From NCBI GenBank assembly GCA_002763895.1, contig NSLH01000004.1:1-64000 (forward strand): a stretch of 64,000 nucleotides of DNA, written 5' to 3'. Below the pieces are notes generated by a model. That model was not told the origin of the DNA. It made no database searches and was given only the letters and a program-made list of their open reading frames with translations. This DNA comes from [Chlorobium] sp. 445. Lineage in GTDB: Bacteria > Bacteroidota > Chlorobiia > Chlorobiales > Thermochlorobacteraceae. The stretch's first letter is position 1, and every line of letters starts with the position of its first letter. This document shows, one piece after another, positions 1 to 64,000 of this stretch. Both the position numbers and the translations under genes were made by a program.

Positions 1-1
1 G

Positions 2-148
2 ACTTGCGCGAAAACTGATAATCCTGAAAGCGTTGCCAAAAAAGCACATAACGACCTGACCGAGTGGTTTGAAGGAAATGTTATGAGCAATTGGCAAATC
101 TGTCGTGAAATGCACAGCCGTATTCAGCACAGTAATTCAGTCATCTAA
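2..148 (+). CDS. C-terminal end of an unrecognised protein (5' truncated by window)
   Basis: An open frame enters from the left edge and runs 48 codons to a TAA at 146-148. The tail is polar and mildly helical (it contains TEWFEGN and NWQICREM) and I do not recognise a domain. It ends 28 bases before the roadblock gene and on the same strand, so it is probably the upstream member of the roadblock/GTPase operon. Coding status rests only on the open frame and its position. Confidence 0.5.
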   Translation, partial: TCAKTDNPESVAKKAHNDLTEWFEGNVMSNWQICREMHSRIQHSNSVI

Positions 149-176
149 ATTTCTAAACTACTAAAAGGAGGCGACT

Positions 177-569
177 ATGCCCATCAACTATTCATCACTG
201 CAAACAGCGTTGCAGGAGTTCGTAACCTCAGTCAGCAATGTGCAAGGTGCAGCAATTATTTCACCTGACGGCTTGGCACTGGTATCATCCTTACCTGCCG
301 GTATGGAAGAAGAGCGTGTGTCAGCAATGTCGGCGGCAATGCTGGCACTCGGCGAACGCATCGGACGCGAACTGGCACGCGGCGCAATTGAGCGCATCTT
401 GGTGGAAGGAGAAAAAGGCTATGCCATTGTCAGCAACTGCACCGACGACGCCGTACTGATTGTGCTCACGGACGATAAAGCCAAATTGGGTGTCATTAAC
501 CTTGAAATCAAGCAACTGATTGCTCGCCTGCAGCCATCGCTATCGCTGACCAAAAGCAGCGTTGCCTAA
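177..569 (+). CDS. Roadblock/LC7 domain protein
   Basis: A 130-residue single-domain protein of the roadblock/LC7 (MglB-like) fold. Family members are dimeric regulators, often GTPase-activating, of small Ras-like GTPases in polarity, motility or signalling. The sequence shows the family pattern: an N-terminal helix, the strand QGAAIISPDGLALVS near residues 23-37, a central helix rich in small residues (MSAAMLALGERIGRE) and the strand pair GYAIVSN / AVLIVLTDD. The start is fixed by an exceptionally good ribosome binding site, AAAGGAGG at 164-171, five bases before ATG. The next gene, 17 bases on, encodes a small GTPase, so the two very probably form a regulator/switch pair. No membrane segment is present; cytoplasmic. 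Confidence 0.85.
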   Translation: MPINYSSLQTALQEFVTSVSNVQGAAIISPDGLALVSSLPAGMEEERVSAMSAAMLALGERIGRELARGAIERILVEGEKGYAIVSNCTDDAVLIVLTDDKAKLGVINLEIKQLIARLQPSLSLTKSSVA

Positions 570-586
570 CATGAAGGAGCCTTAGC

Positions 587-1165
587 ATGAGCCAAGCTCG
601 CAAACAAATTATGCGCGTGGTGGTAACAGGACCAGTGGGTGCTGGCAAGACCACATTCATTAACACCATCAGTGAAATTGAGACCGTAGATACAGACCGA
701 CGTGCCACTGATGAGACCGCCGCTCTGAAAGCCTCCACCACCGTAGCGATGGACTTTGGGCGGCTTAATTTCGGACCAGATATGTCGCTGCATCTGTATG
801 GCACACCCGGTCAAGAACGCTTCAATTTTATGTGGGATATTTTCTTGCGTAATGCGCACGGAGTTGTGGTCTTGGTGCCAGCGCATCGTCCGAAGGATTT
901 TTATGCGGTGTCGCGGATTATGCGCTATGCCACACAGCGTGCGCCCAACGCCCCCATGCTGATTGCCGCCACACACAGCGATGTAGAGGAGGCTTGGCCC
1001 GTGGAGGATATTTTGCCTGCATTAGGGATAGACCCTGAGACAAGTAAAATTCCTACGCTGCCAATCAATGCAACTGCCATCAATGACGTTGCAAAAACGC
1101 TGATTGCATTGGTGCAAATGTATGAAGCAAATATGCTCTTGGCAAACTCCGCTTCGTTGCGTTAG
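587..1165 (+). CDS. Small Ras-like GTPase (COG2229/MglA-like)
   Basis: A 192-residue GTP-binding protein of the prokaryotic small GTPase group that pairs with roadblock proteins. Visible motifs: P-loop GPVGAGKTT (about residues 15-23), a switch I threonine stretch KASTTVAMDFG, and G3 as YGTPGQERF. The G4 base-recognition motif, normally NKxD, reads ATHSD, so guanine specificity may be relaxed or handled differently. A GAAGGAG ribosome binding site at 573-579 precedes ATG. Inferred role: molecular switch controlled by the roadblock protein immediately upstream; the output (gliding, polarity, signalling) cannot be told from sequence. After the stop, 1166-1461 holds nothing I can support. Confidence 0.85.
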   Translation: MSQARKQIMRVVVTGPVGAGKTTFINTISEIETVDTDRRATDETAALKASTTVAMDFGRLNFGPDMSLHLYGTPGQERFNFMWDIFLRNAHGVVVLVPAHRPKDFYAVSRIMRYATQRAPNAPMLIAATHSDVEEAWPVEDILPALGIDPETSKIPTLPINATAINDVAKTLIALVQMYEANMLLANSASLR

Positions 1166-1461
1166 GTTGATATGCCTGCGCATGAAGCCCGATTGCCGAT
1201 AAAGTTAGGCACGGTTTGTATGCAAAGTTGAGGCGCAGGTGGCAGCCCGCTGCACCCTGCGCTATCCCAAAGAGATGTCCTCCCTGCAACAGGATGAGCA
1301 CACTCTGCCTGAGCCCCATTCGCCGCGCAATGACACTTGCATCGTTCCCGTGTTGTATCAGCACATTTTGACTCCTTGACGAAGCCCTTTTGAATTTTAT
1401 GCTAAAGCTGCTCAATGCTGTAGCACTTGCCTTATGCAACTGTTGCACATGCACAAATAGC

Positions 1462-2397
1462 TCATTGTTCAGCTACTGCTTTAGCAAAGTGTAAGAGTTT
1501 TTCAGCGACTTTCTCAACGAACACATCCGGCAAGCCGTTGTAGTGCCTCGACTTGATGCGCAGGTCAATCTGGTCATTGACATAATCAACTACCACCAGC
1601 CGTTCGTGGATATCAAGGACGATTTCGCTGGAAAAAAAATCCATCTCTGACACCTCTGCAATCCGTTGCATCACTTTCACCATGTCGTCAAATTTTATTC
1701 GTGGTTTATCGCTCTCGGAGAGCATGCGATAGAGATGTTGCTCATCATCCCACCATAGCACCTCAACTTCACCAAAGAGGTAGTACGCACGAAACCAGCA
1801 TCGCCAGCCATAGAGATACTTCGGGTAGATTTTTTCCTGTGCAAGATATTTGTCCCACGGGATAATTTCGCGCCAGGCGGAGGCATCGTAGGGCGAGTAG
1901 ACGGATTTAACCACGCCTTCGCCGCCACCACCATTTGCTGGCTTTAAGACGAAAGGGATTTGAAGTTTTGCAAGTTCTTTAATTAACACATTGTCGAGCT
2001 TGCGTGCTTCGTCAAACGCTGGCAGCACAATGGTGTAAGGCACATTAACATTTGCTCGTATCAATTCGTAGTGCATGAAGGCTTTGTCCATCGTGCGCTG
2101 TGAAATATGATATGGATTGATGATGCTTGTGCCATGCTCTGCCAGCAGTTGCTGCAACGGAAAAAACAGTTCATTGGTATCGCTGGCGCGGTCGAGCAGC
2201 GCATGAATAACTAGCGCACCTGACTTCAATGCGTCCAGTGTGCTTTCTAAGTTGTAAGCCGAAATATCCAGGAATTGTACGCCAAGTCGTTTGGCTTGCC
2301 GCTCCAAAATTCGAATAAAGTCATAATCATACTCCCAGTCCCATGCTACAGCAAGATGAACCTGTTTGCGTACGGCTGCTAATGATGTTTCAGGCAT
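1462..2397 (-). CDS. ATP-grasp domain protein, RimK-like, substrate unknown
   Basis: A 311-residue protein with an ATP-grasp fold in its C-terminal two thirds. The nucleotide-binding loop is PFVLKPANGGGGEGV (about residues 150-165), and the metal-binding strand pair is SSEIVLDIHERLVVVDY followed by NDQIDLRIKS (about 255-285). The N-terminal part resembles the pre-ATP-grasp Rossmann-like domain. Families with this architecture join a carboxylate to an amine or thiol; the substrate is not predictable here. It stands alone on the minus strand, divergent from dnaE. A TATCTTTG box at 2426-2433 lies about 30 bases upstream of the ATG. Confidence 0.7.
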   Translation of the reverse strand: MPETSLAAVRKQVHLAVAWDWEYDYDFIRILERQAKRLGVQFLDISAYNLESTLDALKSGALVIHALLDRASDTNELFFPLQQLLAEHGTSIINPYHISQRTMDKAFMHYELIRANVNVPYTIVLPAFDEARKLDNVLIKELAKLQIPFVLKPANGGGGEGVVKSVYSPYDASAWREIIPWDKYLAQEKIYPKYLYGWRCWFRAYYLFGEVEVLWWDDEQHLYRMLSESDKPRIKFDDMVKVMQRIAEVSEMDFFSSEIVLDIHERLVVVDYVNDQIDLRIKSRHYNGLPDVFVEKVAEKLLHFAKAVAEQ

Positions 2398-2425
2398 TCA
2401 GCAATTTCTTTACTTTCGTTTGATG

Positions 2426-2433
2426 CAAAGATA
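2426..2433 (-). promoter_or_regulatory. Candidate -7 box (TAnnTTTG) for the ATP-grasp gene
   Basis: TATCTTTG reads on the minus strand about 30 bases before the ATP-grasp start. It matches the -7 consensus TAnnTTTG of Bacteroidota primary sigma factors. No TTG is found at the -33 spacing, so the call rests on one half-site. Confidence 0.3.
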
Positions 2434-2521
2434 GGCGAGCTTGCTAAAAATTGCCTTTGATGCTAGGCTCGGTTGCAGTTCGCCCTGCATCGAACCAAAA
2501 TAATGCTTGCAGCAAATAAAA

Positions 2522-2553
2522 AGCGCCGTGTGTAAGGGCTACAGCACGGCGCT
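2522..2553 (-). terminator. Intrinsic terminator-like hairpin, minus strand
   Basis: AGCGCCGTG at 2522-2530 and CACGGCGCT at 2545-2553 form a perfect 9-bp stem with a 14-base loop. On the minus strand the stem is followed by TTTTATTTG, the form of a rho-independent terminator; on the plus strand no T run follows. It lies upstream, not downstream, of the minus-strand ATP-grasp gene, so it does not end any annotated gene. Confidence 0.5.
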
Positions 2554-2711
2554 CTTCCAATTAACTATGACAATGAGAAGTAAAGAACAGAAAGAACACT
2601 GCACAATTAGTAAGCAAAATTTCGGACTTTGCCAAATTTTGCGAGAAAAATTCACATAAACCTTAAAAAGTTAGCAACTTTTCTCAAAAAAAGCTTAAAA
2701 ACTTAGCTTTT

Positions 2712-5700
2712 ATGCCTAATTTTATTCATCTGCACACCCACACGCATTATTCCATGCTCACTAGCCCGATTTTGCCTGCCGACCTCTTTCACAAATGTCT
2801 AGACTTAGGTATGAACGCCGTAGCTATCACCGACCATGCTACGCTCTTTAACATGCCTGAACTTTTCAGCGAAGCTAAAAAAGTTGCGCAGGCTCGCAGT
2901 CAAGCATTTAAACTTATCATCGGCGCAGAACTTTTTATTGCACCTACTTCACGGCACGACAAATCCACCACCGAAGCACATCACCTTAATGTCTTAGTTA
3001 AAGATGCCACAGGCTATCGCAATCTCTGCAAAATTCTTTCTCTTGCTGCCAAAGAAGGATTCTACTACCGCCCACGCGCTGACAAAGAAACACTTTTCAA
3101 ATATGCTGAAGGGCTCATTTGCACCACCTCATGCGACCGTGGCGAACTTGCTAAACTTGTGCTCAAAGATGATGAGCAGGGCGCTGCACAGTTTATCCAA
3201 GCCCATAAGGAAGTCTTCGGCGATGACTTCTACATTGAACTCGAGCGCCACCACGCTCCCGACGATTTACGGCTTAACGAAGGGTTGATTCACCTTGCTA
3301 AGAAGTTTGACGTCAAGCTCGTTGCTACGAACGATGTGCACTACCTTGAGCGAAAAGATGCAGAAATTCAAGAAGTGATGCTTGCTATGAAAAGCAAATC
3401 AACGCTCTCTACACCCAAGCGCATGCGCCTGCCTACCAATGAATTTTATCTCAAATCGCCTGCTGAAATGGCACTACTTTTCGACAACGCATACCACGAA
3501 CTTTCTCACACGCTCGAGATTAGCGAAAAATGCACCTTTCAGTTCAGCGACAGTGCGCCACAATTGCCTCACTTCAAAATCCCTGACGGTTTCAAAGACG
3601 ATTCAGATTATCTGCGATACCTTACCTATCAAGGGGCACGGCGCAAATATGGCGATCTTGATGCACTTGGCGAACGAGGCGAAAAAATTCGTAACCGCAT
3701 TGAGTATGAACTGACCACCATTGCCAAAATGGGCTTTAGTTCCTACTTCCTCATTGTCAGCGACCTTATCGCCGCCTCACGCAAACAAGGCTACTCGGTC
3801 GGTCCCGGGCGCGGCTCGGTTGCCGGTAGCATCGTCGCCTACCTTACCGACATTACGCGCGTAGAGCCGCTTCAATACGACTTACTCTTTGAGCGTTTTC
3901 TTAACCCTGAGCGCATCTCCATGCCCGATATTGATATTGACTTTACGCCTGTTGGCAAACAGCGCGTCCTGGATTACACCATTGAGCGCTATGGCGAGCA
4001 GAGTGTCTCAAAAGTCGTGGCTATCTCGACCTTAGGTGCAAAAGCTGTTATCAAAGATGTAGGGCGCGTTTTGGAGATTCCGCTCGAGGACGTAGCGCGC
4101 ATCACGAAGATGGTGCCCAGCAAACCGATTGGTGCTACACTGCGCGATTTTATCTATGGCAAGCGCGATAAACATGGCGGCTTTGAAATTGAACCCGTCA
4201 AAGAGTTGCAAGACTTGCTTAAGCACTCGGATGCACGCCTCAAAAAATTGATAGAGTATTCACTTGCTCTTGAAGGACGCGCACGCAATGTTTCAGTTCA
4301 TGCCGCTGGCGTCGTGATTACCAATGGCAGTCTTGATGATTATGTACCACTCTACATCTCCGACAAAGTCGAGACCGAAGAGCGCCGCTATGCCGATGAA
4401 GATACTGATGAACCTATCTCTCGCATAGCCTTTTCCAGCAAAGGCAAAGATGACAAGCAGGTCGTTACGCAGTTTGATAAAGACTGGATTGAAAAAGCAG
4501 GTCTTCTCAAAATTGATTATCTCGGGTTGGAGACACTGGCTGTGATTGATGAAACGCTGCGTCTCATTGAAAAACGCTACAAAGTTAGGCTTGACTTAGA
4601 AAATCTTCCGACTAATGATGCCAAGACTTACAAGATTTTCCAAGATGGCAAGATGGCAGGCATTTTTCAGTTTGAGTCGCCGGGCATGCAAAGTTATATG
4701 ATGCAATTGCGTCCGACGTGTATTGACGATATCATTGCGATGAATGCGCTCTACCGTCCGGGACCGATGGATCTGATTCCACGCTACATTGAGCGCAAGC
4801 ATGGTCGTGAAGCCGTCGAGTATCCGCATCCTTTGCTTGAGCCGATTTTGAAATCCACTTACGGCATTCCAGTCTATCAAGAGCAAGTTATGCAGATGGC
4901 ACAAGTGATGGCTGGCTATACGCTCGGCGGTGCTGATATTTTGCGGCGCGCAATGGGGAAAAAGGAAAAAGAAAAAATGGCGCAGGAGCGCGAAAAGTTC
5001 GTCAAGGGTGCTGCAGAGCGCGGGATTGATGCTGCTAAAGCCAATGAGGTCTTCGATATGATGGAAAAATTTGCAGGCTATGGCTTCAACAAATCACATG
5101 CGGCAGCATATGGATTACTGGCGTATTGGACAGCTACTTGAAAGCACATTACACAGCTGAGTTCATGTGCGCCATTCTTAACAGTGAAGCTGGCGACACT
5201 GAACGCATGCGGCACTTAACCGATGAAGTCAAATCAATGGGCATTAAAATTTTGCCGCCCAATATCAACAAAAGTGATGCACTCTGCACGGTTGAAGACC
5301 TGTCCAACGGCTCCAAAGCGATTCGCATCGGGTTTTCAGCTATCAAACATGTTGGCGCAGCTGCAAAAGAAATTGTTGCTGCACGCAAACGCAAGAAAAA
5401 ATCGTTCAACAACCTCTTTGATTTTTGCGCCTCCGTAGATTTGAGAGTCGTCAATAAAAAAGCCTTGGAATCCCTTGTCGAAGCTGGGGCGTTAGATGAA
5501 TTTGGCATTGACCGCGCAACGCTGCTGGCTAACCTTGAACGCGCTGTGGAATTTGGTCAGAGACAAAACCGCAGTGTTACACTCGGTCAAGAGGGCTTCT
5601 TCAATGATGAAAAGTTTGCACCCTTGCAGCAGCTCGTCTATCCTGAATTGCTCAACGCTGAGGCATGGAGCGATGCCGAAATCCTGCAGCGAGAAGTTGC

Positions 5701-6313
5701 TCTCTTGGGCTTCTATCACTCTCGCCATCCACTTGACGCCTACAAGCGTGATTGGGATGCCTTCGCTACGCTTAAATTGGGTAATAAATCCTTTGAGCCC
5801 AAACGTCTTTACCGTGTGATTGGCATACTGAGCGAGATTAAACAGCACTTTGACAAGAAAGGCAATACCATGCTTTTTGGCGTCATTGAAGATTTTGAAG
5901 GCAAAGCTGATTTCACGGTTTTCGCCAGCACTTATGAACGGTTTGAAAAAGACTTGCAAAAAGACGCTATTGTGATGCTGATTGCAGAAGCAGAGCGCAA
6001 AGACAATCAAACTAAACTTTTGGTTCAAGAAGTTATTCCAATTCGCAAAGTGCGCCACAAATTTATCCAGCGCATTGTGCTGAGCTTAGATGCCAATGAT
6101 GCCGAGAGTTTGTCAAAAGCAAAGGCTATCAAGGAAATTTGCGACATGCACCGCGGCACTGTGCCAATTGATTTTGAACTCTCCTACCTTGAACACGGTC
6201 GCATAGAACGCCTGCGTCTCTTTGCGCGCAAAGCAACTATTGAGCCCGATAATGACGTCTTGGAGAAACTTGAACTGGCTTTAGGCGTAGACGCCGTGCG
6301 GCTTTTATCGTAA
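2712..6313 (+). CDS. dnaE: DNA polymerase III alpha subunit (frameshift in this sequence)
   Basis: The replicative polymerase catalytic subunit, about 1,200 residues when restored, the normal DnaE1 length. The N-terminal PHP domain begins HLHTHTHYSML. The polymerase active site shows GPGRGSVAGS, then PDIDIDF (about residue 405), and the third acidic motif in LLKIDYLGLETLAVID (about residue 600). Downstream come YRPGPMDLIPRYIERKHG and GYGFNKSHAAAY. The C-terminal part carries the helix-hairpin-helix region and an OB fold. The reading frame breaks near 5135-5142: the family sequence TAYLKAHY is recovered if one T is restored (GCTTAC for GCTAC). No intein or programmed-slip signal is present. 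Single-gene unit; trxA follows after 71 bases. Confidence 0.95.
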
Positions 6314-6336
6314 TTTTACGATAAAGCAAGAAATCG

Positions 6337-6344
6337 TATCTTTG
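6337..6344 (+). promoter_or_regulatory. Candidate -7 box (TAnnTTTG) for the thioredoxin operon
   Basis: TATCTTTG lies 40 bases before the trxA ATG, in the only gap between dnaE and trxA. It matches the Bacteroidota -7 consensus; the -33 element is not clear. It suggests that the thioredoxin operon is transcribed independently of dnaE. Confidence 0.35.
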
Positions 6345-6384
6345 CTATAAACTTTTACAAACTCAAAAATCTAAACGCCCAACC

Positions 6385-6711
6385 ATGTCAAAGTATGTTA
6401 CTGCTACTGACGCAAACTTTGAAGCTGAAGTCATTAAATCAGACAAACCTGTTCTCGTGGATTTTTGGGCAGTCTGGTGTGGTCCCTGCCGCATGATTGC
6501 ACCGGCTATTGAGGAACTTGCTGCCGAATACGAAGGTAAAGCCAAAGTGGCTAAACTCAATGTTGATGAAAACCCGCAAGTTTCCATGAAGTATGGCATT
6601 CGCAGCATTCCCACGCTTCTTATCTTCAAGAATGGTCAAGTGGTTGATCAAATCATAGGCGCTGTGCCAAAAGGCGTGATTGAAAGCAAACTCAAACTTC
6701 AACTCGCCTGA
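6385..6711 (+). CDS. trxA: Thioredoxin
   Basis: A 108-residue canonical thioredoxin, the dithiol donor for ribonucleotide reductase, peroxiredoxins and other enzymes. The redox site is WCGPC at residues 31-35, preceded by VLVDFWA; the cis-proline is in [10 protein letters not shown]. No signal peptide, so cytoplasmic. It is first of three genes: a mini-thioredoxin starts two bases after its stop and thioredoxin reductase follows, so the operon encodes both the carrier and the enzyme that recharges it with NADPH. Confidence 0.97.
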
Positions 6712-6713
6712 GA

Positions 6714-6968
6714 ATGACACGACGCATCATCATGTATTCAACCAGCTGGTGCCCTGACTGCCGCCGTGCTGAACGTGTGCTCAGCGAACAAAACATTACT
6801 TTTGAAAAAGTCGATATTGAGCGTGTTGAAGGCGCCGCTGAACTTGTCATGAAGCATGCAGGTGGTAAGCGTGTGGTGCCCACTTTGGTTGTTGAAGAGA
6901 ATGGCTCTGAAACCGTGCTTGTTAATCCACGCCCGCTTGAACTACTGGCTGCCTTAGGCGTCGTGTAA
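6714..6968 (+). CDS. Glutaredoxin-like mini-thioredoxin, CPDC active site
   Basis: An 84-residue glutaredoxin-fold protein. It opens with MYSTSWCPDC, placing the redox cysteines at 13 and 16; the cis-proline motif RVVPTLVV follows near residue 56. Small NrdH/Grx-like proteins of this type are dithiol reductants. The CPDC site differs from the CPYC of classical glutaredoxin and resembles forms reduced by thioredoxin reductase rather than glutathione. It sits two bases after trxA and 60 bases before trxB, which favours that reading. The exact partner is inference. Confidence 0.8.
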   Translation: MTRRIIMYSTSWCPDCRRAERVLSEQNITFEKVDIERVEGAAELVMKHAGGKRVVPTLVVEENGSETVLVNPRPLELLAALGVV

Positions 6969-7028
6969 CCTGATGCGCTTTTGCCATGCCAGCATTCTTC
7001 TTGCAATACTGAAAAACTGAAGTTGCCT

Positions 7029-8003
7029 ATGTCAGAAATCACAGACGTTGCGCACCACGAAGTCGTCATAATGGGCTCGGGTCCTGCAGGTCTAACAGCA
7101 GCCATTTATGCTGCGCGTGCCCTCCTAAAGCCGTTAGTTATTGATGGCAATCAGCCTGGTGGGCAATTGATGACCACTACTGAAGTCGAGAACTTTCCCG
7201 GCTTTGTGCATGGGGTCATGGGACCCAAGCTCATGGACGATATGCGTGAGCAAGCCAAACGCTTTGGGGCGACTTTTCTCTACGGCGAAGTTACTGCCGC
7301 TGATCTGTCTGAACGCCCTTTTACGCTCATTGTTGATGACAAGAAGCGGATTTTAGCTGACACGCTGATTATTTCTGCAGGTGCACGTGCTAAACTGTTA
7401 GGCTTGGAAAATGAGCGCAAGTATATGGGCTACGGGGTCTCGGCATGCGCCACTTGCGATGGCTTCTTCTTTAAGGAAAAGCAGGTTTTTGTGGTTGGCG
7501 GTGGCGATACTGCTATGGAAGAAGCACTTTTTCTTACGAAGTATGCAGCCAGTGTAACCATTTTGCATCGCCGTGATGAATTTCGCGCTTCGAAAATTAT
7601 GCTCGATCGTGCCAGACGACATCCCAAAATCAAATTCATTACCAGTGTGGTCGTCGATGATGTGCTCGGCGATGGCAAAGTGCTGACAGGCTTGCGCTTG
7701 CGATACCTTAAAACAGGGCAAATTACTGAAGTGCCTGCTGACGGGCTCTTCGTTGCTATTGGGCACGAACCGAATACCAAATTGTTTGTCGGTCAATTAG
7801 ACCTTGATGAAGCTGGCTATATCATTACGAAGAAATCGACAATGGAGACCAGTGTTGAAGGCGTTTTTGCATGCGGCGATGTGCAGGATAGTCGCTATCG
7901 GCAAGCGATTACAGCAGCGGGCACAGGCTGTATGGCGGCAATCGATGCCGAGCGCTTCTTAGAGCGCATCAAAGCTGAAGTTGAACGCACAGCAGTTCAA
8001 TGA
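7029..8003 (+). CDS. trxB: Thioredoxin reductase (NADPH)
   Basis: A 324-residue flavoprotein that reduces thioredoxin with NADPH. The FAD-binding loop GSGPAGLTAAIYAAR lies at residues 16-30. The redox-active disulfide CATC is at about 140-143, then the NADPH-binding loop VGGGDTAMEEA and the C-terminal FAD motif FACGDVQDSRYRQ. This is the low-molecular-weight bacterial type. I chose ATG at 7029 rather than upstream alternatives because it places the FAD motif at the usual distance from the N-terminus. Last gene of the trxA operon. Confidence 0.96.
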   Translation: MSEITDVAHHEVVIMGSGPAGLTAAIYAARALLKPLVIDGNQPGGQLMTTTEVENFPGFVHGVMGPKLMDDMREQAKRFGATFLYGEVTAADLSERPFTLIVDDKKRILADTLIISAGARAKLLGLENERKYMGYGVSACATCDGFFFKEKQVFVVGGGDTAMEEALFLTKYAASVTILHRRDEFRASKIMLDRARRHPKIKFITSVVVDDVLGDGKVLTGLRLRYLKTGQITEVPADGLFVAIGHEPNTKLFVGQLDLDEAGYIITKKSTMETSVEGVFACGDVQDSRYRQAITAAGTGCMAAIDAERFLERIKAEVERTAVQ

Positions 8004-8122
8004 TGTTATTGTAGAGCGTCAGCATATACCAGCGCGAAAATCAGAGGACTTATTTCGATAAGTGCACAGTCTGCGCTATTTTCAGACTTACCTTTTTTGC
8101 TTCAAAGACAACGGATTAGAAA

Positions 8123-9400
8123 ATGGAAAGTCGTGAGACAACAGGCACCACGCCTACTGATGCATCTGCAGGGAGCAACGGCACCACTGCTCGCACTCCA
8201 CAACTTAGGGATTTGTTTCAGAAGTGCTACGACTTCACGATTGCAGATGAGGTTAAAGCCAAAGGGCTTTATCCCTACTTTCGCCCGCTTGAGGAAAACG
8301 AAGGTCCTGTGGTCATGATTGAAGGGCGCAAAATCATTATGGCTGGCTCGAATAACTATTTAGGTCTTACTGCAGACCCGCGCGTGAAAGAGGCGGCTAA
8401 GAAAGCCATTGACAAATATGGTACAAGTTGCTCAGGCTCACGCTACCTGACCGGCACAGTGAAATTGCATGTTGAACTCGAAGAAAAACTTGCCGAGTTT
8501 TTTGGCACCGAAGACTGCATGATTATTAGCACTGGCTATCAAGCTGGACAAGCAATTGTGCCCACTCTGGTGCAAGGACGTGGTGAATACGTAGTTAGCG
8601 ATAAGGATAATCATGCCTGCATTGTGGTGGCTAACTTGATGGCACGCGGCGCGACAGCAAATGTCGAGCGTTACAAACACAACGATATGGAAGACTTAGA
8701 GCGCGTGCTGCAAAAAATTCCGCTTGAAGCTCCTAAACTCATTGCGACAGATGGTGTCTTTTCTGTCTCTGGTGCGATTGTCAATCTGCCTGAAGTTGTG
8801 CGTTTAGCCCGCAAATACAACGCACGCGTGATGGTAGATGATGCTCACGCTGTTGGTGTGATTGGCAAAGGTGGTCGTGGCACAGCCTCAGAGTTTGGTT
8901 TGGAAAAAGAAGTTGATCTTACTATGGGGACATTTTCGAAAAGTTTTGCTTCGCTTGGTGGATTTATTGTCGGCGAGCGCGCTGTGATTAACTACATCAA
9001 ACATCAATCACCAGCCTTGATTTTTAGCGCATCACCGACGGCTGCAAGCGTCGCCGCAGCACTCAAAGCCCTTGAAATTATGCAGCAAGAGCCTGAACGT
9101 ATTGATAGACTTATCAAGAATGCCAGCCGCGTGCGCGAAGGTCTTAAATCTCTTGGATTCCGTTTGATGGATGCACGCACCGCAATTGTCTCTGTTATCA
9201 TCGGCGATCAAGACAAGACTTTGCTTTTCTGGCGGAAACTCTATGATGCTGGAATTTTCGTTAATGCTTTTGTACGCCCCGGTGTGATGCCCGGTCATGA
9301 GATGCTGCGGACAAGTTACATGTCGACACATGAAGAGTGGCAACTCGATAAAATCGTCTCAGAGTTTGGTCGAATTGGCAAAGAACTTGGTATCATCTAA
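8123..9400 (+). CDS. Alpha-oxoamine synthase, probable serine palmitoyltransferase
   Basis: A 425-residue PLP enzyme of the alpha-oxoamine synthase family, which condenses an amino acid with an acyl-CoA and releases CO2. The PLP lysine lies in [12 protein letters not shown] (about residue 272), the cofactor-stacking region is [16 protein letters not shown], and SNNYLGL marks the substrate-entry strand. The family includes serine palmitoyltransferase, 2-amino-3-ketobutyrate CoA ligase (Kbl) and BioF. No tdh or bio gene lies nearby. The extended N-terminus with [20 protein letters not shown] and the [17 protein letters not shown] wording resemble bacterial sphingolipid-forming SPT of Bacteroidota. 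I favour SPT; Kbl-like activity is the alternative. Convergent with the TPR gene, 17 bases between stops. Confidence 0.75.
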
Positions 9401-9417
9401 ACGCTTAGAGTTTTTCT

Positions 9418-10758
9418 TTACTCTTCTTTCTTGCTTTTTTGGTCTAAGTATTCTTGCAACTCATTCATCAATTGCTGAACACTCACCAGCAGTTGAATGC
9501 GCCGCTGTCTATCAATAGCGGCAGCGGTTTCAGGCATGGCGCCGCGCAAGAGATTATCTTCAAGTGTCGCAAGTTCTGTTGCCATATCGGTCATTTGTGC
9601 TACCAGATTATCTACCACTGGGTCTCGGAGCTGGCGAATTTCTTCACGCAGCAAGCGCATAATACATAGCAGATTGACTTCGGTAAGCCGTCGCATCAGG
9701 AGTGTTTGTTTATTGCAGTCCGCTGTATTGAAGGCGTTGATGGGACTGGGCGGCGTGGAGGGCAGAATGGTCTTTGGCGCCGAGACGCTGATGATTTGCG
9801 TTGCCAGTGCATTTCTGCCACGCTGTGCCAGTTGCTTTGTGTCGCGTAAGGCTTCACGATATTCTGGGCGTTCAGCCTCCACTACAACTTCTGGCGCAGC
9901 ATAGACATAGAGCGAATCTTCTATGGTGCTTATCTTTCTTAACTTGCGTTTCTTAGGTTGATAGCCCAGTTTTCGTGCTAGGGTTGCATCGGCTAAACCT
10001 TCTTCTTTTCGTCCTATTTCAGTTTTGACTACGCCACGCATAAAGTACGCCTCTGCAAATGCCGGTCGCAATCGCAGTGCACGCTCTAAATCACTTAGTG
10101 CGCTGTTGAACTGCTTGAGTTTGCGATAGGCTAATGCGCGATGGTAGTAGGCTTCAGCTGTCTCTGCCAGCGAAAGCGATGCTGTGAAATCTTCTACCGC
10201 ATCAAGCCATTTGTCTAAACTGAGTTTAGCGTAACCACGATAAAAATATGCTGAACTTGACTCTGCAACTTGCTTTAAGACTTCACTAAAATCCTCAATT
10301 GCAGCCGCAAATTCTTCAATTGCTAAACGGCTTCTGCCGCGCTGGAAAAAGTAGTCTGCGTTGTTTGCATTCAGAAGAATAGCACGCGTAAAGTCAACAT
10401 TTGCGCGCGCATATTGCGCCATTTCATGACGAAGCAATCCGCGATAGTAGTATAGCTCCGCTTCGTTTGGAGCAAGTTCAATGGCTTTGGCATAATCTTG
10501 CATGGCGGCGGTAGTATCTTGCAAATAAATCCATTGCGTGTAGGCTCTGCCCCAATAAGCACGCCAGTAGGTCGAGTCTTTGTTGATTGCTTTATTAAAA
10601 TCAATGAGTGCTGCACTGTAGGCTTCATTCGAGAGATGTGCGACACCTGAGGCGTAGAGTTCTTCAGCAGTTTGCGCCAGACTCGGCTGCATGCTTAGCA
10701 GCAGCACAAAAAAGAACGATGTAGCCATGCACTGTTTTGGCAGTCTATCACACTTCAT
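9418..10758 (-). CDS. Exported TPR-repeat protein
   Basis: About 446 residues. An N-terminal signal peptide (core SFFFVLLLSMQPSLAQ) is followed by about seven tetratricopeptide repeats to roughly residue 260; units such as AYFYRGYAKLSLDKWLDAVE recur every 34 residues. A charged linker and a helical C-terminus that could form a coiled coil (METATE/LATLEDNLL region) complete it. A start at 10812 is possible in frame, but it would lie inside the SusD terminator hairpin, so I use the ATG at 10758. Role: periplasmic protein-protein scaffold; partner unknown. Whether it belongs functionally to the SusCD unit upstream is not shown. Confidence 0.75.
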   Translation of the reverse strand: MKCDRLPKQCMATSFFFVLLLSMQPSLAQTAEELYASGVAHLSNEAYSAALIDFNKAINKDSTYWRAYWGRAYTQWIYLQDTTAAMQDYAKAIELAPNEAELYYYRGLLRHEMAQYARANVDFTRAILLNANNADYFFQRGRSRLAIEEFAAAIEDFSEVLKQVAESSSAYFYRGYAKLSLDKWLDAVEDFTASLSLAETAEAYYHRALAYRKLKQFNSALSDLERALRLRPAFAEAYFMRGVVKTEIGRKEEGLADATLARKLGYQPKKRKLRKISTIEDSLYVYAAPEVVVEAERPEYREALRDTKQLAQRGRNALATQIISVSAPKTILPSTPPSPINAFNTADCNKQTLLMRRLTEVNLLCIMRLLREEIRQLRDPVVDNLVAQMTDMATELATLEDNLLRGAMPETAAAIDRQRRIQLLVSVQQLMNELQEYLDQKSKKEE

Positions 10759-10780
10759 AAGCTTCAAAAGTCTCAAATGA

Positions 10781-10809
10781 AAATGGCGCAACGGAGTGCT
10801 GCGCCATTT
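10781..10809 (-). terminator. Rho-independent terminator after the SusD gene
   Basis: AAATGGCGCA (10781-10790) and TGCGCCATTT (10800-10809) form a perfect 10-bp stem with a 9-base loop. On the minus strand it starts 25 bases after the SusD stop and is followed by TTTTCATTT. It separates the SusCD transcript from the TPR gene. Confidence 0.8.
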
Positions 10810-10833
10810 CAAGTTATCAAAGAAAGCAACTCA

Positions 10834-12348
10834 CTACAAGATGGAGTTTCCGACCAATGCGGAAACGAGGTTGTCGTTATCTGCTGGCACATCTGGTCGA
10901 CGCAAGCGTTCGTTGAGCGGATAGGTAAAGCGTAGCGGTGCACGTCCGCCGCCATCTGCACGTCGGGGCAAGGTGTTTGTGCGTCGCATATCGTGGTAGG
11001 CTTGCCCTTCGAGGAAGAGCGCAATGTATTTCTGACGCAGAATTTCGCGCACGACATCTAACTGCGTGTTGGCACCGCCGTAATTGCCCAAGCCTCCTGC
11101 AGCTCTCAACGTATTGAGCAAAGTTACAGCGTCATCAAGGCTACCTGTTCGGGCAAGGCACTCGGCACGAATGAAGGAGGTTTCCAGTGCGCTCATAATT
11201 GGGAAATCGGTGCCGATGTTGCCGTATCCTCCGGGTGCGCGATTCAAGAATGCTGCACCGGCTGGAGAACGCTCAGCAGAGTCGCGTTGTGTGTTACCTG
11301 TGCGTGCACTAAATCGGTTAGGCACGAGTGCAAAGCCAAAGAATGATCCGCGAGCTGGCGAAGAGGTTGGAGCTTCAAAGAAGCGTGGGATTCGTGTATC
11401 ATTCTTTCTGTCATCGCCTGTGGCACGTGAGAGTGCATTGGGGCCCGAGATTTCATCACGGTTTTGCAAGATGTCCATAAAGTACTTGTCTGCACGCACG
11501 GGGAAGCCTTGCTCATTGGCAAGGAAGGTGCCGAAGAGTGCTTGCTCGTTAGCGTTTGCGGCATTTGCACGCGCTCTGACGCTGGGCACATTGCCTGAAA
11601 GCCCTGCATTCGCATTTGTCAAAGCGGCAGCATAATTTTTGACATGCAGGAAATAGCGCGCTTTGAGTGAGCGCGTTGCTGCAATCCAGTTGGCACGGTT
11701 CCCACCATAGATGAGGTCTTGCGGCAGTGCTGCGGTTCCAGCACTAAAGCGTGCAAGTGCAGAGTCCAAGTTTGCTTGTGCCTGTGCATAAGCTTCTGCT
11801 TGACTGACAAATGGCGGTGGGTCAAAGCGTTTGACAAAATCTCCCGCATCCTCCAAACTTTGAATTGGAATTGAGCCAAAGAGTGCAGCAAGTTCACCAA
11901 GCGCCAGTGCCTTGTACCAGAACGCAATCCCCATGTAAGTGTTGCGCAACTCTGCAGGCATGGAGACCGTTGGGGCAAGGCGCAAAATATCGTTGGCTGA
12001 CTTAATCACCTGAAAGCCTTGTAGCCAAATGAGATTGAATTCTCGTGATGTGGATTCCACATAGTCGTTCCACTGCAAAATTTGTGCGCGTCCATCGGCA
12101 TTGACAATTTGCCATGTCCAGATCGAGGCAAACATTGCACGGTCACCTGAATAGAAATCCCCACCACCTGAAATAAGTCCAACCGTCAGAGCGTTCAGGC
12201 CGTCGATTGTCCCAATCACACCTTCGTTTGGTGCATTGGGCGAGTTATTCAAATTTGGATCAATGGTGCATCCACTTTGCAAGCCAAGCACGATGGCAAG
12301 TGCAAAGCCTACAAGGCTAAGTTTGGGAAGCGTTTTGTGTTTGGTCAT
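10834..12348 (-). CDS. SusD/RagB-family outer-membrane nutrient-binding lipoprotein
   Basis: A 504-residue surface lipoprotein. The signal peptide ends in a lipobox LQSGC with the lipidated cysteine at residue 27. The body has the helical SusD fold: an N-terminal domain with MPAELRNTYMGIAFWYKALALGELAALFG, then RANWIAATRSLKARYFLHVKNY, and a C-terminal segment ILRQKYIALFLEGQAYHDMRR that is highly characteristic of the family. SusD proteins cap a SusC TonB-dependent channel and bind glycans or peptides. The partner lies 88 bases upstream. No carbohydrate-active enzyme is in the window, so the substrate is unknown. Confidence 0.93.
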   Translation of the reverse strand: MTKHKTLPKLSLVGFALAIVLGLQSGCTIDPNLNNSPNAPNEGVIGTIDGLNALTVGLISGGGDFYSGDRAMFASIWTWQIVNADGRAQILQWNDYVESTSREFNLIWLQGFQVIKSANDILRLAPTVSMPAELRNTYMGIAFWYKALALGELAALFGSIPIQSLEDAGDFVKRFDPPPFVSQAEAYAQAQANLDSALARFSAGTAALPQDLIYGGNRANWIAATRSLKARYFLHVKNYAAALTNANAGLSGNVPSVRARANAANANEQALFGTFLANEQGFPVRADKYFMDILQNRDEISGPNALSRATGDDRKNDTRIPRFFEAPTSSPARGSFFGFALVPNRFSARTGNTQRDSAERSPAGAAFLNRAPGGYGNIGTDFPIMSALETSFIRAECLARTGSLDDAVTLLNTLRAAGGLGNYGGANTQLDVVREILRQKYIALFLEGQAYHDMRRTNTLPRRADGGGRAPLRFTYPLNERLRRPDVPADNDNLVSALVGNSIL

Positions 12349-12436
12349 TGCTGTCTCAAAATTTTGTTGATTTGTGCTTGCCGTCTCTGTTGGAAGAGAA
12401 GGACAGGCGGATTTTCTCTTTTGTTTTTGTTGAATT

Positions 12437-15400
12437 TTAGTAGGTCAGTTGTACGCCAAAGCGCAGCGATCGAACTTGAGCGAACTGGAACCAGTCGATG
12501 CCGCGTGCATTTTGGTTGCCGAATGAGTTGACCTCAGGATCATAGCCTGTGTAGCTCTTGAAGAATGTGGCAAGGTTACGCCCAGAGAAGATGAATGAGA
12601 TTTGGCTGATGCCAAAATTCTTCAAGATGTCCCAATTGTACTGCACCGTCACATCACGTAGGCGCAAGAAACTGCCGTCCTGAATGTGCGGCTCGGCAAT
12701 GACAAAGCCGCTCAGGAAGCCGCGATATAGCACAGTTTTTTGCACTTGCTGTCCGGGCTGATAGGTTACGCCAAACGCGGTAAGTGGGGTTGTGCGTCTG
12801 GGGTCTACAATAATTGGTACGCCTTCAAATTCAGCAGGTTCTTCACGGTCGCGTGTCGGTCCCCATGTGCCAAAGTTGATGAGTCCGCCTTGTGTGCCGT
12901 TGAAGACACGATTGCCAAAGACCCCATCGAAGAGGATGCTCACAGAGAGATTCTTGAGGATTCGGAAATCATTGCGCAGCGAGAGTGTGTAAGCTGGCCA
13001 TGGGTTTGCAAACCCGAACAGCGGTTGACCATCTTGTACAGGCGCTCCGACTAATCCATTGATTGCACCATTGTTTGCTACATCGCTTGGTCGGAAGGCA
13101 CCTGACACCACCAGTCGAGAGTTTGGTGAATTTGGTGCCACGCTGATAACGCGTCCATTTTCGCGCACCATATTGCCGTTCGCATCCACTTGCACCCAGG
13201 TCTGACCCGAGCGCACAATGTTGCCATTTTGATCACGCAGCCAGCCTGAGACTTGCAATGCACCGTAGGGTTGCCCGGCGTTGATAAAGGCTTGCGAGCC
13301 GGCAAATCCGCCTAAAGAAATCGGCGCTGCACCCGAGAGCGTGTTGACAATGTTGTTGAGCCGTGCGTAGTTCAGTGTCGCATTCCAAGTAATTTCAGGC
13401 GTGTTGAGAATCGTGCCTTGAATCGAAAGCTCAAAGCCTTCGTTGGTCATTGCTGCAGCATTTCTTAGCACAGAGTTGTAACCTGTAGATGCTGGCACTG
13501 GAAATGACACAATGATATCAAATACGCTGGTCATGAAGTAGTTAGCCTCGACATTGATGCGATTGTTCCAGAAGCCCAAGTTGATCCCGACTTCACGCTC
13601 TACCAGCCGTTCTGGTGTTACATCTTGCGTTGCTCCTCCGACGGTTGAGGCATTCAGACCTGCATTGCCCAAGCGGTTCGACCATGTGCCACGTGCAAAT
13701 GAAGCCACAATACCGCCCGTCGTGTAGAGGAAGTTTGTTGCATAAGGATCGGGTTGCTGTGGTGAGCCTGATTCACCATATGCAGCACGAATAATCACAT
13801 TATCCAGAATGCCTTTCAAGCCTTCCATAAAGCTCTCTTGTCCCATGTTGTAAGACAAACCTGCTTTCGGGAAGAACGAGAAAGGCTGGCTTGTACCGAA
13901 TGCAGATGAGCCATCACGGCGGATACTGGCTGTCAGTGCCACGCGGTCAAAGATGTCGGCAGTCAGTTGTACAAACTGTCCAATCAACACGGATTCTACT
14001 CTTGCCGATGAGGCAATCTGGGTTGCACCTGAATTGAGTTGGCTGAAAAAAGGCGAGATATCATTGGTTTGAACGTTGATTAAGTCGCGGCGCAGTGAAA
14101 TGTACTGGCTACCAGCAATCAGCGTAGCACGAATGTCTTTGGTGAAATTATACTTTGCTGTCGCTGAGAGTTCCAGATTGAGTTGGTTATCGAAGCGTGG
14201 ATCAGAGACAATCGCACCAGCACCGCCGGGACCAAAGTTTGCATCGCGTGCACCGCGTGCCAAAATATAGACATTGCTTTGATCATAGCGATCTAAGCCC
14301 AGCTGTCCTCTGACGCCTACAAATAGCCCGCTTGTTGGCTCTTGATAAATATCCCAATTGAGCGCAGAGTTGTGAATGAAGCGGCTTAGGCGTGAAGTGT
14401 AGGAGTTGTTTTCCTGCGTCCAAATCGGGTTGTCGTATGCGGCATAGCGTCGCTGTGTGCCATCAGGCTCAAGGTATCGTGTGTTATCGAAATCGGGCGG
14501 CGTACGCAAAGCAGAGAGGTAAATGCCTGAAATACTATTTGCTACCGTTGGAATCAGCGTCTGGGAGACAATGTAGTTATTCGTGGTGGTGTAACGCACA
14601 CCGGGCAGCAGCGTGAAACCTACATTTGCACGAAAGTTATTGCGATTGAGATCAGAGTTACGAAAGACACCTTGGTTTTGATCGAAGGTGCCGCCGACAT
14701 AGTAATCAAAGAACGATGTCGCCCCTGAAATGCTCACCGTTTGCTGACCGCTGTTGGGCGTGCGGAAAATCCCGTTGAGCTGATCATACACCGGCTGGTC
14801 AGGGCGCAGACGCGGTCCCCACGACAGCGTTGTACCGGGTGTCCCTCTGGTCTGTCCCGGTCCTGGTTCCCGATATGCGTTCGGACCACCGATGCCGTCA
14901 ACACCTTGACCATATTCTTTTTGCAAATCAATGGAGCCGAGTGGACTTGAGGTTTCGTAGAATGCCGCTAGATTGATTTTGGTTGGGCGCTCACTGCTGT
15001 TGTATTTACCTTTCTTAGTGTTGATGATAATGACACCGTTACCGGCCACCGCACCGTAAATTGCAGCGGCTGCTGGACCTTTCAAGACCTCGATTGACTC
15101 AATGTCTTGTGGATTGATATCAATTGCACGAGAGCCGACATCTACAGCGGGTCTATTTGGACTTGAGGTCTCGTTGTCGATAATGACGCCGTCGACAATA
15201 TAGACCGGTTCAGAGCTGCCTCGTGCCGACTTAGGACCGCGCACCGTGATAAAGGTTGAGCCGCCAGGAATCCCTGAAGCACGCGTGACTTGAATCCCTG
15301 TTACTTGCCCCGATAGACCGTCAATTGCAGCAGGTGTGGCAATGTTGTTGATGCGCTCACCAGCAACCGTTCCAACCGCTGCGCCTAACTTGCTACGGTC

Positions 15401-15760
15401 AATTTCTCCGGACAAGCCCAGCACCACCACTTCATCGGCTTGTGAAGCTTTGACCCTTAGAGAAAAATCCAGCGTCAAGGGCTCAGTCGCCGTGAGCGTA
15501 ACGGTTTGCGACTTGGATTCATACCCAATGAGTTTGACTTCCACTGTGTGTGTACCCACAGGTGCTTTGAAGGAGTATTCACCATCAGCGTTGGTCGAGC
15601 TACCGATGCGTAACGCAGGAATAGAGACGACTGCACCTGCTAAACCTTCTTTTGTTTCTGCATCGAGTACTTTTCCAGAGATGGTTTGCGTTTGCTGTTG
15701 TGCTTGGCTAGATACACTAAGCCATAACCACGCTATACAGAGCAGTATAGGTTTCTTCAT
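12437..15760 (-). CDS. SusC/RagA-family TonB-dependent receptor
   Basis: About 1,107 residues, intact. A signal peptide (MKKPILLCIAWLWLSVSSQAQ) is followed by a carboxypeptidase-like regulatory domain (ISGKVLDAETKEGLAGAVV, about 26-110), and then the plug (SGQVTGIQVTRASGIPGGS, VYIVDGVIID, IESIEVLKGPAAAAIYG). The long C-terminal beta-barrel ends in the aromatic strand LRFGVQLTY. It imports large substrates with TonB energy together with the SusD lipoprotein encoded downstream. I chose the ATG at 15760 because it begins the signal peptide; the longer in-frame extension carries no such feature. Confidence 0.95.
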   Translation of the reverse strand: MKKPILLCIAWLWLSVSSQAQQQTQTISGKVLDAETKEGLAGAVVSIPALRIGSSTNADGEYSFKAPVGTHTVEVKLIGYESKSQTVTLTATEPLTLDFSLRVKASQADEVVVLGLSGEIDRSKLGAAVGTVAGERINNIATPAAIDGLSGQVTGIQVTRASGIPGGSTFITVRGPKSARGSSEPVYIVDGVIIDNETSSPNRPAVDVGSRAIDINPQDIESIEVLKGPAAAAIYGAVAGNGVIIINTKKGKYNSSERPTKINLAAFYETSSPLGSIDLQKEYGQGVDGIGGPNAYREPGPGQTRGTPGTTLSWGPRLRPDQPVYDQLNGIFRTPNSGQQTVSISGATSFFDYYVGGTFDQNQGVFRNSDLNRNNFRANVGFTLLPGVRYTTTNNYIVSQTLIPTVANSISGIYLSALRTPPDFDNTRYLEPDGTQRRYAAYDNPIWTQENNSYTSRLSRFIHNSALNWDIYQEPTSGLFVGVRGQLGLDRYDQSNVYILARGARDANFGPGGAGAIVSDPRFDNQLNLELSATAKYNFTKDIRATLIAGSQYISLRRDLINVQTNDISPFFSQLNSGATQIASSARVESVLIGQFVQLTADIFDRVALTASIRRDGSSAFGTSQPFSFFPKAGLSYNMGQESFMEGLKGILDNVIIRAAYGESGSPQQPDPYATNFLYTTGGIVASFARGTWSNRLGNAGLNASTVGGATQDVTPERLVEREVGINLGFWNNRINVEANYFMTSVFDIIVSFPVPASTGYNSVLRNAAAMTNEGFELSIQGTILNTPEITWNATLNYARLNNIVNTLSGAAPISLGGFAGSQAFINAGQPYGALQVSGWLRDQNGNIVRSGQTWVQVDANGNMVRENGRVISVAPNSPNSRLVVSGAFRPSDVANNGAINGLVGAPVQDGQPLFGFANPWPAYTLSLRNDFRILKNLSVSILFDGVFGNRVFNGTQGGLINFGTWGPTRDREEPAEFEGVPIIVDPRRTTPLTAFGVTYQPGQQVQKTVLYRGFLSGFVIAEPHIQDGSFLRLRDVTVQYNWDILKNFGISQISFIFSGRNLATFFKSYTGYDPEVNSFGNQNARGIDWFQFAQVRSLRFGVQLTY

Positions 15761-16000
15761 TGTTATTTGTTGTTTTGTTGATAGAAAGTATGACAGCAGC
15801 ACTTCTCAGACCAGCCAGACTTTGCTTTGAAAATGTGAAGTGCGAAGAGTATAAGTAAAAAAGCAAAAGTTGCAACATGTTGGGCATTGAAGCAGGTGTC
15901 AGATTCGGCGAGAGCTCGGATAATTAAGTGCGCCCCGAGCACTGGTGAATAAATTTGAGTTCGTAGATTTGCACTTTTAATCAAACAGACGCACGGCAAG

Positions 16001-16381
16001 ATGAGCCTTGACGAACACTACACCGAATTTCTCAAAGGCATTGAAGAATACAACGCCGCCATGTTCTTTGAGTGCCACGACACATGGGAAGAGATTTGGC
16101 ATGAAATCTACGGAAGCGATAAAAAATTTTTACATGGCTTAATTCAAAGCTCAATCGGGCTTTATCATTTCACCAATCGTAATCCGAAAGGGGCTCGTTC
16201 GATGTTTGCTAAAGCATTTGCCAAGTTAGCACGCTATCAGCCTGTGTATCGTGGCGTTGCAGTTACAGATTTGATGCAGCACATTGAATTGCGATGCATA
16301 CCGATCATTGAGCAAATGGAGCGTGGTGAGCCTGTCAAACTCTCTGCGGAGATACTGCCAAAAATTTATTTGCAACAGTAA
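16001..16381 (+). CDS. DUF309 family protein
   Basis: A 126-residue soluble protein with the DUF309 signature [17 protein letters not shown] (about residues 25-41), followed by [15 protein letters not shown] and a positively charged helix. The family is widespread, all-helical, and has conserved H/E residues suggesting metal or catalytic use, but no established function. The stop is two bases before the cysS ATG, so the two genes are almost certainly cotranscribed. Two TAnnTTTG-like boxes (15950-15957 and 15964-15971) lie upstream. Confidence 0.88.
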
Positions 16382-16383
16382 TT

Positions 16384-17822
16384 ATGCCACTCAAAATCTA
16401 CAATACGCTGACGCGTCAAAAGGAAGTCTTTGTGCCATTGGTGCCCGGTAGAGTTGGTATCTATGTGTGCGGTCCGACCGTCTACGGGCATTCGCACATT
16501 GGGCATGCCAAAAGTTATGTGTCGTTTGATGTCGTCGTGCGCTGGTTTAAGCACTTAGGCTACACGGTTAAGTATGTGCAGAACATTACCGATGTCGGGC
16601 ATCTGACCGATAATGCTGACGAAGGCGAAGACAAGATTGCCGTGCAAGCTCGCCGCGAGAAGTTAGAGCCGATGGAAATTGCACAAGCCTATACGCGCTC
16701 GTTTTACGAGGATATGGATGCACTGGGGGTGCTGCGCCCAAACATTGCTCCTACGGCTTCAGGTCATATTCCCGAACAAATTGAAATCATCAAGACCTTG
16801 ATTGCCAAAGGACACGCTTACGAGGTCAATGGCAATGTTTATTTTGACGTCAGTTCCTTTTCTGGGTATGGCAAACTCTCTGGCAGAACCAATCAAGAGG
16901 ATTTGGAAGCAGGTGCACGTGTCGCCGTGCGCAGCGAAAAACGCAATCCGAGCGACTTTGCACTTTGGAAAAAAGCGGAGCCCAACCACATTATGAAGTG
17001 GCCCTCGCCTTGGAGCGTGGGTTATCCAGGCTGGCATATTGAGTGTTCTGCTATGTCTATGAAATACTTAGGCGAGACCTTTGACATTCACGGTGGCGGT
17101 TTGGAAAATCAGTTCCCGCATCACGAGTGTGAAATTGCGCAGTCTGAAGCAGCTACCGGCAAGCCTTTTGTGCGCTACTGGATGCATAACAACATGGTTA
17201 CCGTGAACGGCGTCAAGATGGGCAAATCACTTGGAAATTTCACAACCATCAAAGACGCACTAAAAAAGGTTAGCCCACTTGTGCTGCGTTTCTTTATCTT
17301 GCAATCGCACTACCGCTCCACACTTGATTTTTCCGATGCCGCTTTGCAAGCCGCTAAGGCAGGCTTAGAAAAACTGCACGATACCTACGCCCGACTGCTT
17401 GATGCACCTCAAGGCAAATGCACTCTTGACCTAAAAAATTTGAGACCCGCTTCCATGACGCCATGAACGATGACTTCAACTCACCATTGGCTATCGCTAC
17501 GCTCTTCGATCTTGCACGTGAAATCAACAGCGCACTCTCTGGCGATGGACTGACCGCAGAGAGCAAAACACAAACTCTTCAATTCTTGCATGATTACGGG
17601 CACGAAGTTTTGGGAATTCTGCCAACTGCTGCCTCAAGCCTTGCAAATGGGTCCACTGCAGAAGTCCTGCAAAAAGTCATGTCGCTCATCTTGGATATTC
17701 GCAAAGAAGCGCGTGCAAAGAAAGACTTTGCTACCAGCGACCTAATTCGCGACCGCTTAAGAGACGCTGGCATTGAGGTCAAGGATACGAAAGACGGGTC
17801 AACATGGAGACTCATAAAGTAG
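16384..17822 (+). CDS. cysS: Cysteinyl-tRNA synthetase (frameshift in this sequence)
   Basis: Class I aminoacyl-tRNA synthetase, about 479 residues when restored. Motifs: CGPTVYG with the first zinc cysteine, then HIGHAKS; further zinc ligands in ECSAMSM and [10 protein letters not shown]; the KMSKS equivalent is KMGKSLGN. The C-terminal tRNA-binding helices ([17 protein letters not shown]) are in a second frame. The break is in the A run at 17433-17438: seven A instead of six gives the continuous family sequence [21 protein letters not shown]. An essential single-copy gene, so a real disruption is unlikely. Cotranscribed with the DUF309 gene. Confidence 0.95.
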
Positions 17823-17855
17823 CGCTACAATTCAATTGCTGCAGCACGCGTAAAG

Positions 17856-17885
17856 TTGGCAAGTCGCAGAAAATCGTTATATTTG
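17856..17885 (+). promoter_or_regulatory. Bacteroidota-type promoter for rpmB
   Basis: TTG at 17856-17858 and TATATTTG at 17878-17885 are separated by 19 bases. This matches the TTG-N17-23-TAnnTTTG pattern known for Flavobacterium/Bacteroides primary sigma factors. The box ends 33 bases before the rpmB ATG. This is the best-formed promoter in the window. Confidence 0.55.
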
Positions 17886-17918
17886 TTACTCTATTCTCAA
17901 AATTATTCACGAATTGCC

Positions 17919-18144
17919 ATGTCAAAAGTTTGTTTGATTACAGGCAAGAAGCCGGTGTATGGAAATACGGTCTCGCATGCCAACAATCACCGCAGAACGC
18001 GCTTTGAGCCAAACTTGCAAGAAAAAACGCATCTGGTTGGAAGAGGAGAAGCGTTGGGTGCGCGTGCGTCTTTCAACAAAAGCCATCAGAACGCTGACAA
18101 AGAAAGGTACAGCCATGCTTGCAAAGGCGCTGAAAGCGCGTTAA
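17919..18144 (+). CDS. rpmB: 50S ribosomal protein L28 (frameshift in this sequence)
   Basis: A small ribosomal protein of about 74 residues when restored. It starts [20 protein letters not shown] and continues [14 protein letters not shown], the classic L28 N-terminus. The second half ([20 protein letters not shown], then [17 protein letters not shown]) is in another frame. The break is in the A run at 18022-18027; five A instead of six gives [12 protein letters not shown], exactly as in related L28 proteins. It has its own promoter just upstream. Confidence 0.93.
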
Positions 18145-18203
18145 GGCAAGCACCACTGCCTCGACATTTGCCATAGCAGCACTGCAACTTAACCTCACTC
18201 AGT

Positions 18204-18689
18204 ATGACGCCTAAGACGCCTAAGAAAAAGGTTACCATCTACACCGATGGCGCGTGCAGTGGCAATCCGGGCAAAGGTGGCTGGGGTGCAGTGCTGCTCT
18301 ATGCTGACAAGCAACTCGAACTCTCGGGCTTTGAAGCAGAGACGACCAACAACCGCATGGAACTGCTTGCTGCTATCAAAGCTCTCGAAGCCCTCAAAGA
18401 ACCTTGCGAAGTTGATTTGTTCAGCGATTCTGCTTATCTCGTCAATGCGTTCGAGCAAGGCTGGATTGAGAGTTGGCAAAAAAATGGCTGGAAAACCGCC
18501 AATAAGAAACCTGTGCAGAATCAAGACCTTTGGAAGCGGTTAGTCGAACTCTGCAAGACACATCAGGTTCGTTTTCATAAAGTCAAAGGACACAGCGACA
18601 ACGAGCACAACAATCGGTGTGATGCTTTAGCGACAGCAGCGATTCGCACTGCTGACTTACGCGCAGATTCATCGCCAGCAGGATTATAG
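18204..18689 (+). CDS. rnhA: Ribonuclease HI
   Basis: A 161-residue enzyme that cuts the RNA strand of RNA:DNA hybrids. The four acidic catalytic residues are visible: D15 in [17 protein letters not shown] in [11 protein letters not shown] in [10 protein letters not shown] and D in [10 protein letters not shown]. The basic handle region typical of the E. coli-like type ([19 protein letters not shown]) is present. Follows rpmB after 59 bases. The next 200 bases (18690-18888) hold no gene. Confidence 0.95.
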
Positions 18690-18888
18690 GCCAAATTGAT
18701 TGCGTCATGTTCATCTCGTAGTGTTTATTCGCTTATCTTGTGGCGTTTGATTGCGCGCTATTTTTTAGATTGCTCTTTTAGATGACTTAGCGCTCAACAA
18801 GCGCTTAACAAATAACCAAAGGTTTTACTTGTGCGTTGCGCCATCAAAGTACACCAAGTTGTAGAAGTTGAGCTAAAGGAGTTTTAGT

Positions 18889-20001
18889 ATGCCTGAGGAC
18901 ATTAACAACGCCTCGTCTGCGGAGAATCCCGAAGATGCGTCGCAAAATGTGCCCGAAAACTTAGAGCCGCTGCCTGCCACAAGTGACCCCATGGCAGGGA
19001 TGTTTCCCAAAAAAGGTCGAGGCATTGGGGCTTTGATTTTTGTTATCTGTGTCTCTGCACTTTTTGGCTATGCGGCGCTGCTCGCCAATTTGCCACGTGA
19101 GCGCCCACCAGCCGATGAATTGCCTGCATCAGTGCGCATGCGCCTTTCTGGCTTGCCGCTCAATGCGAATGTGCTGGTCTATCTCGGCTTGAAAGAAATT
19201 CGTCAGTCGGAGTTTTGGCAAACCTTTGTGCCCGATTCTCTTAAAGAACAATTGCTTGCCGATACTTCCACAGCTATCGGTCGCTTCGCTAACTTGATGC
19301 AATTTAACTTTGCACAAGATGTTGATACCGCTATCTATGCTGAAGTTAATCAGTATGGCGAAATCAATACCTCGCTAGCGATACTTATCGGGCGTTTCAA
19401 CTCAGCACGCTTTAAGCATCTGGCTGCAACGGCGCTCGATAGCATTCGCTCTGGCGACAGACTCGCTTACCAACTTGACACTGTGCTCTGGTGTGCAAAA
19501 GTCAGCGAGAGCGAACTTGCCCTTTCAAGTCATGCAGATGTGCTTGCTAACTATCTTCAACCTAGAGCAAATTTTTGGACGACCGATTCCACGATGACGC
19601 CGCTTATTGAGCGCGTACAGCATAAATCTCACTTCTGGTTAGCCTTAGGCTCTGCACGCTGGGCATTTGGGGCTATGCGTGGGCTTACAACCGGCAATCA
19701 AGACATGCAAGGCATGGGCAACATTCGCAACATTCGCCAACTTGTGCTCTCGCTTCGACTTACGGATGGCATTGAAGGACAATCGGAATGGATTTATGAA
19801 AATCGAGCCGCTGCCTTCTTTGCAGGCGGCTTGATTGGCATCACACTCTGGGTTACAAAGAACTTCAGCCAGCGACAAAGTGAGAGTATTAAGCGCATCG
19901 TAGGCGCCATTGAGTTCAAACAAAATCTTGAAGCTCTGATGTTTAGTGCCAATTTTCCTAAAGCCTTGCTGGAAGAACTACGGCAAAGCAAACAAGACTG
20001 A
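18889..20001 (+). CDS. Membrane-anchored protein of unknown function
   Basis: 370 residues, unrecognised. It has a 50-residue acidic, disordered cytoplasmic N-terminus, one transmembrane helix (GALIFVICVSALFGYAALLA, about 46-65) and a soluble C-terminal region of about 300 residues, probably periplasmic. The body has alternating strands and helices with repeated phrases such as LPLNANVLVYLGLKEI and YAEVNQYGEINTSLAILIGRF. The topology recalls DUF3352-like proteins, but I cannot assign it. The start is supported by a strong ribosome binding site AAAGGAG at 18875-18881. Confidence 0.7.
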   Translation: MPEDINNASSAENPEDASQNVPENLEPLPATSDPMAGMFPKKGRGIGALIFVICVSALFGYAALLANLPRERPPADELPASVRMRLSGLPLNANVLVYLGLKEIRQSEFWQTFVPDSLKEQLLADTSTAIGRFANLMQFNFAQDVDTAIYAEVNQYGEINTSLAILIGRFNSARFKHLAATALDSIRSGDRLAYQLDTVLWCAKVSESELALSSHADVLANYLQPRANFWTTDSTMTPLIERVQHKSHFWLALGSARWAFGAMRGLTTGNQDMQGMGNIRNIRQLVLSLRLTDGIEGQSEWIYENRAAAFFAGGLIGITLWVTKNFSQRQSESIKRIVGAIEFKQNLEALMFSANFPKALLEELRQSKQD

Positions 20002-20056
20002 CTAGGATTTTTCATTTACTATTCAACACAGCTCATCACTAATTAACTTAAACTGC

Positions 20057-20590
20057 TTGCACATGTTATCAGTCTTTTCACTTCGCTTGCTTGTTAGCTC
20101 ATTTGTCTTGCTTTACCTCACTGGGTGCGCTGCCAAACCTAATGATACCGCCTTGAAAGTTGGCGATATGGCACCTGACTTTGAACTCAAAGCAGACGAT
20201 GGGCGCACTGTAAAGCTCTCTGATTACAAGGACAAAACCGTTGTGCTCTTTTTCTACCCCAAAGATGAAACACCGGGCTGCACGAAGGAAGCCTGTGCGT
20301 TTCGCGACACCTACGATGACTTCAAAGCTGCTGGCATTGAGGTCTTCGGTATTAGCGTCGATAACATCGACTCACATCAAGCCTTCAAGAAAAAGCAAAA
20401 TCTCAACTTCACGCTGCTCTCCGATGAGACAAAAGACGTCTCCAAGAAGTATGGTGTCCTTGGTCTGATGGGCTATTCGCAACGCGTTACCTTTCTGATT
20501 GGTAAAGGTGGCATCATTAAGAAAATTTTCAAGGATGTCAACCCAGAGCAGCACGCCAAAGAAGTGCTGGAAATTGCAAAAGCGGTGTAA
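20057..20590 (+). CDS. bcp: Peroxiredoxin of the BCP/PrxQ type, lipoprotein
   Basis: A 177-residue thiol peroxidase that reduces hydroperoxides. The AhpC/TSA domain shows FFYPKDETPGCTKEAC, with the peroxidatic cysteine near residue 75 and a second cysteine five residues later, the PrxQ arrangement. The unusual part is the N-terminus: a hydrophobic stretch ending LTGC (Cys 24) is a lipobox, so this copy should be a periplasm-facing lipoprotein rather than cytoplasmic. Its reductant in the periplasm is not encoded nearby. Confidence 0.9.
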   Translation: MHMLSVFSLRLLVSSFVLLYLTGCAAKPNDTALKVGDMAPDFELKADDGRTVKLSDYKDKTVVLFFYPKDETPGCTKEACAFRDTYDDFKAAGIEVFGISVDNIDSHQAFKKKQNLNFTLLSDETKDVSKKYGVLGLMGYSQRVTFLIGKGGIIKKIFKDVNPEQHAKEVLEIAKAV

Positions 20591-20598
20591 CATTGGCG

Positions 20599-20712
20599 AT
20601 GCTCTCTTCACATCCTCAATCCCACGGGCTTCAAATCACGCCAGTCTCTGATGCAACAACGGGCGCGAGCACTTACGCTGTTTTGAATGATCCTCTGGAT
20701 GACACACTATGA
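20599..20712 (+). CDS. Possible 37-codon leader ORF overlapping the next start
   Basis: ATG at 20599 opens a 37-codon frame whose TGA overlaps the ATG of the oxidoreductase as ATGA. Such overlap usually means translational coupling. There is no ribosome binding site and no recognisable domain, so it may be chance. Confidence 0.2.
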   Translation: MLSSHPQSHGLQITPVSDATTGASTYAVLNDPLDDTL

Positions 20713-21668
20713 GAAAAGTCATCATTTCAAATGGGCGCTTTGAGCTTATCGAAGTGCCTCTTCCTGACTTATGTGACGATGAAGTTGAAATTGAAGTCAA
20801 AGCAGCAGGCGTGAATTTTGCAGACATCAAAATCCGAAAAGGCTATACACCGAAACCTGACATTCCGCCGCCCGGCTTTGGCTACGAAGTCGCTGGCATT
20901 GTTACACGCACTGGACGCGATGCACATCGCTTTGCAATTGGCGACAAAGTCTTTGCAGTCTCGCACTATGGCGGCGGCTACGCAGAGCGCGTTGTGATGC
21001 CCGAGTTTAGCGTCTTTCGCTTACCTGTGCATATGAGTTTCGAGGAAGGTGCCGCATTTCCTGTTGCGTTTCAAACAGCCTATCACTTACTCAAGACTGC
21101 TGCACAGGTTCAGCCTGGCAACACCGTTCTCATTCATGCTGCGGGCGGCGCAACCGGCACAGCGCTGGTACAACTTGCCAAACTCTTCGGCTGCCGCATC
21201 ATCGCACTCTCTAGCTCCGATGAAAAACTCACGCGCGTTGCGGCATTGGGCGCAGATTTTACACTAAATTCTACTCTAGCTAACCTTCATGACCGCATCA
21301 AGCAACTTTCGCCAGAAGGCGTGAATGTGATTTTTGATGGCAATGCTGGTGCACACTTTGCTCAAAATTTTGAATGGCTTGCTATGCGCGGTAAAGTGGT
21401 GCTCTTTGGTAATAGCGCTGGAATGCCACCGCCGTTCGATCCCTACGACCTTGTCTATCGCTCTGCGCACCTCATTGGGTTTTCCATGCGCTCAATCACC
21501 GCAGAACCTGAACTGTATGCACGCACCTACCAAGACCTGCTCTTGTGGCACAAAGAAGGAAAGTGGAAAGCGCAGATTGGTCATCGCTTTAACTTGGCGG
21601 ATGTACAGCAAGCTCACGACTTACTGGAATCGCGCCAAAGCTATGGCAAAATTATCCTGATACCTTAG
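20709..21668 (+). CDS. Zinc-independent quinone oxidoreductase-like MDR protein
   Basis: A 319-residue medium-chain reductase. The GroES-like N-terminal domain contains GVNFADIKIRKG and GYEVAGIV; the NAD(P)-binding Rossmann motif is HAAGGATGTALVQLAK (about residues 143-158). The catalytic zinc-binding residues of alcohol dehydrogenases are absent, placing it with quinone oxidoreductase/crotonyl-type reductases that use NADPH. Substrate unknown. Its start overlaps a possible short leader ORF by ATGA. A strong terminator follows 36 bases after the stop. Confidence 0.88.
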   Translation: MRKVIISNGRFELIEVPLPDLCDDEVEIEVKAAGVNFADIKIRKGYTPKPDIPPPGFGYEVAGIVTRTGRDAHRFAIGDKVFAVSHYGGGYAERVVMPEFSVFRLPVHMSFEEGAAFPVAFQTAYHLLKTAAQVQPGNTVLIHAAGGATGTALVQLAKLFGCRIIALSSSDEKLTRVAALGADFTLNSTLANLHDRIKQLSPEGVNVIFDGNAGAHFAQNFEWLAMRGKVVLFGNSAGMPPPFDPYDLVYRSAHLIGFSMRSITAEPELYARTYQDLLLWHKEGKWKAQIGHRFNLADVQQAHDLLESRQSYGKIILIP

Positions 21669-21703
21669 TCGTGCGCACCATCTATCGCAGTGGTAACAAA
21701 AAA

Positions 21704-21723
21704 GCCTCAGGATAACCTGAGGC
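21704..21723 (+). terminator. Rho-independent terminator
   Basis: GCCTCAGG (21704-21711), loop ATAA, CCTGAGGC (21716-21723): a perfect 8-bp stem followed by TTTCTCGTTTCTTTTT. On the other strand it is followed by TTTTTTG, so it can also stop minus-strand transcripts from kdsB. It closes the plus-strand block that began near 16 kb. Confidence 0.9.
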
Positions 21724-21938
21724 TTTCTCGTTTCTTTTTCAGAAGCACTTCAAAATTCTCAATGCTTTTTATCGCCAAATTGGCAAGCAAAGGTTTGCTG
21801 CGCTTCACGACTGCATGTTGCACAGTCGATTTTGAAAAGTACTTCTCGTTGTCATAGTTGCCCTAACGCTTGAAAGAGCGCAAATGTGCGTACTGAAAAT
21901 TAACAAAGGATTTGAAAAAACAAACGGACTTTGAAAAA

Positions 21939-22680
21939 TTATGGCGCACTTTTGCTTATGAGCGCGCGGACTTTTTTTTAGATCTTCTGCTGTATCGACA
22001 GCTTGTGAATCGTGTGTTGTCAAAGCGCATTTAATCGCATACCCGTTTTCCAACAGCCGCAATTGCTCTAACCCCTCAATCTGCTCCAGCCTTGACGGAC
22101 GCAAGCGGCTGAAGGCATGTAGCGTTTTGCGCGTGTAGGCATAAATTCCGATGTGCTTATAGAATTTTGCGTGTGCCATCACATGGCGCGGATAAGGAAT
22201 TGCGCTGCGTGAAAAGTATAGTGCGTAACCATCTTTGTCCAGTACGACTTTGACGACACTGGGATTGTTCAGGAGCGTATTATCTCTGATTACCTTCACA
22301 AGTGTTGCACAGTCTGGCATCGGTGAAACAAGCATCTGTGCAATGACTTGGTCAATCATCTTTGGGTGAATGAGCGGTTCATCGCCTTGCACATTGACGA
22401 TAATCTCCGCATTGAGTTCTGCTGCAAGAAATGCGACTCTATCCGAACCGCTTTTGAGACGCTTCGGTGTTAAGCGCACCTCACAGCCAAATGGAGACAC
22501 CGCTTCAAGGATTTTTTTATCATCTACTGCCAGCACAACGGTGTCAGCTAGCTTTGCTTGCTTTGCGCGCTGATATGTGTGCACCACCAGCGGTTTGCCT
22601 GCCAGATCGGCAAGCATTTTTTCAGGTAAGCGTGTGGAGCGCAGGCGAGCGGGAATGACAATGGCAACTTTATGTTTCAT
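21939..22680 (-). CDS. kdsB: 3-deoxy-manno-octulosonate cytidylyltransferase (frameshift near the end)
   Basis: CMP-KDO synthetase, which activates KDO for lipopolysaccharide core synthesis. About 247 residues when restored. Motifs: [20 protein letters not shown] at the N-terminus, [22 protein letters not shown], and [20 protein letters not shown]. The C-terminal family ending [15 protein letters not shown] is recovered if the T run at 21972-21979 (plus strand) is seven rather than eight; the frame then stops at 21939. Without correction the frame runs on to 21805 with non-family sequence. Its start overlaps the dtd stop, so the genes are translationally coupled. 21730-21938 holds no gene. 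Confidence 0.93.
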
Positions 22681-23123
22681 TGCAAGGACTCGAGCAGAAT
22701 TGTAACAGGACCATCGTTGATGAGTTCCACTTGCATTGCCGCACCAAACTTTCCTGTTTGAATGTTCAGCGGGGAGCGTGTGCGTAGGGTGGCAACAAAA
22801 TGTTCATAGAGGGCTTCAGCATGCTCAGGACGTGCTGCATCTGTGAAACTTGGTCGATTGCCTTTGCGCGTGTCTGCATACAGTGTGAATTGTGAGACCA
22901 CCAGCACGCCACCACGAATATCTACAACGGATAGATTCATCTTTTCGGCATTGTCCTCGAAGATGCGCAAGGCTAATGTTTTTTCTGCAAGCCGTTCTGC
23001 GTCGCGTCTCGTATCGCTATGTGTCACACCAAGCAGCACCAGTAAGCCCTGCTGAATCTGCCCTACACACTCACCTTGCACGACCACTGCAGCACGCCGA
23101 ACGCGCTGAATTAAAGCTCTCAT
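22677..23123 (-). CDS. dtd: D-aminoacyl-tRNA deacylase
   Basis: A 148-residue proofreading enzyme that hydrolyses D-amino acids (and glycine) mischarged on tRNA. Family motifs: [15 protein letters not shown] at the N-terminus, [19 protein letters not shown] with the SQxT catalytic segment (about residues 77-80), and the cross-subunit motif NDGPVT near residue 135, which has the Gly-Pro pair that enforces chirality. Middle gene of a tightly overlapped trio with the upstream 95-aa protein and kdsB. Confidence 0.95.
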
Positions 23124-23410
23124 TATTCAATGCGAAATCCGCCCCTTTGACAAAAGGTTATGAATTTTTGCAGGTGTAGTTTTTCAGAGTGTGGCACTGC
23201 TCGAAGTGCAAGCGTCAGGGCATCGGCAAGTGTGCGGGCATCTCTGTCGGAAATGGTATAGCCATCGTTGGAAAAGTAGCAGCGTTCCCATTCCAAGCTC
23301 GGCGCATCAAGTGGTCGCCAGCCATGCTCTTTAGCAAGCAAGAGCGTCTCTTCCCAGTGATGATTTGAAAAGTAGAAGCGTTCGAAGTTTTGTACCAAGT
23401 CAATTGCCAT
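23123..23410 (-). CDS. Small conserved-looking protein, function unknown
   Basis: 95 residues, no domain recognised. Rich in aromatic residues, including two similar phrases ([11 protein letters not shown] and [12 protein letters not shown]), with a helical C-terminal half. No signal peptide or membrane segment. Its stop overlaps the dtd start as TAATG, and an upstream neighbour lies eight bases away, so it is translated as part of the minus-strand operon. Coding status is well supported by this packing. Confidence 0.7.
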
Positions 23411-23418
23411 CTGTCGCT

Positions 23419-24150
23419 TTATCGTCGCAACTGCCGAAGAATTGCACGTTCGTCTAATTCTTCTACCAAGTTGCCTTTGTCATCATAGCGCTTGACGTGA
23501 ATTTTCTCACCCTCGCGGTAAGTGTTGATTTCCTCGAGTTTGCCCTCCTCAGAGTAGATGTACTCTTCACCATCACGACGCCCGTCTTTATAAGTTCGAT
23601 AGATTTTCATCAAACCATTGGCAGCATACTGCCGCCATTCTCCTGTGCGCTCGCCGTTCACATAGTTTTCCTCGATTTCCAGTGCACCGCTGTTGTGGTA
23701 GGTTCGCTTGGTACCTTCAAGCAAGCCTCTGGCATTGATTGCTGTCTCCTCGCGCAGGCGACCATTAGGGTGATAAAAGTAATACTTCACAAAAGAAATC
23801 AGTGTGTCGTTGCGGTAGGTTGCGCATGATTGAATTTTGCCATTTTCATAGAACTCGCACACTTTGCCCTGCCGTAGCCCATTGCGAAAGCGTGCTTCCG
23901 ACTTTAACTGTCCACTCTCATAATACTCACGGCGCACACTATCCATCTTGCCATTGATGTAGTATTCTTCTATGCGTACTTGTCCTTTCTCTGTGTATTC
24001 ACGAAAGAACCCGCTCGGGGTCTCACCGATATAAACCATCTCAGCACGAAGTTTGCCATTCGGATAGTAAAGTTTTTTCACCGTAGGCTGCTGCGCCAGC
24101 ACCAAGTCGTAGAGAAAGAAGCATAGCACAGCCAGAGCTAAAGTCCTCAT
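23419..24150 (-). CDS. Exported MORN-variant (YwqK-type) repeat protein
   Basis: 243 residues. An N-terminal signal peptide (LALAVLCFFLYDLVLAQ) is followed by about eight tandem repeats of roughly 23 residues with the core YxxGxLxxE or YxNGxxxG, for example YYESGQLKSEARFRNG and TYHNSGALEIEENYVNG. These are MORN-like antitoxin repeats, as in YwqK-type proteins, which are common and lineage-expanded in Bacteroidota. Despite the family name no toxin gene is adjacent. Likely periplasmic or surface; function unknown. Lies 27 bases downstream of gatC. Confidence 0.82.
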   Translation of the reverse strand: MRTLALAVLCFFLYDLVLAQQPTVKKLYYPNGKLRAEMVYIGETPSGFFREYTEKGQVRIEEYYINGKMDSVRREYYESGQLKSEARFRNGLRQGKVCEFYENGKIQSCATYRNDTLISFVKYYFYHPNGRLREETAINARGLLEGTKRTYHNSGALEIEENYVNGERTGEWRQYAANGLMKIYRTYKDGRRDGEEYIYSEEGKLEEINTYREGEKIHVKRYDDKGNLVEELDERAILRQLRR

Positions 24151-24177
24151 TGGTCGTCAAAATTTTGTGCAGCGCGT

Positions 24178-24474
24178 CTATTCCGATTGAGCAATGACTT
24201 TTGGAACTTTAAAGAATCGATCTTGAAAATCAGGTGCGTTTTTGAGTGCCTCCTCATTCGAGATAGACCCCGTAGGCACGTCATCACGCAAGACATTGAT
24301 ACGCTCATTCATGTTTTGAAGGGGCTCAACATGCGTTGTATCAATCTCATTGAGCTTCTCAACATATTTGAGAATCGTATTGAGCTCAGCTGTCATTTTC
24401 TCTTTCTCTGCCTGCGAGAAAGAGAGCTTTGCAAGCATTGCAATGTATTCTACATCCTTTTTTGATACCGCCAT
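24178..24474 (-). CDS. gatC: Asp/Glu-tRNA(Asn/Gln) amidotransferase subunit C
   Basis: A 98-residue subunit of GatCAB, which converts misacylated Glu-tRNA(Gln)/Asp-tRNA(Asn) to the amidated forms. The family pattern is clear: VEYIAMLAKLSFSQAEKEKM at the N-terminus, ILKYVEKLNEIDTTHVEPL in the middle, LRDDVP, and the C-terminal DRFFKVPKVI that wraps around GatA. gatA and gatB are not in the window. First gene of the minus-strand operon running to kdsB. Confidence 0.93.
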   Translation of the reverse strand: MAVSKKDVEYIAMLAKLSFSQAEKEKMTAELNTILKYVEKLNEIDTTHVEPLQNMNERINVLRDDVPTGSISNEEALKNAPDFQDRFFKVPKVIAQSE

Positions 24475-24615
24475 ATGCTCTGAATTTTCATAAAGCTACA
24501 CATTTGCGCCTTTTTGCAAAAGTGCTCTAAGACAACATTACACGCAACAACTTATACGTGCAGTGCACAAAACGTTTGAGCAGCGCCGTGCCGTTAAGGG
24601 GCAAAAGAATAAAAC

Positions 24616-25365
24616 ATGAAGTATGCCTTTTCTCTCATCGCAGTTCATGGCAACGGCGGTGGTGGATTTCGCTTTGAGCGCATTCAGCCCTTCATTCCAA
24701 GTGAAGTGAAGTTTCTTGCGCCCACACTGCCCGGGTTCGACCATGTAGCGCAAGATTACTCGCTGCGTACGCTCAAAGATTACGCTTTCAAATTGCATGA
24801 GATGATATACCATGCTCCGCGCCCTATTGTCATGCTCGGCACTGGCATCGGCGGCTCTATCGCTTTGGAATTTGTACAACACTTCGAATCCGACGTGCGC
24901 GCCTTGATTCTGCATGCACCAGTTGGCACGCGCCTCAAAACGCGGCTTTTTCCAAACTTGATGAAACCTCTGTGGATACGACGCCTTGGACAGCAGTTGT
25001 TTTCGTCAAAACTGACTCGCCCGATTTTCTCCGCCCTGCTGTTTGAATCACCACAAAACATTCCACCTGACTATGTGCAGCGATTTTTCGAAGCCTATCG
25101 GCACTGCGCTGCCTTCGCACAAATGTTTGACATTATTACCGATGAGTGGTTTCGTTCGCTGCGCCCTGTGCAGATACCCAGTGCACTGCTTTGGGGCGAA
25201 AAAGAGCGCGTCCTTACGCCTGACCAAGCCGCAGACTATCAAAAACTCTTGCCCAATAGTGTGATTCGACTCGTGCCAAACTGGAATCACTTTCCTATGA
25301 TTGAACAGCCTGAGGCATTTTCACGCCAAACGCTTAGTCTTGCGTATGAACTGCTTCGTAAGTAA
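24616..25365 (+). CDS. Alpha/beta-hydrolase fold protein lacking the nucleophile serine
   Basis: 249 residues with the alpha/beta-hydrolase core: oxyanion region IAVHGNGGGG (about 8-17), the nucleophile elbow at 75-80, an acid region LLWGEKERVL and a terminal histidine in NWNHFPMIEQPEAF. The elbow, normally GxSxGG, reads GTGIGG, so the catalytic serine is replaced by glycine. Either the protein is not a classical hydrolase or it uses another residue. The reading frame is intact around this point, so an indel does not explain it. Single gene, divergent from gatC. Confidence 0.8.
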   Translation: MKYAFSLIAVHGNGGGGFRFERIQPFIPSEVKFLAPTLPGFDHVAQDYSLRTLKDYAFKLHEMIYHAPRPIVMLGTGIGGSIALEFVQHFESDVRALILHAPVGTRLKTRLFPNLMKPLWIRRLGQQLFSSKLTRPIFSALLFESPQNIPPDYVQRFFEAYRHCAAFAQMFDIITDEWFRSLRPVQIPSALLWGEKERVLTPDQAADYQKLLPNSVIRLVPNWNHFPMIEQPEAFSRQTLSLAYELLRK

Positions 25366-25484
25366 AGCCAAAGTTCTCGTCTGCTATTGTCTGACCGAAG
25401 TGCGTTTTGAATTTGCTTTTCTAATGCTTGCACTATTGCGCTGCACCGCCGAGTCACGATAACAGAGAAAATCTCGACGGGAGT

Positions 25485-25492
25485 TATCTTTG
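25485..25492 (+). promoter_or_regulatory. Candidate -7 box (TAnnTTTG) for asd
   Basis: TATCTTTG lies 73 bases before the asd ATG, in a 200-base gap (25366-25565) that holds no ORF. It matches the Bacteroidota -7 consensus; no convincing TTG at -33. Confidence 0.35.
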
Positions 25493-25565
25493 CACTTCAT
25501 TTCAATTTCGTTTCCTTCGGGCATTTGCTCGAGACACTATTTTGTAGGATAATTTCATTTTTTTT

Positions 25566-26596
25566 ATGCCAGAGACTTACAAAGTTGCCGTGTTAGGCGC
25601 AACAGGCTTGGTTGGTCGCACCATGCTTGCCTGTCTATCAGAGCGTCATTTTCCTATCAGCGAGCTCGTACTGCTTGCCAGTGAGCGTTCGATAGGTCAA
25701 ACGCTTGACTTCAACGGAAAGTCCTATCAGGTTCAGACGCCCTCTGCGGAAGTCTTTGCCAGTGTGGATATTGCACTTTTCTCTGCTGGTGCAGCCGCTA
25801 GCAAAGTCTGGGCGCCAATTGCTGCTTCACAAGGCGCAATTGTTATTGACAACTCTTCTGCGTTTCGCTTGCAGCCTGAGGTTCCGCTGGTTGTGCCCGA
25901 AGTCAATGCAGAAAAGATATTTGATGCTTCTGGGCGCGCTGCGCCTATCATTGCCAATCCAAATTGCTCCACGATACAACTTGTCGTGGTCTTGAAGCCT
26001 TTGCATGAGCGCTACAAAATTTGCCGCGTTGTGGTCTCGACTTATCAATCCGTTACAGGAAAAGGTAAGAAAGGCTTAGAGGCACTTGAAGCTGAACTTG
26101 CTGGAGCAAAGCCTGAGCAATATGTGCACTTTCACCCAATTGCGTTTAATGTTGTGCCGCAAATCGATGAGTTTGTGGAGCATGGCTATACCAAAGAAGA
26201 GATGAAGATGATTAACGAGACCCAAAAATTATGGGCGATGACTCGATACAAGTTTCGCCGACAACTGTGCGCGTACCCGTTTATGGCGGACACAGTGAAG
26301 CGGTCAACATTGAGTTTGAACATGAGTTTGAGCTTGACGAAGTGCGCTCACTGCTTGCCTCTGCACCGGGTGTTGTGCTCAAAGATAACCCTGCCGAGCG
26401 GCTCTATCCGATGCCCATTGACTGCTACGGTCGCGATGAAGTTTTTGTCGGCAGAGTGCGGCGCGACCTCTCACAGCCGAAGAGTTTGAACCTGTGGATT
26501 GTTGCTGATAACCTACGCAAGGGCGCTGCCACCAATGCTGTGCAAATTGCTGAACATCTTGTCGGAAAGTTGAAGCCAAAATCACAGTTAGATTAA
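25566..26596 (+). CDS. asd: Aspartate-semialdehyde dehydrogenase (frameshift in this sequence)
   Basis: About 344 residues when restored. The enzyme reduces aspartyl phosphate to aspartate semialdehyde on the way to lysine, threonine and methionine. Motifs: AVLGATGLVGRTML (NADP loop), VIDNSSAFR, the catalytic cysteine in NPNCSTIQL (about residue 134), and in the second frame RVPVYGGHSEAVN with the active-site histidine. The break is the A run at 26224-26228: six A instead of five gives NETQKIMGDDSIQVS. Convergent with the minus-strand membrane cluster. Confidence 0.94.
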
Positions 26597-26648
26597 ACTT
26601 GCACACGATGATGCACGACGCATGAATTTGCTGCACACTTCTGCACAC

Positions 26649-28499
26649 TTATAGTTGTCGTTCTGCCCACAGGTAGCCTGCGGCTATTACAAATAGCATG
26701 AAGAACCACCACTGTGGCACAGCTCGACGCACCTCTACCACATCAGTTTGAACGCTCTGCCGCCCCTGCGTTTGTGCAAAGTCGTGTGTTGCATTTTGCA
26801 TTTCCGCTCGACGGCACGAGAGCCATTCGCCACTTGTGTGCACATAAAATGCAACCGAAGCACTATCAGACTCACCTATGCGCCAGATGCGATGCCATCC
26901 TTGTTCGCGTGGCCAAAATACCGTCTCCCAAAGTGATGACTCTACAAGCGATTGCTTGAAGAATACGCTATCGCTTTTGCCACTCGGATACGCAATGAGC
27001 CCAATTGGTTTCGGTGAGTGCGTGCGCAGTGTCAGCTTGCATGGTAAATCCACTGTTGGCAGTGATGTTACCATTCGCCACATGTCTGTTTGTGCTTGCG
27101 CTCGTGAGAGGTGTCTCAGGGTGTAACTCCAATACTCAGCGTAGAGCGAGCTTTTGCCTTCTAATGCCCAACGAAAGGTCTCTTCGACAATGCTTACAGC
27201 TACTTTGCCCAGCCCTCTTGTCCCCACTATCACTAACGGATGGCTTGCTTCATCGCGTATCCAGACTTCAGTGGCAAATCCGGCTTGCAGTCGAACTGGT
27301 GCAACTGGCAAGGCTGAACTTACCGAGACCTGAGATGACAAGCCGTGCAGTTTTGCAAAACGCGCTTGATTTTTTGCGGGCGTACTTTCAAGAATCCTAA
27401 GAAAAAATCATTTGCTTTGGCTTGACCTGCTGTTGGCGGTTCAGAGAGTGCAATCAAAAGTCCCAATCCATTTTCAATAGCTTGTTGCAATGCTGTTTGC
27501 TCTCTTGCACTGAGACTTGCAAGTGTCTCAAAATCCACAATTGCGACATCGAACTTATCGAGCACTGCTGTGCTCAAGCGCTCGAGTGCAAGAGGAGACA
27601 TGTTCAAAAATTCGGTAAGTGCCTTGCCACGACTGATGGTGCTGCGCAGTGCCAACGCATTACCTGTTGCAGCTGCCCACTGTTTCAAGGTTCTGGTTTC
27701 AAAATTTGGTGCGCGCTCCACAATCAACATGCGTATTGGCGCTGGCTTGCGTACGCTGATGGGGATACTCTCTGCGCAGAGGGTATCACGTGCTGAGCGA
27801 ATGGCATAAAGTGTGTAGCACCACTCACCAGCTTGCTTTGGCGTGGTTATAAGCTCAAATGGTAACTTTCCTTCACCTACAAGTAGCAGGGAATCGCTGC
27901 GCATGCCACTGCCTTCAAGATATAGCCAGAGTGAGTCGTAGCGCAGGGCGTGCCAAGTGCCTTGAATTTGTAGCTGCTCTCCGAGCGCAATGTGCTTCGG
28001 AAATGATACAAAGACCATCCCTTCTGGTAACGCATTCAGATGCAGTGTCAATGTAACAGTCTCAAGCGTCTCTAGTTCATCGGGACGCAAGCCGTCACCG
28101 AAGAGGTGTAAGCGCTGAAGTTGTGGATACTGACGTTGCAGCATCGCTACATTCGGGAGCAGTTTCACACCTGAAAGTTCATCTGTACTGCTTGCACGAG
28201 GAAGCATAAAAACGCTCTGCAGGTCGCAGTGAATCGGTAGCAGCTTGAACGTGCTTTGCTGAAACATGAGATGTCAGTAGAAATGCATCGCGCGGGCGTT
28301 CTTGGGTAAGATACATTGGTTCTAAACACAGCAGTGCCAGTGAGAGTATTGCTGTAAAAGTTGCTGCAAGACGCCATAGTAGTTGGCGCTTGTTTTCGCG
28401 CCGAATTTCTAGAAATGCAAGGTATGCAAACAGCATGGCTGCTATGAGCCAAATTGTCGACTGCCACATGCCGTTCAATACAAATTCCACAGCACTCAC
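26649..28499 (-). CDS. Membrane protein of the BatA-type cluster (two frameshifts)
   Basis: About 617 residues when restored. The N-terminus has two membrane helices (TIWLIAAMLFAYLAFL and a second ending LSLALLCLEP); the large middle is periplasmic with beta-rich Ig-like segments; one helix closes the C-terminus (WWFFMLFVIAAGYLWAE). Two indels split it into three frames: the plus-strand A run 28208-28212 (four expected) and the T run 27370-27375 (seven expected). Correcting both gives one continuous frame. The start overlaps the stop of the preceding gene by ATGA. The arrangement matches conserved membrane proteins found beside BatA in Bacteroidota; function not established. Confidence 0.72.
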
Positions 28500-30796
28500 G
28501 GTGTCAGCGTCAGCTGTTGAAAATAGGATTTTGCGAGCAAAGAGTATGGTGAGGGTAGCGCTTCAGGACGGGCTTCGGCATCAGGCAAAAGTTCAAGCCA
28601 TGCGCGCTCAACCGGCTCAAGATGCGAGAGCCTTGCACTGCCTTGTCGCTCTGCTTCATCAAGAAATCGGCGCAGCGCTTGCAGTGCATGCAGGTAACGC
28701 AGGGGTTCATTTTCAGCAGCATGCACCAGTGCCGTTGCACCGCGCTCTAACTGACGCAATGCTTGACCTGTAACATGCGCCTGTCCTGAGCGCAGTTTCA
28801 TTGCTGTCGCAAGTGCTTGTCGCACATCGGCGTATTCATCTGGCAGTGCAACTGTGCGTGTATCGGTGCGCGATGCAACCTTTTCTAACTTGCCTGTAAG
28901 GCGTTTTTCATCAGGCTTCAAGGTTGGCGGTTCAAAGCCCATGCGTTGCACATACATTCTTGATTTTTGTTGCAAGTCTTTAAGCAATTTCAAGGCTTTG
29001 AGTTCATAAGGCAAGGCTTCTTCAGGTTTGTGCATGCGCAGATACAGTTCAGCATCCCACATTTCTGCCAGCGCTGCTTTGAGTTCAGCTTTAATAGCAT
29101 CGGAGTAAAATGTTGCGCCTTCTTCGCTGTCGTGTTTGTGCACAAACTGGCTCATCAATTTTTCTACTGTCGCGTCATTTGGATTCTTTTCCAATGCGGC
29201 AATCGAGTGCTGCGAGAGATGCCCACAGTTTTCATCATGCACATGGCGCACAAATTTCAGTAGCGGATGCGGCGCAGAGTCTTTTGGTACAAGTTCCTTT
29301 TCAATTTCCTCGATATCGCTGCCACCAATTGCTGATTCGAATTCTTCGCCTAAAAATTTGCCGTAGCGCAATCTCAAGACTTTCTGCTCGACACCCAAGG
29401 CTTCAGAGCGGGCTTGGAAGTCAGCTACTGAAAGCGTTTTACGCTCACGCAAAAGCTTTTCTGTATCAATGATGATTTGCCGCTGGCTGCGAAAGTAATC
29501 AGGCTGCGCTGCTACAGGTAGCGACATGCTGAAATCGGTCTCAACTTCCGCTGTGTCTTTAATAGCAATGAAAATCGTCTCGGAGCGACTGCGATTTGGC
29601 TTTGGCTCTCGATTGTCGTGCGCTTCAATGGTGAGATAAAGTTCATCGCCGGGCTGAAGTCCTAAAGCAAGCACATCGAGTGTTTTAGCGTAATGTTCAG
29701 TGTGCGTGTGCTCATCAAAGTTCAGCATCAGCGTCTTGAACCGCACATTTTCACCTTTGCCTTGTGCCAGTGTTGCTTGCAACTGAGCGTGTGGCACAGC
29801 AAAATCGTCATGAATCTTTGCTAACACTTTCAGGCGCGACTGTTTGAGCACATTGACTTCTGCGCGCTGATTAGGCTCAAGAATCTCGATTGCAGGCGGC
29901 TCATCGCGCACAAGCGAAATTTTGTGATACTGGCTTCGCTCTACGCCTTGCTCAGTTTCTATTTCCAACACGTAGAATCCGCTACGCCAGAGTGTTGTTT
30001 GTGCCTGAAATGTGCCGTCTTGCGCAAGACAGTGCAGTGTATCGCGGTCGTTGAAGATAAAGCGAGCAGCGCGGGCTTGTGCTGAAAGTTCCATCATCCA
30101 GTGTGCTTGTGTGTGCTCAAAGGCGTTTAGGTCAAGTGACGATTGTGTTACTGGCACGCGCCCTGTGTAGCGCGGAGGCAAGAGTTTTACCTGCACACGC
30201 GTGATGAGCGGTGAGAGTATGTTGTTAGAAGAAACTGCAACTTGTTGCACAGCGCTCTCTTCACTGGTCTGTCCTTTTGGTACAAGCCAGAGCAGCAAGA
30301 GTGCACACAGGATGCTTGCTGCCGATAGTTTCCATGCGTGACGAAGTGGATTTGGCAAAATTGATGCTATTTGCAACGCACGCACCTTTTCTTGCACGCG
30401 CTTCATTTGCATAGCTTCCACAAGAGAGCATTCACTCAAAGGTTTAAGCAAAAGTTGTGCGCTTTCTTCAAGCTCAGGCACTATGCGGTTAAGATGCTCC
30501 GCAATCCTTTGCGCTGTTGCTAATCTGTGTCGTCCCACAATGAAGCTTAGCACGAAAATTACGCTCCATAAGACCAGCCAGAGTGAAACAATAGCCCAGA
30601 TATCAAGCGCAAAGATTTGGGCAATTGCCACGACAAGCAGCAGTGCTATTGCTGCACTTGAGAGCGCAAGGCTTGCTGTCCAGAGTCGATTCCAGAGTGT
30701 TGCAAGTTGGTGCAGTAATGAACCTTGATTCACAGTAAGATGTGCAAAGTCAGATAGCTTATCACTTTGTAGTCCGTGTGCATTGTCGTGTGACAT
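28496..30796 (-). CDS. DUF4175-like membrane protein with long coiled-coil region
   Basis: 766 residues. Two N-terminal transmembrane helices (residues about 45-65 and 68-90) are followed by a third near 155-170, a beta-rich extracytoplasmic part, and a helical C-terminal half rich in Glu, Lys and Leu that could form coiled coils. The layout matches the DUF4175-type proteins that accompany BatA-like proteins in Bacteroidota. It starts three bases after the BatA-like gene and overlaps the next gene by ATGA, so the three are made together and probably form a membrane complex (inference). Confidence 0.72.
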   Translation of the reverse strand: MSHDNAHGLQSDKLSDFAHLTVNQGSLLHQLATLWNRLWTASLALSSAAIALLLVVAIAQIFALDIWAIVSLWLVLWSVIFVLSFIVGRHRLATAQRIAEHLNRIVPELEESAQLLLKPLSECSLVEAMQMKRVQEKVRALQIASILPNPLRHAWKLSAASILCALLLLWLVPKGQTSEESAVQQVAVSSNNILSPLITRVQVKLLPPRYTGRVPVTQSSLDLNAFEHTQAHWMMELSAQARAARFIFNDRDTLHCLAQDGTFQAQTTLWRSGFYVLEIETEQGVERSQYHKISLVRDEPPAIEILEPNQRAEVNVLKQSRLKVLAKIHDDFAVPHAQLQATLAQGKGENVRFKTLMLNFDEHTHTEHYAKTLDVLALGLQPGDELYLTIEAHDNREPKPNRSRSETIFIAIKDTAEVETDFSMSLPVAAQPDYFRSQRQIIIDTEKLLRERKTLSVADFQARSEALGVEQKVLRLRYGKFLGEEFESAIGGSDIEEIEKELVPKDSAPHPLLKFVRHVHDENCGHLSQHSIAALEKNPNDATVEKLMSQFVHKHDSEEGATFYSDAIKAELKAALAEMWDAELYLRMHKPEEALPYELKALKLLKDLQQKSRMYVQRMGFEPPTLKPDEKRLTGKLEKVASRTDTRTVALPDEYADVRQALATAMKLRSGQAHVTGQALRQLERGATALVHAAENEPLRYLHALQALRRFLDEAERQGSARLSHLEPVERAWLELLPDAEARPEALPSPYSLLAKSYFQQLTLTP

Positions 30797-30798
30797 TG

Positions 30799-32232
30799 CT
30801 ACGGACTTTTCGCTGCGCGCGTGCGTTGATGCGACACCATGCGCTCAATGATAAACAAAATTGCCACGAAAATCCATAGCGGCAAGTGTAAGGGAGTCAT
30901 TGCCACTGGCTCTGGCTTGTGCGCATGTGAAGCATGAGTGCTGTCGTATTGAGGCTGGCGTTGAAGTGCTGTTGCTGCGCGTAGGTCTGGCACATTAAGC
31001 CATTGCTCATCGAGCACAAGTGTAGCCATCCATTCAGGGAAACTTGGTGAGAGTACAAAGTTATTCCATTCTGGCGCAAAGCGGCTGTAAAACACATACT
31101 CGATCGAGGATGATGAGGCTAAGTGCATATTACTGTGCTTTGTCAAAATCGGGTTGCCGAAGCCATCACGCCAAATTGCGCTATGATAAGACGGTGCCAC
31201 AATACGGCGTTTGCACAAAAAGCTTGCGCCATCAGGCAGCACAACCATGCTTTGTGTGTCGGAGAATGCGCCTCGGGCATAACGCAAAACAAAGTGTGTT
31301 GAGTCAAGCCACTTTGGAATATCGCGCTCTGAAAGCCAGAAGAGCATATCCGGTGCCGCCGATTGTGTCGTTGTATCACGGCTGGGCAGTAGCGTCAGTT
31401 GCAGGTTTGCAAAAAATTTTTCTTGCACAGCCTGCAAGGCATAGCGAAGATAGTTGGCATCACGCTGCGTGGTTTCATCAAAGAAAATGGTGATACGCTT
31501 CGGTGGTGATAGTGGTGCTAGAGCTATGCGTTGTTGTGCAGCGTCGAGTGTATGCATGAGTTTGCGCTGAAAGTGCGTGCTCTCTCTTTGGCTTTCGACG
31601 GCGAGTGCAAGCACACTATCCTGACCCACTTGCTTTGCGGTGAGCACTTGTTCAATCCTGTCGTAATTTGGAACCGTGTACCATTTAACCTCATGAGCCA
31701 GCGTCGGACGCTGACCATGCAGTAAGTCTAAGCGCTCGCTTGTGAGCACTGTCAGATGCATTGCTTGTGGTAGTGTGTTATCGAGCTCTTCCAGCATTGA
31801 CCATGCATTGACAAGTTGATTCTCGACACTATCCCTAGGCAAGGGTGGAAAATTTTTGGCAAGCAGTCGCAACTCGTAGCCTGCAGTGCGCAGTGAATCT
31901 GTTAGAGAATAAACTCGCGCATCTGTTGTGCGTTGCCAGAGATCGGGACTGACCAGTGCCCAGCCTTGTGCGGCAGGTTTGCTCGAGTGTGTGCGTAGAA
32001 TCGGTTGTGATAAGGCAAATGTTGCCACACACAGCAGCAGTGCGCGTAGCAGAAATAGCCACCACTCTGAAAGTGCAGTACGGCGAAAGGTAGGTGTTTC
32101 TGTGGCTTTCAGGAATTTTATCGTTCCTACTTTAATCAGGCGTGGCTCACGCTGACTTAGCAGATGAATGATAATTGGCACAGCCAGCGATGCCAGTGCC
32201 ATCAGCGCCAGTGGTGAAAGTAATTCAAGCAT
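30799..32232 (-). CDS. BatA N-terminal domain membrane protein
   Basis: 477 residues. The N-terminal 85 residues are the BatA/aerotolerance N-terminal domain: LASLAVPIIIHLLSQREPRLIKVGTI, then FRRTALSEWWLFLLRALLLCVATFALSQP, giving two membrane helices. The large central region is soluble and lacks a visible MIDAS (DxSxS) motif of a working vWA domain. A C-terminal helix (LPLWIFVAILFIIERMV) anchors it again. Family members sit in Bat operons with MoxR and DUF58 genes; neither is here. First gene of a three-gene operon, divergent from trkH. Confidence 0.8.
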   Translation of the reverse strand: MLELLSPLALMALASLAVPIIIHLLSQREPRLIKVGTIKFLKATETPTFRRTALSEWWLFLLRALLLCVATFALSQPILRTHSSKPAAQGWALVSPDLWQRTTDARVYSLTDSLRTAGYELRLLAKNFPPLPRDSVENQLVNAWSMLEELDNTLPQAMHLTVLTSERLDLLHGQRPTLAHEVKWYTVPNYDRIEQVLTAKQVGQDSVLALAVESQRESTHFQRKLMHTLDAAQQRIALAPLSPPKRITIFFDETTQRDANYLRYALQAVQEKFFANLQLTLLPSRDTTTQSAAPDMLFWLSERDIPKWLDSTHFVLRYARGAFSDTQSMVVLPDGASFLCKRRIVAPSYHSAIWRDGFGNPILTKHSNMHLASSSSIEYVFYSRFAPEWNNFVLSPSFPEWMATLVLDEQWLNVPDLRAATALQRQPQYDSTHASHAHKPEPVAMTPLHLPLWIFVAILFIIERMVSHQRTRAAKSP

Positions 32233-32450
32233 CGTTTGAAAAATGCGTGAGACTACACTTTAATGCAAGCTAAGACAGTTGTGTGCGTGGCGCTTGCTGC
32301 AGCATGTGTTACCTTGATTTTCAGTTCAAGATCAGTGTATTTTTTGCAAATTGTCCGAGCAGCAAAAACGGCTAATCTTGTTCGTTGTAACTGTATGATT
32401 CACATTGCGTAAGACAGCGCGCTATCTTAAGCCATCTCAAAAAGCCATGC

Positions 32451-34274
32451 ATGCTAGAGCGCATTGACTCAGACATAGCCTCGCGTCTGAGACTGATAAG
32501 CCTGTGGATTGACACGCATCGTCAGTCTATACTGAAAGTGATTAATGTGTTTCTTGTTTTTTTGGCAATTGTAGCTGTCTCCTCACTCATTGCACGCCTT
32601 GGATTTTTTCTTTCTCCTGCAGAAGAACAGTGGGCGCAAGCCTTGGAGCAAATGATGCTTTATCTGTTCGCACTTCAAGCATTTTTGAAACTTGCACTTG
32701 CGCCGAACAGACTGCGCCATCTCAAAGAACGCTGGTTGGAGCTTGCTATCTTCACTGTAATTCTGCTCTATCTTATTTTTCCTTTTGCTGTCGAGCGCGT
32801 GCTGACTTCACTCAATCCACAACTGACCCCTGAAAACATTACGAGTCTTTACCTTGTCGTAACACAGTTTCTGGTAATTTTGGCACTCCTGCCTGCCACG
32901 CTGCGATACAGCGGACGCGTGATGACTGCCAATGTACAACCTGCCACAGTTCTACTTGTCAGCTTTATCCTTCTGACTATCCTCGGCACAGGATTTTTGC
33001 TCTTGCCGAAAGCTACCGCCGGCAAATCCGTTGCACTCGTCGATGCGCTCTTCATGGCAACCAGCGCCGTGTGTGTAACGGGTCTTTCAACAGTTGATAT
33101 TACCACGACATTTTCTCACACTGGGCATTGGATTTTACTGGTGCTGATTCAGATTGGCGGTTTAGGCATTATGACTCTCACCACGTTTTTTGCAGCAGCT
33201 GCCGGCACAAGTGCGCGGCTCAAAGAATATATTGCACTGCGCGAGCTTATTGGTGAAGAAAGTCTGGGAAAAATTCGCACGATTTTGTTTCAAATCGGAT
33301 TTTATACCATGGTCGTCGAAGCACTTGGTGCCGTGCTGATTTACTACACCTTAGAGCTTGACTCATCGCTGTTGCCCTCTTCGCCGGTCTTTTTTGCAGT
33401 GTTTCACGCTATCTCGGCGTTTTGCAATGCAGGATTTGCTTTGCTTTCAGATAATCTCGCTGCGCCCATGTGCAAATATAACTTTGCATTTCTCTATGTC
33501 GTGATGCTGCTTGTCGTTATTGGTGGCTTGGGTTTTCCTGCACTGTCGAGTCTGTCTGGATTTGTGCATGCCAAAATTTTGCGTAAACCTAATGCACGAC
33601 TCTCCGTTCATGCTAAACTTGTCTTTTTCACATCAGCTATTTTGATTGTGTTGGGTGCAATTGGATTCTATGCGCTTGAATTTTCGCATGTGATGCATGG
33701 CATGACGCACAGCGAAAAAGTGATGTCTGCGTTCTTTCACTCTATCGTGGCGCGTACAGCGGGGTTCAATATGCTTGAGATTGGTGCGCTCTCTACACCG
33801 ACACTCTTTTTACTCATTGCGCTCATGTGGATTGGTGCTTCGCCGAGTTCTACAGGTGGTGGTATCAAAACCACAACGGCAGCACTTGCACTTATGAACA
33901 TCTGGGCAATTGCTTCGGGCAAAAACAAAATCGAACTTTTTCGCCGCCGCATTCCTGACCGTGTCGTTACGCGCGCATTTAGTACAGCGCTGCTCTCCTT
34001 ACTCTATATCGCAATTGCCCTATTTTTACTGCTCATCACTGAACAAGAAAAAAATTTTAAGTTCGAAGCCTTGCTCTTTGAAGTCGTGTCAGCTGTCAGT
34101 ACCGTTGGTCTATCGACAGGCATCACGGCTGAACTGAGCGATGCTGGTAAGTTGGTCATTATAGCTTCTATGCTGATTGGGCGTGTAGGATTTCTGACAG
34201 TCATCATTGCTTTGATTCGACCGCAAAACCATGGTGTGTATGACTATTCAGAAGAAAACGTTCTGGTCTCATAG
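32451..34274 (+). CDS. trkH: TrkH/KtrB-type potassium transporter, membrane subunit
   Basis: 607 residues, intact. The protein forms a K+ channel-like pore from four membrane-P-membrane repeats. All four filter segments are visible: SAVCVTGLSTVD, SAFCNAGFALLSDN, VARTAGFNMLEIG and SAVSTVGLSTGIT. The hallmark SSTGGGIKTTT precedes the last repeat. An additional N-terminal region of about 160 residues contributes extra membrane helices. The regulatory nucleotide-binding subunit follows 86 bases downstream. Confidence 0.93.
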   Translation: MLERIDSDIASRLRLISLWIDTHRQSILKVINVFLVFLAIVAVSSLIARLGFFLSPAEEQWAQALEQMMLYLFALQAFLKLALAPNRLRHLKERWLELAIFTVILLYLIFPFAVERVLTSLNPQLTPENITSLYLVVTQFLVILALLPATLRYSGRVMTANVQPATVLLVSFILLTILGTGFLLLPKATAGKSVALVDALFMATSAVCVTGLSTVDITTTFSHTGHWILLVLIQIGGLGIMTLTTFFAAAAGTSARLKEYIALRELIGEESLGKIRTILFQIGFYTMVVEALGAVLIYYTLELDSSLLPSSPVFFAVFHAISAFCNAGFALLSDNLAAPMCKYNFAFLYVVMLLVVIGGLGFPALSSLSGFVHAKILRKPNARLSVHAKLVFFTSAILIVLGAIGFYALEFSHVMHGMTHSEKVMSAFFHSIVARTAGFNMLEIGALSTPTLFLLIALMWIGASPSSTGGGIKTTTAALALMNIWAIASGKNKIELFRRRIPDRVVTRAFSTALLSLLYIAIALFLLLITEQEKNFKFEALLFEVVSAVSTVGLSTGITAELSDAGKLVIIASMLIGRVGFLTVIIALIRPQNHGVYDYSEENVLVS

Positions 34275-34360
34275 GTTTGTGTCCCACTACCGCACTTGAT
34301 GGCATCAGTCCGAGAATTGTCTGGTGCCGGTTTTCAATTTGTTAATGCAACCCAGCAGAA

Positions 34361-35062
34361 ATGACTAAAAAAGTTGCCGTTATCGGTATCGGTAATTTTG
34401 GCTCGCACCTTGCAGTCACGCTGGCACATCAAGGCGCTGAAGTCTTGGCGATTGACTCCTCTATGGACCGTTTAGATGATGTCAAAGATAAAGTTACCTA
34501 CACGGTTCGCTTAGATTCAACGGAGGAAAAAGCCCTGCGTGATCAAGGCTTGACGGAACTCGATGCGGTGATTGTTGCTATTGGCGATGACTTTGAAGCC
34601 ACGCTGCTTACTGTTGCTGCTTTGCAAAACATTGGAGTAAAACGCATCATTGCACGCGCCACTACACAAACGCATGAGCGCATTTTGCGACACTTGGGCA
34701 TCGAGGAGGTTATCTCTCCTGCTGTGGAAGCAGCAGAGCGACTGGCTGATAGCCTTATGTATCGTGGTGTCATTGATTCGCTTGAGCTTTCCTCAGATTA
34801 CTCTATTGTGGAAGTTAATGCTCCTGAGTCCTTCATTGGCAAATCGCTAGGCGAACTGAAATTGCGTGAAACATTCGATGTCAACCTTATTACCATCAAA
34901 CGCATCGAGCAAGAGCCACGACTCTTAGGTCTGCGCTCTCGCACAGTCGAAAAAATTCTCGGTATTCCAACGCCCGATATGATTGTGCAACGCGGCGACG
35001 TGCTCGTGCTTTTCGCCACTAAACCTGCTATCAGCAAAATGTGCAACGATAGTCTGGAGTAG
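34361..35062 (+). CDS. trkA: TrkA/KtrA-type potassium uptake regulator (RCK domain)
   Basis: 233 residues: an RCK-N Rossmann domain (VIGIGNFGSHLAVTLAHQG, with acidic residue in LAIDSS) and a C-terminal TrkA-C domain from about residue 145 (VNAPESFIGKSLGELKLRE). It binds nucleotides on the cytoplasmic face and gates the TrkH/KtrB pore encoded just upstream. At 233 residues it has one RCK unit, closer to KtrA than to the double-unit E. coli TrkA; the symbol is therefore provisional. Confidence 0.9.
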   Translation: MTKKVAVIGIGNFGSHLAVTLAHQGAEVLAIDSSMDRLDDVKDKVTYTVRLDSTEEKALRDQGLTELDAVIVAIGDDFEATLLTVAALQNIGVKRIIARATTQTHERILRHLGIEEVISPAVEAAERLADSLMYRGVIDSLELSSDYSIVEVNAPESFIGKSLGELKLRETFDVNLITIKRIEQEPRLLGLRSRTVEKILGIPTPDMIVQRGDVLVLFATKPAISKMCNDSLE

Positions 35063-35232
35063 CCTTATCAGATTCTTAGATACCCTGAGAGCGTTCCATC
35101 GCTAGGCCATAACGACCTCATGAAAGTAGCTTGAAACTTTTTCAATTTACATAGAGTTACTATGGCAACTCTCGCATAGCTTCTTACTGCTTGAGTCAAA
35201 GTTCTAGCACTCTACAACTCAGCATACATATT

Positions 35233-37627
35233 ATGAAGGTAGCCGATTTGAAACAGGTAGGTTTAATTGCTTTTTGTTTAGTCTTTTTGCTTTTATCAAA
35301 TGCAGCTGCACAGACCGTTACGCTTAGCGGTTATGTGCGCGATGCAAAGACAGGTGAGGAGCTCGTCGGTGCAACGGTTCAGCTTAAAGAAATTGCTAAG
35401 GGCGCCGCCACTAACGCTTCTGGATTCTACTCCATTACAGCTGAGCCAGGGGTTTATACGATCATCGTACGCAGCATAGGATATAACGAACTGCAGCAGA
35501 AAATCTCTCTTACCAGTAATCTTACCAAGAATTTCCTCTTGGAGCCAACTGACATTCAAGCCGAAGAAGTTACAGTATCTGCAGAACGCGCTTCGTCAAA
35601 CGTTAGCAGTACAGAAATGGGCGCAACGAAAGTTGATGTTGAGACGGCCAAGCGCGTACCCGTTGTGCTCGGCGAGACAGACATTTTGAAGACGTTACAA
35701 CTTTTGCCCGGTGTCTCTGCGCCTGAAGGCTCAACAGGATTCAGTGTGCGCGGTGGCAGCGCTGACCAAAACCTTATTCTGCTTGATGAAGCCACGATTT
35801 ACAATGCGTCGCACTTGCTTGGCTTTTTTTCCGTTTTCAACTCCGATGTGGTCAAAGATTTCAAACTCTACAAAGCCTCAATTCCTGCTAATTTCGGTGG
35901 TCGGCTGTCATCCGTACTCGATGTACGCCAACGCGATGGGAATCTTAGCGAATTCGGCTTGACTGGTGGCATCGGTTTGCTGAGCAGCCGTCTGCTCATT
36001 GAAGCTCCTATTGCAAAAGACAAGGGATCTTTCCTCATTGCAGGTCGTCGTTCTTATGCCGACCTCTTTCTAAATCTCTCACCTAATTTCCGTGGTACTG
36101 TACTCTATTTTTACGATATCAATCTTAAAGCTAACTACACTTTTAGCGACAACGATCGCCTCTTTGTCTCTGGCTATCTCGGACGCGATGACTTTGGTTT
36201 AGCTGACTTTTTTGGAAATGCATACGGCAATGTGGCTTTCACTATGAGCTGGAATCATCTCTTTAGCCGTAGACTGCTTTCAAATTTTGCATTTCTCTAC
36301 AGCAATTATGACTATGAACTGCGTATTTTTGCACCTGGCTCTGAAGTGCAAGTCACTTCCCGAATCCTCTCACCGAGTTTCAAAACAGATTTTGCTTACT
36401 TCATCACTGAAGACAATCAGATTGATGTCGGTGCTGAAGTTATCTACTATCGCTTTGTGCCCGGCAGAGTGCAACCGCTGAAAGATTCGCCTATTCGCCC
36501 CACCGCACTCGACGAAAAGTATGCGATTGAACCCTCGTTTTATGTTCGGCATGAATTTCCTCTAACAAAAGAATTGAGCTTAGACTACGGCGCACGCTTC
36601 AACTTCTTCTACCGCTTTGGTCCAGAGCCCATTCGCCAATACATCGATGGCAAGCCCCTCGTGTTCAGTCAAGTCACGGGACGCTATGAAAACGGTAGAG
36701 TTTTGCGCACTACTCAATTCAACCGCGGTCAATTGATTAGCTCATTTTTTGGTATTGAGCCGCGCATTGCCATCCGCTGGTTACTTGATGAGAGCACATC
36801 TCTCAAAGCCAGTTACAACCGCACACGCCAAAACTTGCATCTTGTCTCAAATACCGCTTCACCCACACCGCTTGATTTATACACGCCGAGCGGTCCCTTC
36901 TTCGAGCCGCAGGTTAGCGACCAGTTCTCCGTTGGTCTCTTCAAAAATTTGTTTGGCAATGACATCGAGATATCGCTTGAAGCGTACTACAGAGACTTGC
37001 AAAATCTCATTGATTTTGTCGATGGAGCTGACCTCTTCGGCAACAACAATATCGAAACCGAAGTACTCAGCGGCATCGGTCGCGCATATGGGGTTGAACT
37101 CTTTGTGCGTAAAAATTTAGGTAACCTTACTGGCTGGATTAGCTACACGCTCTCGCGCTCTGAAAGAAAAGTCGCAGGTGTTGATGGTGGACCAGGCATC
37201 AATCGTGGCGAGTGGTATCTTTCGCCGTTTGACCGTACGCACAACCTCAATGTTGTTGGCATCTACAAACTTAGTGATGCGTGGACGGTCTCAGCCGACT
37301 TTGTCTTGCAGACGGGTATTCCGTCTAATTTTCCGATTGGAGCATACGAAATCTCCGGGGCTATTATTCGGCAATTTCCCGATACACGCAATGCGGAACG
37401 CTTGCCGCTTTATCATCGCCTTGATGTCTCCGTGCGTTGGGATGCCAGTGCGCCTGATGCCCGCTTTAAATCTGCATGGGTATTTGGACTCTACAACATC
37501 TACAACAGACGCAATGCTGCCTCTATCACGTTTTCGTCAGAATCGTGAAAACCGTTTCCAAGGCGAAGCTGTACGCTTAGCATTTTTTGGTATTGTACCG
37601 AGCGTATCATGGGAGTTTAAGTTCTGA
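35233..37627 (+). CDS. TonB-dependent receptor with carboxypeptidase-like domain (frameshift near end)
   Basis: About 798 residues when restored. A signal peptide (VGLIAFCLVFLLLSNAAAQ) precedes the regulatory domain LSGYVRDAKTGEELVGATV, then the plug with LLPGVSAPEGSTGFSVRGG and ILLDEATIYNASHLLGFF, and a barrel. The last strand, VSWEFKF, is reached only if the T run at 37531-37534 is three rather than four. The ATG at 35233 begins the signal peptide; the longer frame adds nothing recognisable. It lacks SusC length and is followed by a DUF4249 lipoprotein, a standing pair in Bacteroidota. Cargo unknown. Confidence 0.9.
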
Positions 37628-37646
37628 AATCCTTTCACTATTGAGC

Positions 37647-38549
37647 ATGACTGGAACATCACTGCAAATTACGTATATTTCAAGAATCTGGCTTTCTCTT
37701 TCTCTGCTGCTGTCGCTGGCACTCTCAGCCTGCCAAGATGTCATTGATGTTACCTTGCAAAGTGAGCCGCCTCGTCTTGTGATTGAAGGCATTATTGAAC
37801 GCAAGGCTGGTGAACCAGATTCTGCTTTTCAACGCATTAAGCTGACCAAAAGCATTGAATTTTTTGCAGGCGTACGCCCGCCGCTTGTACGTGATGCTGA
37901 AGTTCGCGTGATTAGTTCAACTGGTCGGGAGACGCGCTTTGTATTTTCAGAGCGTGACAGCGCGTTTATCACTAATGATCTTGTTGTCCAAGAAAATGTA
38001 GGCTATAAGTTGCAAGTTCGTTACAACGGTGACATCTACGAGACCGGATTTGACAGTGCACGACGTGGCGGTACCTTGGATTCTATCTATGCGCGCCCGC
38101 GCCGATCTTCACCCTTTGACACCACGCGTGGTCTGACTATCGCTGCAGATTTCACTGACCCAGCCAATACAAAGAATTTCTATTTCATCAAGCTCTTCAA
38201 GAATGGACGAGATGCACTTGAAATTCGCCCCGGCAATCAATTTGCAACCATTCGTGAGGATAGATTTTTCAACGGTGAAACTCTGCGCGGATTGGAGCCC
38301 CAAGCCAACATTGTCTTTCAGCCCGGTGACACTGCACTGGTGAAGGTCATCTCAATCGGCGAATCACTCTATGAGTATTTGCGTGCGCTCTTCATTCAAA
38401 CACAAGGTGGCGGCGGCGGCATATTCAATCCTCCTCCCGCACCCATACGCTCGAATATCCTTAACCTTACCGATCGCGACCGCTTTCCACTCGGATATTT
38501 TGGTGTTGGCTGGACATCGCAGCGCAAACTCATTGTCCGAGAACCTTAA
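37647..38549 (+). CDS. DUF4249 domain lipoprotein
   Basis: 300 residues. The lipobox LSAC places the lipidated cysteine at about residue 29, followed by QDVIDVTLQSEPPRLVIEGIIE, the standard DUF4249 opening. The remainder is beta-rich. Family members sit beside TonB-dependent receptors and are thought to be their outer-membrane accessory lipoproteins, by analogy with SusD. The ATG at 37647 is chosen because it starts the signal peptide. It begins 19 bases after the corrected receptor stop. Confidence 0.85.
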   Translation: MTGTSLQITYISRIWLSLSLLLSLALSACQDVIDVTLQSEPPRLVIEGIIERKAGEPDSAFQRIKLTKSIEFFAGVRPPLVRDAEVRVISSTGRETRFVFSERDSAFITNDLVVQENVGYKLQVRYNGDIYETGFDSARRGGTLDSIYARPRRSSPFDTTRGLTIAADFTDPANTKNFYFIKLFKNGRDALEIRPGNQFATIREDRFFNGETLRGLEPQANIVFQPGDTALVKVISIGESLYEYLRALFIQTQGGGGGIFNPPPAPIRSNILNLTDRDRFPLGYFGVGWTSQRKLIVREP

Positions 38550-38607
38550 CTATCTGCTGTGAGTGTAGCCTACTTCAGCACAGCGTAACGCGCACCGCGC
38601 CAGTCAG

Positions 38608-40054
38608 TTAGCGTATCCAGCGCTGCTGAATTTTGCCCGTTGCCCAGAGGTAATCACTAATAGCACGCAAGTAATCTGCTTGTGCGTTGACTAGGCTTTG
38701 CATTGCTGAGGCAGTTGCACGCTCACGCAAGTTCAAGATCAGCAGGGAGCTTTCACCTGCCAGAAATCGTATTCGCTCACCTTCTTGCACCAGATAAGCA
38801 TAGCGTGTCTCGCGCTCTGCGGCTTCAATGCGTTCCAAAGCACGTCCGATAGCGGACAGTGCATCATCAATATCAGCTTGAATTTTGCGCTCGACTTCCA
38901 AGCGCTTGAGTGAGGCGCGTGTCGCTTTGATTTGTGAGAGCTGCAACTGTGCATTCGCCTCTCGGAAAAAAAGCGGTTGTGAAATCGAAAGACCGATGCG
39001 GTAGTCAAAACCTGATGCACCGCCGAAATACTGCAAGGCTTGAAATTGCGCTTCCAGATTCGGTCGCAAAAATTCGTAGGAGAAACGTACATCAACATCG
39101 GCAGCACGCTGCTCTACATCAATCTGCAACACTTCGGGACGATTTCTTAAGGCTTGCATACGGTCAAACTCAATCTGCGCTGGCGTCAGTGTGGGTGCAG
39201 GTGGCAGCGAGTACGGTACGGCGTTAAGTGCTCGTGGCGTCCCATCTTGATTCCACAGCAGCACACTAGCTTTGATGCTGCTGGCTTCATACTTGCGCTG
39301 CGCTTTCAGCACATCGCCTAAGCGTTTGGCAACTTCTTGCATTGCCTCAACGCTATCGAGTGCTGCGGTCTCGCCTCGTTTGACGCGCTCAGCAAGTGCT
39401 TGTGCGCGCACTACCGCAATCTCATAGACTTGCTGCGCTACACGAAGTTGCGAATAGGCTTCTGCCCAGTCCCAGTAGAGTTCCGAGGCAGTGAGCAGCA
39501 AATTGTTTTTGATTTGTATTTCGTTAGCACGCGAAAGGTCGGGGCGCAGCGCGGCTTTTTCGAACGTTGCACGGCGCTTGTCTAAAAAGATACCTTGCAA
39601 GAGTGGGACTTTTTACCCCAATCTCAGCTTCACCCTCAGCACCAGTCAGATCGACCGAACTGAGTCGTGAACCCGTGCCGCGTTTATATTTGGCAACGAA
39701 TTTTGGACCGAAAAGTGAGCCAATAGGAAGTTCTAGCCCAGCACTCAAAAAATCCACTGTCGGTAAGCCGCTTTTCGTTTTACGCTCAATCTTGCCTTCA
39801 AAAATGGGATCGAATTCACCATAGGCATTGCGTAGGGTTGCTTCCGCTACATCGGCTTCGAGTTCTGCAGAAATGGCTGTGGGATTGGCGGCAAGCACAA
39901 GGTCTAAGTACTGTTCCAGCGAGAGTGAGTCACGCGTAGATGCGTCTCCTAACGGGCGCATCTGTGCTTGAGCACTTTTGTGCAATATCTGCAAAAAAAG
40001 AAGGTGAAAAGCAAAAAGAACTTTAATGGTCGCGCAATGCGCATGCTCCTTCAT
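38608..40054 (-). CDS. TolC-family outer membrane efflux protein (frameshift in this sequence)
   Basis: About 481 residues when restored. The signal peptide (VLFAFHLLFLQILHKSAQAQ) is followed by SLEQYLDLVLAANPTAISAEL and the long helices of the periplasmic tunnel, including LSRANEIQIKNNLLLTASEL and RLEVERKIQADIDDALSAI. The break is the T run at 39610-39614 (plus strand): four instead of five gives AEIGVKVPLLQGIFLDKRR. It forms the outer-membrane exit duct for the ABC exporter and HlyD adaptor encoded directly upstream on the same strand. Confidence 0.88.
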
Positions 40055-40084
40055 TCAGAGTTGATTTTAAACGAGAAATCTGCC

Positions 40085-41452
40085 TTACTTCTCATCACTG
40101 TCAGACGTATTTGATTTGCCTGACTTTTTCTCTTTATCAGCTCCACCTTTCTTTTTATCCATGCCGCCGGTGCGTACGGGAATAATCGGTGGGAAACCAC
40201 AGAGCTGTCGCCACGCTTCATAAGCTAAGCTCACTTCGTTAAGCAAGATCCAGCCTGTTACCTCAGTGCCTTGACGTAAGTAGGAGCGGTTTGGCCATGG
40301 TTTGTCATTCGGGTCGGGGACCACGAGGACGCGGTATTTTCCAGATCCGTCATCGACAGCATCTACGACAGCGACTTTTCCGCCAAATGTACCCACTGAC
40401 AGGTTTGGCCAGCCACCGCCCCAGACTTGAATTGCAGGGAAACCTGCAAATTGTAGCCGTACAGGGCGCCCCGTATCAATAATTGCAGCATCTAAACTGC
40501 CGACAAAAATCTCGGCCGCAATATCTTCTGAAGCGTTCGGTGTTACAATGCAGAGTGTCTCTCCTTTCTTGACAGTTTGACCTGGTCCAGCTTGAGCAAT
40601 GCGTGTAATCTGGCCATCAATTGGACTCATCACTATGCCTAAGTTGCGACGCGTAGAGACATTACCAAGTTCCAAATCTGCTTTTGCGATTATGGCTTCC
40701 GCTTTGCGTTGTTTTGCTGCAAGTTCTGCGTTAGCATTACGCACGGCTTGTATTTCCACTTGCAAATCCGCCGCAGCTTTCGCCGAATCAGCAATAGACT
40801 TTTGAAGTTTAAGCGTCGCAGTTTCCAAATCTTTACGCGCCACAAGACCTTGTTTTTCAAGTTCTACTGCTCGCCAGTATTGGGTACGCGCAATTTGCAC
40901 ATCAACGTTGGCTTGCTCTACGATCTGCTTTGCGACTTTGAGCTTTTGTTCAGCTTGGCGCACTTTGTTTTCAGCTTGCACAATTTCAAGTTCGGCTTCT
41001 CTTGCTGTGTTATCGCGTACCGCTCTCTGATACTCCACAAAGTTCTCTGCAAGAAATTTGGTATCAATATCACGCAGCGTGGCAATTGTGTCGCCCGCCT
41101 TGACGATTGCACCTTCGTTGACATACCACTTGATGATGCGTCCATCAATTTGTGCATCAATCGTCTGCGGGCGTGTTGCTGGCACAAACGAAGTTACAGT
41201 ACCTGAGCCTGCAATATTTTGCTGCCAAGTATTGGGAATAAACGCAATAAGAATGATTGTAAGAATCGTGATGCTAAATCCACGCGCCAATGGCTCCGCT
41301 GTCTTTGGCGTACTTGCCATGCGGAGTGCAGTCGTGTAGTAATATGGCACGGTCTCTTCAATAACGATTTTCTTACCATGTCCATTACCATGCCCATTTG
41401 TTGTGGCAATCTCCGTTTGGACTTTGACCATCTGAATTTTTTCTGCTGCCAT
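40085..41452 (-). CDS. HlyD-family membrane fusion protein
   Basis: 455 residues. An N-terminal cytoplasmic tail of about 55 residues with a His/Gly-rich patch (NGHGNGHGKK) is followed by one transmembrane helix (FSITILTIILIAFIP), the first biotinyl-lipoyl half (IDGRIIKWYVNEGAIVKAGD), a long alpha-helical hairpin rich in Gln, Ala and Lys (about 135-260), the second lipoyl half (SPIDGQITRIAQAGPGQTVKKGE) and a beta-barrel. The C-terminus is a lysine/serine-rich tail. It bridges the inner-membrane ABC transporter and TolC. Separated from the ABC gene by 20 bases. Confidence 0.9.
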   Translation of the reverse strand: MAAEKIQMVKVQTEIATTNGHGNGHGKKIVIEETVPYYYTTALRMASTPKTAEPLARGFSITILTIILIAFIPNTWQQNIAGSGTVTSFVPATRPQTIDAQIDGRIIKWYVNEGAIVKAGDTIATLRDIDTKFLAENFVEYQRAVRDNTAREAELEIVQAENKVRQAEQKLKVAKQIVEQANVDVQIARTQYWRAVELEKQGLVARKDLETATLKLQKSIADSAKAAADLQVEIQAVRNANAELAAKQRKAEAIIAKADLELGNVSTRRNLGIVMSPIDGQITRIAQAGPGQTVKKGETLCIVTPNASEDIAAEIFVGSLDAAIIDTGRPVRLQFAGFPAIQVWGGGWPNLSVGTFGGKVAVVDAVDDGSGKYRVLVVPDPNDKPWPNRSYLRQGTEVTGWILLNEVSLAYEAWRQLCGFPPIIPVRTGGMDKKKGGADKEKKSGKSNTSDSDEK

Positions 41453-41472
41453 CTTCTCCGTCTGCTAAAAGG

Positions 41473-43773
41473 TTATGTATTGCCATTGGTATCAGGACCA
41501 ATACGCAGTTGAATCGTTTTGTCTGCAAGGTCCATCGCTTCTTTTTCGGAAATGACTTGACGCACAAGGTCAGGGAAAAGTTCCGCAAAACGGCTATTGG
41601 CGTGGAACGACAGTTCTCGTGGTGAGCCTTGTTCACAAATGATGCCTTTGTCGAGCACGAAGACCATCTCGGAGCGGCGAATGAGTTCCGCATCATGTGA
41701 GATATCAATAATTGTCCAGCATCGCTCTGCGTATAGCGACTGGATGAGCTGTAACTTTGTGCGTTCTTCCAAGCCACCAAAGGCTTCGTCTAAAATCAAG
41801 ATGCAAGGCTTTGCGATAATGACGCGTGCAAAGATAATGCGGCGAATCAATCCTAGCGGGAGGTTGTTGCCCGCAGAGTTGAGCATCGTATCCAGTCGGT
41901 CAGGTAAGGCGCGAATAGCCTCGTAAATCTGTGCGGTTTTTAGTGCCCAGTCAATCTGCTCTTGCGGAAAGTGACGTCCCATCAAGATGTTTTCAGCTAT
42001 GGTGCCATCAAAAATTTCGTTTTCCGGCATTACAATGCCGACCGTCCTACGAATGTCGCGCAAATCAAGGCGTGTAATATCGCTGTTATCAAACTCTATG
42101 ATACCTTTGTCTGGCGGATAGATGCCGACAAGCAATGAGGCTAAGGTCGTCTTTCCTGCTCCACTTTCACCCACGAGACTGACTCGAGAGCCGCTTTTGA
42201 TGAACAGCGATAAGCCTCTAAAAACTTGATGTCCATCAGGATAACTAAATGAGAGATTGGTGATTTTGATATTAGGTGGCACAGGTCTTTTCTCGAAGCT
42301 CTCGCCTTCTTCGCGCTCAAGGGGTTTGTCAACAAGGTAAGACAGTTTGTCAATGGCTGTGAGCAAATCGTAATGTTCGGCAAATTGCGAGACAAGTTTC
42401 TCAATAGAGCTTAGCATGGCAATAATAATCAACTCAGCAGCGACTAGCTGCCCAATCGAGAGTTGACCTTGAATGACCAAAGAACCACCAACGCCGAGTA
42501 CGCCTACAATAGCCACGGCTCTAAAAAAGACTGAGCCTGCAATTTGACGCGCCAACACCATGAAGTGCTTGTGCCGTGCTTTGATATACTCTACAGCAAT
42601 GCTATCGACACGCTCGTAGATGTACTCAGGTGTACCAAAAAGTTTGAAACTTGTCTGACAGCGCCCGACCTCTTCAAGCCACGAGGCTAATGCATACTTT
42701 TTCTTTGATTCTTTGATACTTGACACCAAACCACCGCGTCCTAAGACAAAAATCAGCACAGGCACAAACGCGATGAGACTGAGGTTAAAGAGAATGAAGA
42801 AGGGATGATAAATCGCAAGCAAAAACAGTCCAATCACCATCACCAGTGTTGCGCTGACGCCGTCGAGCAAGAATTTACCCACCGTCTTTTGAATCGTCAG
42901 CACATCGAAGAATCGATTGACCAATTCAGGTGTGTATTCATTCTCAAGTGAGGATTGCTTCATTCTGGGCAAGCGATGCGCAATTTCAAACGCCGTACGC
43001 ACGAAGATGCGCCGCTGCAAGACATCGACCACATACTGCTTCATCACATCAAAGATGCCCACAATCAAAAGCCCAATAGCAACAATGATACATAGCCACA
43101 CCAACTGGTTGGTAAAGACACCGAGCATGACAGAGTTTACAATTGCCGATGCCGAGAGCGGTACGACCAGCGAAAGCACACCTACAATCATTGCATAGGC
43201 GATCACGACACCAAAGTCGCGCCTTTCCTCTTTAAGCAGTTCGATAAGCCGATTAAATATCACGCTAAAATGATCCTTATGCTCAAACCCAATGCTGTGC
43301 GCATCTTGTGGCTTTTTGCCATGAACACTATAATCGTGCAGACTGTGCTTTGAGCGACGAGTTATGAAGGTTTGCAATGCACCATCAAAGGCAAGAATTT
43401 GAATTACATCTTTCCCTTGAAAAATTTCAGCTACAGAAAGTTCACTTTCAGTGTTGGTGCGAAAGTTCAGCAGTGTTACGCGCTCATTTTTGGCAATCTT
43501 TTTAACCAGCAGCAGATCGTCGTTATACAGCATAAGCGCATTGACTGGCAGGTGATGCACGAAATCTTTTGCAGAAATGCCCATTCGGCGCAGCGATAAT
43601 CCATGCACTTGTCCTTCACGCTCCAATTCTTTCAGCACAGTCTCGCGCAAGAGGCCTACATGATGAAAGTGGTGGTGAACATCCGCCGCACTGATTGCTA
43701 AGTCAGCTTGTTCAGCAAGATACTCGAGTGCCCGTATCGCTTGTAGTTCAAGGTTGGCTTCTTGCATGTTCAT
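41473..43773 (-). CDS. ABC exporter with C39-like domain and degenerate signature motif
   Basis: About 766 residues. The first 150 residues resemble the C39-like domain of RTX-type exporters (LPVNALMLYNDDLLLVKKIA) without catalytic Cys or His. Six membrane helices follow (about 190-470), then the ATPase: Walker A GESGAGKTT, Q-loop replaced by VMPENEIFDGTIAENI, Walker B CILILDEAF and switch His in DISHDAE. The signature LSGGQ reads LPLGL, and the D-loop reads GGLEE. It heads a three-gene export unit. I use ATG 43773; a GTG five codons earlier is possible. No substrate gene is adjacent. Confidence 0.85.
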   Translation of the reverse strand: MNMQEANLELQAIRALEYLAEQADLAISAADVHHHFHHVGLLRETVLKELEREGQVHGLSLRRMGISAKDFVHHLPVNALMLYNDDLLLVKKIAKNERVTLLNFRTNTESELSVAEIFQGKDVIQILAFDGALQTFITRRSKHSLHDYSVHGKKPQDAHSIGFEHKDHFSVIFNRLIELLKEERRDFGVVIAYAMIVGVLSLVVPLSASAIVNSVMLGVFTNQLVWLCIIVAIGLLIVGIFDVMKQYVVDVLQRRIFVRTAFEIAHRLPRMKQSSLENEYTPELVNRFFDVLTIQKTVGKFLLDGVSATLVMVIGLFLLAIYHPFFILFNLSLIAFVPVLIFVLGRGGLVSSIKESKKKYALASWLEEVGRCQTSFKLFGTPEYIYERVDSIAVEYIKARHKHFMVLARQIAGSVFFRAVAIVGVLGVGGSLVIQGQLSIGQLVAAELIIIAMLSSIEKLVSQFAEHYDLLTAIDKLSYLVDKPLEREEGESFEKRPVPPNIKITNLSFSYPDGHQVFRGLSLFIKSGSRVSLVGESGAGKTTLASLLVGIYPPDKGIIEFDNSDITRLDLRDIRRTVGIVMPENEIFDGTIAENILMGRHFPQEQIDWALKTAQIYEAIRALPDRLDTMLNSAGNNLPLGLIRRIIFARVIIAKPCILILDEAFGGLEERTKLQLIQSLYAERCWTIIDISHDAELIRRSEMVFVLDKGIICEQGSPRELSFHANSRFAELFPDLVRQVISEKEAMDLADKTIQLRIGPDTNGNT

Positions 43774-44126
43774 GTCTCTATCTCTCACTCAATTTTCAAT
43801 GTTTAGACTCAAGTTCAATGTGTAAAATCATTGTCTAGCACTGCTCTTCGCTAGAGCATATTGTTGCATATCCTAACTACAATTTTGGCTACAACTACAA
43901 CAGAGTATAAGTGCAGGGAAGACAGTATCTGCCTTACTCGGAAACTATTCCAGAGAATAAGAAATTCCAAAAAAAAGTTTAATAATCTGACACTTTCTTT
44001 TTCTACGCGCCTTTATGAAGGTCGGAGACAAGTAAGTATTATTTTAAGGATTTTGGAATCTACCCAAAAATGCATATCATATCTACTAAATGCCTCGGCT
44101 TGTTCTTTTACAAAATTACTAACTAG
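43774..44126. other. Long AT-rich gap upstream of the riboswitch
   Basis: About 350 bases between the ABC exporter start and the riboswitch, holding divergent promoters for the exporter and for the metY leader. I see no convincing TAnnTTTG box on either strand and no ORF with family-like sequence; the 106-codon frame across 43861-44181 runs into the riboswitch and is not credible. Confidence 0.5.
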
Positions 44127-44310
44127 GCGTCATCAAGAAAGGCAGAGGGACACACCCAATGAAGCCTTAGCAACCGCTTGATTTTGAGTACCAGGGTCCC
44201 TAGAAACTAAACTCAACAAGGGTAGTGCTCAGACTGCTTAGAGCTTAGGCTTAGAGCTTAGGTTAAACCGGGGCTAATTTGCACCTATCACTTCTCGATG
44301 GGAAAGATGC
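44127..44310 (+). ncRNA. SAM-I riboswitch with expanded P3 arm
   Basis: The conserved core of the S-box/SAM-I aptamer is present in order: TCATCAAGA, AGGCAGAGGGA, CCCAATGAAGCCT, AGCAACC, GGGCTAAT, a P4 hairpin CCTATC/GATGGG, and AAAGATG closing P1 with CATC. AGGC/GCCT forms P2. A short pseudoknot between the P2 loop (CA) and J3/4 (TG) is possible. Between AGCAACC (ends 44175) and GGGGCTAAT (starts 44270) lie 94 nt, where a short P3 hairpin is usual; this insert contains a 6-bp stem TTGAGT/ACTCAA (44184-44189 with 44211-44216) and a tandem duplication. It controls the O-acetylhomoserine sulfhydrylase gene 244 nt downstream. The expression platform is unclear; CAGAAAG/CTTTCTG (44311-44317, 44344-44350) may be part of it. 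Confidence 0.85.
44237..44262 (+). repeat. 13-bp tandem duplication inside the riboswitch P3 arm
   Basis: CTTAGAGCTTAGG occurs twice, head to tail, at 44237-44249 and 44250-44262. Each copy contains GAGCTTAG, which can pair seven of eight positions with CTAAACTC at 44207-44214 within the same arm. Confidence 0.85.
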
Positions 44311-44535
44311 CAGAAAGCCTGCCAACACGCATGTTTTGAGCTACTTTCTGAACCTGTCAAAAAACGCTCAAGACATTTTTCGCTGTGCTACTCCTGCCTG
44401 TTTCATCCTTGAATGCGCACAAGCAAATTCAATGCAAATGGTACGTAAATGGTGACACACTATCCCTGCTCATCTTGATGCCGTCATCTTCCGACCTTTT
44501 GAGTTGTCTTTATTCATTTTCGTTTTTTTCTTTAA

Positions 44536-45891
<1,356 letters not shown>

Positions 45892-45903
45892 TGAAGTCTG
45901 CAT

Positions 45904-45935
45904 CAATCCCTCTTTCAGTCTCGAAGGAGGGATTG
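45904..45935 (+). terminator. Hairpin after metY, probable terminator
   Basis: CAATCCCTCTTTC (45904-45916) pairs with GAAGGAGGGATTG (45923-45935): a 13-bp stem with one G-T wobble and a 6-base loop, 12 bases after the metY stop. Only a short T-rich tract follows (TGCTTTG), so termination may be inefficient or the hairpin may protect the 3' end. Confidence 0.6.
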
Positions 45936-46004
45936 TGCTTTGATCCAGATGCTTCAAGAGCAAAGACGCAACCGCGTTGTGCAAATCTGCACTGCTGTAA
46001 CATG

Positions 46005-46012
46005 TATCTTTG
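46005..46012 (+). promoter_or_regulatory. Candidate -7 box (TAnnTTTG) for the RNA methyltransferase
   Basis: TATCTTTG lies 81 bases before the methyltransferase start. A TTG at 45977-45979 is 25 bases upstream, slightly beyond the usual spacing. Confidence 0.33.
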
Positions 46013-46093
46013 AACGATTGAATGAATTACACTAAAATAGTTAGCATTTGAGAATTGACTTTGTAGACGATTATCTTCTTTTTCTAAGATAGC

Positions 46094-47355
46094 TTGACTA
46101 CTGCCAGAGATAACACCGTCCCTGCGGCAAATCGCACTTCAAGGCTTGTGCCTCCTAGCAAGCCTGCTGTATCTTTTGCAGAACAGTTGCTTTCCAAAAT
46201 TTATGCGCCGCATACCTTCCATGCTTTACCCGCAGAACCTTTTGCCTCACTGAATTATGCCGAAGAGCTTGCTCTTAAAAATGAGTCTCTTGCTGAGTTC
46301 TGGACTGTGCATCAACTCGATCATAAGCCACTACCGATTCTTCCATCACCAAAATCAAGGCAGTACCGCGCCACCACCAAACGCCGCGTTATTACGCAGC
46401 GCAGAGTTACCAAACTTTCAGTGAGCAGTGCTTATGCGCCTAAGTCTACCCCCGAGACTTACAGTTCCATTTTAGAGCCCGATACTCATCAGAGTCTCTA
46501 TCAATTTCTTGAAGCCAAGCTAAATACTTCTGCTTATCGACAACTGGCTGAGCATCTGAACTTTGTTATTGTACGGAGCAGTGACGGGGCGCTTTCCGTT
46601 ATCTTCAACATTGATTTTCTCAATGCTGAACTGACACGCAAACTCAAATTGCTTTCAGAGGCTTTGCAAGCGCTGCCACAGAAGATTGTATCGGCATTTG
46701 TCTTTCAAGACCCCTCACGCTCGCGCTACAGTTTTGAGCAAAAGCGTCCAGAAACGCAAGTACCTTTCAAACGGCTTTTTGGTCCTGAGAAGCTTTATCT
46801 AAAAATTTTAGGTAAAAAGTACAGTTATCACCCCACCGCCTTCTCGCAAGTCAATGTCTCTATGCTACCTACGATGTTGCAAACAGCAGAGAACATGCTT
46901 GCTCCTTTTGCTTCACGCCTGCTTGATTTGTATTGCGGCTATGGCTTGTTTGGCTTGTTTCTTGCGGAAAAATATGATGAAGTGCTCGGCTATGATGCGG
47001 AGGCGTTGCCATTCAATCTGCAAAGGAAAATGCGCTGCACTTCAAAGTCAAGAAGCGTATTGGGTTTTATGCCTGCCGTATCACTGGCGAAACGCTCCTG
47101 CGACGGCTGCCTGCTGTACATTCACATGAGCATATCATTTTAGATCCGCCACGACAAGGCACGCAAGCAGGCGTCTCACACATCTTAGCCATGCGCCAGC
47201 CTGAGCGTGTGTTACACATTTTCTGCGGGGTCGATGAAATTCCGCGTGAGCTTAAAGCGTGGAAGCAACACGGTTACAACCCTACGCACATTCAACCGCT
47301 CGATATGTTTGCAGGCACACCAAACTTGGAAGTCATGATTTTGCTTTCGCGCTAA
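46094..47355 (+). CDS. TrmA/RlmD-type RNA (uracil-5-) methyltransferase (frameshift in this sequence)
   Basis: About 421 residues when restored. The SAM-binding motif is LLDLYCGYGLFGLFLAEKYDE (split here by rule: LYCGYGLFG). After the break come ILDPPRQGTQAG and HIFCGVDEIPRELKAW with the catalytic cysteine, then the DMFAGTPNLEVMILL ending typical of COG2265 enzymes. The break is at 47022-47024: four A instead of three gives QKENALHFKVKKR. The N-terminal region is unusual: about 80 residues with no TRAM domain and no 4Fe-4S cysteines. Start is TTG at 46094; a later start is possible. Target nucleotide not predictable. Confidence 0.8.
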
Positions 47356-47421
47356 ATCGAAGATAATTAGCTTTGCGCTTGCATTAGAACATGTTGTATT
47401 CAAACCCATTTTTCTGTGACA

Positions 47422-48324
47422 ATGAGAACCTACAAACTCAAACATATTGACGCCTTTACAGACCGTGCCTTTACAGGCAATCCAGCTGCAGTGATTATGC
47501 ATGCCGAGGGACTTTCTGAAGAAGAGATGCAGAAAATCGCACGCGAGATGAATCTATCGGAAACAGCATTTGTGCTGCCGCCACAAGATGCCTCTCACGA
47601 CCTGCAGCTGCGCTGGCTGACACCACAGGCAGAAGTGGACCTTTGTGGTCATGCGACCATTGCGGCATTTCACGCTCTGGCTGAAGCTAAGCTCTACGAC
47701 TTAGATCAGGACAGCGAACATGCTCTGCGTGTGAAGACGCGCAGCGGCATTTTGCCCATTCGTGTGCGCCAAGAAAATGGCAAAGTACGCGTAACCATGG
47801 GTTTACCGTTGCCAAACTTTGTGCCTTACAAAGGGCAAAAATTTGAACTCTGTCAAGCCTTGACTTTGCCGATGGAATTGCTCGATAACACCTTACCGAT
47901 TTGGCTGTCAGATTTAGGGTATATTTTCATTCCTTTCGTTAGCCGAGAGCCGCTGTTGAAGATGAAGCCGAGCATTCTGGACCTTAAAAATTTGTCGCAG
48001 AAATATCACATCAGTGGATTTTGCACTTTTACAACGGATACGAAATACGAAACCAGTGCTGCCCATTCACGATTTTTTGCACCGATGCTGGGCGTTGACG
48101 AAGACCCCGTAACAGGCTCTGCACAAGGTGCACTTGCCGTCTATCTCTATCAGAATGGTCGTGTTAAGGGCGAAGGACGAATTCCCATTACGCTCGAGCA
48201 AGGCTACGAAATGGAGCGTGGTGGCAGAGTGTGGGCAGAACTCGATGTGCAAGATGGAAAGCTATGCGCACTTTGGATTAGCGGTTATGCCGTAACCGTC
48301 ATGAACGCTGAACTCTACATCTAG
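47422..48324 (+). CDS. PhzF-family isomerase/epimerase-like protein
   Basis: 300 residues with the two-lobed PhzF/DapF fold. Motifs: FTGNPAAVIMHAEGL near the N-terminus, NLSETAFVL with the catalytic glutamate (about residue 45), LTPQAEVDLCGHATIAAFHAL, and DPVTGSAQGALAVYL in the second lobe. PhzF isomerises a phenazine precursor, but most family members are of unknown substrate, and no phenazine genes are here. I use the ATG at 47422 rather than the GTG two codons earlier. The next gene starts two bases after its stop. Confidence 0.88.
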   Translation: MRTYKLKHIDAFTDRAFTGNPAAVIMHAEGLSEEEMQKIAREMNLSETAFVLPPQDASHDLQLRWLTPQAEVDLCGHATIAAFHALAEAKLYDLDQDSEHALRVKTRSGILPIRVRQENGKVRVTMGLPLPNFVPYKGQKFELCQALTLPMELLDNTLPIWLSDLGYIFIPFVSREPLLKMKPSILDLKNLSQKYHISGFCTFTTDTKYETSAAHSRFFAPMLGVDEDPVTGSAQGALAVYLYQNGRVKGEGRIPITLEQGYEMERGGRVWAELDVQDGKLCALWISGYAVTVMNAELYI

Positions 48325-48326
48325 TT

Positions 48327-49729
48327 ATGCTCTACATCGTTCGGTCGGTTCATCTTTTCTGCGCGCTCATTTTATGCATTTGCCTCAGCGATACTTCACT
48401 TGCTGTTGCGCAAGAAAGTGATGCCTTACCCCCAGAATTTCACCGGCGCAACCGTGAGCGCTTCATTGAGCAAATGCCCGACAGTGCACTTGCGCTTTTT
48501 TTTGCAGCTGATGTCAAAAATCGCAGCAATGACACTGACTATCTCTACCGTCAAGACAATGCGCTCTATTACCTTTCTGGCTTACGCGAGCCTGCCGCTG
48601 TACTCATCCTCTTCAAGCACCCTGTGTCAGTTGGCACTGTGAAAACACAAGAATTACTCTTTGTGCAACCGCGCAACCCCAGTGAAGAAATCTGGACAGG
48701 ACGACGCCTCGGCAAAGAAGGCGCACGCGACGCCCTGCGACTTGCGGCAACAGAAACCTCCGATCACTTTGACACTTTTCTTGAAGCCTTCTTCAAAGCT
48801 GAAGGTCAGCAGTTCAAGACCGTTATGTTTCCCTCTGGTCAGCGTGGCGCTATACCTGAGGCGCAACGTAAAGCAGAGGCACTTTTCAGAAGCAAGGGGT
48901 TTTTCGTGCAAAGTGCCTTTCCATTCTGGCAAAGATGCGTGTAACTAAATCGCCAGAAGAAGTGCGTCTTATCCAGAAAGCTACAGAGATTGCTATTGCA
49001 GCACATTTGCAAGCAATTATGTCTTGTGAGCCCGAAATGCATGAATACGAACTTGCTGCAGTTGCAGAATATGTCTTCAAGAAAATGGGATGTGCTTACA
49101 CGGCATATCCTTCTATTGTGGGCTCAGGTGAAAACAGTGTGATTTTGCACCACAACGCCTCACATAAGAAAATGAAAGCTGGCGAACTTGTCGTGATGGA
49201 TATGGCTGGGGAGTACCTTGGCTATGCCTCTGATATCACGCGTACAATCCCTGTCAGTGGTAGCTTCACCAAAGAGCAGCGAGAAATTTACGAACTTGTC
49301 TTGGCAGCACAGACTGCAGCAATTGCCGAGTGCAAAGTTGGTGCGCCGTTTCATGCGCCACATCTCAAAGCTGTTGAAGTCATTGCCGATGGCTTAGTAA
49401 AACTTGGCGTAATTCAAACCCGCAATGAGTATCGGCAATACTTTATGCATGGCACGAGCCATCATGTTGGGCTTGATGTGCATGATCCGAATTTTGGTAC
49501 ATTAGGTGAAAATCAAATCATCACGGTTGAGCCCGGTATCTACATTGCGCCAGGTTCGCCATGTGACAAAAAGTGGTGGAACATCGGTGTGCGCATTGAA
49601 GATGTGGTGCTTATCACGAAAGAGGGCTGCATCGTGCTCTCAGCGGCTTTGCCAAAGACAGTACCTGAACTTGAAGCCTTGATGCAAAAAAAAGGTATTG
49701 GGAATTTGAATGTGCAGACACCGCCTTAA
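48327..49729 (+). CDS. Exported Xaa-Pro aminopeptidase, M24 family (frameshift in this sequence)
   Basis: About 467 residues when restored. A signal peptide (FCALILCICLSDTSLAVAQ) precedes the AMP_N domain (PPEFHRRNRERFIEQMPDSA, YYLSGLREPAA). The second frame has the creatinase-type catalytic domain with all five metal ligands in place: VVMDMAGEYLGYASDITRT, TSHHVGLDVHDPNFG, VEPGIYIAPG and VRIEDVVL. The break lies near 48921: CCC for CC gives SAFPILAKMRVTKSPEEV. It removes N-terminal residues before proline from peptides, here probably in the periplasm. Starts two bases after the PhzF gene. Confidence 0.9.
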
Positions 49730-49802
49730 AGCCTTGCAGCGTTGCAAATTGCTCACGCTATGATATTTTGCGATATTAGATGTGCTAAAATGCTCTGCGT
49801 CG

Positions 49803-50255
49803 ATGAACTGGTTAAATCAACTCGCCACGCGCTTAGGACTGCTTCGTGCTGAGGTACTTGTGTTATGCTTCGTCATGCTATTTTTTCTCTCTGGTGTTGC
49901 CTTCAAAGTCTTTGTTGGCTACCGCGAGCGCAGTGAGTTAATTGAGAAAGCGCAAGTTCAACTTTTCACTGGCACAGAGTCAGATAGCCTGCTTGCAGCA
50001 GAAGAGCAACTCTACGAGCAGAGTCTTACCAGCGTTGAGCGCGTGCTGAAAGGTCACACAAAACTCAATTTTAACGCTGCTACGGCTGAAGAACTTGAAG
50101 CCTTGCCTGAGATTGGCGCGCTGCTTGCAGATCGGCTTGTGCGTTTTCGTGCATACAAAGGTGGGAAATTGCGCTCCCTCGATGAGCTTTTAGAAGTAAA
50201 AGGTATCACGCCTGAGCGGTTATCTATCCTGAAAACCTATCTTACAGTGGAATGA
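49803..50255 (+). CDS. Membrane-anchored helix-hairpin-helix protein (ComEA-like)
   Basis: 150 residues. One N-terminal membrane helix (LVLCFVMLFFLSGVAFKVFVG) is followed by a charged linker and a C-terminal ComEA-type tandem helix-hairpin-helix: KLNFNAATAEELEALPEIGALLADRLVRF is the first motif, and LRSLDELLEVKGITPERL the second. This fold binds DNA without sequence preference; ComEA anchors incoming DNA at the membrane during transformation. Other competence genes are not in the window. I use ATG 49803; the frame also has a GTG at 49782. 50256-50462 holds no gene. Confidence 0.82.
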   Translation: MNWLNQLATRLGLLRAEVLVLCFVMLFFLSGVAFKVFVGYRERSELIEKAQVQLFTGTESDSLLAAEEQLYEQSLTSVERVLKGHTKLNFNAATAEELEALPEIGALLADRLVRFRAYKGGKLRSLDELLEVKGITPERLSILKTYLTVE

Positions 50256-50462
50256 TGCCAAGATGAGCGACATCAACGCTGGCTTCGACGTGTACAACTT
50301 TGCAAGTCTGCAAGGCATCTTGCCTTGAAAATTGACTGTTCGCTGTTGCACAGTTGGCAGGCTTGGCTGGCGTTCCTGCTCCTACGCATTCTGCGGTGTT
50401 CATTTACAATGAACAAGCACGTGCTACTTCAAAGCATTTTGGTATAACCAAACACAGAGACA

Positions 50463-51326
50463 ATGTCTCAAATCGGAATTTCAATAGAGCATACCTCCAT
50501 TTATCTTGTACATCTCAATCGTGGTGAAGGCGGATGGCATCATGTGCAAGCGTCCAGTGAACTGACATTCAATGTCAATCTTTACAGCGATTTGCTCGAC
50601 AAAGGGCATCCTAAGCTCGTCTCAGAAGTTACGCAGAAATTGACCCAAGCGCTCTCACGGCTTGCGCCTAAGAGACTTGCCGTGGGCTTGAATATGACAG
50701 GCGCTAAATGCTTGCCCATCCAGGTAGAAAAAAACATGCCTGCAGATATGTTTGAGGAAGTCTGCCAGGCAGAAGCTGCGCTCTTTCTGAATGAGCCAGA
50801 GGACTATATTTGGCAGCCTGTGTCAGTAGGGAATGCACTCCACAGCAAGTTTGAGCACTATGTTTTGATTTTTTTGCCCAAGCGCTATCTCACGCGTCTC
50901 AAGATGCTGCTTTTGCCTTCGCAGAAAGAGATTAACCTGATTGATGTGGCACATATTGCACTGCATCACTTGCAAGTTCATCCCAACATGCGTACTGCAC
51001 TTTTGGAAATTGAGTCTGATTATGTAGCATTCAGCTCACTGCTGATGCCTAACCTTGAGACGCTTACCTACACTCCGCTGGAAGTGGAAACCGATGCGGC
51101 TTATTTTGCGCTGTCTGCAATTCAGACACTCTCTGCATCATGTCCAATTAGCGTCATCGGCAGCGCTGCTAGCAACGAAGTGATTTCATTTATCGCTGAT
51201 GCCGCAAAGCTCCCCGTTGCACGTGCGACCTTACCTAAAAACTTTGTTGTTAGCTCGCAAGTTGACAGCCCTGAAAAATATCTCAAAGCAATCGGTTGCG
51301 CTGTAAAAGCGATGAGTTTAGGATAA
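50463..51326 (+). CDS. Unrecognised protein with possible actin-like (PilM-type) fold
   Basis: 287 residues. The opening MSQIGISIEHTSIYLVHLNRG, a glycine-poor central region, ALLEIESDYVAFSSLLMPN in the middle and PISVIGSAASNEVISFIADA near the end resemble the phosphate-binding strand order of actin/PilM-like ATPases, but phosphate loops are degenerate. No membrane segment. It precedes an orphan histidine kinase by 179 bases. The fold is a guess from residue patterning; coding status is solid (long open frame, normal codon use). Confidence 0.55.
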   Translation: MSQIGISIEHTSIYLVHLNRGEGGWHHVQASSELTFNVNLYSDLLDKGHPKLVSEVTQKLTQALSRLAPKRLAVGLNMTGAKCLPIQVEKNMPADMFEEVCQAEAALFLNEPEDYIWQPVSVGNALHSKFEHYVLIFLPKRYLTRLKMLLLPSQKEINLIDVAHIALHHLQVHPNMRTALLEIESDYVAFSSLLMPNLETLTYTPLEVETDAAYFALSAIQTLSASCPISVIGSAASNEVISFIADAAKLPVARATLPKNFVVSSQVDSPEKYLKAIGCAVKAMSLG

Positions 51327-51454
51327 ACAAAGCGCGGGCAACCTCAGTCGGTTTGTCTCAATAGCAGGCTTGTAGGCTCAGAATAGCTTTTAGAGTTTCT
51401 TGAAACCTAGACTTGAAGCCTAGAACCAAGCCATGCGTACTTTACCCTGAGAAA

Positions 51455-51478
51455 CGTTATTGTGTGCGTTATTGTGTG
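51455..51478. repeat. 12-bp tandem duplication upstream of the histidine kinase
   Basis: CGTTATTGTGTG occurs twice in direct tandem, ending 28 bases before the kinase ATG, in its presumed promoter or leader region. Confidence 0.8.
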
Positions 51479-51505
51479 AAAAGTTTCTAACCTGAGAGAA
51501 AGATT

Positions 51506-53028
51506 ATGCCTAGCGTTGCAATTATCGCTCAACCCTCTGTACAAGCCACTTTCCTGATGCGCATCATTACCTTGCAGTCTATGAAGCTGAGCTTTTCACG
51601 CCCGATTTTGTTGATGCTATTGATCCAAGTATTGACATTGCCTATGTGGAAGTGCTTGATGAAGAAAAATGCTTAGAGATCATTGGGCAGTTGCATGAAA
51701 AATTCTGGTCTATGCCTATCGTTGGGTTTTTGCCCAAACCGCGCATGGATTTGGTCATTGAGGCATTTCGTGCTGGGGCAAATGATGTGCTGATTTACTC
51801 AGGCGACATGATGCACGACAGCATAGAAGCTGCAGATTCCGTGCACCGCGCCCTGCGGCAACGACAAAAAATGCTGCTGCGTCAAAACATCTTAATCAAC
51901 TCGCCAAATCTGCCGCCTACTACAGCCCCTGTTCAAAATGGCTTTATCTATCAATTGCCCCAACCTGTCATCGTGATGGATAAACACTTGCGCATTGCTT
52001 CGCTCAATCACGCTGCCGAAGATATCATTGGTCTCAATGAAGCCAATGCATGCGGCAAAGATGTTTCACTCTTTTTTAGTATCTCGGTCGAAGAACGCGA
52101 GAGAATTCTCTCGGGACAGAGCTTCAGAAGTGAAATGCTGGTGCAGCACGGCGATGATGTCAAGACCATCGGCTACTCTATTTCGCCGCGTGTGCGTGAC
52201 AATGGCGAACTCGATGGCGCAGTGATGATTTTCAAGGACATCACCGAAGACCGCCGCAAACGTCAGCAAGCTGAGAAAAACGAAAAAATGCAGACGCTGG
52301 GCGAAATTGCTGCCGCTATCTCGCACGAAGTTAAAAATCCATTGGCTGGCATTAAATCCATGGTGCAAGCGGTGCTCATTGACTTAGATGAAAAATCTGA
52401 GCCTTATCAATATCTCAAACGTGTTTTGCAAGAGGTTGACCGCATCAACAATTTCATTGAGAGCACGTTTGCATTTGCGCGCCATCGCCGTCCACGCATC
52501 ATTCGCAGTGCTATTCCTGAAATTCTGGAGTCCGTCATTGCCTTGATGTCCGAAAACCTTAAGCGCCACAATATTGAACTCGTGCGCGAGTATGCTGAAG
52601 ATTTACCTACCTTACGCGTCGACCCTGACCAAATCCGGCAAGTCTTCTTGAACATCATGCTCAATGCTATTGAAGCGATGGCTGACGTAAATATCGAAAA
52701 GAAAAAACTGAGCATCTCGGTCAAACCTATTACACTCAAACATGGTAAAGAGGAAATCCGATACTTAGATATTCAATTTCAAGACACAGGACCGGGTGTA
52801 CCCGAAGAAGTCCTGACAAAAATTTTTGATCCTTTCTTTACCACAAAGCCCAATGGTACAGGGCTTGGGCTTGCTATCTGCTTCAAGATTGTCAGCGAAC
52901 ACGGTGGTCGAATTGATGTGAGCAACGCTGTGGAAGGCGGCGCTATTGTCTCTGTCAAATTGCCACTTATCTTTAGAACCAGTTACGAAACTTCACCTAT
53001 TGTGGACGCTTTGCAGCACGAGCGTTAA
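51506..53028 (+). CDS. Hybrid-like histidine kinase: degenerate receiver, PAS, HisKA, HATPase (frameshift)
   Basis: About 507 residues when restored. Order: a receiver-like domain (about 1-115), a PAS domain (QLPQPVIVMDKHLRIASLNHAAEDIIG, about 150-260), HisKA with the phospho-accepting histidine in AISHEVKNPLAGIKS, and an HATPase with NIMLNAIEAM (N box), DTGPGVPEEV (G1) and TGLGLAI (G2). The receiver lacks its aspartate: the site reads AYVEVLDEE, with Glu instead of Asp, and the conserved Lys is absent. The break is the T run at 51550-51552 (four expected), which restores QATFPDAHHYLAVYEAELF. No response regulator follows; recQ starts 28 bases later. Confidence 0.88.
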
Positions 53029-53056
53029 GCACGATAACTTTGGGAAAAGGAGCAAG

Positions 53057-54838
53057 ATGATGACACAAGAGTTGGCGACCACGACAGCTTCACCACAGTC
53101 TGCGCGCCCCGATCTTGCCGCCAAAGCCTTAGCCGTGCTCAAAAATGTCTTCGGCTACGATGCCTTTCGTGGCGGACAAGAAAGCGTGATTCTGAGCTTG
53201 CTTAGCGGGCGCGATACGCTCGGCGTTATGCCCACAGGTCAAGGCAAATCGCTCTGTTACCAAGTGCCTGCGTTGATTCTGCCCGGCGTTACACTCGTAA
53301 TCTCTCCACTCATCGCATTGATGAAAGATCAAGTCGATTCGCTTCGCGTGCGCGGCATACCTGCTGCTGCCCTCAACAGCCAAACCAGTCCGGGTGCTGC
53401 ACAAAAAATTTTCCTTGAACTGCGTCATGAGACACTCAAGTTACTCTTCATTGCACCCGAACGCTTGCAAAGCCCCTTATTTATTCAAGCCATGCGTGGC
53501 GTGCAGGTTTCTCTTGTTGCCGTCGATGAAGCACATTGCATTTCCGAGTGGGGATATGACTTTCGTCCAAGTTATCAGAAAATCACCGCTGGACTTGCGC
53601 AGCTGGGCTTACCTAAACGCCCGACCATGCTGGCACTGACTGCAACGGCAACCGAAGAAGTCCTCGAAGACATCAAAACCTACCTTGAACTGCAACATCC
53701 ACATCTCTACATCGGTAGCTTTGAGCGTCCTAATCTTAGTCTTTCCGTCTTTCAACTTGAAAATAAGCGCCAAAAACTCCTTGAAATTTTGCAGAAAGTG
53801 AGCGGTCCTGCCATGGTCTATACCATGAGTCGCCAACTTGCTGAAGAGACCGCAAAATTTCTTTTGCAGCACGGTATTTCCGCCACATATTACCATGCTG
53901 GACTGCGCGATGAAGAGCGCACGCGTATTCAAGAGGCGTATTTCAAAAACGCGTATCGTGTGATTTGTGCTACGAATGCTTTTGGCATGGGCATCAACAA
54001 GCCTGATGTGCGCGTCGTTGTGCATCTTGAGCCTCCCGAAACACTCGAAGCTTACTATCAAGAAGCTGGTCGTGCTGGACGCGATGGGGAAAAATCATTT
54101 GCCGTCTTGCTCTTCTCCAAAAGCGATCTTGAGCGCAGGCGCTACTTTTTGGAAAACAGTTTTCTTTCGCGTGAAGAGGTTGAAACGGTCTTTAAGGAAT
54201 TGCGCACACTAGGCTCGCATATTGAAATGGCTCATGAGACATTTCTTGATATGCTCTACGAAAAATATGGCAAGACCTTCAACCGTATCAAACTTGATGC
54301 TGCGCTTGAGCTTTTGGAACAATATGGCATTGTGCACAATCGTTCTAGCGAAGTCGGCTCTGAGAGCCTTCGCGTGCGCATCAGCCGCAGCGACTTTGAT
54401 GCGTTGCGCCATCGTTCAAAAGACAACGCAGAGAAAAAAGTCTTAGAGCAAATTTTGCGCTCATTTGGCAGCGTGAGTTTTGACCGCACGATAGCATTTT
54501 CGCTTGATACTTTGCGCAAAAAGCAGGCATGAGCACAGCCGAGACTTTACATGTCTTTCAAACGCTGCATCAACGTGGTATTTTGGAATTTTCTTCAAAA
54601 GACTGGCTTTCACTGACCGTGCTGGCAGCGCAACTTCTGCCTAAAAAACTTCCCATAGATTGGGAGTTGCTCGCTCGCCGACGTCAGGCTGCACTCAAAC
54701 GCTTTCGCAACATTGAGCGCTATCTGCACTATACTCTCTGCCGGCGCAATTTCATCCTTGACTATTTCGGCGAAGCACGCTACACAGAAAAAATGTGGTA
54801 TCTGCGATAACTGCTTGGGGCGTCATCAACGCACTTAA
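53057..54838 (+). CDS. recQ: ATP-dependent DNA helicase RecQ (two frameshifts in this sequence)
   Basis: About 594 residues when restored. Motifs: MPTGQGKSLCYQVPAL (Walker A), VDEAHCISEWGYDFRP (DEAH plus aromatic-rich loop), ALTATATEEV, TMSRQLAEETAKFL, ATNAFGMGINKPDVR and YYQEAGRAGRDG. The zinc-binding domain is split: CRR is in the second frame and CGICDNC in a third. Both breaks are A runs: 54527-54531 (six expected) and 54788-54793 (seven expected). Correction gives LRKKAGMSTAETLHVF and RYTEKKCGICDNCLG. There is no HRDC domain, as in the short RecQ form. Start at 53057 has an AAAAGGAG site. Confidence 0.93.
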
Positions 54839-54933
54839 GTACGCCGTAGGAACGCCACATGCAACAATCAGGTTTGAAGTTGCGAAAATACCACCGGTTC
54901 CATCTATCTGCATGTGCATGACCTAACCGCAAT

Positions 54934-56235
54934 ATGCCAAAATTCACAGCTCTTACTTTTTTGCTCTACATTAGCTTGCATGTTGCTACAGGCTTTTACA
55001 TCTACCGCAAATTTGCACGTCTGCTTGAACGCTATGCCATAAAAGACCTTAAGCGCCGCCAACGCCTTGCTGCGATTGTTATCGCACTGCTCATGTCTCT
55101 GCCAACCTTGGGCTTTATACTTAATCGCTTTGAAGTGCTGCGTGATTCGCTGCTTAATCAGACGGTTTTCTTTATTGGCAGTGCATGGATTCTGTGGCTA
55201 CTTATTGCTTTTGCGATTTTCATCCCCGCTGATGGGATTGCCGCACTCTTCAAAGGTGTGGCGTGGCTTGTAAATCGCTGGCTCAAGCCGTGGTATAAGC
55301 GGGTTTTCTTGCCGACGCGCGAGCCAACACCTGTTATCACAGCGCTACCTGATGCGCCAACATCAGAACGCAGCAAAGAAAGTAATGAGAGTTTTCAGCG
55401 CTCACGCCGAGAATTTTTGAAAAAGGTCGCTCCGCTCACACTAGGTTTTGCTGCGCCCAGCGTTATTACAGGATACAGCATCATCAACAATCGCACAGAT
55501 TTTATTGTCAATCAGATGACGCTGCGCTTTCCGAATTTGCCTTCCGCATTGCGCGGTTTGAAGATTGCACAAGTCAGCGATATTCATTCAGGTCCATATA
55601 TGACGCAGCGACAGATGGAAGAGATTGCTGAAGCCGTCAATGCGTTTCATCCTGACCTTGTTGCGCTCACAGGTGATTTTATTGCCAGTCAGAAAGAAGA
55701 AATTGAGCCATTTGTGAAAGGCTTTCGAGGCTTAAAATCCACATTTGGCACATTTGCCTGTGCGGGCAACCATGACGAGTGGGTCGGCATTGACTTTTTC
55801 ACAGAAGCTATGGCAGCGCATAAAGAAATTTTACTACGCAATGAAACACGTGTGCTGACCATTAGCGGTGAGAAACTCAATGTTATCGGCATTGACTTTG
55901 CGCGCTCTAATCCCGCTCTGTTAGAACATGCCTTAAAGAGTGCCAATCCTGAAGGGTTTAACTTGCTCCTTTGCCACTACCCTGACTATTTTACTACCGC
56001 AAAAGCTGCTGGCATTGATCTGATGCTTGCAGGGCACACACATGGCGGACAAATTTCGTTAGATGCCGCTGGTCTTGAGTTCTATCCGATTGATTTGTTC
56101 TACAAGTATCCGCGCGGGCTATATGAGGAAGGTAAAGAGGGTGGTCAGAAGCTCTATGTCAATCTTGGCGTTGGTTTTTCAGCGACGCCTATCCGCACAG
56201 TTTCACCTGAAATTGCAGTAATTACGCTAGCTTAG
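54934..56235 (+). CDS. Membrane-bound metallophosphoesterase (YkuE-like) with internal Tat motif
   Basis: 433 residues. Three membrane helices occupy about 5-24, 44-63 and 76-105. A twin-arginine motif SRREFLK (157-163) followed by a hydrophobic stretch (APLTLGFAAPSVITGY) then leads into the calcineurin-like phosphoesterase domain: AQVSDIHSG, ALTGDFI, AGNHDEW, LCHYPDYF and AGHTHGGQIS, which supply the two-metal site. The topology puts the catalytic domain outside the cytoplasmic membrane. Related enzymes hydrolyse phosphodiesters or UDP-linked lipids; substrate unknown. Confidence 0.88.
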   Translation: MPKFTALTFLLYISLHVATGFYIYRKFARLLERYAIKDLKRRQRLAAIVIALLMSLPTLGFILNRFEVLRDSLLNQTVFFIGSAWILWLLIAFAIFIPADGIAALFKGVAWLVNRWLKPWYKRVFLPTREPTPVITALPDAPTSERSKESNESFQRSRREFLKKVAPLTLGFAAPSVITGYSIINNRTDFIVNQMTLRFPNLPSALRGLKIAQVSDIHSGPYMTQRQMEEIAEAVNAFHPDLVALTGDFIASQKEEIEPFVKGFRGLKSTFGTFACAGNHDEWVGIDFFTEAMAAHKEILLRNETRVLTISGEKLNVIGIDFARSNPALLEHALKSANPEGFNLLLCHYPDYFTTAKAAGIDLMLAGHTHGGQISLDAAGLEFYPIDLFYKYPRGLYEEGKEGGQKLYVNLGVGFSATPIRTVSPEIAVITLA

Positions 56236-56244
56236 GTGAAGGCG

Positions 56245-56367
56245 TCAGAGGAGCTGTGCGCCTGCGCACAGACTTGAAATTTTCCACAAAATTTTGTAAA
56301 ACTTTTTTGAGGCAAGTTTCGTTACATATAGTGCCCTGCAGTTTATGGTTTCTGCAAGGCTTTTCAT
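56245..56367 (-). CDS. Possible 40-aa protein with a perfect ribosome binding site
   Basis: On the minus strand AAGGAGGTG (56372-56380), a complete Shine-Dalgarno sequence, stands six bases before an ATG at 56367. The frame encodes 40 residues, MKSLAETINCRALYVTKLAS followed by a basic, aromatic segment ending in a hydrophobic tail, and stops at 56245. It lies downstream of trpS on the same strand. No family recognised. The alternative is that the same bases are an anti-Shine-Dalgarno sequence in a plus-strand RNA ending at the terminator 56382-56411. Confidence 0.33.
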   Translation of the reverse strand: MKSLAETINCRALYVTKLASKKFYKILWKISSLCAGAQLL

Positions 56368-56381
56368 AGAGCACCTCCTTA

Positions 56382-56411
56382 AAGGTCGCCGATCCCAAAA
56401 TCGGCGGCCTT
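56382..56411 (+). terminator. Rho-independent terminator
   Basis: AAGGTCGCCGAT (from 56382) and ATCGGCGGCCTT (56400-56411) form a 12-bp stem with one G-T wobble and a 6-base loop, followed on the plus strand by AATTTTTTC. It stops plus-strand transcription from the phosphoesterase gene. On the minus strand no T run follows, so trpS transcripts may pass. Confidence 0.85.
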
Positions 56412-56440
56412 AATTTTTTCGAGCGCTTTGAAGTAGTTTT

Positions 56441-57459
56441 TTATCCCAACTTCATTGTTTCGCGCACTTCTTGCATAGTCTGGCGAGCTACGCTGCGGGC
56501 GCGCTCTTCACCGGCGAGCAAAATTTCATGCACTGTTTTTGGTTTGGCAGCAAGTTGCGCGCGGCGTTCTAAAATCGGCTCCAGAAAGGTTGAAATACTG
56601 GATGCACACATTTTTTTGCAATCCACACAGCCTAATGCACCGCTGCGACAATCGCGTGCAATTTCAGCGGTCTGTGTCTCTTCGGTAAATTTTTTGTGAT
56701 AGGCAAAGACCGTGCAGACCTCAGGATTACCTGGGTCACCTTTGCGCACCTTCTGTGGATCAGTTACTGCAGAGCGCATTTTTTCATCACCTCATCGGGT
56801 GTGTCAGAGAGCAAAATCGTATTGCCCAGCGATTTGGACATCTTTGCTTTGCCATCAAGACCGACAAGGCGCGCAAACTTTGTGATTTTGCCTTCAGGTT
56901 CCGGAAAAACGCTCTTGCCATTTGGCTTCGGATATTGCTGGTTGAATCGTCGGGCAATCTCACGCGTGATTTCAATATGCGGCAGTTGATCTTCACCGAC
57001 GGGCACGATTTCACCTTTGTAGAGCAGAATGTCTGCGGCTTGCAAGACCGGATAGCCCAAATGACCATAGACCACAGTTTCTAATGCCAAATCTCGCACT
57101 TGCTCTTTGAGCGAGGGATTGCGTTCCAAGCGTGAGCTTGTAATCAGCATTGAGAAAATGAGGAACAGTTCGGTGTGCTCTTTGACTTGCGATTGCCGAA
57201 ACACGGGGCTTTTTTCAGGGTCAATGCCACAGGCAAGCCAATCAATGATCATCTCAATCGTGTTCTCGTAGAGGTGTGTCGTATCTAGGTTTGTGGTCAG
57301 CGAGTGGTAATCGGCGATGAGATGAAAGTTTTGGTAAGCAGGTTCACCGTTCGGCAGCCGTTCATTTTGCAGCGCCACCCAATTTTCTAGTGCCCCAGCG
57401 TGATGTCCCAAATGCAATTTACCGGTGGGACGCATACCGCTAAGAATGCGTTTGCTCAT
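56441..57459 (-). CDS. trpS: Tryptophanyl-tRNA synthetase (frameshift in this sequence)
   Basis: About 339 residues when restored; class I synthetase charging tRNA(Trp). Motifs: SGMRPTGKLHLGHHAG (HIGH equivalent at the N-terminus), VPVGEDQLPHIEITREIARRFN and KMSKSLGN. The break is the T run at 56779-56784 (plus strand): seven instead of six gives TPDEVMKKMRSAVTDPQKVR, matching the family exactly. The second frame continues with the four-cysteine-like segment CTVFAYHKKF and GCVDCKKM. Lies 88 bases downstream of bamA. Confidence 0.94.
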
Positions 57460-57547
57460 TTGGTTAAAACTGTTTTGTTGAGAGCACGGCTGCGCTGCAT
57501 GTCAAAGCGTAATGTGGCATCAGGTTCTTCATTGAATGACCTATTGG

Positions 57548-60001
57548 TTAACGTGCAAACTGACCGAAGGTAAAGATAAAGTTCCATCCTTGATTAGCTT
57601 GTCCTGGGCGTGCAATCACGGGATCGAAGCCGAAGCCGTAGTCGAGACCGACAAGACCAATGATAGGCAAGAAGAGGCGTACGCCTACACCGACCGAGCG
57701 TTTGAGGTCTGCCAGATTTACATCGCCGAAGCGGCGCCAGACATTGCCACCTTCTGCAAAGAGCAGTGCGAACACTGTTGCCTGTGGATTGAGTGAAATC
57801 GGATAGCGAATTTCAGCAGTGAATTTGGAATAGACATTACCGGTTGGGATTTGTAAGCCCTGCTCAAAGTTACCAATAGTTTGGTCAAGGTAACCACGCA
57901 GTGGAATGGTTGGAATGAAAGAAATTCCACTGCCGCCCATGAAGAAAAAGTTTTGCGGAAAGACAAAGTCGCTTTCGTTGAATCGTCCTAAGTAGCCAAA
58001 CTCACTATTGAACATAAAGACAAGGTTACCGACGATTGGTGCAAACCATTGATTTTTGAAGACGAACTTGTAGAAATCCACAGTGCCGGGCAGAAACGGA
58101 CCGCCCGAAATTTGTGTGGAGAGTGAGACATCGGAGCCACGGCGCGCGAAAATGGGATTGTCTAAACTATTGCGGCTAATGACTTGAATAATCGAGAATT
58201 CATCGGCAACCGATGGCTGATTAGCGATTTGGATAAAGCCGCCACGGTTGAGTTGATAGCGCAGCGTGTAATCAATGCGGAAGTAATCATCGGGCCAAGT
58301 CAGGCGGCGACCGATTGAGAGCGAAGCGCCGGTTTGTTGGAATTCAAATCCGAAGTTTTGGCGCTGGTCGAAGATGCTGAAGCCCAGTGTAGTTGGTGTA
58401 CCAAACGCCCACGGTTCTGAGAATGAGAGCGAGAGCACGTTGAAGTTGAAGCGACCAAATTGCCATTGCAAATCAAGCCGCTGTCCATCGCCGTGGGGCA
58501 AGGGCGTGTAAGCATCGCCGCGCGTGATATCTTGCAGAGAAAAGTTATTGAACGTAAAGCCAATGGCGCCTGTAAAACCTAGCACTGCGCTGAACCCAGC
58601 TGAGGCGTTGAAGGTGTCGGTTTGCTTTTCTATGAGTTCATAGGTGATGTCGACTTCTTCGGTCTGCGGAATCGGCTGTACGTCGGGATTGATTTTCTCT
58701 GCATCAAAGTAGTTGAGTTGTGCAAGTTGGCGTACGCTGCGAATAATATTTTCGCGGCTGAAGAGGTCGCCCGGCACCGTATAGAGTTCACGGCGCACAA
58801 CATGATCCTTTGTCTTCGTATTGCCCTTGATATTCACATGGCGCAAACGAAATTGATTGCCTTCGCTGATATAGATGCGCAGATCGACCGAATCGCCTTC
58901 GACGACGGTTTCTTCCAAATCTGGGCGCATTGCAAGGTAGCCTCTATCGAGATACAGTGAGCTGATATCGCCACCTTCTTGTGAGAAGCGCAAGCGTTCT
59001 TCCAATTTCTTTTGGTTATAGACGTCGCCTTTTTTTACGCCAAACACTGCTTCTAAAAACTCTGACGGATAGACCGTATTGCCCTCAAACTTGACATTAC
59101 GAATGACATATTTTGGTCCTTCCGAGACCGTGATATCAATGAAGAGTTTAGTGCGATCTTCGGAGTAATACACTGAATCTGAGATGATGCGGGCGTCACG
59201 ATACCCATTGGCGCGGTAAGCATTGTTGATGAGTTTTTGTTTGTCTTCCTCAAACTTCTTTCGGTCGAAGCGCGGTCGTCCGAAGATGTTGCGCCACCAG
59301 TTGTTTTCTTTTGTTTCTTCAAGATACCAGTTGAGCGACCAGTTATCGAAGGCTTTATTGCCTTTCCATGTGATGCGTTCAATTGTTACATACGAGCTTT
59401 CGCGGATGTAGAAGTACAGGGTCGCTCTGCCACCTGTCGTCTCTTTAACTTCGTAGCGAATGTCGGTCAAAAGAAAGCCTTCTTCTTCGTAGAAGCGTTT
59501 GAGGCGTTGATAAGCACTTTCAATGGCTTGGTCGGTGAGTGTTGCACCGCGTACAAGTTGGACCTTCTTAAGTAAGTCTTCAGTGCTGTAAGTGCGGTTG
59601 CCTTCGAAGACGATTTCAGCTAAGACAGGATACTCGCGCACCGTTACCACGAGAAAGACGCCCTCGAAGGTCTTCTGCTCGATTTCGACTTTGATGTCGC
59701 TAAAGAGCTTCTGTCGCCAGAGCCGTTTGATGGCATCACTGAGTTCAGGTCCGGGCACGGTCAGCGTTTTGCCAATTTCGATTGGGAAGCGTGCAAGCAC
59801 ATCGCGCTCTTCAATGGTGGAGAGCCCTTGTACGCGGATGCCTAGCACGCGGTATTGTCGTGGTTCGCTGCCTTCAAATTCAGGTTCTTTGATGAGCAGT
59901 GTATCCAGAGCATGTGCGTAAGTCTTGCCCACAAAAGCCAAAAAGAAGAGACAGCTGAGCACTGCAGAGATATGAAGTAGGTGTCGCATCATCGGGTGCA
60001 T
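57548..60001 (-). CDS. bamA: Outer membrane protein assembly factor BamA (Omp85)
   Basis: 817 residues, intact. A signal peptide (HISAVLSCLFFLAFVGKTYAHA) precedes five POTRA domains, seen as repeated strands such as VRGATLTDQAIESAYQRLK, ISEGNQFRLRHVNIKGNTKT and VPGDLFSRENIIRSVRQLAQL. The C-terminal 16-stranded barrel contains the conserved RGY of loop 6 in PLRGYLDQTIGNF and ends FIFTFGQFAR. It inserts beta-barrel proteins, which here include the SusC, TonB and TolC proteins of this window. It follows uppS after 16 bases, a cell-envelope gene pair common in the FCB group. Confidence 0.95.
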   Translation of the reverse strand: MHPMMRHLLHISAVLSCLFFLAFVGKTYAHALDTLLIKEPEFEGSEPRQYRVLGIRVQGLSTIEERDVLARFPIEIGKTLTVPGPELSDAIKRLWRQKLFSDIKVEIEQKTFEGVFLVVTVREYPVLAEIVFEGNRTYSTEDLLKKVQLVRGATLTDQAIESAYQRLKRFYEEEGFLLTDIRYEVKETTGGRATLYFYIRESSYVTIERITWKGNKAFDNWSLNWYLEETKENNWWRNIFGRPRFDRKKFEEDKQKLINNAYRANGYRDARIISDSVYYSEDRTKLFIDITVSEGPKYVIRNVKFEGNTVYPSEFLEAVFGVKKGDVYNQKKLEERLRFSQEGGDISSLYLDRGYLAMRPDLEETVVEGDSVDLRIYISEGNQFRLRHVNIKGNTKTKDHVVRRELYTVPGDLFSRENIIRSVRQLAQLNYFDAEKINPDVQPIPQTEEVDITYELIEKQTDTFNASAGFSAVLGFTGAIGFTFNNFSLQDITRGDAYTPLPHGDGQRLDLQWQFGRFNFNVLSLSFSEPWAFGTPTTLGFSIFDQRQNFGFEFQQTGASLSIGRRLTWPDDYFRIDYTLRYQLNRGGFIQIANQPSVADEFSIIQVISRNSLDNPIFARRGSDVSLSTQISGGPFLPGTVDFYKFVFKNQWFAPIVGNLVFMFNSEFGYLGRFNESDFVFPQNFFFMGGSGISFIPTIPLRGYLDQTIGNFEQGLQIPTGNVYSKFTAEIRYPISLNPQATVFALLFAEGGNVWRRFGDVNLADLKRSVGVGVRLFLPIIGLVGLDYGFGFDPVIARPGQANQGWNFIFTFGQFAR

Positions 60002-60017
60002 ACGCTAGAGAGCCCCG

Positions 60018-60899
60018 CTATGTTGAGGTTGCAGCAGGCGCTATTGTTACAGACGAACTGCTATTGAGTGCAGCCAGTTGTTCGCTTGTCATACCGAAGC
60101 GCCGTTCACGGCGTTGAAAATCCATGATTGCCTCATAAAGTTTTTGGCGGCGAAAATCAGGCCAGTAGCAATCACTGATATGAATTTCTGTGTAAGCCAG
60201 TTGCCACAACAGGAAATTGCTAATGCGAAATTCTCCGCTGGTACGAATGAGCAAGTCAGGATGTGGCATGCCATAGGTCGCCAGATTTCTTTCGAAGATT
60301 TCGTCAGTGATCTCTTCAGGTTTGAGCTCGCCTCGTCGGACAGCTTCAGCGATGCGGCGTGTGGCTTGCGTAATTTCCCAGCGCCCGCTGTAACTGAGCG
60401 CCAGTGAGAGCGTCATGCGCTTGTTGTTTTTGGTCAGTTCCATGGCTTCGGCAAGTTCCATGCGCACTTTGGGCGGCAAATCCATCACGTTGCCAATCGC
60501 ATTGAGGCGGATATCATTATCATGCAAGGTTTTGGTCTCCTTGCGCAGGGCTTGAATGAGCAATTGCATCAACGCCAGCACTTCTTGCTGTGGGCGTTTC
60601 CAATTCTCTTTGGAGAAGGCATAGAGCGTGAGAAATTTAACGCCTAATTCTGCACACGCCTCGACAGTATCGCGCACGGATTCTACACCCGCGTTGTGCC
60701 CTGAGACGCGCATCTGACCACGATTTTTCGCCCAGCGACCATTGCCATCCATGATGATCGCAATGTGCGTCGGAATCTCCCCTGACGCTTTCAGCGCTTC
60801 TTGCATCAAGCGGTCATTGGGGTCTTTGTGCGTATGGTTGCGGCGTAGCGTCTCCGACGCTAGTCTCGACTTGAGCGGCAATTTGGTTAGCGTCTTCAC
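60018..60899 (-). CDS. uppS: Undecaprenyl diphosphate synthase
   Basis: 293 residues; cis-prenyltransferase that makes the C55 lipid carrier for peptidoglycan and LPS. Motifs: HIAIIMDGNGRWAKNRG with the catalytic Asp, GHNAGVESVRDTVEAC, LTLYAFSKENWKRP and the C-terminal signature LLIRTSGEFRISNFLLWQ followed by AYTEI. A basic N-terminal extension of about 40 residues precedes the core; an internal ATG at residue 32 is an alternative start. Heads the uppS-bamA pair. Confidence 0.95.
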   Translation of the reverse strand: MKTLTKLPLKSRLASETLRRNHTHKDPNDRLMQEALKASGEIPTHIAIIMDGNGRWAKNRGQMRVSGHNAGVESVRDTVEACAELGVKFLTLYAFSKENWKRPQQEVLALMQLLIQALRKETKTLHDNDIRLNAIGNVMDLPPKVRMELAEAMELTKNNKRMTLSLALSYSGRWEITQATRRIAEAVRRGELKPEEITDEIFERNLATYGMPHPDLLIRTSGEFRISNFLLWQLAYTEIHISDCYWPDFRRQKLYEAIMDFQRRERRFGMTSEQLAALNSSSSVTIAPAATST

Positions 60900-60996
60900 G
60901 TCTATGGTTTAATCAAGGCTTGAGAATTTATTGGAACACCAATGAAAAAGCAAGATCGTCATCTTTGCCAAAGGCTGATGCTAAACGCTCTTCTTG

Positions 60997-61082
60997 TGCC
61001 GAAGGCGGGACTCGAACCCGCACGTTCATTGCTGAACACAGGATTTTAAGTCCTGTGCGTCTACCAATTCCGCCACTTCGGC
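60997..61082 (-). tRNA. tRNA-Leu (anticodon UAA)
   Basis: Reading the minus strand, the gene starts GCCGAAGTGGCGGAATTGG and ends CTTCGGCA (discriminator A). The 7-bp acceptor stem GCCGAAG/CTTCGGC is perfect. The anticodon arm ACAGGACTTAAAATCCTGT has TAA in the loop. The long variable arm between it and the T arm (GGGTTCGAGTCCC) marks a class II tRNA, as expected for leucine. The 3' CCA is not encoded. Length 86 nt. Confidence 0.97.
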
Positions 61083-61222
61083 GTAGCGGCGTCGGAAATA
61101 GAGACTGTAAATTTAACACTCGCATGCGGTTTCACCAACTTTGAACTTTACGCAAAACCTTTAGCGCTCGCAACAGGCTCAGCACATGAGACGATAAAAA
61201 TCAAATTGTGTAAATTTGTGTG

Positions 61223-62092
61223 ATGAAAGCTTTTGCCAAAATTAATCTCGCGCTCTACCTTATTGACCGTCTGCCAAGTGGATACCACTTGCTTGAGACT
61301 ATCTTTGCGCCAATTCATTGGTACGATGAACTCTTCTTCGAGCCCTCTGACATGCTCGAACTGACATGTGATGATCCTGAAATTCCAACAGATGAGACAA
61401 ATCTTTGTCTCAAGGCGGCGAAACTTTTGCAAGCTTACACGGGCATAAAAGACGGTGTCAAGATTCATCTCGAGAAGCGTGTGCCTGTGGGCGCAGGACT
61501 TGGTGGCGGCTCAAGCGATGCCGCACTCACACTCAAGGCGCTCAATGAATTTTGGCAATTAGATATTCCAACCGAAAAGTTGCAAGACCTTGCAGTCTCG
61601 CTGGGTGCTGATGTCCCCTATTTTCTTGCGCAAAGTGCACTGACCTATGCGACCGGCATTGGAGAAAAACTCACGCACTTAGGCACCACATTTCCAGCAG
61701 CCCTTGTGGTTGCCTATCCGCACGTGCCGATTTCAACAGCATGGGCATACAAAAATTTGAAGTTGAATTTTCCGCGTTCTGCACCTGACCTCAAAACACT
61801 CACCCTTAAACTGTGCGACTCACGCGACTTGGAGATTCTACGCTATTTTGCAAATGACTTTGAGCCAACGGTCTTTGCTGCTTATCCTGCCGTTAAAGAA
61901 TTGAAGAATATTTTCTATTTTGACTTTCGTGCTGACTTTGCGTTGATGTCGGGCAGCGGGTCTGCTGTCTTCGGTGTCTTTGAGCATGTATCTTGTGCTG
62001 AAGATGCCATGCGCCAATTGTCGTCGCGCTACGCTGTCTCGCTCACGCCACCCAATTTCTCACCGCAAACTGCCCAAAACAAAGCCGATTGA
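61223..62092 (+). CDS. ispE: 4-diphosphocytidyl-2-C-methyl-D-erythritol kinase
   Basis: 289 residues of the GHMP kinase family; the ATP-dependent fourth enzyme of the MEP isoprenoid pathway. Motifs: AFAKINLALYLIDRLPSGYHLLET at the N-terminus, the GHMP ATP loop PVGAGLGGGSSDAALTL (about 92-108), GADVPYFLAQ with the catalytic Asp, and LMSGSGSAVFGVF near the C-terminus. ATG at 61223 is preferred over the GTG one codon earlier. It shares a block with the GGGPS-like gene 44 bases on, both in isoprenoid metabolism. Confidence 0.95.
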   Translation: MKAFAKINLALYLIDRLPSGYHLLETIFAPIHWYDELFFEPSDMLELTCDDPEIPTDETNLCLKAAKLLQAYTGIKDGVKIHLEKRVPVGAGLGGGSSDAALTLKALNEFWQLDIPTEKLQDLAVSLGADVPYFLAQSALTYATGIGEKLTHLGTTFPAALVVAYPHVPISTAWAYKNLKLNFPRSAPDLKTLTLKLCDSRDLEILRYFANDFEPTVFAAYPAVKELKNIFYFDFRADFALMSGSGSAVFGVFEHVSCAEDAMRQLSSRYAVSLTPPNFSPQTAQNKAD

Positions 62093-62136
62093 AAGGATTT
62101 TTTTTATCTTCAAGGCTAAACTTCTAGAACAAGCCA

Positions 62137-62907
62137 ATGAGTTTCTCTCAAAAAACCTTTGAGCAGCTGCAGCAGGTAAAGGAGCGCAAGGGGGCAGGCT
62201 TTCTCTTGCTCATTGACCCCGACAAGTACTCGCAAAGCGAGGTTGTCTCTCTTGCCAGTCACGCTGAAGAATGTGGTGCTGATGCCATTCTCATTGGTGG
62301 CAGTGTGATGGTTACTTATAGGTTGGATGACTACATCCGTCGTATCAAAGCTGCTGTATCGCTCCCGATTATCATTTTTCCGGGCAGCGTGATGCAAATC
62401 TCACGCGAAGCCGATGCGATACTGTATCTCTCACTCGTGAGCGGACGCAATCCCGAATATCTCATCGGCAATCATGTCATTGCAGCGCCTGCACTGTATC
62501 ATCTTGGCTTAGAGCCTATTTCAACGGCGTATATGTTCATTGAATCAGGCACAGCGACTGCCGCCAATTTTATTGCGCAAACGCTGCCGATTCCACGCCA
62601 CAAGCCTGAAATTGCAGTGGCGCATGCGCTTGCGGCTCAATATATCGGTATGAAAGTCGCTTACTTGGAAGCTGGAAGTGGCGCTGCACAGTCCGTCCCT
62701 GAAGAGATGATTCAAGCCGTGTCGCAAACCGTCTCAATACCTGTTATTGTGGGCGGCGGCATACGCTCTCCGCTCGAGGCACGCGACAAGGTAGAAGCTG
62801 GGGCAAGTTTTGTCGTTGTCGGCAATGCCTTTGAGCAGCGGCGCGATAAGCTCTACCTACGTGACATGATTGACGCCGTGCACATCAAAGCTCCAAAAGT
62901 CGTTTGA
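62137..62907 (+). CDS. Geranylgeranylglyceryl phosphate synthase-like protein
   Basis: 256 residues with the TIM-barrel of the GGGPS/PcrB family, which links a prenyl diphosphate to glycerol 1-phosphate. Visible: FLLLIDPDKYS, ADAILIGGSVMV, IIIFPGSVMQIS, YLSLVSGRNPEYLIG, YLEAGSGAAQSVP and VIVGGGIRSPLEA, which supply the phosphate and prenyl pockets. The length is that of the group II enzymes shared by archaea and Bacteroidota rather than the shorter Bacillus PcrB. Ether-lipid synthesis in bacteria of this group is not settled. Downstream of ispE, consistent with use of an isoprenoid substrate. Confidence 0.9.
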   Translation: MSFSQKTFEQLQQVKERKGAGFLLLIDPDKYSQSEVVSLASHAEECGADAILIGGSVMVTYRLDDYIRRIKAAVSLPIIIFPGSVMQISREADAILYLSLVSGRNPEYLIGNHVIAAPALYHLGLEPISTAYMFIESGTATAANFIAQTLPIPRHKPEIAVAHALAAQYIGMKVAYLEAGSGAAQSVPEEMIQAVSQTVSIPVIVGGGIRSPLEARDKVEAGASFVVVGNAFEQRRDKLYLRDMIDAVHIKAPKVV

Positions 62908-62919
62908 GTTGCGCCACCA

Positions 62920-63120
62920 CTACCCTGGCGACCAGCGTGCCGCATCAAGAATTGACCAGAGATGAATGATCCAGCCCAGCCAAATTACCCACAGTGCCGC
63001 TGCAAGCACGAAATGTATGAGCGCCATCAGCAAGCGACCTTGAATCAACTGCCCAAGTCCCGGAATAAAAAAACTACACAGTGCCGCAATCACATTGCCT
63101 GCTGAACCCTGCCCCGGCAT
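62920..63120 (-). CDS. Small membrane protein with a double-helix hairpin
   Basis: 66 residues. Two membrane segments (VIAALCSFFIPGLGQLIQGR and ALIHFVLAAALWVIWLGWII) form a hairpin. The phrase FFIPGLGQLIQGR is characteristic of a widespread family of tiny membrane proteins near the TM2 group. Function unknown. It begins three bases after the glyS stop, so it is probably cotranscribed as the last gene of that unit. Confidence 0.8.
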   Translation of the reverse strand: MPGQGSAGNVIAALCSFFIPGLGQLIQGRLLMALIHFVLAAALWVIWLGWIIHLWSILDAARWSPG

Positions 63121-63123
63121 TGG

Positions 63124-64000
63124 TTACATGAGAAGTTTTTGAGTAAGGTATGTTTTAGCCTGACTGATATTGATGCGCTCTTGCGCAGTCGTATCACGCT
63201 CGCGTACAGTGATAGTGTCATCTTTGAGTGTCTCATGATCAATCGTGAAGCAGTATGGTGTGCCGATTTCATCTTGACGTCGGTAGCGACGACCGATAGA
63301 GCCTGCATCATCATACTGTACTTTGACATGCCGTTGCAAGTCTTTGAATAGCTTTTCGGCAACTTCGGGCAAGCCATCTTTTTTTAACAACGGCAGTACT
63401 GCAGCTTTGACTGGTGCAAGTGTCGGATGCAGACGCAGCACCACACGCTCTTCATCCTCGACAATATCTTCGCTATAGGCATCGCAGAGCACTGCCAGAA
63501 AGACACGGTCGCACCCTGCCGATGTTTCTACGACGAAAGGAATGTAACGCGTTTTGCCATCGGGCTCGACATACTCCATGTTTTTGCCGGAATACTCTTG
63601 ATGACGGCGCAAATCATAATCGGTGCGCGAGTGTATACCCTCAATTTCTTCTGTACCAAAAGGAAACTTGTATTTGATGTCGTAAGCAGCGTCGGCATAG
63701 TGCGCAAGCTTATCGTGCTTATACCACGATAGATTTTCTGGCTTCAAGCCTAAGCGTTCTGCATACCATTTCATGCGCCGCTCTTGCCACATCTCAAACG
63801 CCTCGAGTTGCACACCCGGCTTGACAAAATACTGCATCTCCATTTGCTCAAACTCAATCATTCGAAACGTGAAGTTGCCCTTGACGATTTCATTGCGAAA
63901 AGCCTTACCGATTTGAGCAATACCAAATGGGATTTTGAGTCTGGACGACTCGCGCACGGTGTGAAAGTTGACAAAAATGCCTTGCGCAGTCTCTGGGCGA
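63124..64000 (-). CDS. glyS: Glycyl-tRNA synthetase, dimeric type (C-terminal part; continues beyond window)
   Basis: The final 292 residues of a class II synthetase; the N-terminal part lies outside. The visible frame starts at RPETAQGIFVNFHTVRESS, then has motif 2 (FGIAQIGKAFRNEIVKGNF and FRMIEFEQMEMQYF), an ETSAGCDRVFLAVLCDAYSED segment (motif 3 region) and the anticodon-binding domain (LAPVKAAVLPLLKKDGLPEVA, DDAGSIGRRYRRQDEIGTPY). This is the single-chain alpha2 form of archaea, eukaryotes and many bacteria, not the alpha2beta2 form. Symbol glyS is used for that single-chain enzyme. Confidence 0.94.
   Translation of the reverse strand, partial: RPETAQGIFVNFHTVRESSRLKIPFGIAQIGKAFRNEIVKGNFTFRMIEFEQMEMQYFVKPGVQLEAFEMWQERRMKWYAERLGLKPENLSWYKHDKLAHYADAAYDIKYKFPFGTEEIEGIHSRTDYDLRRHQEYSGKNMEYVEPDGKTRYIPFVVETSAGCDRVFLAVLCDAYSEDIVEDEERVVLRLHPTLAPVKAAVLPLLKKDGLPEVAEKLFKDLQRHVKVQYDDAGSIGRRYRRQDEIGTPYCFTIDHETLKDDTITVRERDTTAQERINISQAKTYLTQKLLM

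Follow-up and report, generated by a model that had tools for sequence, protein, structure and literature searches.

A SAM-I riboswitch variant with an extended P3 arm, an altered ligand pocket and a replaced terminator in the metY leader of a Thermochlorobacteriaceae bacterium

Organization of the metY leader

We analysed a stretch of 64,000 nucleotides (the window) from a hot-spring bacterium related to Candidatus Thermochlorobacter. On its forward strand lies metY, coding for O-acetylhomoserine sulfhydrylase (44554-45891; TIGR01326, 708.6 bits against a cut-off of 495.1), and upstream of the gene maps a homologue of the SAM-I aptamer comprising P1 to P4, the kink-turn and the pseudoknot (44127-44313). 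The MetY protein is 92% identical to that of Candidatus Thermochlorobacter aerophilum (L007), and in the metY tree the two sequences are joined at 96/93 support, with G008 branching next.

An earlier note on this DNA had proposed a SAM-I aptamer with a greatly enlarged P3 at this position, suggesting a covariance-model scan and an alignment with the metY leaders of related genomes. The scan, carried out by cmscan with permissive filters, bears out the homology. Specifically, the Rfam SAM-I model (RF00162) matched 44127-44313 of the forward strand with 49.4 bits (E 1.2e-9), above its gathering score of 44.4 bits. In addition, a family model, for which 20 other aptamers of the phylum were used and the window sequence was left out, gave 61.6 bits (58.4 with all filters off), the second-lowest family-model score among 73 metY-leader aptamers. 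A whole-genome search recovered the aptamer only as a 33.7-bit fragment, and when Rfam was run with default filters across all 64 kb of the window, the riboswitch at 44127-44313 was lost. Therefore, routine annotation may overlook this riboswitch; a long stem insertion can conceal such an element from default annotation.

Within the match, J1/2 (44135-44138) reads AAGA, as in the consensus, and is followed by P2 (44139-44168, loop at 44150-44154), assigned from the RF00162 match and by comparison with relatives, with its kink-turn GAGGGA..AATGAA intact. The 5' strand of P3, AGCAACC, occupies 44169-44175, with A45 at 44172 and A46 at 44173, and faces its partner at 44270-44275. In the four-way junction P2, P3a and P4 all pair, and P1 keeps 5 of 8 standard pairs. 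The statement of the earlier note that all core segments are present holds in outline; in detail, U57 is a G, P1 carries mismatches and the pseudoknot retains the two inner pairs of four. On these sequence grounds one feature of the pocket fails in this SAM-I homologue, sampled as one metagenome-derived sequence, and we therefore call it a variant, a term that does not assert SAM binding.

The P3 extension

The gap between GCAACC and GG(T/G)GC (GGGGC in the window) amounts to exactly 94 nt (44176-44269), in agreement with the approximately 94 nt reported earlier in place of a short hairpin. Alignment with the metY leaders of the relatives made the gap measurable in 69 of the 73 aptamers, and that of the window is the longest of these, followed by 60 nt (L038) and 46 nt (L008). 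In relatives of the same family the P3 gap spans about 24-46 nt; therefore, a long P3 arm is characteristic of the family, and the window represents the extreme.

From the enlarged arm, a second sensing or folding module had been surmised. Our data do not support it: compared with shuffled sequences the 94-nt insert shows no excess structure (z = -0.37), a permissive scan returned no Rfam match of its own, and neither a second copy in the same genome nor a conserved counterpart in the relatives was found. The stem TTGAGT/ACTCAA attributed to the insert is present (44184-44189 / 44211-44216), but 58% of the insert shuffles hold an equally long (6-nt) perfect inverted repeat, and the insert was rejected as a structured domain on both counts. 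As for the 'duplicated pairing partners' of the earlier note, the duplication corresponds to a 13-bp tandem repeat, GCTTAGAGCTTAG, present in 2.1 copies on the forward strand (44236-44262). Slippage at this repeat accounts for part of the P3 extension. An origin from a mobile element or repeat was discarded, given the single copy in the genome; an anti-P1 role, by pairing between the insert and the 5' strand of P1, was likewise rejected (p = 0.18).

A regulatory module in the extension, acting as a long-range antiterminator or a second sensor, would draw on two observations: a duplex is possible between the insert and the terminator 5' arm described below (p = 0.02), and there is a shared 7-mer, TTTTGAG (p = 0.048). 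Considering how many pairings and tests were tried, both values are marginal and, with no excess fold, no counterpart conserved in the relatives and a sequence that is partly tandem repeat, we consider such a module very improbable.

Ligand pocket, pseudoknot and P1 helix

When the metY-leader aptamers were aligned, 39 columns turned out to be conserved in 94% or more of the sequences other than the window, and the window departs from them at four. Two of these departures, G44154A and C44280T, form a compensated pair of the pseudoknot. The other two are uncompensated, and consist of U57 to G at 44272, in the ligand pocket, and of A to C at 44310, in P1.

The pseudoknot between L2 and J3/4 is made by A44154-U44280 and C44153-G44281, the first of which is G-C in the relatives. 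By sequence, the relatives have four pairs, and the window keeps the inner two and has lost the outer two.

At position U57, which we take to contact the SAM adenine as in the crystal structure, all 72 other metY leaders carry a T, which makes the G of the window unique among the 73. PMC3764141 counts U57 among the highly conserved nucleotides of P3; in the literature consulted, we found no paper with data on a U57C mutant. We also ran a pattern search over 394 genomes, admitting P3 gaps of 6-36 nt only, in which a T at the U57 position was found in 153 genomes and a single match (G116) had another base. The G116 match lies outside any aptamer context and was discarded, leaving no credible aptamer with a non-T at U57 among the 394 genomes at these P3 gaps.

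A changed pocket raises the question of a changed ligand. SAM-I variants that carry changes in J1/2 as well as in the P3 internal loop, and are followed by a polyamine gene, sense spermidine (Salvail et al. 2023, PMC10853860). The window element shares with them the SAM-I fold and a change in the SAM-contacting P3 internal loop, to which U57 belongs, and U57G might accordingly have shifted ligand specificity with metY still under regulation. Unlike those variants, however, it keeps J1/2 AAGA unchanged, precedes metY rather than a polyamine gene, and has a damaged and weakened P1; it is also a single sequence, the pattern search of the 394 genomes having revealed no lineage of such variants. 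A switch to another ligand therefore appears unlikely to us.

The P1 5' strand GCGTCATC (44127-44134) faces GATGCCAG (44306-44313), and its 5 standard pairs of 8 are the fewest among the 73 metY-leader aptamers. As the alignment with the other metY leaders shows, the A to C change at 44310, in the 3' strand, gives a T-C mismatch. A new outer helix, AGGC/GCCU, is present in the best aptamer-type fold; it needs a 7-nt internal loop, and chance would be expected to produce it in about 14% of shuffled flanks. In the predicted folds, this helix could restore competition. The best fold is more stable than the aptamer-type fold by about 5 kcal/mol. We also considered whether the aptamer fold is unusually costly relative to the best fold, and dropped the idea, its cost of 10.5 kcal/mol being only rank 14 of 73.

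Antiterminator and terminator

In the relatives, CAGAAAG(A), adjoining P1, pairs with (T)CTTTCTG to give the antiterminator, and CTTTC is also part of the terminator stem AAGCCTCTTTC/GAAAGAGGCTT. In G008 and L008, P1 and the antiterminator overlap by 3 nt, and the antiterminator and the terminator by 6 nt.

In the window, the antiterminator strands CAGAAAG (44311-44317) and CTTTCTG (44344-44350) are identical to those of the relatives and, by position, P1 extends only to C44311 of the antiterminator. The intrinsic terminator (44331-44380) has been replaced: it consists of ATGTTTTGAGC (44331-44341) and GCTCAAGACAT (44366-44376) followed by a U tract, and forms an 11-bp perfect hairpin whose sequence differs from that of the relatives' terminator. 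This hairpin is well beyond random expectation (z = -3.33, 0/200 shuffles; stem length p = 0.002), and simple decay of the leader, terminator included, is ruled out by its rebuilding. CTTTCTG sits in the terminator loop and has no base in common with the stem; therefore, competition between antiterminator and terminator can be at most topological.

An error of assembly or sequencing in the metagenome-derived contig might have made the long P3 or the core changes. The draft genome consists of 81 contigs, a tandem repeat is a typical trouble spot, and a neighbouring gene is apparently split between frames (48327-49729). Against such an error, the changes are spread and structured, including a compensated pseudoknot pair and a perfect new terminator, and the insert has no match elsewhere in the genome and is therefore no simple chimera. 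We judge an artefact of this kind to be improbable. Still harder to credit is a combined proposal, in which P3, through pairing of its repeat to the new terminator's 5' arm, would serve as a long-range antiterminator and U57G would have altered the ligand of the pocket.

The metY leader in related genomes

In comparisons of the window with its relatives, metY is saturated at its fourfold-degenerate sites (32-40% identity), and the aptamer core is nonetheless identical to those of family members at 72-79 of 98 positions. An unconstrained aptamer would no longer be recognisable over such a distance; therefore, this one must have worked during most of the period after the split. The core showed no significant acceleration, with 12 changes on the window branch against 6 in G008 (p = 0.24).

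The closest sister, L007, has a shorter metY leader (L007 3599-4001) without a recognisable aptamer: with all filters off, the highest score was 2.3 bits (E 2.3), for a match lying where the aptamer would be expected. G003, from another genus of Thermochlorobacteriaceae, also has a metY without a SAM-I aptamer. Taken together, these two leaders indicate that riboswitch loss appears recurrent in Thermochlorobacteriaceae. The G003 leader carries a terminator-like hairpin, AAAGCCGTT..AACGGCTTTTTG (L096 2860-3000), which suggests that the terminator can outlast the aptamer. No SAM-IV riboswitch was found elsewhere in Thermochlorobacteriaceae.

In the L007 leader, a possible remnant was observed at 3766-3888, along with a T run and the small hairpin ATACC/GGTAT, none of them significant. 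The ordered motifs CATCA..AAGGCA..GTGAA..CTTAGCA, picked out by eye as an aptamer remnant, were rejected (alignment p = 0.05-0.46; 2.3 bits).

A weakened or a working attenuator

From the leaders of the relatives and by analogy with known SAM-I attenuators, we infer that the ancestral element was a SAM-I transcription attenuator controlling metY in Thermochlorobacteriaceae. In the relatives, SAM binding would stabilise P1, P1 would withdraw CAG from the antiterminator CAGAAAG/CTTTCTG, and the terminator would then form and stop metY transcription. The window still encodes the fold and an intrinsic terminator; with U57 replaced by G, only 4-5 pairs left in P1, and almost no bases shared any longer among P1, antiterminator and terminator, SAM-dependent switching has probably been weakened or is being lost. 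The enlarged P3 loop would be one of the tolerated changes. More telling changes are the lesions of the SAM pocket and of P1 together with the rewired terminator, all of which the earlier note had overlooked and on which the interpretation of the element depends.

Accordingly, our leading explanation, which we hold tentatively and would place just short of probable, is a SAM-I attenuator that was under selection until recently and is now weakened or being lost, where both the loss of the SAM response and its timing are read from the comparisons above. Counting in its favour are the U57G change unique among the 73 aptamers, the fewest P1 pairs, the second-lowest family-model score, the disappearance of the base overlaps seen in G008 and L008, and the absence of the aptamer in L007 and G003. 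Counting against it are the constraint on the core, the compensated pseudoknot, the intact CAGAAAG/CTTTCTG, the new perfect terminator, the non-significant excess of core changes and the possible new outer helix of P1.

A serious rival draws on the intact terminator and largely intact core, and holds that the SAM-I off switch still works, its platform being rewired and its P3 extension being neutral and grown by slippage. On SAM binding, a P1 extended by AGGC/GCCU would trap the antiterminator strand, and the new 11-bp hairpin would terminate. Core constraint over saturated fourfold sites, the compensated pseudoknot change, a terminator rebuilt to a degree reached in none of 200 shuffles and the outer helix in the best aptamer-type fold are all consistent with such a switch, as are the differences in distal P3 length among the relatives and the variable insertions known from other riboswitches (PMC2258182). 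It has to accommodate, on the other side, a G at U57 in the pocket, an outer helix that chance would sometimes supply and that requires the internal loop, the lack of any base common to antiterminator and terminator, and an aptamer-type fold that is not the best one. We consider a working switch a real possibility, if a rather doubtful one.

Comparison with known systems helps to place the element. With the metY-leader SAM-I elements of G008, L008 and L010, the window shares the sequence family, the P1-P4 layout, J1/2, the kink-turn, a two-pair pseudoknot, CAGAAAG/CTTTCTG and a terminator before metY; it differs from them by a P3 of 94 nt against 24-46, by the G at U57, by 5 of 8 pairs in P1 and by a terminator of different sequence that has no base in common with the antiterminator. 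Barrick and Breaker (2007, PMC2258182) describe variable stem insertions in riboswitches as leaving the aptamer core undisturbed, and the insertion of the window resembles these in that it is long, lacks conservation and lies at a distal position where insertions are tolerated. Those insertions are said to form stable stem-loops, whereas the insert of the window folds like its shuffles and is accompanied by core lesions.

Riboswitch loss is ordinarily visible only as absence. Here, one metY leader is found in three states, intact (G008, L008, L010), altered (window) and absent (L007, G003), which makes the order of change in the pocket, the P1 linkage and the terminator directly testable.

Genes flanking metY

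Upstream of metY, a divergent ABC exporter and an HlyD gene are present in both the window and L007 (82-84% identity), and were not found beside metY in the compared stretches of G008, L008, L009, L010 and L094. In the window (40085-43788), the exporter and the HlyD-type adaptor are distantly like NHLP bacteriocin export, with scores far below cut-offs. On the other side of metY, an open reading frame of the RlmD/TrmA methyltransferase type (46094-47143) has partial profile matches, also far below cut-offs, and is possibly frameshifted. Further downstream, a peptidase-like gene (48327-49729), by eye of the Xaa-Pro aminopeptidase type, is split into 48327-48944 and 48935-49729, and these overlapping frames may represent a frameshift or an assembly error.
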